DNA from: Nitratireductor sp. ZSWI3
Lineage (GTDB): Bacteria > Pseudomonadota > Alphaproteobacteria > Rhizobiales > Rhizobiaceae
NCBI RefSeq assembly: GCF_024655565.1
Contig: NZ_JANKOF010000037.1
Span: 1-40,945, forward strand
Direction of reading: 5' to 3'
Length of the DNA stretch: 40,945 bases
The position numbers were made by a program, and so were the translations under genes. Shown in pieces: positions 1 to 40,945 of this stretch. Positions within the stretch are counted from its first letter, which is position 1; every line of letters begins with the position of its first letter. The notes below the pieces were generated by a model that was not told the origin of the DNA, did no database searches, and worked only from the letters and a program-made list of their open reading frames with translations.

Positions 1-22
1 GGGGGGCGTCCAGGAAAACGAT

Positions 23-46
23 CTCCCGCCGGCAAGCCGACGGGAG
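23..46. repeat. Inverted repeat / hairpin at window edge
   Basis: Two 11-base arms (23-33 and 36-46) can pair around a 2-base loop with one C.A mismatch: CTCCCGCCGGC against GCCGACGGGAG. No T-run follows, so a Rho-independent terminator is not supported on the plus strand. It may be the 3' end of something lying outside the window. Nothing else is recognisable before the first gene. Confidence 0.4.
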
Positions 47-194
47 AGTGCAGTGGTCAGATTGCCTGGAGGCAGAGCAGACATTGTGTCTACGGTGGAA
101 AGGATAGTCGCGTGTGGTTGCCAAATTGTATCGAAGGAATACAATCCAGAGCTGTATCTGATTGAGTCGATCATTCGCGCTGGGGGGCGTTGGG

Positions 195-536
195 TTGGAA
201 ATCCGGGTGAAGCGCGTCTATGAGCCGCCCGCCCCCTCGGACGGGGCGAGGGTGCTGGTCGACCGGCTCTGGCCACGCGGCATCAGCAAGGAGCGCGCCG
301 CGCTGGACCTGTGGATGCCGGAGATCGCGCCCTCGCATGCGCTGCGGAAATGGTTTCACGAAACGCGGATCTGGGAGGAGTTCCGCATGCGCTACGAAGC
401 GGAACTGAGCGGGAAAGACGCTCTCCTCGACCGCTTGCGGGCGTTGGCGGACCGGGGCTCTCTGACGCTGCTTTTCTCGGCCCGGACCGTCGAGGAAAAT
501 CATGCGAACATCATCAAAGAACTGTTGATGAAATAA
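195..536 (+). CDS. DUF488 (YeaO-like) family protein
   Basis: A 113-residue protein of the DUF488/YeaO family. The sequence shows the family's opening block (VKRVYEPP), the signature VDRLWPRGISKERA near residues 20-34, and the WFHE motif followed by the F-x-x-R-Y-x-x-E-L stretch. The function of the family is not established; some annotation pipelines call it a MarR-like regulator without a clear basis. I chose the TTG at 195 because a G-rich Shine-Dalgarno-like run (GGGGGG, 182-187) precedes it and family members begin near this point. The longer reading from TTG 162 adds 11 residues without homology-like character and has no ribosome binding site. It appears monocistronic. Confidence 0.8.
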   Translation: MEIRVKRVYEPPAPSDGARVLVDRLWPRGISKERAALDLWMPEIAPSHALRKWFHETRIWEEFRMRYEAELSGKDALLDRLRALADRGSLTLLFSARTVEENHANIIKELLMK

Positions 537-688
537 ATGCTGCAATGCGTCATGCGCAAGTGAGTAACGAGCGTCGTCGTTGATACAACCTTGTGTTGTT
601 TCTGGCGCCGGTTTGACGGATTCTGCCGCGCGGCGACAGATTTTCGTGAGAATCTTATCTTGTTTACCATATACATGCGATTCTACTA

Positions 689-718
689 TTGACTTACCAA
701 TCACTTATAGAGACATAT
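689..718 (+). promoter_or_regulatory. Possible sigma-70 promoter in AT-rich spacer
   Basis: TTGACT (689-694), an 18-base spacer and ACATAT (713-718) lie in a markedly AT-rich stretch (about 640-735) that contrasts with the GC-rich surroundings. It would drive the orphan gene starting at 772. This is pattern matching only. Confidence 0.3.
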
Positions 719-771
719 GCAAGTGCTGATTGTTTTATGTCTTGATGACTGATTGGCTTTGGGGCGGACGG

Positions 772-1224
772 ATGACTAAGGATTTTGACAAGTTAAGGCA
801 GCAACTGGTGGAGCTTGCGGAGGCGGTAAACAGATTTGAATCCGAATCCGTGCAGTTGCGCGTGGTGGAGCTCGTTCTGACCGGCGGCAGTGCACGCGAG
901 GGGGATTTTGCGGAAGGCGGCAACGAACGCTACGTGCCGGGACCGGGGTTCGTGGATTTCGGCCGGGGCATGAGGTCCGGCCGCCGGAAGAAGACGACCG
1001 ACAGCGCACGCGGGGCCGTCGCGGCGCTGAATGATCTGATCGAGAGCGATTTCTTCACCGAGCCGAGGACCATCAGCGACATCGTCGCCCGCTGCGAAGG
1101 GGTTTCGGGAGCGCGCTACAAGTCGAATGCCTTTTCCGGGCCGCTCTCGCGACATGCCCGCAGCGGCATTCTCAATCGCGAGAAAAACGAAGACGGCAAG
1201 TTCGTCTATTCCAAGCCCTCATAG
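772..1224 (+). CDS. Unrecognised 150-aa protein with winged-helix-like C terminus
   Basis: I do not recognise this protein. The start ATG at 772 is preceded by a purine/G-rich stretch (GGGGCGGACGG), better than the upstream alternatives at 730 and 748. The N-terminal 40 residues are predicted helical with heptad-like leucines (FDKLRQQLVELAEAVNRF). Residues 55-80 are Gly/Arg-rich and probably disordered. The last 50 residues (FFTEPRTISDIVARCE through GKFVYSKPS) resemble a winged helix: 'T-x-x-D-I' helix, recognition-like helix, then a beta-wing ending in FVYSKP. This suggests a DNA-binding or protein-interaction module, but that is inference. It stands alone between an AT-rich spacer and a repeat-containing spacer, which fits an accessory gene. 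Confidence 0.6.
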   Translation: MTKDFDKLRQQLVELAEAVNRFESESVQLRVVELVLTGGSAREGDFAEGGNERYVPGPGFVDFGRGMRSGRRKKTTDSARGAVAALNDLIESDFFTEPRTISDIVARCEGVSGARYKSNAFSGPLSRHARSGILNREKNEDGKFVYSKPS

Positions 1225-1484
1225 ATCCGGGACCGGCCGATCACGGCAGAGAGCCTTTCCCGAAAGGCCGGGCAGGGGCCATGTCTGGGCAGGCTCTCAG
1301 GGTTTCCGCCTTTCAATCCCATCGCTACTGGCGCCGTCACCTTCACGAGGAGGCGGTCAGCCATCTCGCATCACCTCGTGTGCGCATGAAAGCGGGAAAA
1401 TGATTGAGCGTCCTTTGTGCATCCGAACACAATGCACATATGATGATTTCGGTCGCCTCTTCACCTCGTGGCAACAGCGCCGTG

Positions 1485-1629
1485 CGTGGTTCGACAAGCT
1501 CACCATGAGGGGTGGTATTGGTTGCAAACCCAACGCAACGCCTTGGTACCAGGCTTCCTGCCAAGTGCAGCCACGGTTCAGGCTTCATGCCAAATAAAGC
1601 CACCCTCATGGTGAGCTTGTTGAACCACG
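1485..1629. repeat. Pair of inverted REP-like elements ('HGELVEP' palindrome family)
   Basis: A 27-base unit at 1485-1511 (CGTGGTTCGACAAGCT followed by CACCATGAGGG) recurs in inverted orientation at 1603-1629 with one mismatch (T at 1621). The same unit occurs twice more, also as an inverted pair, at 31661-31756. Its translation gives the HGELVEPR peptide seen in many spurious alphaproteobacterial ORFs (from memory). The spacer 1225-1675 holds no gene that I can support, only this pair. Confidence 0.85.
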
Positions 1630-1675
1630 CACAGGGTCAATGCAACGGGGATGGCATCCAGAAGGACGCGCGGCG

Positions 1676-4189
1676 CTAAACGCGTTCGACGAAGCCGTCG
1701 AGAACCCGCTTCTGGCCTGCCTTGTCGAAATCGATGGTGAGCTTGTTTCCATCGATGGCGGCGATGTTGCCGTTGCCGAATTTCAGATGGAACACGCGGT
1801 CCCCGATCTTGAAGGCCGACGGGGTGTCCGACACCGATTTGGCGACGAGCTCGCCCTCGATAACCCGCCCTTTCACTGCGCCGCGACCCGCCCCGTAGCC
1901 TGAATCCGCTTCGCCGTAGCCGATCCGCTCCACCTGGTGGCCGGACCGCGTGCCCCAGTTGCGCGCCGTCGCTTCGGTGCGGTTCTTCTGGGCGCGCTGC
2001 CAGCCCGGCGTCGCATAGGTGTTGGAAAACACGCCGGCATCGTCGAAGCGGGATTTGCCGTATGGGTTAGGGCGGCCGGCACCGCCGCCATGGCTGATGG
2101 AATAGCCCCCGTAACCGCCGCTCTCCTCGGCGACGTCCACATGCGCCTCGGGCAATTCGTCGAGGAAGCGCGAGGGGATGGTCGATTGCCACAGGCCATG
2201 GATGCGGCGGTTCGAGGTGAACCACAGGTGAAGATTCTTCTTGGCGCGTGTCAGGCCGACATAGGCAAGCCGGCGCTCTTCTTCGAGCCCGGCACGGCCG
2301 CCTTCGTCCAGCGCCCGCTGGTGCGGAAACAGACCCTCCTCCCAGCCGGGCAGGAACACCGTCTCGAATTCCAGGCCCTTGGCGGAATGCAGCGTCATGA
2401 GGCTGACGGCATCGAGATCCTCGTGGCGCTCGGCGTCCATCACCAGGGCCACATGTTCGAGGAAACCGCGCAGGCTCTCGTAATCCTCCATGGAGCGGAT
2501 CAGCTCCTTGAGGTTTTCCAGGCGCCCCGGCGCTTCGGCGGAGCGGTCGTTCTTCCACATGTCCGTGTAGCCGGACTCCTCGAGGATCGTCTCGGCAAGC
2601 TCGGTGTGCGGCGTCTTGTCGAGCATGCCCTGCCAGCGCTCTATGCTTTCGGCGAGGTTGCGCAGCGCCGCGCGCGGCTTGGGCTTCATCTCCTCGGTGC
2701 CGACGATGTCGCGGGCGGCCTGCAGGAGCGTCACCTGGCGCATGCGTGCCACGTCGTGGATCTGCCGCACGCTGGCCTCGCCGAGGCCGCGCTTCGGCAC
2801 GTTGACGATGCGCTCGAAGGCCAGATCATCGGCCTCCTGGGCGACGATGCGGAAATAGGCGAGCGCATCGCGGATTTCCTGCCGCTCGTAGAAGCGGGGC
2901 CCGCCGATGACCCGATAATTGAGGCCGAGCGTCACGAACCGGTCCTCGAACTCGCGCATCTGGAAGGACGCGCGCACCAGGATGGCCATGTCGTTCAGCG
3001 CGTGCCCCCTGGCCTGCGATGCCTCGATCTCCTCGCCGACGGCGCGCGCCTCCTCTTCCGAATCCCAGGCGGCGTGGACCTTCACCTTGGCGTCGTCCGG
3101 ATCGGCGCGATCGGTGAAGAGCGTCTTGCCGAGACGGCCCTCGTTGTGGGCGATCAGGTGGGAGGCGGCGCCCAGAATGTGGGCGGTGGAGCGATAGTTG
3201 CGCTCCAGCCGGATGACCTTGGCGCCGGGAAAATCCTTCTCGAAGCGCAGGATGTTGTCCACCTCGGCGCCGCGCCAGCCATAGATCGATTGGTCGTCGT
3301 CGCCGACGCAGCAGATGTTGATGAGCGTGCCGGCGGCTGCCTTGGGGCGCTGGGCGAGTAGGCGCAGCCACATATATTGCGCGGTGTTGGTATCCTGGTA
3401 CTCGTCCACCAGAATGTATCTGAACCGGCGGTGATACTCCTCCAGCACGTCCGGATTCTCCCGGAAGATGCGGATCGGCAGGCACAGGAGATCGCCGAAG
3501 TCGACTGCGTTCAGCGTCTTCAGGCGCTCCTGATAGGCCGCGTAAAGCTCGCGGCCGCGGCCGTTGGCGAATGCGCGCGCGTCGCCTTCCGGAATGTCCT
3601 TCGGCGCCAGGCCCTTGTTCTTCCAGCCGTCGATCATCTGGGCGAACTGGCGCGCCGGCCAGCGCTTGTCGTCCAGCCCCTCGGCCTGGATGATCTGCTT
3701 GATGAGGCGGATCTGGTCGTCGGTGTCGAGAATGGTGAAGGAGGATTTGAGGCCGGCGAGCTCTGCGTGGCGGCGCAGGATCTTGACGCCGATCGAATGG
3801 AAGGTGCCGAGCCAGGGCATGCCCTCGATCGCTTCGCCGACCAGCGTGCCGACGCGCTCCTTCATCTCGCGGGCGGCCTTGTTGGTGAAGGTCACGGCGA
3901 GAATCTGCGAGGGATAGGCGCGGCCGGTGGCCAGGATATGGGCGATGCGGGTGGTCAGGACGCGGGTCTTGCCGGTGCCCGCGCCGGCCAGCACCAGAAC
4001 CGGCCCCTCCGTGGTCTCCACGGCAAGGCGCTGTTCCGGGTTCAGCGCATCGAGATAGCGGGCCGGCGCCGGCGCCGCCCGGGCGGCCATGGCGCGCGCG
4101 GCGATGCCCGAGGGCTTGGCGGCCGCCGGAGCGTTCGGAGCTGGTTCTTCCTCGTCGAAGAACGGGATATCGTCAGGATAACCGGACAT
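1676..4189 (-). CDS. uvrD: UvrD/PcrA-type superfamily 1 DNA helicase
   Basis: An 837-residue SF1A 3'-5' DNA helicase involved in repair and replication-fork maintenance. Visible motifs, in order: Q-motif region NPEQRLAV, Walker A GAGTGKT (residues 69-75), motif Ia AVTFTNKAAREMKERV, Walker B with DEYQDTN, motif III VGDDDQSIYGWRGAE, motif IV LERNYRS, motif V MTLHSAKGLEFETVFLPGWEEGLFPH, and motif VI YVGLTRAKK. The C-terminal 45 residues form the small Tudor-like domain usual in PcrA/UvrD (FKIGDRVFHLKFGNG). I chose the ATG at 4189 (MSGYPDDIPFFDEEEP), an acidic, Ala/Pro-rich N terminus typical of alphaproteobacterial copies. The upstream extension to 4339 looks non-coding. No operon partner on this strand is tightly linked. 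Confidence 0.93.
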   Translation of the reverse strand: MSGYPDDIPFFDEEEPAPNAPAAAKPSGIAARAMAARAAPAPARYLDALNPEQRLAVETTEGPVLVLAGAGTGKTRVLTTRIAHILATGRAYPSQILAVTFTNKAAREMKERVGTLVGEAIEGMPWLGTFHSIGVKILRRHAELAGLKSSFTILDTDDQIRLIKQIIQAEGLDDKRWPARQFAQMIDGWKNKGLAPKDIPEGDARAFANGRGRELYAAYQERLKTLNAVDFGDLLCLPIRIFRENPDVLEEYHRRFRYILVDEYQDTNTAQYMWLRLLAQRPKAAAGTLINICCVGDDDQSIYGWRGAEVDNILRFEKDFPGAKVIRLERNYRSTAHILGAASHLIAHNEGRLGKTLFTDRADPDDAKVKVHAAWDSEEEARAVGEEIEASQARGHALNDMAILVRASFQMREFEDRFVTLGLNYRVIGGPRFYERQEIRDALAYFRIVAQEADDLAFERIVNVPKRGLGEASVRQIHDVARMRQVTLLQAARDIVGTEEMKPKPRAALRNLAESIERWQGMLDKTPHTELAETILEESGYTDMWKNDRSAEAPGRLENLKELIRSMEDYESLRGFLEHVALVMDAERHEDLDAVSLMTLHSAKGLEFETVFLPGWEEGLFPHQRALDEGGRAGLEEERRLAYVGLTRAKKNLHLWFTSNRRIHGLWQSTIPSRFLDELPEAHVDVAEESGGYGGYSISHGGGAGRPNPYGKSRFDDAGVFSNTYATPGWQRAQKNRTEATARNWGTRSGHQVERIGYGEADSGYGAGRGAVKGRVIEGELVAKSVSDTPSAFKIGDRVFHLKFGNGNIAAIDGNKLTIDFDKAGQKRVLDGFVERV

Positions 4190-4360
4190 CGCGTCTGCAT
4201 ATGGTGATTCGGGGGCCAAAGCCCAAGGATGTTTTCCATTTGTACCGGTTTGACGCAGCCCGGCCAAGGCTTTCCTGTGGTGAGCCGGCAAAGGTGATCG
4301 GCGCTTCGTCGGCGCCACTGCACAGGAACCGATCGGCAAGAACCGGTATGGCCGCCGAAC

Positions 4361-4774
4361 CTAATGCTCACTCTCGCACAGGGAGTGGTTGCCGAGCGCG
4401 CGCAGCACATAGCAGTCGCCGATGGCGCCATTGTCGCAGCTTTCGACGATGCGTTCCAATTCGTGCTCCAACCGCTTCAGCCGGGCGATGCGCCCGCGCA
4501 CCTCCCGCAGGTGCTCGCGGGCGATGCGGTCGGCCGCTTCGCAGGGCTTTTCGGGATGGCCGCTGAGCTCGATCATCTCGCGGATCGCCTCGATGCCGAG
4601 ACCGAGATCGCGTGCATGGCGGATGAAAGTGAGCCGTTCCAGGGCTTCCTTGCCGTAGCGGCGCTGGTTTCCGGACGAGCGCTCGGGCGGTTCGATCAGG
4701 CCGGTTTCCTCGTAGTAGCGGATCGTGGGGACCTTGACGCCCACGCGCTGGGAAAGTTCTCCGATCGACCACAT
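4361..4774 (-). CDS. MerR-family regulator with divalent-metal-type cysteines
   Basis: A 137-residue MerR-family activator/repressor. The N-terminal winged helix is clear (IGELSQRVGVKVPTIRYYEETGLIEP, then NQRRY), followed by a long dimerisation helix. Cys78, at the start of that helix, and the pair Cys113-x7-Cys121 in the C-terminal loop match the ligand layout of metal sensors. CueR-type (+1) sensors carry Ser at the first position while ZntR/CadR/MerR-type (+2) carry Cys, so a divalent metal is the better guess. The spacing does not match the SoxR iron-sulfur cluster. Cys133 and His130/His137 could add ligands. A GGAGAGG ribosome binding site lies 4-10 bases before the ATG. It is divergent from the dienelactone hydrolase gene, so that gene is the likely target. 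Confidence 0.85.
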   Translation of the reverse strand: MWSIGELSQRVGVKVPTIRYYEETGLIEPPERSSGNQRRYGKEALERLTFIRHARDLGLGIEAIREMIELSGHPEKPCEAADRIAREHLREVRGRIARLKRLEHELERIVESCDNGAIGDCYVLRALGNHSLCESEH

Positions 4775-4881
4775 GACGCCTCTCCTGCAGGTTCTCCTTT
4801 ATCTCCCATATAGGTCCGCCGCCCGGCCGGATGAAGGGAGGGGAGCGCCGCCGTTCACGGCGCTGTGAATGGAAGTCGCTG

Positions 4882-4911
4882 CCCGCCGACCTAAAGTAAC
4901 CGGCAGGCGGG
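4882..4911. promoter_or_regulatory. Weak dyad, possible MerR operator
   Basis: Between the divergent MerR and hydrolase genes lies a dyad with outer arms CCCGCC/GGCGGG around a core containing CCTAAAGTAACC, which resembles MerR-family operator cores. The internal symmetry is poor and no clear 19-20 bp spaced -35/-10 pair was seen, so this is only a candidate. Confidence 0.25.
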
Positions 4912-4937
4912 CCGGACATCGACAATCGGAGAGCAGC

Positions 4938-5816
4938 ATGCAGGACAAGCCGAAGATCACACAGGCGATGATCGACGCCTATGACGAATACACGCATCTT
5001 TCGCTCGACCGCCGTGCGTTCATGAACAAGCTGACGGCGCTTGCAGGCTCCGGCGCGGCAGCAGCAGCCATCGCGCCGATGCTTGCCGCGAGTGCGGCGC
5101 GCGCCGCGATCGTCGCGGAGGACGACCCCCGTGTCGTGACGCAGGACATCACCTATCCCGGTGATGGCGGCGAGATGCGCGGATATCTCGCCAAGCCGGC
5201 CGGCGAGACCGGCGCGCTGCCGGCGGTGATCGTCATCCATGAGAATCGCGGCCTCAACCCGCACATCCGCGACGTGGCGCGGCGCATGGCGCTGGAGGGT
5301 TTCGTCGCGCTTGCCCCCGATTTCCTGTCGCCGGCGGGCGGCACGCCTGAGGACGAGGACAAGGCGCGCGAAATGATCGGCGGGCTCGATGGCGCCGAGA
5401 CCGTGCGCAACGCCGTGGCGACGGTGGCCTTCCTCAAAGGCGACGCGGCGACCAATGGCAAGGTCGGCGCGGTGGGTTTCTGCTGGGGCGGCGGTCTCGT
5501 CAACCAACTCGCGGTGAGCGCACCCGATCTTGGCGCGGCGGTCGCCTATTACGGGCGCCAGGCCGATGCCGCGGACGTGTCGAAGATCGAGGCGCCGCTG
5601 CTCCTGCACTATGCCGGACTGGACGAGCGCATCAATGCCGGCATCGACGCCTATGAGGCAGCCCTGGAGGAGGCCGGCAAGGAGTTCACCATCCATGTCT
5701 ATGACGGCGTAAACCACGCCTTCAACAACGACACGTCGGAGGCGCGTTACGACAAGCCGGCAGCCGATCTCGCCTGGCAGCGGACGGTCGATTTCCTGAA
5801 GGAGAAGCTTGCCTGA
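4938..5816 (+). CDS. yghX: Tat-exported dienelactone hydrolase family protein (YghX-like)
   Basis: A 292-residue alpha/beta hydrolase. A twin-arginine signal (LDRRAFMNKLTALAGSG, Arg25-Arg26, then an Ala-rich h-region ending ASAARA near residue 56) predicts Tat export. The catalytic triad is visible: Cys182 in GFCWGGG, Asp229 in AGLDERIN and His260 in GVNHAF, plus the HENRGLNPHI motif near residue 101. The sequence closely follows E. coli YghX from memory, including YYGRQA and the DLAWQRT tail. Natural substrate unknown; dienelactone is unlikely to be the physiological one for a periplasmic enzyme. The ATG at 4938 follows CGGAGAG; the longer reading from 4869 lacks support. It is divergent from the MerR gene. 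Confidence 0.9.
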   Translation: MQDKPKITQAMIDAYDEYTHLSLDRRAFMNKLTALAGSGAAAAAIAPMLAASAARAAIVAEDDPRVVTQDITYPGDGGEMRGYLAKPAGETGALPAVIVIHENRGLNPHIRDVARRMALEGFVALAPDFLSPAGGTPEDEDKAREMIGGLDGAETVRNAVATVAFLKGDAATNGKVGAVGFCWGGGLVNQLAVSAPDLGAAVAYYGRQADAADVSKIEAPLLLHYAGLDERINAGIDAYEAALEEAGKEFTIHVYDGVNHAFNNDTSEARYDKPAADLAWQRTVDFLKEKLA

Positions 5817-5832
5817 ACGCCGGCGGACCGGA

Positions 5833-6033
5833 TCAGGACGATTCCCTGGCCTGTTGGGCGCGGCGCAGGATCGCCCGGGCGAAGACGAGATCCATGGGGA
5901 TCGGTCGGCGCCCGGCCTGGATCCGGTAGAGTTCGTCTTCCAGCGATTTCAGCGCCCGCCACATGTCGTAATCGCTGACATTGGCGTTGTCGGCGACGCA
6001 TCTCGACAAAGCATCGATGTCGATCTTCACCAT
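5833..6033 (-). CDS. Small hypothetical protein (66 aa)
   Basis: A short acidic/basic helical protein: MVKIDIDALSRCVADNANVS at the N terminus, then WRALKSLEDELYRIQAGRRP and a final helix. The chosen ATG at 6033 has GGCGGAAC just upstream. I do not recognise a family. It converges on the hydrolase gene, with 16 bases between the two stop codons. Codon use looks like its neighbours, which argues that it is real. The 335 bases between this start and 6369 hold no gene I can support, only the direct repeat listed separately. Confidence 0.55.
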   Translation of the reverse strand: MVKIDIDALSRCVADNANVSDYDMWRALKSLEDELYRIQAGRRPIPMDLVFARAILRRAQQARESS

Positions 6034-6257
6034 TGTGTTCCGCCGCGTTGATCGCCCCTGCCGAAGCCTCGCTCCGCGAATCGTCGGTCCGATCCCGGCA
6101 GTCTGGGCCATGGCGCCGCCCGTTCAAGGACCGGCAGGGGCATAGCTGTGCACAAGATGGTTGCCTCGGATCATGGTTAACGGACCGTTGATCGGGCGAT
6201 GCCCCGTCAGGTGAGGGATCGGCGCGCTCCAATGGGCCAGAAGCAGGTATTTGCTGT

Positions 6258-6287
6258 TTCATCCGGGGGGCTGACGCTTCATCCGGG
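6258..6287. repeat. Ten-base direct repeat spaced two helical turns
   Basis: TTCATCCGGG occurs at 6258-6267 and again at 6278-6287, exactly 20 bases apart, about 80-110 bases upstream of the ClC start codon. The spacing puts both copies on the same DNA face, as in tandem activator sites. No regulator is assigned. Confidence 0.45.
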
Positions 6288-6368
6288 TTGCACTGCGCCG
6301 TCAGGGCGCAATAAGACTGGGCGTGTCGATCGCGCAGCCTGAATGAAACCCGAGCAAAAGAGCCGATT

Positions 6369-8198
6369 ATGTCTTCCGAAGCCACTGCCGTCCTGCCCGC
6401 AGATCAGAGCGCGCCGGATGGGGGAGGCGGCGAAGGCGAGGCCGAGACTGTCGAACGCGAGCTCTCGCTGCCGGTCCTCTCCCTGATGGCCCTCGTGGTG
6501 GGCATCGTGGCGGCATTCGGCGCGATGCTCTTCAAGTTCCTCATCGCCGCGATCTACAACGTCTCGTTCTATCAGAAATTCTCGCTCGACTATGATCCGA
6601 ACACTTTTGGCGGGCCGAGCCCGCTTGGCCCGCTGGTCATCGTCGTTCCGGTGATCGGCGGTCTGATCGTCGTCGCCCTGGTGCGGGCCTTCGCGCCGGA
6701 AGCGAAAGGGCACGGCGTTCCCGAAGTGATGTATGCGATCTATCACAAGGGCGGCAATGTGCGCGGCGTGGTGGCGGTGGTGAAGTCGCTCGCCTCGGCG
6801 ATCTCCATCGGTACGGGCGCCTCGGTCGGGCGCGAGGGCCCGATCATCCAGATCGGTTCGTCTTTCGGCTCGACCATCGCGCGCCGGCTGCGCCTCGTGC
6901 GACCGCAGAAGATCACTCTCCTGTCGGCCGGCGCCGGGGCCGGCATCGCGGCCACCTTCAACACGCCGCTCGGCGGCGTGCTGTTCGCCAGCGAGGTGCT
7001 GCTGCCGGAAATCTCGCCGCGCAGCTTCCTGCCCGTGGTCATCGCCACGGCGACCTCGACCTATGTCTACCGGTTGGTGATGGGCGGGGAGACAGCCTTT
7101 ATCGTCGAGACGCTGAACCAGATGCACTTCGAGACCGTCAATGTGCATGAGATCGGCCTTGCCGTGCTCACCGGCGTGGTGATGGGCGTTGCCGCCTATG
7201 TCTTCGTCAAGCTGCTCGCCTTCATGGAAGACCGCTTCGAGGAAATGCCGATCAACCCTTATGTGCAGAACGCTATCGGCATGTTCGCGGTGGGCCTGAT
7301 GGGCTACGGCTTCTTCCTGGCGAGCGGTCACTACCACGTCATCAGCGTCGGCTATTCGACGATCCAGGACATCCTGGCCGGAGGCAACACCAGCATCGTC
7401 CTTCTGGTGGCGCTGTTCATCGGCAAGCTTCTCGCCACCACGATCAGCCTCGGCGCCGGTGCGTCCGGCGGCATCTTCTCGCCGAGCCTGTTCATGGGCG
7501 GCACTCTGGGGGCCGCCATCGGGGCGGCCGGCGCGATGGTCTTTCCCGATGCCGGGATTTCCGTGCCCACCTTTGCGATGATCGGCATGGGGGCGATGGT
7601 CGGCGGCGCGACGAGCGCCGTCATGACGGCGATCGTGATGATCTTCGAGATGACGCGCGACTACGACATCATCCTGCCGCTGGTGCTCGCCGTCGCGCTT
7701 TCCATCGGCATCCGCCGTGCCTTCGTGATCGACGACATCTACACGATCAAGCTGCGCAACCGGGGCAGGCCCATTCCCACCAACCGGACCACCAACATGT
7801 TTCTGGTGCAGCCGGTGGCGGAGATCATGAACCGCGATTTCCATGTCCTGCCCGGCGAGATGACCGTTGCCGAGGCCGTGAAGCAGATCGACGTCACAAC
7901 CGCCAAGCTCGTCGTCACGGATGGCCAGCGCATCTCCGGCTTCATCCGACTCGGCACGTTGCGCGCCGACATCGAGAAGCTCGGCAAGGAGCGGCTCGAC
8001 GAATTGTCCTCGAACGCCTTCATCATTGCCGCCGAGCGCAGCAACCTCAACGATGTGATCACGCGCATGAGCCGCAGGCAGCGCTCCTACGCCATCGTCA
8101 TCAAGGCCAATCGCGGCGTGCCGCGGCCGGATGAGATCGTCGGCATCATCGATCGGGAGGAAGTCGCCCAATCGGTGATCCGCAATCACTACGGTTGA
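6369..8198 (+). CDS. ClC-family chloride channel with C-terminal CBS domains
   Basis: A 609-residue membrane protein with the three ClC signatures: GHGVP (114-118), GREGP (154-158, gating glutamate Glu156) and GGIFSP (367-372). A CBS pair follows from about residue 480 to 600 (QPVAEIMNRDFHVLPGEMTVAEAV onward). At the position of the internal proton glutamate of the E. coli exchanger (Glu203), alignment by eye of GVLFASEVL gives Val210. Vertebrate channel-type ClCs carry Val here, so this copy may be a passive channel, not a Cl-/H+ exchanger. The CBS pair suggests nucleotide or ionic-strength regulation. The ATG at 6369 is preceded by an A/G-rich stretch. Probably monocistronic. Confidence 0.92.
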   Translation: MSSEATAVLPADQSAPDGGGGEGEAETVERELSLPVLSLMALVVGIVAAFGAMLFKFLIAAIYNVSFYQKFSLDYDPNTFGGPSPLGPLVIVVPVIGGLIVVALVRAFAPEAKGHGVPEVMYAIYHKGGNVRGVVAVVKSLASAISIGTGASVGREGPIIQIGSSFGSTIARRLRLVRPQKITLLSAGAGAGIAATFNTPLGGVLFASEVLLPEISPRSFLPVVIATATSTYVYRLVMGGETAFIVETLNQMHFETVNVHEIGLAVLTGVVMGVAAYVFVKLLAFMEDRFEEMPINPYVQNAIGMFAVGLMGYGFFLASGHYHVISVGYSTIQDILAGGNTSIVLLVALFIGKLLATTISLGAGASGGIFSPSLFMGGTLGAAIGAAGAMVFPDAGISVPTFAMIGMGAMVGGATSAVMTAIVMIFEMTRDYDIILPLVLAVALSIGIRRAFVIDDIYTIKLRNRGRPIPTNRTTNMFLVQPVAEIMNRDFHVLPGEMTVAEAVKQIDVTTAKLVVTDGQRISGFIRLGTLRADIEKLGKERLDELSSNAFIIAAERSNLNDVITRMSRRQRSYAIVIKANRGVPRPDEIVGIIDREEVAQSVIRNHYG

Positions 8199-8308
8199 CG
8201 ATCGCCCTTCCTATCAGCAGCCGAGGAAGACAATCATGTAACGATGTTGCATAGAAGCGGGAACGGTTCCGCGCCGGGCGGGGCGGTTCGATCGATTGGA
8301 GAGGTCCG

Positions 8309-9727
8309 ATGGCGCTTGCCGAGTTCGAGAAAGTGGTTCGCAACGAAGAGGGCATCGCCACCGCCCTCGACATATTGCGCCAGCGCTATGGCGAGCGACT
8401 GCTGACCGGCCGATCGGTGCGCGAGCAGCACGCCCACACGACGAGCTACATCCCGGCCCAGCTGCCCGACGGCGTGTTTGCGCCGGCCACCGCGGAGGAA
8501 GTGCAGGACGTGGTGCGGATCTGCGCCGCGCATCGGGTACCGATCATCCCCTTCGGCACCGGCACCTCGCTGGAAGGCCACGTCAACGCGCCCGGCGGAG
8601 GAATCTCCCTCGACCTGATGGGCATGAACCGGGTCCTGTCGGTCAATGCCGAGGACCTGGATTGCACGGTGGAGCCGGGTGTCACGCGAGAGGATCTCAA
8701 CCACCATCTGCGCGATACCGGCCTCTTTTTCCCGATCGATCCGGGCGCCAATGCCAGCCTGGGCGGCATGGCTGCAACGCGCGCCTCCGGCACCAATGCG
8801 GTGCGTTACGGCACCATGCGCGACAATGTGCTGAGGCTGTCGGCGGTGATGCCCGACGGGCGGCTGATCACCACGGCGCGACGCGCCAAGAAAAGCTCGG
8901 CCGGCTACGACTTGACGCGGCTCCTGATCGGAGCCGAGGGCACGCTCGGCATCATCACCTCGTTGACCCTCAGGCTCTACGGCATCCCTCAGGCGATCTC
9001 CGGCGGCGTCTGCCCCTTCCCGAACGTCGAACAGGCCTGCCAGGCGGTCATTGCGACCATCCAGATGGGCGTGCCGGTGGCCCGCATCGAATTCGTCAAC
9101 GGCCTCGCCATGAAGGCGATCAACGCCTATTCCAACCTCGATTATCCCGAAAGCCCCTGCCTGTTCCTCGAATTCCACGGCAGCGACGCCGGCGTGAAGG
9201 AGCAGGCGGAGACTTTTGGCGAGATCGCCGCCGAGTTCGGCGGCGGCCCGTTCCAGTGGACAAGCATCGCGGAGGAACGCACCAGGCTGTGGAAGGCCCG
9301 GCACAACGCCTATTGGGCCTGCATCGCCCTTCGTCCGGGCACGCGCGGCCTGTCGACCGACGTCTGCGTGCCGATTTCGCGGCTGGCCGAATGCATTGTC
9401 GAGACGGAGGCGGACATTGCCGAATCGGGCCTGCTCGCGACGGTGCTCGGCCATGTCGGCGACGGCAATTTCCATGTGCTGGTGCTGATGGACATGGACG
9501 ATCCCGGCGAGATCGAGCAGGCCGAGGCCTTCGTGGCGCGGCTCAACCGGCGGGCGCTTTCCATGGATGGCACGTGCACGGGCGAACACGGGATCGGGCA
9601 AGGCAAGATGCGCTTTCTCGAGGAGGAACTGGGTGACGCGGTGGATGTCATGCGCGCGGTCAAGCAGGCGATCGATCCGCTCAACATCATGAACCCGGGC
9701 AAGATCATCGGGGCAGGGCGCCCATAA
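8309..9727 (+). CDS. FAD-linked oxidase, D-lactate/glycolate dehydrogenase type
   Basis: A 472-residue flavoenzyme of the GlcD/DLD family. The N-terminal FAD_binding_4 domain (about 50-230) shows PIIPFGTGTSLEGHVNAPGGGISLDL and the EPGVTREDLN block. The C-terminal FAD-oxidase cap domain carries the metal/substrate motif GHVGDGNFH and the conserved GTCTGEHGIGQGK near the end. Full-length homologues oxidise D-2-hydroxy acids (D-lactate, glycolate, D-2-hydroxyglutarate) and pass electrons to quinone or cytochrome c; the cytochrome-type D-lactate dehydrogenase is the likeliest. It lacks the glcE and glcF partners needed for glycolate oxidase, which supports a stand-alone enzyme. GGAGAGG precedes the ATG at 8309. 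Confidence 0.9.
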   Translation: MALAEFEKVVRNEEGIATALDILRQRYGERLLTGRSVREQHAHTTSYIPAQLPDGVFAPATAEEVQDVVRICAAHRVPIIPFGTGTSLEGHVNAPGGGISLDLMGMNRVLSVNAEDLDCTVEPGVTREDLNHHLRDTGLFFPIDPGANASLGGMAATRASGTNAVRYGTMRDNVLRLSAVMPDGRLITTARRAKKSSAGYDLTRLLIGAEGTLGIITSLTLRLYGIPQAISGGVCPFPNVEQACQAVIATIQMGVPVARIEFVNGLAMKAINAYSNLDYPESPCLFLEFHGSDAGVKEQAETFGEIAAEFGGGPFQWTSIAEERTRLWKARHNAYWACIALRPGTRGLSTDVCVPISRLAECIVETEADIAESGLLATVLGHVGDGNFHVLVLMDMDDPGEIEQAEAFVARLNRRALSMDGTCTGEHGIGQGKMRFLEEELGDAVDVMRAVKQAIDPLNIMNPGKIIGAGRP

Positions 9728-9811
9728 GCGGAATTTGTGCGATCATTTGTGCCGAGGCCCCTTTATCGTCATCGAAATCGCACTACTGTGCGGCGTTGAC
9801 GGGAGAAGGCT

Positions 9812-9826
9812 GAGGAGACGCAACTG
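9812..9826 (+). promoter_or_regulatory. Ribosome binding site pointing to a CTG start codon
   Basis: GAGGAG at 9812-9817 lies six bases before CTG 9824. The in-frame TGA at 9797 and the absence of any ATG, GTG or TTG between it and 9857 leave CTG 9824 or GTG 9857 as starts. Only CTG has a properly spaced site and keeps the membrane anchor whole. Confidence 0.7.
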
Positions 9827-12800
9827 GCCCGGCTGTTCGTATTCGTCGGTGGACTGGTGGTCCTGGCGCTGACCGCGGCGCTGGTGGCTCCCTACTTCAT
9901 CGACTGGAACCACTACCGTTCGGCGTTCGAGCGGGAGGCCGGACGCGTGCTCGGTCGCCAGGTTCGCGTGGAAGGGACCGCGCGGGCGCGGCTTCTGCCG
10001 TTTCCTTCCCTGACCTTCACCGACGTGGTGGTGGCGGGCGAGACGCCTGAGGTTCCCGGCATGACCGTGGAGGAATTCTCCATGGATGCCGAGCTTGCCC
10101 CCTTCCTGCGCGGTGAGGTGCTGATCTTCGACATGCGCCTGGTGCGGCCGCGGGCGAGGATATCGGTCGCCGCGGATGGCGGGATCGACTGGACCGTGCG
10201 GCCTTCCGGGCCTTTCGATCCGCGCCAGGTGACGCTCGAGAAGGTGACGATCATCGACGGCTCGGTCGATCTGCGGCACGACGCCAGCGGCCGGGCGCAC
10301 ACGCTGACCGACATCGATGCCGAGCTGTCCGCCCGCACCCTGGCCGGCCCTTGGCGGATCGGCGGCCGGCTCGCCTTCGACGACATGCCCATGTCGGTGA
10401 CCGTCTCCACCGGAACGGCCGATCCCGAGGGGACCTTGCGGCTGCGCGTTGAGGCGCTTCCGGACGGCCTGCCGATCAAGGTCGCCGCCGATGGCCAGGC
10501 ACGCCTGGAAAACGGCGCGGCCCATTATGACGGCATCTTCACGCTCAACACCTATACCGAGGAGCAGATCGTCAGGCTGCGCGGCAGCGACGGCGAACAG
10601 CCCGTGCTGACGGTCGGTGCGGCGACCAACCGGCTCTCCGGCCGTTTCGGGCTGGAGCACGACCGGCTCTCGGTGGAGGAGTTCCGCTTCGAGACCGGTC
10701 CGGTGGACGCTCCCTATCGCGCGGAGGGAACGGCCGTCGTCGAGCTGGGAAGCGAGCCGCGCTTCTCGATCACCGCCGACGGGGCGCAACTCCGCCTCGA
10801 GCCCGACGAGCAGACGGAGGGCGCGATTGCAGGTGTCGATCTGGAGAAGCGTCTGGAGGCGCTGGCGCGGGCCATCAAGGCTCTGCCGGCCCCCGGAATA
10901 CCGGGGCAGGTGGCGGTCAACCTGCCGGCCATCGTCGCCGGCGACACCACCATCCGCAACATTGCGCTGCGGGCCGAGCCCGTCGAGGGCGGATGGTCCA
11001 TCGGCTCCTTCGCCGCAACGCTGCCCGGCCGGACCCGCTTCGAGGCGAGCGGCGAGCTTGCGGCGCGGGAGGCGCTCGCCTTCGAGGGGCACATGCTGCT
11101 GGCGATCGCCCAGCCTTCGGGCTTTGCCGCCTGGGTCTCGCGGGACGTTGACGATGCCATCCGCCGCCTCCCGGCTGCCGGTTTTAGCGCCGACGTGGCG
11201 CTTTCGGCGACCCGGCAGAGTTTCGATGCGCTGGAACTGATCCTGGGCGGCGCCCGCTTCACGGGTAGCGTGGTTCGCGAAGCCTCCGCCGATACCCGCC
11301 CTTCGCTCACCGTCGCGCTCGACGGGGAGGCGCTCGACCTTGAGGGAATACGCGCGTTCATGTCGTTGTTCGTGAGCGATGCGGGGGCGAACCGGCTGGA
11401 GGGACATGACGTCGATCTGGAGATCAAGGCCGGTCCCGTCACCGCATCGGGGCTGACCGCGCAAACGCTCGACAGCGCCTTGCGGCTGCGCGAGGGCGTT
11501 CTGGAGGTCGACCGGCTGACCGTCGGCGGCCTTGCCGGCACCCAGATCAGCGCGACCGGCCAGATCCGCGATTTCGCCTCGGCACCGACCGGCAAGATCG
11601 ATGCGACGATCCTGTCCACCGACCTATCGGGGCTTGCCAAAACGCTCGCCGGCCGCTTTCCCGAAAACGCCGTCTTGGGCGGCATCGCGGAACGCGTGCA
11701 GGCGTTTCCGGGGCTGCTTGCCGATGCGGAGCTCAACCTCGTGGCGAGCGCCGCCGACAATGGCGACGACACCATCGGCCTCGGCGTCAGCGCCGAGGGG
11801 GTCGCGGGCGGCACGAAGCTCAGCCTCTCCCTGTCGGACAACAGTCCGCGCGGGGCGCCGCTCGACGGCCGGTTCAAGCTCGACCTGACGGCGCAGAACG
11901 ACGATGCGGCGTTTCTTTACGGGCTTGCCGGCCTGCCCGCTCTGCCGCTCGGCCTCGCCGGGGAGGCCAAGCTGGAGCTTTCCGCCGAGGGATCGCGGGC
12001 CGACAGCATCGCCACCCGGCTGCAGCTGACCGGCGACGGGCTGGACACGGGCTTCGATGGGGCCCTGACCTTCAAGGAGGGTGCGCCGAGGCTGGCCGGC
12101 CGGACGCACATCGCCAGCGACGACATCGAGCCGTGGCTTTCGGTCGCCGGGGTGGTTCTGCCGGGTTTCGGGCTCGGAATGCCGGTCGATCTTGCTGCGG
12201 AACTGGAATGGAGCGACAGGCTTGCCGTCCTCTCGGGTCTGACGGGCAGTCTTGCCGGGAGCGACGTGTCGGGCGATCTCAACATCGCGCTCGACGCAAA
12301 CAAGCCGCGTTTCGACGGTGCGCTGGATCTCTCCCGCTTCGATCTGGCGCCGGTGGCCGAACTGGTGCTGGGGCCCAGCGCCTTCTCCGGCGAACAGAGC
12401 GGGGAGTGGCCCGAAGTGCCGTTCGGACAGGATGTCGCCTTGCCCTTCTCGGCGGACCTCGAATTGCGCGCCGACGCGCTGTGGGCCGGCTTCTGGGCCG
12501 GCGGCCGGAATGCGGCGATGAAGCTCAAGCTCGATGGCGAGGGCATGGCGCTGTCCGACCTCAAGGCCGAAATATACGGCGGGACCATCGACGGTTTCGC
12601 GACCCTCAAGAACAATGCCGGGACCGGGCTTCTGACCGCCCAGATCGGGCTCGAGGGAGCGGCGCTCGACGCCGTTCTCCCGCAGGCGAGCATGACCGGC
12701 AAGCTCGATGCCCGCACCAGCGTGACGGCGAGCGGCAAGACGGTGAACGGCATGGTGGCGGCCCTGACGGGATCCGGCTCGGCGGCGCTGAGCGACCTGG

Positions 12801-13654
12801 TGATCGACGGGCTCAACCCCGATGCGCTGGGGCCGATCCTCGCCAGGGCGGACGCTACAGGCAACGGCATCGACGCGGAGGAGACGGCCGGTTTTGCCCC
12901 GGCGATCGTGCGCTCCGGGCGCTTTCCGGCCGGTGCAACCGAATTCGCCTTCACGGTGGCGGGAGGCGCCGCAAGAACGCCGCCGATCCGCCTTGCGGCC
13001 GACGGGACAATCCTGACGGCGGAGATTTCAGCCGATCTGCGCGACCTCAGCGTCCGGGCGGCGGGCAGCCTGCTCTATGATGCGGGCACCGAGGCGGTGG
13101 TCGGCTCGGAGCCGGCCGTCACCTTCGAGACGAGCGGGCCGTTCGCGATGGCGCGGACGGAGATCTCCACCGCGCCGCTGGCGCAGTTTCTCACGCAGCG
13201 CGCCCTCGAGCGGGAGCAGGTCCGCGTGGAGCGGATGCAGTCGGTGCTGCTGGAGCAGCAGCGCCTGCGCCGCGAGGTCCGCTACTTCGCGGCCCTTCAG
13301 ACGCAGCGCGAGCGGGAGGAGGCCGAGCGGCTGCGGCTGGAACGCGAGTTGAAGCTGCGGCAGGAAGAGGAAGAGCGCGCGCGGGCTGCCGAGGAAGCGC
13401 GGCGCAAGGCCGCTGCCGAAGAGGCCCGCCGCGCGGCGGAGGAGGCCGAGCGGGCCGCCCGTGCTTTGCGCGCCGCGGAGGAAGCGCGGCGCGATGCGCC
13501 GAAGCCGCCACCGGAGGAGAACCGAAACATCGAGCGCAGGGCGTTGCCCGCGCCGTCGCCGGACGCCAATTCTGCCGATGCCGTCTCCGAGTTCTTCAGG
13601 GCGAAAAGCCTGTCGCCCGAACGGTTGAAGGAACTGCTGGGGCCGACGGACTGA
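9824..13654 (+). CDS. AsmA-family protein with long C-terminal coiled coil
   Basis: A 1276-residue inner-membrane-anchored AsmA-like protein. The N terminus (LARLFVFVGGLVVLALTAAL) is a single transmembrane anchor followed by the family's FIDWNHYRSAFEREAGRVLGRQV block. The middle is a long beta-rich repeat region typical of AsmA/VPS13-like bridge proteins, and the conserved AsmA C-terminal core lies about 880-1120 (GEGMALSDLKAEIYGG, GTGLLTAQIGLEGAALDAVL). Family members are linked to phospholipid transport or outer-membrane assembly. Unusual is residue range ~1127-1229: a highly charged Arg/Glu/Ala coiled coil, then a Pro-rich linker and a short conserved-looking tail. The gene is convergent with the RHH/DUF4169/sspB operon, 12 bases apart. 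See the ribosome binding site entry for the CTG start. Confidence 0.88.
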   Translation: MARLFVFVGGLVVLALTAALVAPYFIDWNHYRSAFEREAGRVLGRQVRVEGTARARLLPFPSLTFTDVVVAGETPEVPGMTVEEFSMDAELAPFLRGEVLIFDMRLVRPRARISVAADGGIDWTVRPSGPFDPRQVTLEKVTIIDGSVDLRHDASGRAHTLTDIDAELSARTLAGPWRIGGRLAFDDMPMSVTVSTGTADPEGTLRLRVEALPDGLPIKVAADGQARLENGAAHYDGIFTLNTYTEEQIVRLRGSDGEQPVLTVGAATNRLSGRFGLEHDRLSVEEFRFETGPVDAPYRAEGTAVVELGSEPRFSITADGAQLRLEPDEQTEGAIAGVDLEKRLEALARAIKALPAPGIPGQVAVNLPAIVAGDTTIRNIALRAEPVEGGWSIGSFAATLPGRTRFEASGELAAREALAFEGHMLLAIAQPSGFAAWVSRDVDDAIRRLPAAGFSADVALSATRQSFDALELILGGARFTGSVVREASADTRPSLTVALDGEALDLEGIRAFMSLFVSDAGANRLEGHDVDLEIKAGPVTASGLTAQTLDSALRLREGVLEVDRLTVGGLAGTQISATGQIRDFASAPTGKIDATILSTDLSGLAKTLAGRFPENAVLGGIAERVQAFPGLLADAELNLVASAADNGDDTIGLGVSAEGVAGGTKLSLSLSDNSPRGAPLDGRFKLDLTAQNDDAAFLYGLAGLPALPLGLAGEAKLELSAEGSRADSIATRLQLTGDGLDTGFDGALTFKEGAPRLAGRTHIASDDIEPWLSVAGVVLPGFGLGMPVDLAAELEWSDRLAVLSGLTGSLAGSDVSGDLNIALDANKPRFDGALDLSRFDLAPVAELVLGPSAFSGEQSGEWPEVPFGQDVALPFSADLELRADALWAGFWAGGRNAAMKLKLDGEGMALSDLKAEIYGGTIDGFATLKNNAGTGLLTAQIGLEGAALDAVLPQASMTGKLDARTSVTASGKTVNGMVAALTGSGSAALSDLVIDGLNPDALGPILARADATGNGIDAEETAGFAPAIVRSGRFPAGATEFAFTVAGGAARTPPIRLAADGTILTAEISADLRDLSVRAAGSLLYDAGTEAVVGSEPAVTFETSGPFAMARTEISTAPLAQFLTQRALEREQVRVERMQSVLLEQQRLRREVRYFAALQTQREREEAERLRLERELKLRQEEEERARAAEEARRKAAAEEARRAAEEAERAARALRAAEEARRDAPKPPPEENRNIERRALPAPSPDANSADAVSEFFRAKSLSPERLKELLGPTD

Positions 13655-13666
13655 GGCATTGTCCGA

Positions 13667-13897
13667 TCACGGTGAGCCGACGCGGCGTTTCAGGTCCTCG
13701 AGCACCAGGAGGCGCAGGGCCGACGAAAGATTGCCGTCATCGGGGCGGGCGGCATCGACCTCGGCGACGAGCGCGGCGAGCGGCAGGCGCCGTTCGCGGG
13801 CGATGCGTTCCAGCTCGTGAAAGAAGGCGGGCTCGAGCGAGATGCTGGTGCGGTGTCCGCGAATGCTGATCGAGTGCTTTCGCACGCCGCCGCTCAC
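13667..13897 (-). CDS. Ribbon-helix-helix domain protein
   Basis: A 76-residue protein with a ribbon-helix-helix-like core: RGHRTSISLEPAFFHELERIARERRLPLAALVAEVD, in which TSISLE forms the beta strand and two amphipathic helices follow. RHH proteins usually bind DNA as dimers, but the target is unknown. I chose the GTG at 13897, which overlaps the TGA of the upstream DUF4169 gene in a GTGA junction, indicating translational coupling. It is the last gene of the sspB operon and converges on the AsmA gene. Confidence 0.75.
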   Translation of the reverse strand: MSGGVRKHSISIRGHRTSISLEPAFFHELERIARERRLPLAALVAEVDAARPDDGNLSSALRLLVLEDLKRRVGSP

Positions 13898-14091
13898 CGG
13901 GACGTGGTCTCGTCGTCCTGGCCGATCCTGTGGCCGTCCAAATGCTGCCGGGACACAACGGCGCGCTTGATATCGTGCTGCTTCTGCGCCTTGGTGCGTC
14001 CGTGGAGCGCGCGGTTTTCGGCGGCACGCAGCTCTTTCTCGTCGCGGGCCTTGCGCTTGCGCTCCTGACGCAGATTGACGATCTCGCCCAC
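13894..14091 (-). CDS. DUF4169 family protein
   Basis: A 65-residue, very basic, helical small protein matching DUF4169 from memory: GEIVNLRQERKRKARDEKELRAAENRALHGRTKAQK is the family hallmark. The GTG start at 14091 lies two bases after the sspB stop codon (TGA-CC-GTG), so translation is probably coupled. The C-terminal end overlaps the start of the RHH gene. Function unknown. The conserved placement behind sspB suggests a link to SspB or protein turnover, but this is inference. Confidence 0.8.
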   Translation of the reverse strand: MGEIVNLRQERKRKARDEKELRAAENRALHGRTKAQKQHDIKRAVVSRQHLDGHRIGQDDETTSR

Positions 14092-14093
14092 GG

Positions 14094-14660
14094 TCACTTC
14101 TTGCGGAACGCATCGAGGGAGACCACTTCGGCCCCCTTGCTTTCCTGCTTTTCCTTTTCCTTTTCCTTTTCCTTGGGCGCCGATTTCGCGCTCTTCTTCT
14201 TTGCCGGCTCGGAGGGCTTCTTCGTCTGCGGCTCGGGCGCGGCATCGACAGGGCGCACTGCCTCGCCGGCCGTCTCGGTGTTGGCCGCAACCGCGGCCTC
14301 CTCGGGCCGGACATCGAATTCGAGCTCGAAGTTCACCGACGGGTCGTAGAAGCCGCGGACCGCGGAAAAGGGGATGCTCAGCATCTCGGGAACATCGGCG
14401 AAGGAAAGGCCGACCTCGAAACCCGTCTCGCTGACTTTCAGGTCCCAGTACTGGTACTGCAACACGATTGTCATCTGCTCGGGATAGCGTTCGCGCAGGC
14501 GGGTGGAGATGCGCACGCCGGGCGCCGTGGTCAGGAAGGTGATGAAGAAGTGATGCTCGCCCGGAAGGCCGGTGCGCGCGACTTCGGCGAGCACCTTGCG
14601 CATCACGCCGCGCAGGGCGTCTTGAGCAAGAATGTCGTATCTGATGCGGTCTTCGGCCAT
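14094..14660 (-). CDS. sspB: ClpXP adaptor protein, SspB-alpha family
   Basis: A 188-residue alphaproteobacterial SspB. The folded substrate-binding domain covers about residues 1-115 (IRYDILAQDALRGVMRKVL, GEHHFFITFLTTAPGV, QYQYWDLKVSE, FEVGLSF, SIPFSAVRGFYDPSVNF). An Ala/Glu/Pro-rich flexible linker follows, including a Lys-Glu repeat, and ends with the basic/hydrophobic tail EVVSLDAFRKK (178-188), which resembles the ClpX-binding XB motif. SspB captures ssrA-tagged proteins and hands them to ClpXP; the tmRNA gene that encodes the tag lies about 2.3 kb away on the same strand. First gene of a coupled three-gene operon. Confidence 0.93.
   Translation of the reverse strand: MAEDRIRYDILAQDALRGVMRKVLAEVARTGLPGEHHFFITFLTTAPGVRISTRLRERYPEQMTIVLQYQYWDLKVSETGFEVGLSFADVPEMLSIPFSAVRGFYDPSVNFELEFDVRPEEAAVAANTETAGEAVRPVDAAPEPQTKKPSEPAKKKSAKSAPKEKEKEKEKQESKGAEVVSLDAFRKK
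14149..14172. repeat. Hexanucleotide tandem repeat (TTTTCC)x4 inside sspB
   Basis: Four perfect tandem copies of TTTTCC on the plus strand encode alternating Lys-Glu in the SspB linker. Slippage by one unit would add or remove two residues without a frameshift. Confidence 0.95.
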
Positions 14661-14734
14661 CGTGCGAACCGGTTGGTGAGTCGATGCCCTTACCTCTAAT
14701 CAAGGACCGTGCTCAGGTAAACCGGCAAAAGGCA

Positions 14735-15421
14735 TTATGCCTGCAAAGCCGTTTCGGCCATCTCGGGAGCTAGGCCGTCCCGCCGGCCATAGGCCCGCAG
14801 AAAGGTCCTGACGGCCCGTCTGGTGGAGAGGACGAAGTCTTCCTCGCTCAAGGTCTCGCCGAACATGGCCGGAAGCTGGAGTTCCATGTTGATCAGGGCG
14901 AGAAACTGGCGGGCGGCGATGTCGGGATCGTCGACATCCAGGAAGCCGGCAAAGGCAAGTCGGGCAAAACGCGCGGCCAGCGCCGACCAAACCTTGCCCG
15001 GACCCTCCGTCCGCCAACTGGCGAACAGCTCGGGGTGGCGCGCACCCTCGCTCTGGATGAGCTTGCGCAGGAACTTGCCGTCCCGGTCGCAGGTGCAGTT
15101 GCTGTTGAAGCGCAAGGCGAAGGCGACGAGATCGGCCTCAAGATTCCTGGGGCGGTCGGGGAAGGTGCCGAGAACGGCGAAGGCGCGGGCGTTGCAGCGC
15201 TCGGTGATCTCGCCGACCACGGCCGCGAAGAGTTTCTCCTTGTCGCCGTAGTTGTTGTAGACCGTCTGGCGCGAGACGCCGGCTTCGGCGGCGATCATGT
15301 CGATGTTCGCCCCGGCAAAGCCCTCCTGGTAGAACACGCGCGCCCCCGCATCGAGAATGGATTGGCGTTTGGCAGCGTGGCTGCGTGGCGGGAACGTGTC
15401 AGGAGTGTTGATCGATCTCAT
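14735..15421 (-). CDS. TetR/AcrR-family regulator divergent from drug-efflux gene
   Basis: A 228-residue TetR-type repressor. The helix-turn-helix is at residues 39-59 (NIDMIAAEAGVSRQTVYNNYG) followed by the usual KEKLF. The C-terminal ligand domain resembles the AefR-like C-terminal class (RKLIQSEGARHPELFASW). Two ATGs are possible: 15421, given here, and 15430, which adds three residues and has an AGG five bases upstream. The gene is divergent from a Bcr/CflA-type efflux transporter, its presumed target. A candidate operator overlaps the likely transporter promoter (15441-15469). Confidence 0.88.
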   Translation of the reverse strand: MRSINTPDTFPPRSHAAKRQSILDAGARVFYQEGFAGANIDMIAAEAGVSRQTVYNNYGDKEKLFAAVVGEITERCNARAFAVLGTFPDRPRNLEADLVAFALRFNSNCTCDRDGKFLRKLIQSEGARHPELFASWRTEGPGKVWSALAARFARLAFAGFLDVDDPDIAARQFLALINMELQLPAMFGETLSEEDFVLSTRRAVRTFLRAYGRRDGLAPEMAETALQA

Positions 15422-15440
15422 AAAAAACATATACGCCTGA

Positions 15441-15469
15441 TTGACGAATTGGACAAGTCCGTCTAAAAA
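15441..15469 (+). promoter_or_regulatory. Efflux-gene promoter with embedded imperfect palindrome (TetR operator candidate)
   Basis: TTGACG (15441-15446), 17 bases and TAAAAA (15464-15469) look like a sigma-70 promoter for the transporter. A 21-base imperfect palindrome fills 15443-15463, with outer GACG/CGTC arms, alternating symmetric positions (7 of 10 pairs match) and the inner GGAC-AA-GTCC. A repressor bound there would cover the -35 and spacer. Confidence 0.5.
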
Positions 15470-15587
15470 TATGGCCGTCTCAATGGAGAAATTTCGACGG
15501 GGGAGGGTGTCGGTTTCTCTGCGCCCGTTTCGTCCTTGCAAAATAGCGCCCGGACGGGGCGGACATCTTTTTTGAAAGAGCCTTACC

Positions 15588-16793
15588 ATGACACCCAGGT
15601 TCCTCCGCATCGCGGTCGTGCTCGGCCTTCTGACCGCCGTCGGCCCCTTTGCCATCGACATGTATCTTCCTGCACTTCCCTCGATCGGCGCCGACCTCGG
15701 TGCCGGAACGGTGCCGGTGCAGATGTCGCTTCTCGTCTTCTTCCTGTCGATGGGCTTCGCGCAGATCATCGTCGGGCCGATCTCCGACATGGTCGGCCGC
15801 AAGGCACCGCTCTATCTGGGGCTTGCCCTGTTCATCGCCGGCAGCATCGGCTCGGCGCTCGCCACGAGCATCGAGATGCTGATCACCTTCCGGTTCCTGC
15901 AGGGGCTCGGCGCGTCGGCGGGCATGGTGGTGCCGCGTGCGGTCGTGCGCGATCTGCACACGGGGACCGAGGCGGCCCGGCTGATGTCGCTGCTGATGCT
16001 GGTCTTTTCCATCTCGCCGATCCTGGCGCCGTTGACCGGCAGCTTCATCATCGAGACGCTCGGCTGGCGCGCCGTCTTCTGGTCGGTCACGGTGGCGGCC
16101 CTGCTCGCCGTCGTCCTTCTGGCCACGTCGTTGAAGGAAACGCGCCCGGCCTCCGAGCGACAGGGCAGCTCGCTGCGCAGCGCACTTGGCGGCTACCGCT
16201 TCCTCATGGGAGACCGCAATTTCCTGGGGCTGACCTTCATCGGCGGCTTCGGCATCTCGAGCTTCTTCGTCTATCTGTCGAGCTCGTCCTTCGTGCTGAT
16301 CAATCATTACGGGCTGTCGCCGTCCGTCTACAGCATGTTCTTCTCCATCAACGCCGTCGCCTTCTTCGCCATGTCGCAGTTGACGGGCACGCTGACGGAG
16401 CGGTTCGGCCTGCGCCGCGTGGTGCGGGTCGCCGTGGTCTCCTACGCAACGGTGATGGTCGCCATGCTGGCGGTGATGGCGACGGGCCAGCAGTCGCTCT
16501 GGGTCATGGCGCCGTTTTTGTTCGTCGGCTACGGCTTTCTGGGCCTCGTCATCCCGACGACTTCGGTGCTGGCGATGGACGATCACGGAGCGATCGCCGG
16601 CACCGCGTCGGCCCTGATGGGCACGCTGCACTTCGCCACCGGCGCGCTCGCCATGGCCGTCTCCGGCCTGTTCTTCGACGGCACGCCGCTGCCGATGGTG
16701 ACGAGCATCGCGGCCTGCGCCGTGCTGGCGCTCGCCCTGACGCAGCTGACGCTCGGCCGGACCGGCGCTGCGGCGCGGGCCCCCGCCGAATAG
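15588..16793 (+). CDS. Bcr/CflA-family multidrug efflux MFS transporter
   Basis: A 401-residue 12-helix major facilitator. The N terminus (GPFAIDMYLPALPSIGADLG) is the Bcr/CflA signature, and the loop 2-3 motif GPISDMVGRKAPL (about 63-75) is MFS motif A. The first half also has GLGASAGMVVPRAVVRDL, typical of the DHA1 drug:H+ antiporters. Substrate cannot be told from sequence; family members export chloramphenicol, bicyclomycin or sulfonamides. It is divergently linked to a TetR regulator and ends at a clear Rho-independent terminator, so it is probably a single-gene unit induced by its substrate. Confidence 0.9.
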   Translation: MTPRFLRIAVVLGLLTAVGPFAIDMYLPALPSIGADLGAGTVPVQMSLLVFFLSMGFAQIIVGPISDMVGRKAPLYLGLALFIAGSIGSALATSIEMLITFRFLQGLGASAGMVVPRAVVRDLHTGTEAARLMSLLMLVFSISPILAPLTGSFIIETLGWRAVFWSVTVAALLAVVLLATSLKETRPASERQGSSLRSALGGYRFLMGDRNFLGLTFIGGFGISSFFVYLSSSSFVLINHYGLSPSVYSMFFSINAVAFFAMSQLTGTLTERFGLRRVVRVAVVSYATVMVAMLAVMATGQQSLWVMAPFLFVGYGFLGLVIPTTSVLAMDDHGAIAGTASALMGTLHFATGALAMAVSGLFFDGTPLPMVTSIAACAVLALALTQLTLGRTGAAARAPAE

Positions 16794-16837
16794 GCGTGTC
16801 CGCAAAACCTTGCCATGATTTCGGGCCGATGCGCTTG

Positions 16838-16864
16838 AGGGGCGGTCTTCCGCCCCTTCTTTTT
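16838..16864 (+). terminator. Rho-independent terminator after the MFS gene
   Basis: GGGGCGG (16839-16845), loop TCTT, CCGCCCC (16850-16856), then TTCTTTTT. An outer A-T pair extends the stem. Confidence 0.85.
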
Positions 16865-16939
16865 GTGGCACGACGGAGGCGCGCAACGGATCGAATCGTC
16901 GCGAGGGCAAGGACTGGGAGGGTAGGTGAAAGAGAAGGA

Positions 16940-17277
16940 AGTGGAGGCTTCTGTTGCCAGGTGCCTCCGGACCCCGCTTAGACCTGCGACGGCCTAAGGC
17001 TTGATTTGAAGCTATCGCGCCGCATTAAGCAGCGAGACGTGCCTCCGCATAGTTGTCGTTGGCAACTATAGAGTTTAGCCCGATAACGGTGGTACCATGC
17101 CGAGCGAAAGTCCGATCTTTACACCCTCGTCGATCCTGTTTCGCCCCCATCAGAAGCCGCCCTGCGGAACGGAACGCCTTGCGGCGGTTTCTGGTGGAGG
17201 CGCCGGGCACTGCCCCCGGGTCCGAATGGTTTATTGCACCGGCAGTTTATCGCCATAGTCGGTCGAGCCGACGGTGC
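16940..17277 (-). ncRNA. ssrA: Circularly permuted two-piece tmRNA (ssrA, alphaproteobacterial type)
   Basis: The tag reading frame on the minus strand encodes ANDNYAEARLAA followed by TAA (17068 down to about 17030), preceded by CTATAGTT. The order is permuted. The acceptor piece comes first (17277-17192), ending in an encoded CCA with a T-arm stem CCGGG/CCCGG and loop GGCAGTG. A 43-base intervening segment (17191-17149) follows, then the coding piece starting at 17148 with GGGGGCGAAACAGGATCGACG-type sequence. GGGGGCG (17148-17142) pairs with CGCCTCC (17202-17196) over seven base pairs, including the G3.U70 wobble used for alanyl-tRNA synthetase recognition. The acceptor piece opens with GCACCG, pairing with CGGTGC (17241-17236). 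The coding piece probably ends near the GGAGGC...GCCTCC hairpin around 16943. Outer ends are approximate. Confidence 0.95.
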
Positions 17278-17460
17278 GAATATAGTGATGCCGTCGTGGC
17301 ATGGAAAGGGGATTCGGCGGGAAAAAGGTTTTCGGGATTGACTTGGCGTCGAGCTTTGCGGAAGCTCTCGCACGGTGTGGTGACGTTTTGACGAACGCGC
17401 AGGTTGCGTTAGCCGCCGGCGGGTCGAAACAAGGCCACGATCTGTAATGAGGGAGAGGTC

Positions 17461-17772
17461 ATGGCTGATTATCTCGCAGATGTCCGCAAGTACGATGCAA
17501 CCGCCGATGAGGATGCGGTCGGCAAGATCGTCAAGCATCTCGGCATCGCGCTGCGCAACCGCGATTCGTCTTTGGTGTCCTGCACGGATCCCAGCGAGCT
17601 CGATCGCGTGCGTGAGAAGTGGTGCATGAAGAAATTCGGCGAAACCGATGCCGCAAAATGCGATTCGGTGATTGAGAAAGTCTGCGAGACCATGTCTGCC
17701 GACAATTCCAAGAGCCGCGTGACCTTCTACTATCTCGTTGCCAAGCATCTGGGCAAGCTGTCGGCCCTCTGA
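17461..17772 (+). CDS. DUF2853 family protein
   Basis: A 103-residue small soluble protein matching DUF2853 from memory: MADYLADVRKYDATADEDAVGKIVKHLGIALRNRDSSLVS is the family block. The middle has the conserved R-E-K-W-C-M-K-K segment and the C terminus VTFYYLVAKHLGKL. Four cysteines (one each in VSCTD, KWCMKK, AKCDS and KVCET) are spaced too widely for an obvious metal site. GGGAGAGG precedes the ATG. Function not established. It ends at a strong terminator and is probably transcribed alone. Confidence 0.88.
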   Translation: MADYLADVRKYDATADEDAVGKIVKHLGIALRNRDSSLVSCTDPSELDRVREKWCMKKFGETDAAKCDSVIEKVCETMSADNSKSRVTFYYLVAKHLGKLSAL

Positions 17773-17800
17773 TTTCCGGCGCCGTCAGGACGCTTTTCGT

Positions 17801-17829
17801 GCCCTCTTCGTTTCGAAGAGGGCATTTTT
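17801..17829 (+). terminator. Rho-independent terminator after DUF2853
   Basis: A perfect 10-bp stem, GCCCTCTTCG and CGAAGAGGGC, with a TTT loop, followed by ATTTTTG. Confidence 0.95.
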
Positions 17830-17940
17830 GCTTCCTCCGGACGCCGTGTGGATGGTGCCGGCAAATCAACGCGATGCACTTTTCGCGGTGGCAGGCTGCT
17901 CTATGATGGCGGCGACGATATCCATTCGAATCGGTTCGCC

Positions 17941-18735
17941 ATGCGCCAGTATCTCGACCTTCTCTCCCATGTGATGGACAACGGCGTCGACCGCGACGAC
18001 CGCACCGGCACCGGCACGCGCGGCGTCTTCGGCTATCAGATGCGCTTCGACCTGGGGCAGGGCTTTCCGGTCCTGACGACCAAGAAGCTGCATCTCAAAT
18101 CCATCATCCACGAGCTGCTCTGGTTCCTGAAGGGCGACACCAACATCGCCTATCTGAAGGAGCATGGCGTTTCCATCTGGGATGAATGGGCGGACGAGAA
18201 CGGCGAACTGGGGCCGGTCTACGGCGCCCAATGGCGGTCCTGGCCGGCTCCCGACGGCCGGCACATCGATCAGATCGCAAATCTTCTGAAGAGCCTGAAG
18301 ACCAACCCGAATTCCCGGCGGCACATCGTTTCGGCCTGGAACCCGGCGGAGGTCGACCGCATGGCGCTGCCTCCGTGCCATTGCCTGTTCCAGTTCCATG
18401 TCGCCGAGGGGCGTCTTTCCTGCCAGCTCTACCAGCGGTCGGCGGACATCTTCCTGGGCGTGCCCTTCAACATCGCCTCCTATGCGCTTCTGACGATGAT
18501 GATCGCCCAGGTGACGGGGCTGAAACCCGGCGATTTCGTGCACACGCTGGGCGACGCGCATCTTTATTCGAACCATTTCGACCAGGCGCGCGAGCAGTTG
18601 GCCCGCACCCCCAAACCGCTCCCCGCCATGTGGATCAATCCTGAGATCGACGACCTCTTCGCCTTCCGCTTCGAGGATTTCGAGCTGCAGGGCTACGTGG
18701 CCGATCCGACGATCCGCGCGCCGATCGCGGTCTAG
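17941..18735 (+). CDS. thyA: Thymidylate synthase
   Basis: A 264-residue ThyA, the same length as the E. coli enzyme, converting dUMP to dTMP with methylenetetrahydrofolate. Visible landmarks: N-terminal [26 protein letters not shown], the phosphate-binding region [10 protein letters not shown], the nucleophile Cys146 in [36 protein letters not shown], and the terminal APIAV. I chose the ATG at 17941, matching the family start; the upstream extension from 17848 is not conserved-looking. folA follows 38 bases downstream, the usual pairing, because ThyA consumes the folate that FolA regenerates. Confidence 0.98.
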
Positions 18736-18773
18736 GGTCCGGCGAGGGCGGCTGGAACGCCGAGGAGGATGAG

Positions 18774-19268
18774 ATGAGCGTGGAATTGGTCGTCGCGGTC
18801 GCCGAGAACGGCGTCATCGGGAGGGTCGGCGGCTTGCCGTGGCGTCTTTCCACAGATTTGAAGCGCTTCAAGGCGCTGACGCTGGGCAAGCCGATCGTCA
18901 TGGGCCGCAAGACCTGGGAGAGCCTCGGAAGGCCCTTGCCCGGCCGCCGCAACATCGTCGTCACACGCCGGGCCGATTATGAGGCGGAAGGAGCCGAATG
19001 CGTCTCCTCGCTTGCCGTCGCGATGGCGCTCGCCGGTGCCGGGCGGTCGGACGCCGATGTCTGCGTGATCGGCGGCGGCGAGATCTACCGTGAAGCCCTC
19101 CCATTGGCCGATCGCCTGCATGTCACCCACGTCCATGCCGACATCGAGGGCGACACGTATTTCCCGCCGATCGATCCCGAAACATGGGAGCCGGTCTCCC
19201 GTGAGGAGGTCCCCGCCGGCGAAAAGGACGTTTACGCCACAAGCTATGTGGTCTACCAACGGCGCTAG
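18774..19268 (+). CDS. folA: Dihydrofolate reductase
   Basis: A 164-residue DHFR reducing dihydrofolate with NADPH. Landmarks: VVAVAENGVIGRVGGLPWRLSTDLKRFK, with the catalytic acid at Asp28, the NADPH-binding IVMGRKTWESLGRPLPGRRNIVVTR, and VIGGGEIYREALPLADRLHVTHV. A strong GAGGAGG-type ribosome binding site precedes the ATG. It follows thyA closely and is probably cotranscribed, the two enzymes forming the dTMP cycle. Confidence 0.97.
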   Translation: MSVELVVAVAENGVIGRVGGLPWRLSTDLKRFKALTLGKPIVMGRKTWESLGRPLPGRRNIVVTRRADYEAEGAECVSSLAVAMALAGAGRSDADVCVIGGGEIYREALPLADRLHVTHVHADIEGDTYFPPIDPETWEPVSREEVPAGEKDVYATSYVVYQRR

Positions 19269-19419
19269 CCGCATCGGCACGTGATCGGCACGTGTAGGTG
19301 GAATCGCTTGAGAAGCGGCGCGCTGCCGCGTTGAAAGCACTGATGCCGCTACCTATAACAGACCGGATGGGGGAGCCGGCCCGCCACGGGCAGGACCCGG
19401 ATCTAGAGAAGGAACGAGA

Positions 19420-20523
19420 ATGCCCTGGAACAATCAAAGTGGCGGAGGCGGCCCTTGGGGCGGCGGCAATAACGGAGGCCCCTGGGATCAGGGACCGCGT
19501 GGGCCGAGCGGACCGCAGGGGTCCCCCCCCGATCTTGAAGAGATCATCCGGCGCGGTCAGGACCGGCTGAAGAACGCCCTTCCGGGGGGCGGCAGGGCGA
19601 GCCCGGCAATGATCCTTCTGGTCATCGTCGCGCTGGCCGGGTTGTGGCTGTTCAAGGCCGTCTACACCGTGCAGCCCGATGAGGTGGCGGTGGAACTGCG
19701 GTTCGGCAAGCCCAAGCCAGAACTCTCCGAGCCGGGCCTGCACTTCCATTGGTGGCCGGTCGAGACGGTCGAGAAGGCATCGATCGCCGAGCGGCTGGTC
19801 GATATCGGAGCCGTCCGCGGCGGCGCCTCCAGCGGTCTGATGCTGTCCGGCGACCAGAACATCGTCGACGTCAAATTCTCCGTCGCCTATCAGGTCGCCG
19901 ATCCTTCCGCCTATCTGTTCAACGTGGCGAGCCCCGACGAGATGCTGCGGCAGATCGCCGAAAGCGCCATGCGCGAGGTGGTCGGACGCCGGCCGGCGCA
20001 GGACATTTTCCGCGACGATCGACAGGGCATCGCCGAGGACGTCCGGGCGACCATCCAGACGGCGCTTGACGAATACAGCACGGGCTTGACCGTCAATGCG
20101 TTGTCCATCGAGGACGCGGCCCCGCCGCGCGAGGTTGCCGACGCCTTCGACGAGGTGCAGCGCGCCGAGCAGGACGAGGACCGTTTCGTCGAGGAGGCCA
20201 ACCAGTATTCGAACCAGAAGCTCGGTCAGGCACGCGGCGAGGCGGCCGGCATCCGGGAAGAGGCTGCCGCCTACAAGAACCGTGTCGTCCAGGAAGCCGA
20301 GGGTGAGGCGCAACGCTTCATCTCCGTCTACGACGAATATGCCAAGGCACCCGAGGTGACCCGCAAGCGGCTTTTCCTCGAAACCATGGAGAACGTGCTG
20401 CGCGGCTCGAACAAGGTCATTGTCGAGCAGAACGGCGGCCAGGGAGTGGTGCCATACCTGCCCCTGCCTGAACTCCGCCAGAGATCGCAGCAGCCGCGCA
20501 CCGACGCGCAAGGGGGCAACTGA
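19420..20523 (+). CDS. hflK: HflK, FtsH-associated prohibitin-family membrane protein
   Basis: A 367-residue SPFH/band-7 protein. The cytoplasmic N terminus is Gly/Asn/Trp-rich (MPWNNQSGGGGPWGGGNNGG), one transmembrane helix follows (about 62-81, MILLVIVALAGLWLFKAVY), then the SPFH domain (VQPDEVAVELRFGKP onward) and a long helical region. HflK with HflC forms a large periplasmic-side cage around the FtsH protease and modulates its activity. The stop codon overlaps the hflC start (TGATG). A run of eight C residues (19523-19530) lies in the coding sequence near codon 36. GAAGGA precedes the ATG. Confidence 0.96.
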   Translation: MPWNNQSGGGGPWGGGNNGGPWDQGPRGPSGPQGSPPDLEEIIRRGQDRLKNALPGGGRASPAMILLVIVALAGLWLFKAVYTVQPDEVAVELRFGKPKPELSEPGLHFHWWPVETVEKASIAERLVDIGAVRGGASSGLMLSGDQNIVDVKFSVAYQVADPSAYLFNVASPDEMLRQIAESAMREVVGRRPAQDIFRDDRQGIAEDVRATIQTALDEYSTGLTVNALSIEDAAPPREVADAFDEVQRAEQDEDRFVEEANQYSNQKLGQARGEAAGIREEAAAYKNRVVQEAEGEAQRFISVYDEYAKAPEVTRKRLFLETMENVLRGSNKVIVEQNGGQGVVPYLPLPELRQRSQQPRTDAQGGN

Positions 20524-21446
20524 TGTCCAATCGTCTTCCCATTCTGGTCATCATCGGCGCGGTTGTGCTGTTCCTCCTGTATTCCGCGGTCTTCGTCGTC
20601 AACGAACGCCAGCAGGCGATCGTTCTTCGCTTCGGCGAGATCGTCGACGTCAAGAGGGAGCCGGGCCTCTACTTCAAACTGCCCTTCGCCTTCGTCGAGG
20701 CCGACAACGTGCAGATCATCGAGGACCGCATCCTGCGGTTCGACCTCGATGACATCCGCGTCCAGGTTTCGGGCGGCAAGTTCTACGAAGTCGATGCCTT
20801 CATCGCCTATTCCATCAACGATCCGCGCCGTTTCCGGCAGACGGTGTCGGGCAGCCTCCAGCTTGCCGAACAGCGTATGCGGACCCGTCTCGATGCGGCC
20901 TTGCGCCGGGTCTACGGCCTGCGTGGTTTCGAGGCGGCCCTCTCCGAGGAACGCGCATCGATGATGCGCGAGGTGGCCGAGGATCTGCGTCCGGCTGCGG
21001 CTTCGCTGGGAATTGAGATCGAGGACGTGCGCATCCGCCGGACCGACCTGACGGCGGAGGTCTCGCAGCAGACCTATGACCGCATGAAGGCCGAGCGCCT
21101 TGCCGAGGCGGAGCGCCTGCGGGCCCGCGGCCGCGAAGCCGCCGCCCGCATCCGCGCCCGCGCCGATCGCGAGGTGGTGGAAATCCGGGCGGCCGCGAAC
21201 CGCGAGTCGGAGATCCTGCGCGGTGAAGGCGAGGCCGAGCGCAACGGCATCTTCGCCGACGCCTTTTCGCGCGACCAGGACTTCTTCGAGTTCTACCGGT
21301 CGATGTCGGCCTACCGATCGGCGCTCGATCCCGCCGGAACCACCATGCTGCTTTCGCCTGACAGCGACTTCTTCCGCTTCTTCAACGATGCGCAGGGAAC
21401 GCCTCGGCCGGGTGCGCCCGCACCGGGTGGCGCCGACAGCCGATAG
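20523..21446 (+). CDS. hflC: HflC, partner of HflK
   Basis: A 307-residue SPFH protein with an N-terminal signal anchor (LPILVIIGAVVLFLLYSAVFVV, about 5-26), the opening NERQQAIVLRFGEI of the band-7 domain, and the arginine/alanine-rich helix typical of HflC (AEAERLRARGREAAARIRARADREVVEI). The conserved EGEAERNGIFADAFSRDQDFFEFYRSM block near residue 235 is clear. It is translationally coupled to hflK through a one-base overlap and is followed after 8 bases by the DUF2065 gene, then by the Do protease, the common alphaproteobacterial order. Confidence 0.96.
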   Translation: MSNRLPILVIIGAVVLFLLYSAVFVVNERQQAIVLRFGEIVDVKREPGLYFKLPFAFVEADNVQIIEDRILRFDLDDIRVQVSGGKFYEVDAFIAYSINDPRRFRQTVSGSLQLAEQRMRTRLDAALRRVYGLRGFEAALSEERASMMREVAEDLRPAAASLGIEIEDVRIRRTDLTAEVSQQTYDRMKAERLAEAERLRARGREAAARIRARADREVVEIRAAANRESEILRGEGEAERNGIFADAFSRDQDFFEFYRSMSAYRSALDPAGTTMLLSPDSDFFRFFNDAQGTPRPGAPAPGGADSR

Positions 21447-21454
21447 GGATCGCG

Positions 21455-21640
21455 ATGAATGATTTCATCGCGGCCCTCGGCCTCGTGCTGGTTATCGAAG
21501 GGCTGGTCTATGGCGGCATGCCGCGCTTGGCCAAGCGGCTCGCCGAACAGGTGATCGAGATGCCGGAGAGCACGCTGCGCACCGCCGGCATCACAGCCAT
21601 GATCGCGGGGGTTTTCGTGATCTGGTTCATTCGAGGATGA
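21455..21640 (+). CDS. DUF2065 small membrane protein
   Basis: A 61-residue protein with two hydrophobic segments (residues 3-21, DFIAALGLVLVIEGLVYGG, and 44-60, AGITAMIAGVFVIWFI) around a short amphipathic loop, the DUF2065 layout. It begins 8 bases after hflC and is almost certainly in the same operon. Function unknown; its steady association with hflKC suggests a membrane accessory of the FtsH-HflKC complex, which is inference. Confidence 0.88.
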   Translation: MNDFIAALGLVLVIEGLVYGGMPRLAKRLAEQVIEMPESTLRTAGITAMIAGVFVIWFIRG

Positions 21641-21707
21641 ACAAAACAGCGGCTCGCGCGGGAAAGCCTGCGCGGGCCGCAAACACGCCGCAATCGCGCC
21701 GGATCAT

Positions 21708-21727
21708 AAAGACGTGAAGCGTCTTTT
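21708..21727 (+). terminator. Possible terminator after hflKC-DUF2065
   Basis: AAAGACG (21708-21714), loop TGAAG, CGTCTTT (21720-21726) with a short T-run. The stem is moderate and the T-run brief. A longer GC-rich hairpin lies just upstream at 21649-21680. Confidence 0.4.
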
Positions 21728-21821
21728 CATGGAAAATGCGCTGCCGACGATCTAGGGTCCATATCTGACCTGGGTCGCTCAAGGCAGGCAGCCCGACAAG
21801 CCATCTGGAGATTAGCCGTCA

Positions 21822-23327
<1,506 letters not shown>

Positions 23328-23360
23328 GGTTTCCGGGCCCGCGTCCGGGCTCGCGCGGCC

Positions 23361-24251
23361 TCACGGCTGGAGGAATTCCCGCTCCCTGTATCCCTGCAGG
23401 TAGAGCAGGGCGGTCAGGTCGCCATGGTCGATCCGCACCCGCGCCTGGGCCGCGACGGCCGGTTTGGCGTGCAGCGCAACGCCGAGCCCGGCCAGCGCCA
23501 GCATGTCGAGATCGTTGGCGCCGTCGCCGACGGCGATCACCTCTTCGTGCGACAGGCCGTGCGTCGCGGCGAAGTCCGACAGGGCTGCTGCCTTGGCGGC
23601 GCGTCCGAGGATCGGCCTGGCGACCGTGCCGGCAAGACGCCCCTCGGCGGTCAGCAGCCGGTTTGCCTGCTGTGCCTGAAAGCCGAGCCTGGCGCTTATC
23701 GGACCGGTGAAATGCTCGAAGCCGCCGGAAACCAGCGCGGTGAAGGCACCGGCCGCATTCATCGTCGCCACCAGCGCCGGCCCGCCCGCGGCGAGCGTGA
23801 TGCGGCGCTCGATGACGCGGTCGATCACATCGACCGCAAGACCTTCGAGCAGCGCGACGCGCTCCTCGAGGGCCGGCTCGAAGGCGATCTCGCCGTTCAT
23901 CGCCCGGCGGGTGATGTCTGCGACCTTTTCCTTGAGGCCAAGTTCGGCGGCGAGTTCATCGATGCACTCCTGGTCGATCATGGTGGAATCCATGTCGGCA
24001 ATCAGCATCTTCTTACGCCGGCCTTCCGTCTTCTGGACGGCGATGTCGACGGGCTTTCCTTCAAGACGCTGACGCAGGCGCCGTTCGGCTTCTTGCGCAT
24101 CCCCTTCGCCTTCGAGGTGAATATCGCAGGCCACCCCCTCGCAAAGCCAGTCGATGCGGCTTGCATCGAGCGCCTCCATGGCCATAGTCGCAAGCGGCGC
24201 GGACACTGCGCGCTCCGCGGGGCTGGAGATGAGGGTAGCGACGAGAGGCAT
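23361..24251 (-). CDS. serB: Phosphoserine phosphatase
   Basis: A 296-residue SerB catalysing the last step of serine synthesis. The HAD motif I is IADMDSTMI (nucleophile Asp86, general acid Asp88); SGGFEHF gives motif II and [10 protein letters not shown] motif IV. The N-terminal 75 residues form an ACT-like/regulatory region usual in proteobacterial SerB. I chose the ATG at 24251 ([11 protein letters not shown]), the common alphaproteobacterial start. That codon overlaps the miaA ATG on the other strand within a single CATG. It converges on the Do protease gene, 33 bases apart. Confidence 0.95.
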
Positions 24252-25215
24252 GGGCGTTTCCGGACAAGACGACGGGACGAGGCAACTGAAGAACGCGATC
24301 CTGATAGCCGGGCCGACGGCGAGCGGCAAGTCCGCGCTCGCCATGGAGGTCGCGCGCCGGACGGGCGGCGTTATCGTCAACGCCGATTCCATGCAGGTCT
24401 ATTCGGTCCTTTCCGTGCTGACCGCGCGCCCGGATGCCGGCGATCTGGCGGCCGCACCGCATTTCCTCTACGGCCATGTTCCCCCGGCACGGGCCTATTC
24501 GACCGGACGCTGGCTGGACGATGTCGCGGCGCTGGCGCGCAAGGGAGTGTTCACGGGCCGGCGGGCGGTGTTCGTCGGCGGCACGGGGCTTTATTTCCGG
24601 GCCCTGACGGAGGGCTTGTCGCCCATGCCGGCGGTCCCCGAAGATGTCCGCAGAGGCTGGCGGGACCGTTTGGCGGCCGAAGGGCCGGCAGCGCTCCATG
24701 CCCTTCTTGCCGACAGGGACCCGGTGGCGGCCGCCGCCATCCGGCCGTCCGACGGTCAACGCATCGTGCGGGCGCTCGAAGTGCTTGATGCATCGGGGCG
24801 GCCCCTGAGCGACTGGCAGGCCGAGGCTTCGGTGCCGCTGGTGGACGCCGATACCAGCCATGGTTTCGTGCTCGAGCCCGAGCGCGGCCTGCTTGCCGAG
24901 CGCATCGCCACGCGCTTCGACCGGATGATCGGGGAGGGGGCGCTGGACGAGGTGCGGGCGCTGCAAGCGCTCGATCTGGCCTCCGACCTTCCCGCCATGA
25001 AGGCGATCGGTGTCCGTGATCTTGGCGATGCCCTTGCCGGCCGCCAAACCCTTGCGGATGCGGTGGCGCGCACCAAGACCGCCACCCGGCAATATGCGAA
25101 GCGTCAGATGACCTGGTTCCGCAACCAGTTCGGCCCCGAGTGGACGCGGATCGCCATCGACCGGAACACCGAACTCGCCTCTGTTGTCGCACGAATCCTG
25201 ACCGCCAGCGGCTGA
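24250..25215 (+). CDS. miaA: tRNA dimethylallyltransferase
   Basis: A 321-residue MiaA adding the isopentenyl group to A37 of UNN-decoding tRNAs. The P-loop is GPTASGKS (21-28), followed by [23 protein letters not shown] and the C-terminal [15 protein letters not shown] block. I prefer the ATG at 24250, which begins a few residues before the conserved [15 protein letters not shown]. An ATG at 24229 with GGGG upstream is an alternative and would overlap serB by 23 bases. Divergent from serB with no spacer, so each gene's promoter lies inside the other. Confidence 0.95.
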
Positions 25216-25281
25216 AATGCGGCGGTTGGTGCCAGTTATGATTGTAGCGATTAACCTTGCGTAAGTGAGACTGTGCGAGAA

Positions 25282-25307
25282 GAACCCAAAGGGTTTCATT
25301 CGGGTTC
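25282..25307 (+). promoter_or_regulatory. Competing hairpins just before the diguanylate cyclase start
   Basis: GAACCC (25282-25287) can pair either with GGGTTT (25291-25296, using five to six pairs) or with GGGTTC (25302-25307). The last arm ends three bases before ATG 25311, at the expected ribosome binding site, which otherwise lacks a clear Shine-Dalgarno. Confidence 0.35.
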
Positions 25308-25310
25308 GGA

Positions 25311-26093
25311 ATGCGTTTCCACAAGGCAGAGTCGGCATTCTTCGTGTTCGTCACGCTGGTCTTCGGCGCCGGGGCGCTGCTGGCTTACGCCTATCTCATT
25401 CTGCACAACGGAGCCCAGATGCTGCCGCCGCGCGAACAATTGGGGCTCTACACCCAGTTGCTCTTCGTTATCGGTGTGCTGCTGGCGACGGCGATCATCT
25501 TCGGCGTGTTCTTCATCTATCCGCTGATCCGCACGCAGGTTCGCGAGGAAGGCAAGTTGCGGGCGATGACGGAATCGCTCAGCGCGCGCTCGGAATCGCT
25601 GCAGCACGCGGCGTTGACCGACAGCCTGACCGGCACCCAGAACCGCCGGTTCTTCGACGATGCGCTGCGGGAATACCTGCACGAATTCGGCCGCATCGAG
25701 AAACCGGTCGGATTGATGGTGCTCGATCTCGACCACTTCAAGCAGGTCAACGATACCCACGGCCACGATGTCGGCGACAAGGTGCTGCGCGAAGTGGCGC
25801 GCGGGCTGAAGGACCTGACGCGCTATCACGATGTGGTGGCGCGGATGGGGGGCGAGGAATTCGCCATCGTCGCCCCGAACATGAGCCAGGAGGCGCTCGT
25901 CAAGCTTGCCGAGCGCATTCGCAAGGCCGTATCCTCGCTTGTGATCGACACCGGCAATGTGCGCATCCGCGTGACGATCAGTGTCGGCCTGTCCGTCTGG
26001 AATGGCCGGGAATCCTCGGAGGAGCTTTTCCGGCGTGCCGACAAGATGCTCTATGAGGCAAAGCGGCTCGGTCGCAATCGCGTCTGCGCCTGA
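25311..26093 (+). CDS. Membrane-anchored diguanylate cyclase (GGDEF)
   Basis: A 260-residue protein with two transmembrane helices (about 9-31 and 48-71) and a short linker coiled coil (80-100), followed by a GGDEF domain. The active site is GGEEF (180-184), a functional variant, with metal-binding Asp139 in VLDLDHFK. The product-inhibition I-site RYHD (171-174) sits exactly five residues upstream, so cyclic-di-GMP synthesis with feedback is predicted. No sensor domain beyond the membrane segments is visible. It lies 95 bases after miaA and may have its own control (see the hairpin entry). Confidence 0.92.
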   Translation: MRFHKAESAFFVFVTLVFGAGALLAYAYLILHNGAQMLPPREQLGLYTQLLFVIGVLLATAIIFGVFFIYPLIRTQVREEGKLRAMTESLSARSESLQHAALTDSLTGTQNRRFFDDALREYLHEFGRIEKPVGLMVLDLDHFKQVNDTHGHDVGDKVLREVARGLKDLTRYHDVVARMGGEEFAIVAPNMSQEALVKLAERIRKAVSSLVIDTGNVRIRVTISVGLSVWNGRESSEELFRRADKMLYEAKRLGRNRVCA

Positions 26094-26133
26094 GGGCCGT
26101 CAACACGACAGATCTTGCGGGCGCGAAACCCGT

Positions 26134-28002
26134 TCAGCGGTTGCCGAAGCGGTTTCGGTTGAGGGAAGGGACGGTCGGCGAACTGAAACCGCGCTGGCCG
26201 TGCGCCTCGTCCGACCAGAGCGGACGCGCTTCGCTTCCTGAGATCCGTCCTGACGTCGGCTCATAGCCCGCATCGCCGGCCTGAAGCCCGGAGGGGGCCG
26301 CCTCGCCATTCGGGCGCATGGGCGCCGTGCGGGTGCGCCCGGTCTCGCGCAGCCGCTTGACGATGGACGCCAGGTCGATCTCGGCGTCCACCTGCCCGCG
26401 CTGTACGGCCGCCGCTCCGTCCTGGCGCGTCGCCGGCACCACATCGGGCGGCAATTCCTCGAACTTGACGCGCATGGTGGTTGCTACGCCCTCGCCGAAG
26501 GCGATGGCCTCGCGCCGGCCCATGGCCGACAGGAAGGAAAGCGTCGAGGCGGAGGAATCGGCGATCGCAGAGCGGATGATCGCCTGATCCTGATCGTTGG
26601 CGAGGCGCATGGCGAAGACGGTCGAGCATTGCGACAGGACCGTCGGGTCGAGCTCGCCCGGGCGCTGCGTGACGACGCCCAGATAGCAGCCATATTTGCG
26701 CCCCTCCTTGGCGATGCGCGCCAGCGCGTGACGCGTCGGCGCGAAGCCCATCCGCGGATCCGACGGCATGTAGCGGTGAGCCTCCTCGCAGACCACGAGC
26801 AGCTTGAGGCGGCCGTTGCTCCACAGCGCCATGTCGAAGGCGAGGCGGGAGAGGACGGAGCACACGGAGTTGACGACCTCTGGCGGCATGCCGGCCATCT
26901 CGAGGCAGGTGACCGTCTTGCCCTGGCCGGGGATGCGGAAGATCTGGCCGATCGTCTCGTGGATCGTGTCCTCGATCAGGCGCGAGGCGAACATGAAGCG
27001 ATAGCGCGGGTCGTTGAGCGCGGCTTCGATGCGGGCCCTGAGGCTGCGGTAGAGCGGACGGTCGGTCTTCGTCTCGAGCATCCCCATGCGCTCGTCGATG
27101 TCCTTGAGGACGTCTGCCATGCGGTAGGGGACGGGCGTGTCCGCGGTGATGCTGCTCGCTTCGCCGGCCCGCTTCAGGAGACCGCCGGCAGCCGGATTCT
27201 GGTAGATCTGCTTGGCGTGGGGGATGAGATCGCGCAGCAGTTCGACCTCCTCCGGAACCGCCTCGCGGCCGCGGAAAAGCACCTCGACGAACTCCTCCAG
27301 CCGGAACAGCCAGAAGGGCAGATCCAGTGTCGTGGTGTCGATGCGCACGGCATATTCGGGCAGGGCTGCGGCAAACTCGTTGTGCGGATCGAGTATCAGG
27401 ACCCTAAGGTCGGGGCGGGAGGCGATGGTCTTGCGCAGGAGCAACGCCACCGCTGACGATTTGCCGACGCCCGTGGTGCCGACCACCGCAAAATGCCTGT
27501 TCAACGTGTCGTCGACGGCGATGCAGGCGTCGATGGCCTCGTCCTGCGATAGCCTGCCGATGACGGCGGAGTGACGGCCGTTGAGATCGTAGACCGCCTG
27601 CAGATCGCGTGAGCGGATGCGGTGGGCCGGCGCGCCGATGTGCGGATATTCGGTGATGCCGCGGTCGAAGACCGGTGTCGAGCCGCCGTCGCGAACCTCG
27701 CCGATAAGCTCGACGGAAATGGCGATCGGGTTGGCCTCGTTCTCGCTCCAGCGCCGTTCCGGCCGCTCGACGGCGTAGACGAGGCCGACCGTGCGTGTCG
27801 CGCCGAGGTTGATCGAAATCATCTTGCCGACGGTCCAGTGGTTTCCGGAGGTATTGTCCTCCGTGCCGGCGTCGGCCGCAATGGTCGCGCGGGCGCCGTC
27901 GCAATGCACGACGTGTCCCAGCAGGCGCCGCTGCGGCTGATCGGACGCCCGCCGCTCCTGTGATGTCGTCTCGCCCTCGGTGGTCCCGCGTTCCACAAAC
28001 AT
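26134..28002 (-). CDS. HerA-like ATPase (DUF87)
   Basis: A 622-residue FtsK-HerA superfamily ATPase. An N-terminal HAS-barrel-like domain (LLGHVVHCDGARATI, VGKMISINLG, about 25-115) precedes the motor. Walker A is GTTGVGKSS (175-183), Walker B LLVVCEEAHRYM (about 400-411, Glu405-Glu406), followed by an R-finger/sensor region KYGCYLGVVTQRP and STVFAMRLANDQDQAII. The last 70 residues are low-complexity and polar, probably disordered. HerA proteins translocate DNA and often partner with NurA nucleases or Sir2/other effectors; no such partner is next to this gene. It is convergent with the diguanylate cyclase and divergent from the beta-barrel gene. Confidence 0.88.
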   Translation of the reverse strand: MFVERGTTEGETTSQERRASDQPQRRLLGHVVHCDGARATIAADAGTEDNTSGNHWTVGKMISINLGATRTVGLVYAVERPERRWSENEANPIAISVELIGEVRDGGSTPVFDRGITEYPHIGAPAHRIRSRDLQAVYDLNGRHSAVIGRLSQDEAIDACIAVDDTLNRHFAVVGTTGVGKSSAVALLLRKTIASRPDLRVLILDPHNEFAAALPEYAVRIDTTTLDLPFWLFRLEEFVEVLFRGREAVPEEVELLRDLIPHAKQIYQNPAAGGLLKRAGEASSITADTPVPYRMADVLKDIDERMGMLETKTDRPLYRSLRARIEAALNDPRYRFMFASRLIEDTIHETIGQIFRIPGQGKTVTCLEMAGMPPEVVNSVCSVLSRLAFDMALWSNGRLKLLVVCEEAHRYMPSDPRMGFAPTRHALARIAKEGRKYGCYLGVVTQRPGELDPTVLSQCSTVFAMRLANDQDQAIIRSAIADSSASTLSFLSAMGRREAIAFGEGVATTMRVKFEELPPDVVPATRQDGAAAVQRGQVDAEIDLASIVKRLRETGRTRTAPMRPNGEAAPSGLQAGDAGYEPTSGRISGSEARPLWSDEAHGQRGFSSPTVPSLNRNRFGNR

Positions 28003-28198
28003 TGCATCACCCCGCCATTCCCAAGCTGCAAGGTTAACGAGGGGCGGTTAAGGGCGGGTGTTGGGCGATGGTGTAGAGACCGTTAAGGAAACGGCTCGAA
28101 GTCGACCGAGGGGCCGCATTTGACGGGGCCTTTCACAACGGGGTGGGGGCGGCTATCAAGGGGCGGACAGATCGGCACCTGATTCGGGGGGCGCTCCC

Positions 28199-28849
28199 AT
28201 GAACGGACGTGGGCTCATACTTGCGGCGGTGCTCGGCGTTGCCTGTTCCACCGTGAGCCTTGCGGAAGAAAACCGGCCTTTCCTCTACTTCGCCACCAGC
28301 GAACCCTTCGCCGATCCCGGTGCGCCGGCCCGGCTGAACGATATCCACGTGTTCGGCGGCGTCTTTGCGCAAAACTCCTTTGGCGGCGTCCTCGAATTCT
28401 GGGAAACGGACTATCTGAGCAGCTACATGGTCGGCGCCGTCTACGGGCGCGACCTTGCCGAACTCGGTGCCGGGTTCGTGCTTGGCGGCGTCGCCGGGGC
28501 GGCGCTCCGTTTCGGCAAGGATGACGACACCAGCGGCGAGTTCTGGGCCGGTGTCAGGCTCCGCCATCGCGGGCTTGTCATCGGCGACCTGGCCATATCC
28601 CCGGGGTTCACCGCAGGCTTCAGCCTCGTCACCGCGCCGACGGACGTGGAACGGCAGCGCGAGATCGCCTATGACGGCGATGCGACCTTCCTGGGGTTCC
28701 TGGGCCCGGAGCTGGCGTTCAAGCTGCGGCAGGCGCCCAATGTCGAGTTCGTCTATCAACTGCATCACCGCTCCGGAGCCGACGGAACCTTCGGCGATTT
28801 CGGCGAAGGATCGAACGCCAGCACGTTCGGCTTGCGCTACCGGTTTTGA
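28199..28849 (+). CDS. Outer-membrane beta-barrel, PagL-like acyloxyacyl hydrolase candidate
   Basis: A 216-residue secreted protein with a signal peptide (cleavage near SLAEE, residues 20-24), alternating hydrophobic strands and a C-terminal aromatic residue (FGLRYRF), the pattern of an outer-membrane barrel. The spacing His190-x-Ser192 with Glu203 eleven residues after the serine resembles the His-x-Ser...Glu catalytic site of the lipid A 3-O-deacylase PagL, although the local motif is HHRSGADG, not the usual HxSN. If functional it would trim lipid A acyl chains. The alternative is an uncharacterised barrel. Divergent from the HerA gene. Confidence 0.6.
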   Translation: MNGRGLILAAVLGVACSTVSLAEENRPFLYFATSEPFADPGAPARLNDIHVFGGVFAQNSFGGVLEFWETDYLSSYMVGAVYGRDLAELGAGFVLGGVAGAALRFGKDDDTSGEFWAGVRLRHRGLVIGDLAISPGFTAGFSLVTAPTDVERQREIAYDGDATFLGFLGPELAFKLRQAPNVEFVYQLHHRSGADGTFGDFGEGSNASTFGLRYRF

Positions 28850-28867
28850 CGAGCCCGACAAAGCCGG

Positions 28868-28897
28868 TTGACAGTTCCGCTCCGGCAACCTTATTGT
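28868..28897 (+). promoter_or_regulatory. Promoter of the ilvBN attenuator leader
   Basis: A consensus TTGACA (28868-28873), an 18-base spacer and TATTGT (28892-28897). Transcription would begin about 28903-28906, at or just before the leader-peptide ATG, so the leader may be translated without a 5' UTR. Confidence 0.7.
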
Positions 28898-28905
28898 GCG
28901 CCGCC

Positions 28906-28959
28906 ATGAAGACAAGAAACATTCTTATCGTAGGAAGGCGCATGGGCAAGGCGGCGTAG
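28906..28959 (+). CDS. ilvBN leader peptide (branched-chain amino acid attenuator)
   Basis: A 17-codon ORF encoding MKTRNILIVGRRMGKAA, with Ile-Leu-Ile-Val in a row at codons 6-9, the three branched-chain end products of the pathway. The codons (ATT, CTT, ATC, GTA) include ones that are uncommon in this GC-rich genome, which would sharpen stalling. It is followed by the alternative stems and the terminator described separately, then ilvB. No Shine-Dalgarno precedes it, consistent with a leaderless message. Confidence 0.88.
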   Translation: MKTRNILIVGRRMGKAA

Positions 28960-29016
28960 CCGTCTGGCGAAAGCCTCTCATGCGCGAAACACAGGCTCCT
29001 TCGGGGGCCTTTTTTA
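28938..29016 (+). promoter_or_regulatory. Transcription attenuator upstream of ilvB
   Basis: Segment 1:2 is GCGCATG (28938-28944) with CATGCGC (28979-28985), extended inward by AGGC (28949-28952) with GCCT (28973-28976). Segment 3:4 is the terminator AGGCTCC (28993-28999), loop TTCG, GGGGCCT (29004-29010) with a six-base T-run (29010-29015). AGCCT (28972-28976) can instead pair with AGGCT (28993-28997), the 2:3 antiterminator. A ribosome stalled at codons 6-9 would cover segment 1 and favour read-through. Confidence 0.82.
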
Positions 29017-29089
29017 TTGGCCCGGTGTTCCTTTGGGCACACGGGGCAGCTAAATCACCTTCGCCGGGTACAGAGAACGGATCGATACG

Positions 29090-30892
29090 ATGAACAAGGC
29101 AGAGTCAGGGTCAGCAACGGACGCTTCGTCCCGCCACGAGATGACGGGCGCCGAGATGGTCGTGCAGGCGCTCAAGGACAATGGGGTCGAGCACATCTTC
29201 GGATACCCTGGCGGCGCCGTACTTCCCATCTATGATGAGCTTTTTCAGCAGGACGCGATCCAGCACGTTCTGGTGCGCCACGAGCAGGGCGCCGGTCACG
29301 CCGCCGAAGGCTATGCGCGCTCGACGGGCAAGGCCGGCGTGATGCTGGTGACGTCCGGTCCCGGAGCGACCAATGCCGTGACCCCGCTGCAGGACGCGTT
29401 GATGGATTCCATCCCGCTGGTCTGCATCAGCGGGCAGGTGCCCACGACGCTGATCGGCTCCGATGCCTTCCAGGAATGCGACACGGTCGGCATCACGCGC
29501 CCCTGCACCAAGCACAACTGGCTGGTGAAGGACGTCAACCAGCTCTCGGCGATCATCCACGAGGCCTTCCACGTGGCCACGACCGGCCGGCCGGGCCCGG
29601 TGGTCGTCGACATCCCCAAGGACATCCAGTTCGCCAAGGGGACCTACACGCCGCCGCAGACCGCGCCGCGCACCAGCTATCAGCCGCAGGTGCAGGGCAA
29701 TATGGAGCAGATCAAGGCAGCCATCGCTTTGATGGCGCAGGCGAAGAAGCCGGTCATCTATTCCGGCGGCGGCGTCGTCAATGCCGGCCCGGAGGCGAGC
29801 CATCTGCTGCGTGAGCTGGTCGAACTGACCGGCTTCCCGATCACCTCGACGCTGATGGGCCTCGGTGCCTATCCCGCCTCGGGCAAGAACTGGCTGGGCA
29901 TGCTCGGCATGCACGGCACCTACGAAGCCAATATGGCGATGCATGATTGCGACGTCATGCTGTGCATCGGCGCCCGTTTCGACGATCGCATCACCGGACG
30001 CCTCGACGCCTTTTCGCCGAACTCGCGCAAGATCCACATCGATGTCGATCCTTCCTCGATCAACAAGAACGTGCGCGTCGACGTGCCGATCATCGGCGAT
30101 GCGGGCCGCGTTCTGGAGGATCTGGTGCGGCTGTGGCGTGCCACGGCGAAGGCCGACAAGCAGGCGCTGAAGCCGTGGTGGACGCAGATCGACATCTGGC
30201 GGGCGCGGGATTCGCTTGCCTATCGGCCGAACGACGACGTCATCATGCCGCAATATGCGATCCAGCGCCTCTATGAGCTCACCAAGGACCGCGACGTCTA
30301 CATCACCACGGAGGTCGGCCAGCACCAGATGTGGGCCGCGCAGCATTTCGGCTTCGAGGCGCCCAACCGCTGGATGACCTCGGGTGGCCTCGGCACCATG
30401 GGATACGGCCTGCCGGCGGCGCTCGGCGTGCAGATCGCCCATCCCGGCGCGCTGGTGATCGACATCGCCGGCGATGCCTCCGTGCAGATGACGATCCAGG
30501 AGATGAGCGCGGCGGTGCAGCACAATGCGCCGATCAAGATCTTCATCCTCAACAACCAGTACATGGGCATGGTGCGCCAATGGCAGCAGCTCCTGCACGG
30601 CAACCGCCTGTCGCATTCCTATACGGAGGCGATGCCCGATTTCGTCAAGCTGGCGGAAGCCTATGGCTGCCACGGCATCCTGTGCGACAAGCCCGGCAAG
30701 CTCGACGATGCGATCCGCGAGATGATCGCGGTCGACAAGCCGGTGATCTTCGACTGCCGCGTGGCGGCGCTCGCCAACTGCTTCCCGATGATCCCGTCCG
30801 GCAAGGCGCACAACGAGATGCTGCTGCCGGACGAGGCAACCGACGAAGCGGTGGCGACGGCCATCGGCGAGGAAGGCAGGCAGTTGGTGTAG
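29090..30892 (+). CDS. ilvB: Acetolactate synthase large (catalytic) subunit
   Basis: A 600-residue ThDP- and FAD-dependent enzyme, first committed step of valine, leucine and isoleucine synthesis. The ThDP-activating glutamate is Glu65 in LVRHEQGAGHAAEGYARSTG. The central domain contains GLGAYPASGKNWLGMLGMHG, and the C-terminal ThDP/Mg motif starts at GDASVQMTIQEM and ends with NNQYMGMVRQW. Expression is controlled by the upstream leader-peptide attenuator (28906-29016); the start ATG lies 74 bases after its T-run. ilvN follows after 75 bases. Confidence 0.98.
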   Translation: MNKAESGSATDASSRHEMTGAEMVVQALKDNGVEHIFGYPGGAVLPIYDELFQQDAIQHVLVRHEQGAGHAAEGYARSTGKAGVMLVTSGPGATNAVTPLQDALMDSIPLVCISGQVPTTLIGSDAFQECDTVGITRPCTKHNWLVKDVNQLSAIIHEAFHVATTGRPGPVVVDIPKDIQFAKGTYTPPQTAPRTSYQPQVQGNMEQIKAAIALMAQAKKPVIYSGGGVVNAGPEASHLLRELVELTGFPITSTLMGLGAYPASGKNWLGMLGMHGTYEANMAMHDCDVMLCIGARFDDRITGRLDAFSPNSRKIHIDVDPSSINKNVRVDVPIIGDAGRVLEDLVRLWRATAKADKQALKPWWTQIDIWRARDSLAYRPNDDVIMPQYAIQRLYELTKDRDVYITTEVGQHQMWAAQHFGFEAPNRWMTSGGLGTMGYGLPAALGVQIAHPGALVIDIAGDASVQMTIQEMSAAVQHNAPIKIFILNNQYMGMVRQWQQLLHGNRLSHSYTEAMPDFVKLAEAYGCHGILCDKPGKLDDAIREMIAVDKPVIFDCRVAALANCFPMIPSGKAHNEMLLPDEATDEAVATAIGEEGRQLV

Positions 30893-30967
30893 CGGTGCCG
30901 CCACGGGCGGCATGTTCGCTTTGATTCCAGAAGGTTACACGATGCTTTTCGAAAAGAGATTCACCCT

Positions 30968-31540
30968 ATGAACGCTCAGCTTCAACCGACGGGTTCGGCC
31001 TACTTCATCACCAAGGAAACCGAGGCCAGCGAGCGGCGCACCCTTGCCATCCTGGTCGACAACGAGCCGGGTGTCCTTGCCCGCGTCATCGGCCTCTTCT
31101 CCGGCCGCGGCTACAACATCGACAGCCTCACGGTCTCGGAGACCGAGCACGAAAAGCACCTGTCGCGCATCACCATCGTGACGCGCGGCACGGGGCATGT
31201 GCTCGAGCAGATCAAGCATCAGCTCGAGCGCATCGTGCCGGTGCACCGCGTGGTCGATCTGTCGGTGGTGGCCGACGAGCGCGGGCACGACCGGCCCATG
31301 GAGCGCGAGCTGGCGCTGGTGAAGGTGCGCGGGCAGGGCGACGACCGCGTCGAGGCGCTGCGGCTCGCCGATGCCTTCCGTGCACAGGTGATCGATGCCA
31401 ACACCGAACACTTCATCTTCGAGGTCACCGGCCGTGTGTCGAAGATCGAGCAGTTCATCGCGATCATGACCCCGCTCGGCCTCGTCGAGGTCTGCCGCAC
31501 GGGCGTCGCCGCCATGAACCGCGGGCCGGAAGGCATGTAG
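30968..31540 (+). CDS. ilvN: Acetolactate synthase small (regulatory) subunit
   Basis: A 190-residue IlvN/IlvH-type regulatory subunit. The N-terminal ACT domain (TLAILVDNEPGVLARVIGLFSGRGYNIDSLTVSETE, about 25-60) binds valine and confers feedback inhibition. The C-terminal half (ERELALVKVRG onward, TGRVSKIEQFIAIMTPLGLVEVCRTGVAAMNRGPEG) is the conserved domain that activates the large subunit. Cotranscribed with ilvB, its obligate partner. Confidence 0.97.
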   Translation: MNAQLQPTGSAYFITKETEASERRTLAILVDNEPGVLARVIGLFSGRGYNIDSLTVSETEHEKHLSRITIVTRGTGHVLEQIKHQLERIVPVHRVVDLSVVADERGHDRPMERELALVKVRGQGDDRVEALRLADAFRAQVIDANTEHFIFEVTGRVSKIEQFIAIMTPLGLVEVCRTGVAAMNRGPEGM

Positions 31541-31660
31541 CGCGGCCCGCGACGGGGACAATTTTCCGCCCGACGGTGACAAGTTCGCGATGGCCGCCGC
31601 GCGCATCCAGGTCAATAATGCTGACCGAATTTGCGATGAAACCTGGCCGCAGCGTGCGTG

Positions 31661-31756
31661 CCTTCGTCCTCACCCTCGTGGTTCGACAAGCTCACCATGA
31701 GGGTGAGGACGAAGGCAGACAGCAGCCCTCATGGTGAGCTTGTCGAACCACGAGGG
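31661..31756. repeat. Perfect 31-bp inverted repeat pair with nested 16-bp palindrome
   Basis: The unit 31673-31703 (CCCTCGTGGTTCGACAAG followed by CTCACCATGAGGG) is repeated without mismatch in inverted orientation at 31726-31756. The first copy also lies inside a second perfect palindrome, CCTTCGTCCTCACCCT (31661-31676) against 31700-31715. It shares its 27-base core with the pair at 1485-1629. It fills most of the 282-base gap between ilvN and the LysE gene, which holds no other supportable feature. Confidence 0.95.
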
Positions 31757-31822
31757 CGGACTGCAGTGCGCGGCTGCCAATCGCGCAACACAATTCAACC
31801 AGCCCCAAACCGGTTTCCCGCC

Positions 31823-32419
31823 ATGTCCTTGGACGTCTTTCTCGCGCTTCTCGTCTTCTCCTTCGTATCGTCGGTCACGCCGGGGCCGAACAATTTCATG
31901 CTTCTCGCCTCGGGGGTGAATTTCGGCTTCCGGCGCACGATCCCGCACATGCTGGGCATCGCCGGCGGCTTTGCCTCGCTGCTCCTGGCGGTGGGCTTCG
32001 GGCTCGGCGCGGTGCTCAACGCCTTTCCGGCGCTGCACACGGGGCTCAAGCTCGCCGGCGGCGCCTATCTCCTCTATCTCGCCTGGCGCATCGCCATGGC
32101 ACGCGCCCTGGGGCCGGACAGAGGCGGCAAGGGCGATCCGATGACCTTTCTCGAGGCGGCTGCGTTCCAATGGGTCAATCCCAAGGCCTGGGTGATGGCG
32201 CTGACGGCGATGGCGGTCTACACCGACCCGGCGGCGCCCTTCGTGACCGTGCTGCTGGTGGCGCTCGCCTTCGTGCTGGTCAATTTTCCGAGCGTTTCGG
32301 TGTGGGCCGGCTTCGGCGTCGCCCTGCGCGGCTTCCTCGCCGATCCCGCGCGGCTCAAATGGTTCAACATCGCCATGGGTCTGGCGCTGGCGGCGACGCT
32401 GTGGCCGATGCTGCGCTGA
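31823..32419 (+). CDS. LysE-family amino acid exporter
   Basis: A 198-residue inner-membrane protein with about six hydrophobic helices and the LysE/RhtB opening VSSVTPGPNNFMLLASGVNFGFRRTIPHMLGI, followed by the conserved KLAGGAYLLYLAWR and FQWVNPKAW blocks. Members export amino acids such as threonine, homoserine, lysine or cysteine; substrate unknown here. I chose the ATG at 31823; the reading from 31658 merely translates the repeat element. The stop codon abuts the stop of the convergent GH9 gene with no spacer. Confidence 0.92.
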   Translation: MSLDVFLALLVFSFVSSVTPGPNNFMLLASGVNFGFRRTIPHMLGIAGGFASLLLAVGFGLGAVLNAFPALHTGLKLAGGAYLLYLAWRIAMARALGPDRGGKGDPMTFLEAAAFQWVNPKAWVMALTAMAVYTDPAAPFVTVLLVALAFVLVNFPSVSVWAGFGVALRGFLADPARLKWFNIAMGLALAATLWPMLR

Positions 32420-34234
32420 TCACTGCTCGGCGAGAAAGGCGGCAAGCTCGGCCAGCGCCGCGTTCCAGTTGATGGTGATCTCGTTGGTCGACCAGCTTTC
32501 GATGTCGTCGATGTAGCAGAACTGCGGCGCGCATCCTTCCAGCTTTTGATTGGCGACATCGTCGCCGAGCCAGATATTCGGTCCGCCTGCCAGCGATCCT
32601 TTCGGCGGGTTGGGCAGGCGCTGGTCGAGCTGGTGGGCGTACCAGCGCGAATGCTGGTTGCGCACGTCGTCGACGCCGTATCCGGTGACGTAGGAGAGGC
32701 CGGGCCCGTTGCGGCCGAACAGATAGTCGACCGCCTCCAGCACCGCGGCGCGGTATTTTGGGCGGCCGGTCAGGTCGTGGGCGCGGGCGACGACGATGGC
32801 GTTCTGGGCAACCAGGTGGTTCGAACCCCAGCCATACTTGCCGCCGGGCGGCTCGTAGACATGGCCGAACGGCGTTCGCGCCTGAATTTTCAGGTACCCG
32901 TCGGCCGCCGTCACGATCTGCCGGCGCAGGCGCTCGATCTCGCGCTCCGGCAACGCGTTGGGCACCAGCGCCAGCGACAGGACGGCGCGCGGCCCGACAT
33001 TCGCCCAGTCATAGCCTTCCGGCCGGAAGATCGAAGCCTGCCAGTGCGGCGAGGCTTCCAGCGCTGCACGATAGTCCTCGCCTCCGGTCGTGATGAACAG
33101 TTCGGCCGCCGCCCAGAACAGCTCGTCCGTCAGGTCCGTGTCGCTGTAGGCGCCGCCTCCGTTGGTGTCGTTCTCCGGCGCGATCAGGCCGGGATGCTCG
33201 GCGGCCGCCCGCCAGGCCTTCCCGGCGGCCGCCAGCAACCGCGTCGAGTAGGCGGCATCGAACGGTTCGAACAAGCGGGCGCCCTGCGCTGCGGCCGCTG
33301 CAAGGTTGAGCGTGGCGGCGGTCGAAGGGCGGTGCAGCAGCCTCTGCCGCGGGTCCTCGTGAGGCAGCGTCGGCAGGCCCGTCCAACCCTCGTCATGGAC
33401 CTTGTGGTGCGCCATGCCGGCCAGCGGCTCGCCGTCCGGCACCTGCATCGTGAGCAGGAAGTCGAGCTCCCAGCGGGCTTCGTCGAGGACGTCGGGAATG
33501 CCGTTGCCGGCCTCCGGGATCGCCAGCGCGCCGTCGGCCAATGAGGCGCTCGACGCGCCCTCGACATGAAGCGTCCGTTCATAGGCGCTCATCAACTGCG
33601 CCACCGAGATGCCGCCATTGACCACATACTTGCCGTGGTCGCCGGCATCGTACCAACCGCCTGCGACATCGAGCGTGTAGCCGCAGCTCCAGGGCTCGCC
33701 ATAGATATCCCGGGACATGCCGGCCGGCTGGCAGGGCACCTGGAGGTCGCCCTGGTTCGCCGCCTCGCCGCCCGGCGCGCTGGCATGCCCGGCCGGGCGG
33801 GCATAGGCTTCACCGGCGAATGCGGCGTCGATCTCGATGCCGGAGCGGGCTGGATAAAAATAGCCGAAGGCGTCGCGTGGGAGATGCCGGTACAGGCCGG
33901 CTGCGATGGAGAAGGGGGGGCTTATGGCTCCATCGACCAAAAGGGTCAGGCCGCGGCCTTCCTCCGTCACCGTGGAAAAGTCGATGCGGTGCACCCTGCG
34001 CCGCACCGAAGGGTCGAGCCCCGCCGGCTCGGTCTTGCCGCGCGCGATCTCGCGCCCGTCCGCCGCGACCAGCCGCCAGGAGAGCGGCACGGGGCGGTCG
34101 CTCATCAGCGTGGCGCGCTTGGGGCCGTCGGGCAGATAGCCCACCTGATTGACGCGCAGAAGCGTTTCGGCAAGGGCAGGCTGTCCCTCAGCGAGAAGGA
34201 TGCCGATCCCGGCAAGACAAACGGTCGCTTTCAT
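32420..34234 (-). CDS. Secreted glycoside hydrolase family 9 (endoglucanase type)
   Basis: A 604-residue GH9 enzyme. A signal peptide (MKATVCLAGIGILLAEGQPALA, shown in part) is followed by the N-terminal Ig-like cellulase domain (LLRVNQVGYLPDGPKRATL, 25-110) and the (alpha/alpha)6 catalytic domain. Asp196 and Asp199 lie in GGWYDAGDHGKYVVNGG, the proton acceptor end; Glu585 in STNEITINWNAAL is the expected acid; YGWGSNHLVAQNAIV and NQHSRWYAHQLDQRLPNPP match conserved subsite loops. It would cut beta-1,4-glucan, possibly plant cellulose or the cell's own cellulose. I chose ATG 34234 for the signal peptide. No carbohydrate-binding module and no cellulose synthase genes nearby. Confidence 0.9.
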   Translation of the reverse strand: MKATVCLAGIGILLAEGQPALAETLLRVNQVGYLPDGPKRATLMSDRPVPLSWRLVAADGREIARGKTEPAGLDPSVRRRVHRIDFSTVTEEGRGLTLLVDGAISPPFSIAAGLYRHLPRDAFGYFYPARSGIEIDAAFAGEAYARPAGHASAPGGEAANQGDLQVPCQPAGMSRDIYGEPWSCGYTLDVAGGWYDAGDHGKYVVNGGISVAQLMSAYERTLHVEGASSASLADGALAIPEAGNGIPDVLDEARWELDFLLTMQVPDGEPLAGMAHHKVHDEGWTGLPTLPHEDPRQRLLHRPSTAATLNLAAAAAQGARLFEPFDAAYSTRLLAAAGKAWRAAAEHPGLIAPENDTNGGGAYSDTDLTDELFWAAAELFITTGGEDYRAALEASPHWQASIFRPEGYDWANVGPRAVLSLALVPNALPEREIERLRRQIVTAADGYLKIQARTPFGHVYEPPGGKYGWGSNHLVAQNAIVVARAHDLTGRPKYRAAVLEAVDYLFGRNGPGLSYVTGYGVDDVRNQHSRWYAHQLDQRLPNPPKGSLAGGPNIWLGDDVANQKLEGCAPQFCYIDDIESWSTNEITINWNAALAELAAFLAEQ

Positions 34235-34386
34235 TTCTGCCCGCCCCGGCGTTTGGAATTCGATCGGCGGCACCATGACAGGCCTTGCCTTCAAAGCGGT
34301 AAAGGAATCGTCCGCCGCGGCCTCGAGGTCCCGATTGCCGCGCCGAAAGGCTGTTCAGGCCGCTCCGAATCTGCTTTCTGGCCGGG

Positions 34387-35514
34387 ATGGACTTTTCCCC
34401 GCAACAGGACGAGGCGCTGAAGGCAGTGGCGCGCTGGCTGAAGGCCGGCGACAGCCAGATCTTCCGCCTGTTCGGCTATGCGGGAACCGGCAAGACGACG
34501 CTTGCCCGCTATTTCGCCGAACATGTGGACGGCGATGTGCAGTTCGCCGCCTTTACCGGCAAGGCGGCGCAGGTGCTGCGCTCGCGCGGAGCCACCAACG
34601 CGCGCACCATCCATTCGCTGATCTACCGGCCGCGCGGCGAGGAGGAGGTGGCGAACGAGGTGACCGGAAAGACCTCCATGTCGCCGACCTTCTCGCTCAA
34701 CCGGCAAAGCCCGATTGCCAAGGCGGCCCTCGTCATCATCGACGAATGCTCGATGGTGGACGAGGCGCTCGGGCGCGACCTGATGTCTTTCGGCACGCCG
34801 ATCCTCGTCCTCGGCGATCCCGGCCAGCTTCCGCCGATCTCCGGCGGCGGTTTCTTCACCGAGCACGAGCCGGACCATCTCTTGACCGAGATCCACCGGC
34901 AGGCGCGCGACAACCCGATCATCCGGCTGGCCCTGGACGTGCGCGAGGGGCGCGACATCGTGCCCGGCGACTATGGCGCGGCCAGGCTGATCTCGAAGGG
35001 CGAAGTCAACCAGGACATGGTGCTTGAGGCCGACCAGGTGCTGGTCGGCACCAACCGCACGCGCCGCCGCTACAACCAGCGCCTCAGGGAACTCAAGGGG
35101 TTCGAGGCGCGCTACCCGCAGGCGGGCGACAAGCTGGTCTGCCTGCGGAACGACCCGGCCAAGGGGCTGCTCAACGGATCGCTGTGGAAGGTGATGACGT
35201 CCTCGCGCGAGACGGTGAAGCCGGGGATCAACCTGCTCGTCTCGCCGGAGGAGGACGATCCCGATCGCGGCGTCGCCAAGATCAAGCTGTTGAAGGCCGC
35301 ATTCGAGGATCCGGAAGCCGACATTCCCTGGCAGACCAAAAAGCGCTTCGACGATTTCGACTATGGCTATGCGCTGACCGTGCACAAGGCGCAGGGCTCG
35401 CAATGGGACGAGGTCGTGCTGTTCGACGAAAGCTACGCCTTCCGCGACACCCGCCAGCGCTGGCTCTACACGGCGATCACGCGCGCCTCGGAGCGCCTGA
35501 CGATCGTCAGATAG
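34387..35514 (+). CDS. RecD/Dda-like SF1B DNA helicase
   Basis: A 375-residue ATP-dependent helicase, short compared with RecD2. Walker A is GYAGTGKTT (30-38), then FTGKAAQVLRSRGATNARTIHSLIY, Walker B VIIDECSMVD (116-125), motif III GDPGQLPPISGGG (143-155), HRQARDNPIIRLA, and the UvrD_C_2 motif YALTVHKAQGSQWDEVVLFDE with TAITRASERLTIVR at the end. These match exonuclease V alpha-like or Dda-type 5'-3' helicases found singly in Rhizobiales. No RecB or RecC partner is present. The last 8 bases overlap the convergent STAS-like gene. Confidence 0.9.
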   Translation: MDFSPQQDEALKAVARWLKAGDSQIFRLFGYAGTGKTTLARYFAEHVDGDVQFAAFTGKAAQVLRSRGATNARTIHSLIYRPRGEEEVANEVTGKTSMSPTFSLNRQSPIAKAALVIIDECSMVDEALGRDLMSFGTPILVLGDPGQLPPISGGGFFTEHEPDHLLTEIHRQARDNPIIRLALDVREGRDIVPGDYGAARLISKGEVNQDMVLEADQVLVGTNRTRRRYNQRLRELKGFEARYPQAGDKLVCLRNDPAKGLLNGSLWKVMTSSRETVKPGINLLVSPEEDDPDRGVAKIKLLKAAFEDPEADIPWQTKKRFDDFDYGYALTVHKAQGSQWDEVVLFDESYAFRDTRQRWLYTAITRASERLTIVR

Positions 35515-35914
35515 AAGGCTCTGCCGGCCTTGCGTCGAGCCAGGCCCAGGCCTCGCCGATCCTGTCGGCATCGAAATGCCTGATCTGCATGGAGAAGAAG
35601 GGCCGGAAAAGCCCCACCATCGTGCCCATCCAGGCCGGCCCGCCGACCAGCGCGTATCTGCGGATGTGGCGCAGGGCATGGGTCTTGCCGATCATCGTCT
35701 GCTCCTTGAAGGCGGCCTGCCAGTCGAAGCCTTCATAATCGCGCAGGACGACGATGACGTCGATCTTGTCGTGCACTTCATAGGCGCCCTCGAGAAGGCC
35801 GTAGAGGTTTTCCATGTCGGCGGCGCTGATGCGGCCGACGATCTCGAAGGCATAGGCATCCTCCCGGTCGGTCTCCACGCGCCTGACATGGGGCGGATCG
35901 TCGTTGATGGTCAT
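35507..35914 (-). CDS. SpoIIAA-like / STAS-domain protein
   Basis: A 135-residue protein of the SpoIIAA-like (STAS/SEC14) group: YAFEIVGRISAADMENLYGLLEGAYEVHDKIDVIVVLRDYEGFDWQAAF is the typical beta-alpha block, followed by a strand and a helix (KTHALRHIRRYALVGGPAWM), then FFSMQIRHFDADRIGEAWAWL. Its biochemical role is unknown; members may bind lipids or act as anti-anti-sigma-like scaffolds. The start ATG is at 35914. Its 3' end overlaps the helicase gene by 8 bases on the opposite strand. Confidence 0.85.
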   Translation of the reverse strand: MTINDDPPHVRRVETDREDAYAFEIVGRISAADMENLYGLLEGAYEVHDKIDVIVVLRDYEGFDWQAAFKEQTMIGKTHALRHIRRYALVGGPAWMGTMVGLFRPFFSMQIRHFDADRIGEAWAWLDARPAEPSI

Positions 35915-36028
35915 GCCGGATCTCCGTGCTTGACCATTCCACAACGCCATTTGGTCCTGTCCGTTGCGATCCGGACAGGCTATGCAGTCCGGACGAACAT
36001 CTGAAGCGGACAATAATCGGAACAGACC

Positions 36029-36769
36029 ATGCCGGCAAAGCTCTCCGTCAACCTCAATGCCGTCGCGATGCTGCGCAACCGGCGCGACCTGCCGTGGCCG
36101 AGCGTCACGGGTCTGGGCCGCATCGCGCTGGCGGCGGGCGCCCACGGCCTGACCGTCCATCCGCGCCCCGACCAGCGCCACATCCGCTTTGCCGACCTGC
36201 CGGAACTCCGCGCGCTGATCGACGACGAGTTTCCCGGCCGCGAGTTCAACATCGAGGGGTATCCGACCGATGCTTTCCTCGATCTCGTGGAGGCGCATCA
36301 GCCCGAACAGGTGACCCTGGTGCCGGACGATCCCTCGCAGGCGACCTCCGACCATGGCTGGGATTTCAACAAGCAGGGCGCCTTCCTCGAGCCGATCGTG
36401 GCGCGGCTGAAGAAAAAGGGCTTCCGCGTTTCGCTCTTCGCCGATCCCGAGCCGGGGCAGGTGGCGGCGGCCGGGGCGCTCGCCGCCGACCGGATTGAAC
36501 TCTACACGGGGCCTTATGGCGGTTGCCATGATGAGTCCGAAAAGGCCGCCATCGAATTGGAAAAGCTCGGAAAAACGGCGGACGCGGCGGCTGCCGTCGG
36601 GCTCGGCGTCAATGCCGGTCACGACCTCACGGTGGCCAACCTGCCGCCGCTGGTGCGCCGTATCCCGGCTCTGGCCGAGGTCTCCATCGGCCACGGGCTG
36701 ACGGCGGACGCGCTGGAACACGGCATGGCCGAGACCGTGCGTCGTTTCCTGAAAGCCTGTGCGGGGTGA
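36029..36769 (+). CDS. pdxJ: Pyridoxine 5'-phosphate synthase
   Basis: A 246-residue PdxJ making pyridoxine 5'-phosphate from 3-amino-2-oxopropyl phosphate and deoxyxylulose 5-phosphate. Active-site blocks are visible: [10 protein letters not shown] (43-52), NIEGYP (74-79), [16 protein letters not shown] near the C terminus and [11 protein letters not shown]. The N-terminal motif, usually NIDHxAxLRNAR, reads [13 protein letters not shown] (8-20), so the Asp-His pair is replaced by Asn-Ala. I believe this is a variant common in Rhizobiales. No operon partner. Confidence 0.95.
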
Positions 36770-36845
36770 CCGCATGGTTAACGGAAACCGATAAGGAATC
36801 TTAGGATTCGATCCATTAAGCACGGCGCAGCTTGTGAGGTTTTCC

Positions 36846-37424
36846 ATGCGCGCCGTTGTCCTCTTATCCCTGTCGCTGGTTCTGTCGGCCTGTGCCTCGA
36901 CGCCCGCCCGCATCAACAATGTCTGTTCCGTTTTCGACCAGAAGCAGGGCGTGTTGGGCGGCTGGTATTCGGCGGCCAAGCGCACCGAGCGGCAATATGG
37001 CGTTCCGGCTTCGGTGCTGATGGCGACGATCCGCATCGAATCCGGTTTCAGATCGACCGCCCGCCCGCCGCGCAGCAAGCTTCTGGGCTTCATTCCATGG
37101 AAGCGGCCGTCCAGTGCCTACGGTTATTCGCAAGCGCTCGACGGAACCTGGGACCGCTACCGGCGCGAGACGGGCAACTGGAGCGCCCGCCGCAGCAGCT
37201 TCTCCGATGCGGTGAATTTCGTCGGCTGGTATCACTATACGAGCAACCGGAAGAACGGCATTGCGCTGAACGACGCCTACAACCTGTATCTCGCTTATTA
37301 TGCCGGCCATGCGGGCTATTCGCGCGGAGCCTGGCGCAACAATCCGCAGATGCAGAAATCCGCCCGCAACGCAGCCCGTATGGCCGACAGCTATTCCGAG
37401 CAGATGCGGCGCTGCGGGCGCTAA
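36846..37424 (+). CDS. Lytic-transglycosylase-like lipoprotein (SLT domain)
   Basis: A 192-residue lipoprotein with lipobox LSAC (Cys16), so membrane-anchored after processing. The SLT-type core follows: the likely catalytic glutamate is Glu65 in IRIESGFRSTARPP, then AYGYSQALDGTWDRYRRETG, AVNFVGWYHYTSNRKNGI and YNLYLAYYAGHAGYSRG, all typical of family-1 transglycosylases that cleave peptidoglycan. I chose ATG 36846 because GAGG lies six bases upstream and it gives a proper signal sequence; GTG 36834 adds four residues. Monocistronic, followed by a hairpin. Confidence 0.9.
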   Translation: MRAVVLLSLSLVLSACASTPARINNVCSVFDQKQGVLGGWYSAAKRTERQYGVPASVLMATIRIESGFRSTARPPRSKLLGFIPWKRPSSAYGYSQALDGTWDRYRRETGNWSARRSSFSDAVNFVGWYHYTSNRKNGIALNDAYNLYLAYYAGHAGYSRGAWRNNPQMQKSARNAARMADSYSEQMRRCGR

Positions 37425-37464
37425 TCGCGCTGCCCTTGCCGCAAATTTCAGGCGGCCAGGAGGT

Positions 37465-37492
37465 GCGTTCTCCCCACACAAGGGGAGAACGC
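37465..37492. terminator. Strong hairpin after the lipoprotein gene
   Basis: A perfect 11-bp stem, GCGTTCTCCCC (37465-37475) and GGGGAGAACGC (37482-37492) with loop ACACAA, followed only by TTC. It may terminate either convergent gene or belong to a dispersed rhizobial hairpin family. Confidence 0.5.
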
Positions 37493-37552
37493 TTCATCGG
37501 TGCGGGACGCCGATATCGCAGGCGAGCGTGAGGCCCCCGGCAAGCGAAAGGC

Positions 37553-38440
37553 TCAGGCGCCGAGGAGGGCGGCCTTGTTCTCTTCCAGGAATGCTTCGAG
37601 CGGGCGCGGTTCCGTGCCGGACAGTGTGGCGACGTCGGTCGTCACCTCGCTCAGGCCGCCGATGCGCATGTTGACGTCGAATGAGACCAGAAGCGGCGCA
37701 TAGGCTTGTGGCACGCCGGCCGCTTCCAGACCGGCAAGCAGGGCCTCGTCTGAGACGTGAACGACCTCGAGCGGTTTGCCGGTAACCTCACGAGCAAGGG
37801 CGGCGATTTCTTCCGTGGTGAGCGCCTTGGCGCCGGTCAGCGTGTAGGTGACGTTCCTTCCCGTACCGGAAGCGAGCGCGGCAGCGATGGCGCGGGCGAC
37901 GTCGTCGCGTCCAATATGGGCAAGCCGCCCTTCGCCCGCAGCGCTGTACCACTTGCCGGAGGCGATGGCATTCGGCAGGGCCATCAGCAGGTTTTCCTGA
38001 TACCAGCTGTTGCGGAAGATCGTGTAGGGAATCCCGCTCGCCTTGATCGCCTGCTCGGTGGCGTAGTGATCGCCGGCGAAGAGGACGGGGTTGCCCGGTT
38101 CGGGCTTCGGCATCGAGGTGTAGGCGATGCGCTTGACGCCCGCTGCAACCGCGGCGGCAACGGCGGCCTTGTGCTGCGCGATGCGCCTGCCGGGTTCGCC
38201 CAGTGCGTCGGTCGAGACGATCAAGAGCGTGTCGACGCCGGCGAAGGCTGTCGGTAGGCTTGCGGCGTCGTCGAAATCGACTTTCCGCGTGGCGACGCCG
38301 CGAGATGCAAAAGCGGCCAGTTTCGAGGGGTCGCGCGAGGCGGCGATGACGCGACCCGCCGGGACCTTTTCGAGCAGGTGGTGGAGTACACGTTGGCCGA
38401 GCTGGCCGGAAGCGCCGGTGACGAGAATGGTGTCGGACAT
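37553..38440 (-). CDS. NmrA/QorB-type NAD(P)H quinone oxidoreductase
   Basis: A 295-residue Rossmann-fold protein of the atypical SDR (SDR_a4, NmrA-like) group. The dinucleotide motif is TGASGQLGQRV (8-18), followed by VIAASRDPSKLAAFASRGVATRKVDFDD, typical of QorB/YtfG, and the NSWYQENLL segment. The predicted activity is NADPH-dependent quinone or aldehyde reduction, or redox sensing. ATG 38440 follows GGAAAGAAG. The divergent HxlR-type gene, likely a quinone/redox sensor, supports a detoxification role. Confidence 0.85.
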   Translation of the reverse strand: MSDTILVTGASGQLGQRVLHHLLEKVPAGRVIAASRDPSKLAAFASRGVATRKVDFDDAASLPTAFAGVDTLLIVSTDALGEPGRRIAQHKAAVAAAVAAGVKRIAYTSMPKPEPGNPVLFAGDHYATEQAIKASGIPYTIFRNSWYQENLLMALPNAIASGKWYSAAGEGRLAHIGRDDVARAIAAALASGTGRNVTYTLTGAKALTTEEIAALAREVTGKPLEVVHVSDEALLAGLEAAGVPQAYAPLLVSFDVNMRIGGLSEVTTDVATLSGTEPRPLEAFLEENKAALLGA

Positions 38441-38476
38441 GATCTTCTTTCCGTTGGATGCAAAATCGCTATATGG

Positions 38477-38489
38477 TCTCGAAATGAGA
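38477..38489. promoter_or_regulatory. Inverted repeat in the hxlR/oxidoreductase spacer
   Basis: TCTC-GAAAT-GAGA (38477-38489) is a symmetric site midway between the divergent genes, 37 bases from the oxidoreductase start. It is a plausible operator for the HxlR regulator. Confidence 0.4.
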
Positions 38490-38617
38490 GCAGCACGAAA
38501 ATAGGAATTGGACACCGGCCGTAAAGAAGGCAGTTTTCTCGCCACAGGTTACCTGAAGGGAACCGCATCGGCGAACAGCACCCGACTCGCCGGAACCAGC
38601 CGGAAAGGAAGACGCTG

Positions 38618-39037
38618 ATGGACATGGATAGCGCCGAAGGCGGTGGGATCTATGATTTCGAGACCATTGTGCGGCGCAGGGAGGGCAATCTGGGCGATTG
38701 CCCGGTGCGCGAGGTGATCGCCAATATCGGCGGCAAGTGGACGTCGCTGATCATGTTGGCGCTGGCCGAAAAGCCATACCGGTTCGGCGCGCTGCGCCGG
38801 CTGGTTCCCGACATCTCGCAGAGAATGCTGACGCAGACCCTGCGCGACCTGCAGCGCGATGGCTATGTGAACCGCGAGGTGTTTCCCACCAAGCCGCCGG
38901 GCGTCGAATACAGCCTGACCGAACTCGGTCGTTCCATGTTCCAACCACTCAGCGATCTGGTGATGTGGGCGGAACGGAACCATGAGCGGGTGAGGGCGGC
39001 ACGGGAAGCTTTCGACGAGGCGGAAACAGGAGCGTAG
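38618..39037 (+). CDS. HxlR-family redox-type regulator
   Basis: A 139-residue winged-helix regulator. The HxlR core runs [63 protein letters not shown], then [12 protein letters not shown]. Cys28 in the CPV motif is the redox-sensing cysteine in YodB/QorR-type members, which respond to quinones and diamide. GGAAAGGAAG precedes ATG 38618. It is divergent from a quinone-oxidoreductase-like gene, the standard arrangement for this sensor. Regulation of its neighbour and itself is likely. Confidence 0.92.
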
Positions 39038-39122
39038 GGAGGTCCCTTTCCGGTTCCGCCTTCGTCTGTCTTCCTTGATGATTGTTGTCGCCCTTGCATT
39101 TGCCAATCTCCTGTGAGAGAAC

Positions 39123-39138
39123 CGTACCGTACGGTACG
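39123..39138. promoter_or_regulatory. Perfect 16-bp palindrome, TetR operator candidate
   Basis: CGTACCGTACGGTACG, fully symmetric, lies 22 bases before the TTG start of the TetR gene. The CCGTACGG core is typical of TetR/AcrR operators, suggesting autoregulation. Confidence 0.75.
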
Positions 39139-39160
39139 ATCATCTGGCTCAGGCGGTTCC

Positions 39161-40898
<1,738 letters not shown>

Positions 40899-40924
40899 GC
40901 CGGTTCCTATCGGAATTCAAGAAG

Positions 40925-40945
40925 AAAGGCCGCGGCGATGCCGCG
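40925..40945 (+). terminator. Left part of a probable terminator cut by the window end
   Basis: AAAGGCCGCGGC (40925-40936), loop GAT, GCCGCG (40940-40945), where the window ends. If the sequence continues GCCTTT with a T-run it is the ilvC terminator. Confidence 0.5.

Follow-up and report, generated by a model that had tools for sequence, protein, structure and literature searches.

In the ilvL, thrL, trpL and hisL leaders of Escherichia coli, a short upstream open reading frame (uORF) with codons for product amino acids, together with a terminator, precedes the first gene of the operon. According to a review (PMC6123439), putative leader peptides are found before branched-chain genes across various Gram-negative bacteria. 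An ilvB leader peptide of alphaproteobacteria has been described by Vitreschak et al. (2004), as cited in a section of PMC1273637, and the Caulobacter ilvBN leader has tandem Ile and Val codons and a terminator (Tarleton et al., 1994, as cited in a section of PMC4117421). Compared through these citing descriptions, the element analyzed here is like both in its position upstream of ilvB(N). The attenuator RNA rnTrpL of Sinorhizobium meliloti begins at the AUG of its uORF (excerpts of PMC10117765 and PMC7298713), and the same start is predicted for the present leader. rnTrpL differs in its Trp codons and its association with trpE, and action in trans has been reported for it in the same excerpts.

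The locus lies in a 40,945-nucleotide stretch of DNA from Nitratireductor sp. ZSWI3 (contig NZ_JANKOF010000037.1, positions 1 to 40,945), which is called the window below. The element in front of ilvBN is, with high probability, a ribosome-dependent transcription attenuator, and it is identical in kind, over its whole length, to the Rfam family RF02502. Rfam labels this family 'Rhizobiales sRNA' Atu_C8, of the type 'Gene; sRNA', and the fields shown contain no link to ilvB. On the codon-level evidence given below, this sRNA is interpreted here as an attenuator that serves ilvBN in a bacterial family and in much of its order. RF02502 was reportedly first found, by Wilms in 2012, as an Agrobacterium sRNA. 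In the literature searched it appears in one paper, as a benchmark entry, and 'ilv' was not found in the main texts of the rhizobial and agrobacterial RNA papers searched.

The ilvBN leader of the window

The RF02502 match occupies positions 28905-29026 of the forward strand, on which all features of the leader lie, and extends from position 1 to position 122 of the 122-position covariance model (108.5 bits, E 4.1e-23; the gathering cut-off is 50 bits). The uORF of 17 codons that had been predicted originally is present at 28906-28959, with its ATG at 28906 and its TAG at 28957-28959, and encodes MKTRNILIVGRRMGKAA. Its Ile-Leu-Ile-Val run (ATT CTT ATC GTA, 28921-28932) contains the putative stall codons, the last of which begins 8 nt 5' of a hairpin stem, helix 1. 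The 5' arm of helix 1 (GCGCATGGG, 28938-28946) is within the uORF and pairs with the 3' arm (CTCATGCGC, 28977-28985), as indicated by both folding and covariation. Helix 1 encloses two further hairpins obtained by folding: an inner hairpin (28949-28965, pairing 28949-28955 with 28959-28965), the loop of which holds the stop codon of the leader, and a small hairpin GGCGAAAGCC (28966-28975, pairing 28966-28968 with 28973-28975). The first of the two pairings proposed earlier (28938-28952 with 28973-28985) corresponds to this compound hairpin with slightly loose coordinates, and the second engages the bases AGCCT (28972-28976), which complement AGGCT (28993-28997) over 5 bp.

The intrinsic terminator was located by a terminator scan and by folding at 28993-29015, exactly where it had been placed originally. 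It consists of a 7-bp stem (28993-29010) with a TTCG loop and a run of six T residues (29010-29015), and 0.5 terminator-like sites would be expected by chance in the 451 bases scanned. Between the end of the T-run at 29015 and the ilvB ATG at 29090 there are 74 bases. The gene ilvB (29090-30892) encodes the large subunit of acetolactate synthase (NF006581, 1213.7 bits) and ilvN (30968-31540) the small subunit (NF008864, 219.6 bits). Upstream of the uORF, a sigma-70-like promoter sequence TTGACA-18-TATTGT (28868-28897) ends 8 nt before the AUG. Transcription would thus be predicted to start at about 28904-28906, making the leader mRNA leaderless or nearly so.

The arrangement is more than a chance occurrence, as is evident from the RF02502 score and from shuffled sequences. 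The leader from 28905 to 29018 folds with -43.2 kcal/mol (z = -3.55), a value equaled or bettered in 2 of 200 shuffles, and an ATG-initiated frame of 10-40 codons with at least four consecutive Ile, Leu or Val codons was found in 4 of 1000 dinucleotide shuffles of 28850-29089. The deciding argument is that the element is conserved among relatives. The identity with RF02502, the existence of a published ilvB leader peptide and the promoter-like site near the AUG had all been missed in the original prediction.

The surroundings of the leader contain several other features. The region 23361-28849 carries serB (-), miaA (+), a gene for a GGDEF protein (+) and one for a HerA-like ATPase (-), and the 216-residue open reading frame just before the leader has no Pfam or NCBIfam match at E 0.001. 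Downstream of ilvBN, in the same orientation, is a gene for a LysE-family translocator, a protein of the amino-acid exporter type (31658-32419, +). Between ilvN and this gene lies an inverted repeat (31673-31756) whose 31-nt arms match perfectly and are 22 nt apart. An alphaproteobacterial tmRNA gene is located at 16940-17311 (-) (293.5 bits).

Distribution and conservation of the leader

A scan of the order with RF02502 gave matches at E <= 0.001 in 161 of 297 genomes, 49 of which are above the family cut-off. Within the family of the window's organism, 146 of 151 genomes have a copy, and the five without one are genomes of 1.2-2.0 Mb. The genome of the window has a single copy, at ilvBN; a second hit obtained with a model built from the leaders themselves (E 1.8) was taken as noise. 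A class-wide search with such a model found 6 of 289 genomes, including the window's own, and one of the six is a false match to a tRNA (L222). Because the filters of this search were strict, absence outside the order is not claimed.

Among the matches listed, 130 loci were examined (30, including the window copy, and 100 further ones, the weakest being left out). An ilvB homolog is downstream in 126 of them. The remaining four precede a gene for a transporter of the MFS type, in genomes that all carry another copy at ilvB. Each of 32 loci inspected from the family has an ilvB homolog downstream, which in two (L245 and L259) is a second, more distant ilvB of 72-75% identity. Second leader copies before a second, more distant ilvB-like gene occur in three genomes (L032 in G023, L259 in G642 and L245 in G725), and the idea that a second copy always belongs to an MFS gene was dropped on account of these. 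The leader peptides of L032 and L245 start with MKIAMVL, as do those of many MFS copies. Leader pairs about 2.7 kb apart (L057 and L071 in G260, L101 and L111 in G223) represent tandem ilvB genes with a leader each, and the gene in L265 looks shortened (390 residues).

An ORF starting with ATG or GTG near the start of the model is present in 126 of the 130 leaders, 119 of which are distinct; this set includes the four MFS copies. The four others (L037, L040, L050 and L052) seem to begin further upstream. Long ORFs with upstream TTG starts were set aside, the TTG being part of the -35 box in the cases inspected. Ile, Leu and Val account for 703 of 1868 residues in frame as against 243 and 205 of 1868 in the other two frames, and the longest run of these residues is 4-6 in 105 of 119 leaders in frame and never more than 3 out of frame. 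All three amino acids are represented in 116 of the 126 leaders. The two leader peptides from the same genus are MMTGNILIVGRRMGKAA and MMTRNILIVGRRMGKAA, and a leader peptide containing Ile-Ile-Leu-Val-Val can likewise be read from the Rfam consensus when AU is prefixed to it.

The runs are written in synonyms that are rare in the genes they precede. Across 115 distinct ilvB leaders, GTA has a frequency of 0.64 within the runs, ATT one of 0.63 and CTT one of 0.50, compared to 0.02, 0.15 and 0.08, respectively, in ilvB genes. The window's own ilvB uses GTA for 1 of 44 Val codons and ATT for none of 40 Ile codons. The distance from the start of the last Ile, Leu or Val codon to helix 1 is nearly fixed, being 8 nt in 102 of 116 leaders, 5 nt in 11 and 9 nt in 3. 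The second codon before helix 1 encodes Val in 85, Leu in 21, Ile in 7 and Ser in 3 of 116 ilvB leaders, and the stop codon falls within the loop of helix 1 in all 119 ilvB leaders.

Helix 1 covaries. In an alignment of 43 leaders (40 from ilvB and 3 MFS copies), 7 of its 10 pairs have changed on both sides, with 93% of cells paired. The covariation score of helix 1 and the terminator taken together is 0.397, compared to 0.231 in shuffled alignments (none of 500 as high) and 0.107-0.146 when the pairing is slid. Two of the five measures gave no clear excess in these 43 leaders: pairs changed on both sides numbered 9 against 8.1 in shuffles, with 193 of 500 shuffles reaching that number, and there were 30 further pair types compared to 26.9 in shuffles (32 of 500). 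In an unbiased covariation scan covering 93 non-redundant ilvB leaders, the five top-ranking pairs all belong to helix 1 (z 8.6-22.7), and the next-ranked pair (z 7.0), complementary in just 29%, joins two anchors of nearly the same bases. Conserved codons with their rare synonyms, together with a covarying main hairpin, bear out the original proposal of a leader-peptide element for ilvBN.

The terminators of 123 distinct leaders, MFS copies included, have a mean stability of -12.5 kcal/mol (range -15.9 to -2.8). The bases following the T-run (29010-29025 in the window, and their counterparts in relatives) are conserved and TTGCC-like, though they are beyond the expected end of the RNA. A hairpin after the T-run is found in 39 of 66 MFS copies (11.2 in shuffles) and in 21 of 118 ilvB copies (16.1 in shuffles); as it is hardly enriched in the ilvB copies, it is not considered part of the general mechanism. 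The motif TTGAC lies 35-39 nt 5' of the ATG in 31 of 119 ilvB leaders as against 65 of 67 MFS copies, the latter from the best 80 of 214 relatives of the MFS gene. The spacing of the promoter-like site thus favors a leaderless start in the window and in these MFS copies. Since the motif occurs at the matching distance in so few ilvB leaders, such a start is not claimed for the whole order.

A proposed route from the stalled ribosome to the terminator

The direction of regulation, the start of transcription and the way in which terminator formation is prevented can be inferred as follows. Transcription would begin at the AUG or within a few bases of it, and ribosomes would therefore load on a leaderless uORF. 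In the normal state, the ribosome would pass the Ile-Leu-Ile-Val codons and reach the stop codon in the loop of helix 1. Transcription would then terminate at the T-run, and the released RNA, some 110 nt long, would be the one listed by Rfam as the sRNA Atu_C8. With no ribosome on the leader, the terminator would likewise be free to form. When charged Ile, Leu or Val tRNA is short, the ribosome would stall on ATT, CTT, ATC or GTA. Because these codons are positioned just before helix 1, helix 1 could not close, and its freed 3' side would compete with the 5' arm of the terminator, allowing RNA polymerase to read into ilvBN. In the window, a weak antiterminator, AGCCU:AGGCU, could block the terminator; no antiterminator is conserved across the family.

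This pairing (28972-28976 with 28993-28997) is the second of those originally proposed. Its complementarity in the window is real, and among 45 leaders of the family the full complement is present in two, namely the window and L234. The two leaders from the same genus read AGCAC and AGCUC at the corresponding arm and have the full complement in neither case. The four-base core AGCC:GGCU is found in 18 of the 45, but the small GGC/GCC hairpin is built from these very bases. In the unbiased scan of the 93 ilvB leaders no antiterminator pair covaries. Conservation in relatives, which the original prediction had named as its check, thus extends to the codons and to the first pairing and not to the second.

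Folding at equilibrium, with the ribosome absent, stalled or at the stop codon, gives the terminator in every state, here and in the E. coli controls, and it is not used as evidence because the controls behave alike. Folding was also carried out on truncated RNAs, in which the 3' arm of the terminator has not yet been made. With a single stall position, pairing of the terminator 5' arm with upstream bases is 0.55 in ilvB leaders (0.59 in shuffled sequences) and 0.37 in MFS copies (0.58 shuffled). The E. coli leaders thrL, ilvL, trpL and hisL, when stalled in the middle of the run, give 1.00, 0.81, 0.70 and 1.00, respectively, compared to 0.43-0.59 in shuffles; when stalled at the last codon, they give 0.28, 0.27, 0.70 and 0.28. 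In this folding, the E. coli leaders thus have a strong antiterminator when stalled mid-run, unlike the RF02502 family. As the drop at the last codon demonstrates that the outcome depends on the stall position, the folding was repeated at 11 positions, with 60 leaders drawn per set.

Attenuation could also come about in another way, to which slightly less than an even chance is given. The attenuation would be real and would do without the classical 1:2, 2:3 and 3:4 pairings; helix 1 would act as a guard, and stalling would permit non-specific, lineage-specific pairings that weaken the terminator, or else the last step would proceed via RNA polymerase pausing or Rho. When the RNA of the 60 ilvB leaders is free from helix 1 on, the upstream pairing of the terminator 5' arm is 0.07-0.09 (0.58 in shuffled sequences), and it is 0.28 with 12 nt more free. 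Blocking the first 6-12 nt of helix 1 raises it to 0.57-0.63, which is the shuffled level of 0.56-0.60; the MFS copies with helix 1 blocked reach 0.39-0.48, below their shuffled level of 0.58-0.61. Helix-1 3' arms are found in C-rich and in G-rich versions with the same kind of terminator, and the 45 highest-ranking pairs from the scan of 93 leaders include no complementary pair joining helix 1 or its loop to the terminator. These observations favor a guarding helix, but the folding predictions are rough and ignore kinetics, and in the window itself AGCCU:AGGCU together with GAA:UUC pairs at 0.61-0.63 when helix 1 is blocked by 6-12 nt, while its four-base core recurs in the leaders counted above. 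Judging from the folding models, either the switch would be weak and lineage-specific, or it would work in some way not visible here. The lack of a conserved antiterminator makes this family a good one for asking how little structure a stall-controlled terminator needs.

Two other explanations dispense with attenuation as the main role. In one, the RNA is chiefly a stable sRNA acting in trans, perhaps with a functional leader peptide as in rnTrpL/peTrpL, and its position at ilvB is only its birthplace. The Rfam type 'Gene; sRNA' is in keeping with this, as is the precedent of rnTrpL, which is leaderless, starts at the AUG, acts in trans and has a functional peptide according to excerpts of PMC10117765 and PMC7298713. 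Also in its favor is the near-invariance of RMG in the peptides of the MFS copies (R in 65, M in 65 and G in 63 of 65, from the best 80 of 214 relatives). This conservation can, however, follow from helix 1, since in other families the helix-1 pairs change and the peptide changes with them. The copies, moreover, track ilvB (126 of 130) or one MFS gene and are not free-standing, and the explanation is considered unlikely; a role in trans need not exclude attenuation. According to the other, the terminator is constitutive, the short ORF before it has no connection with it, and the occurrence of Ile-Leu-Ile-Val is due to chance. In a single sequence such a run is rare yet possible, as the shuffles of the window indicate. 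Conservation specific to the frame and to rare codons in more than 100 distinct leaders, at a fixed spacing from a covarying helix, makes this explanation extremely improbable. Ribosome-dependent attenuation of ilvBN is thus the preferred reading of the element.

Leader copies at an MFS transporter gene

The loci related to the four exceptional MFS genes were collected by scanning contigs with an alignment of the four proteins, and the best 80 of 214 relatives were examined. With a leader model (R1) made from 43 leaders, 3 of which are from MFS genes, 67 of these 80 proved to have a leader immediately in front of the gene, and RF02502 itself matches in 18 of 20 MFS loci submitted. The MFS-linked leaders are found within L132-L211 (the 67 of 80) and in L014, L015, L033, L034 and L218, the last of which (G402) belongs to another order of the same class and has its copy before the same type of MFS gene. 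The carriers are Rhizobium, Mesorhizobium, Phyllobacterium, Paramesorhizobium, Roseibium, Devosia and Pelagibacterium. The 13 loci without a leader are from Variovorax (2), Planobispora, gammaproteobacteria (2), Kiloniellaceae (3) and four other alphaproteobacteria, and include L191, which is cut at a contig end. The window's genome has no MFS copy of the leader and no close relative of the MFS protein, the best having 39% identity (L223).

Close kinship among many of the 67 loci means that the counts do not stand for independent events. A tree was made of 74 of the 80 proteins (L180, L186, L203 and L210 were dropped owing to stops in the matched stretch, and L152 and L191 were left out). The leader is present in 58 of 58 members of a Rhizobium-Mesorhizobium-Phyllobacterium clade and in 7 of 8 members of a Devosia-Pelagibacterium-Roseibium-Paramesorhizobium clade, and its presence requires three changes on the tree, a number as low as which was reached in none of 500 shuffles.

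The MFS copies are full RF02502-type leaders with their own promoter-like site and terminator. Among those from the best 80 of 214 relatives, Val is encoded at the two positions preceding helix 1 in each of the 65 distinct leaders, with variation in the third base of these codons; the second codon before the helix is GTA in 36, GTG in 28 and GTT in 1. Ile, Leu and Val occur together in just 32 of the 67 leaders of this set, Ile and Leu having become dispensable, and the last such codon begins 8 nt (38 leaders), 5 nt (25) or 17 nt (2) before helix 1. The MFS proteins are members of the Bcr/CflA/EmrD group, with scores above the NCBIfam TIGR00710 cut-off in two of four and EmrD (2gfp) as the nearest solved chain. 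By this relationship they would be exporters.

On balance, if with limited confidence, it appears that an EmrD/Bcr-type MFS efflux gene has acquired a copy of the ilvBN attenuator, and that this copy has been adjusted to valine. If it works as it would at ilvBN, a fall in charged Val-tRNA would switch the pump on. The nearest precedent found is the BmrB leader of bmrCD in Bacillus subtilis, a ribosome-mediated attenuator of a drug transporter (excerpts of PMC4191407). According to the same excerpts, that transporter is of the ABC type and is induced by antibiotics acting on protein synthesis, and BmrB is not of an amino-acid type that also serves a biosynthetic operon. No report of an MFS-linked leader was found in the literature searched, which comprised titles and the beginnings of abstracts, with most subscription journals outside its coverage. 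The ilvBN element itself is of a known kind; the valine-tuned leader on an efflux-type gene looks new.

If this is true, the cell could expel compounds that starve it of valine, such as inhibitors of acetolactate synthase or of valyl-tRNA synthetase, or toxic valine analogs. Alternatively, the benefit could be the relief of a branched-chain imbalance. In either case, export would be tied to tRNA charging, a form of starvation-sensed efflux in root-nodule bacteria.
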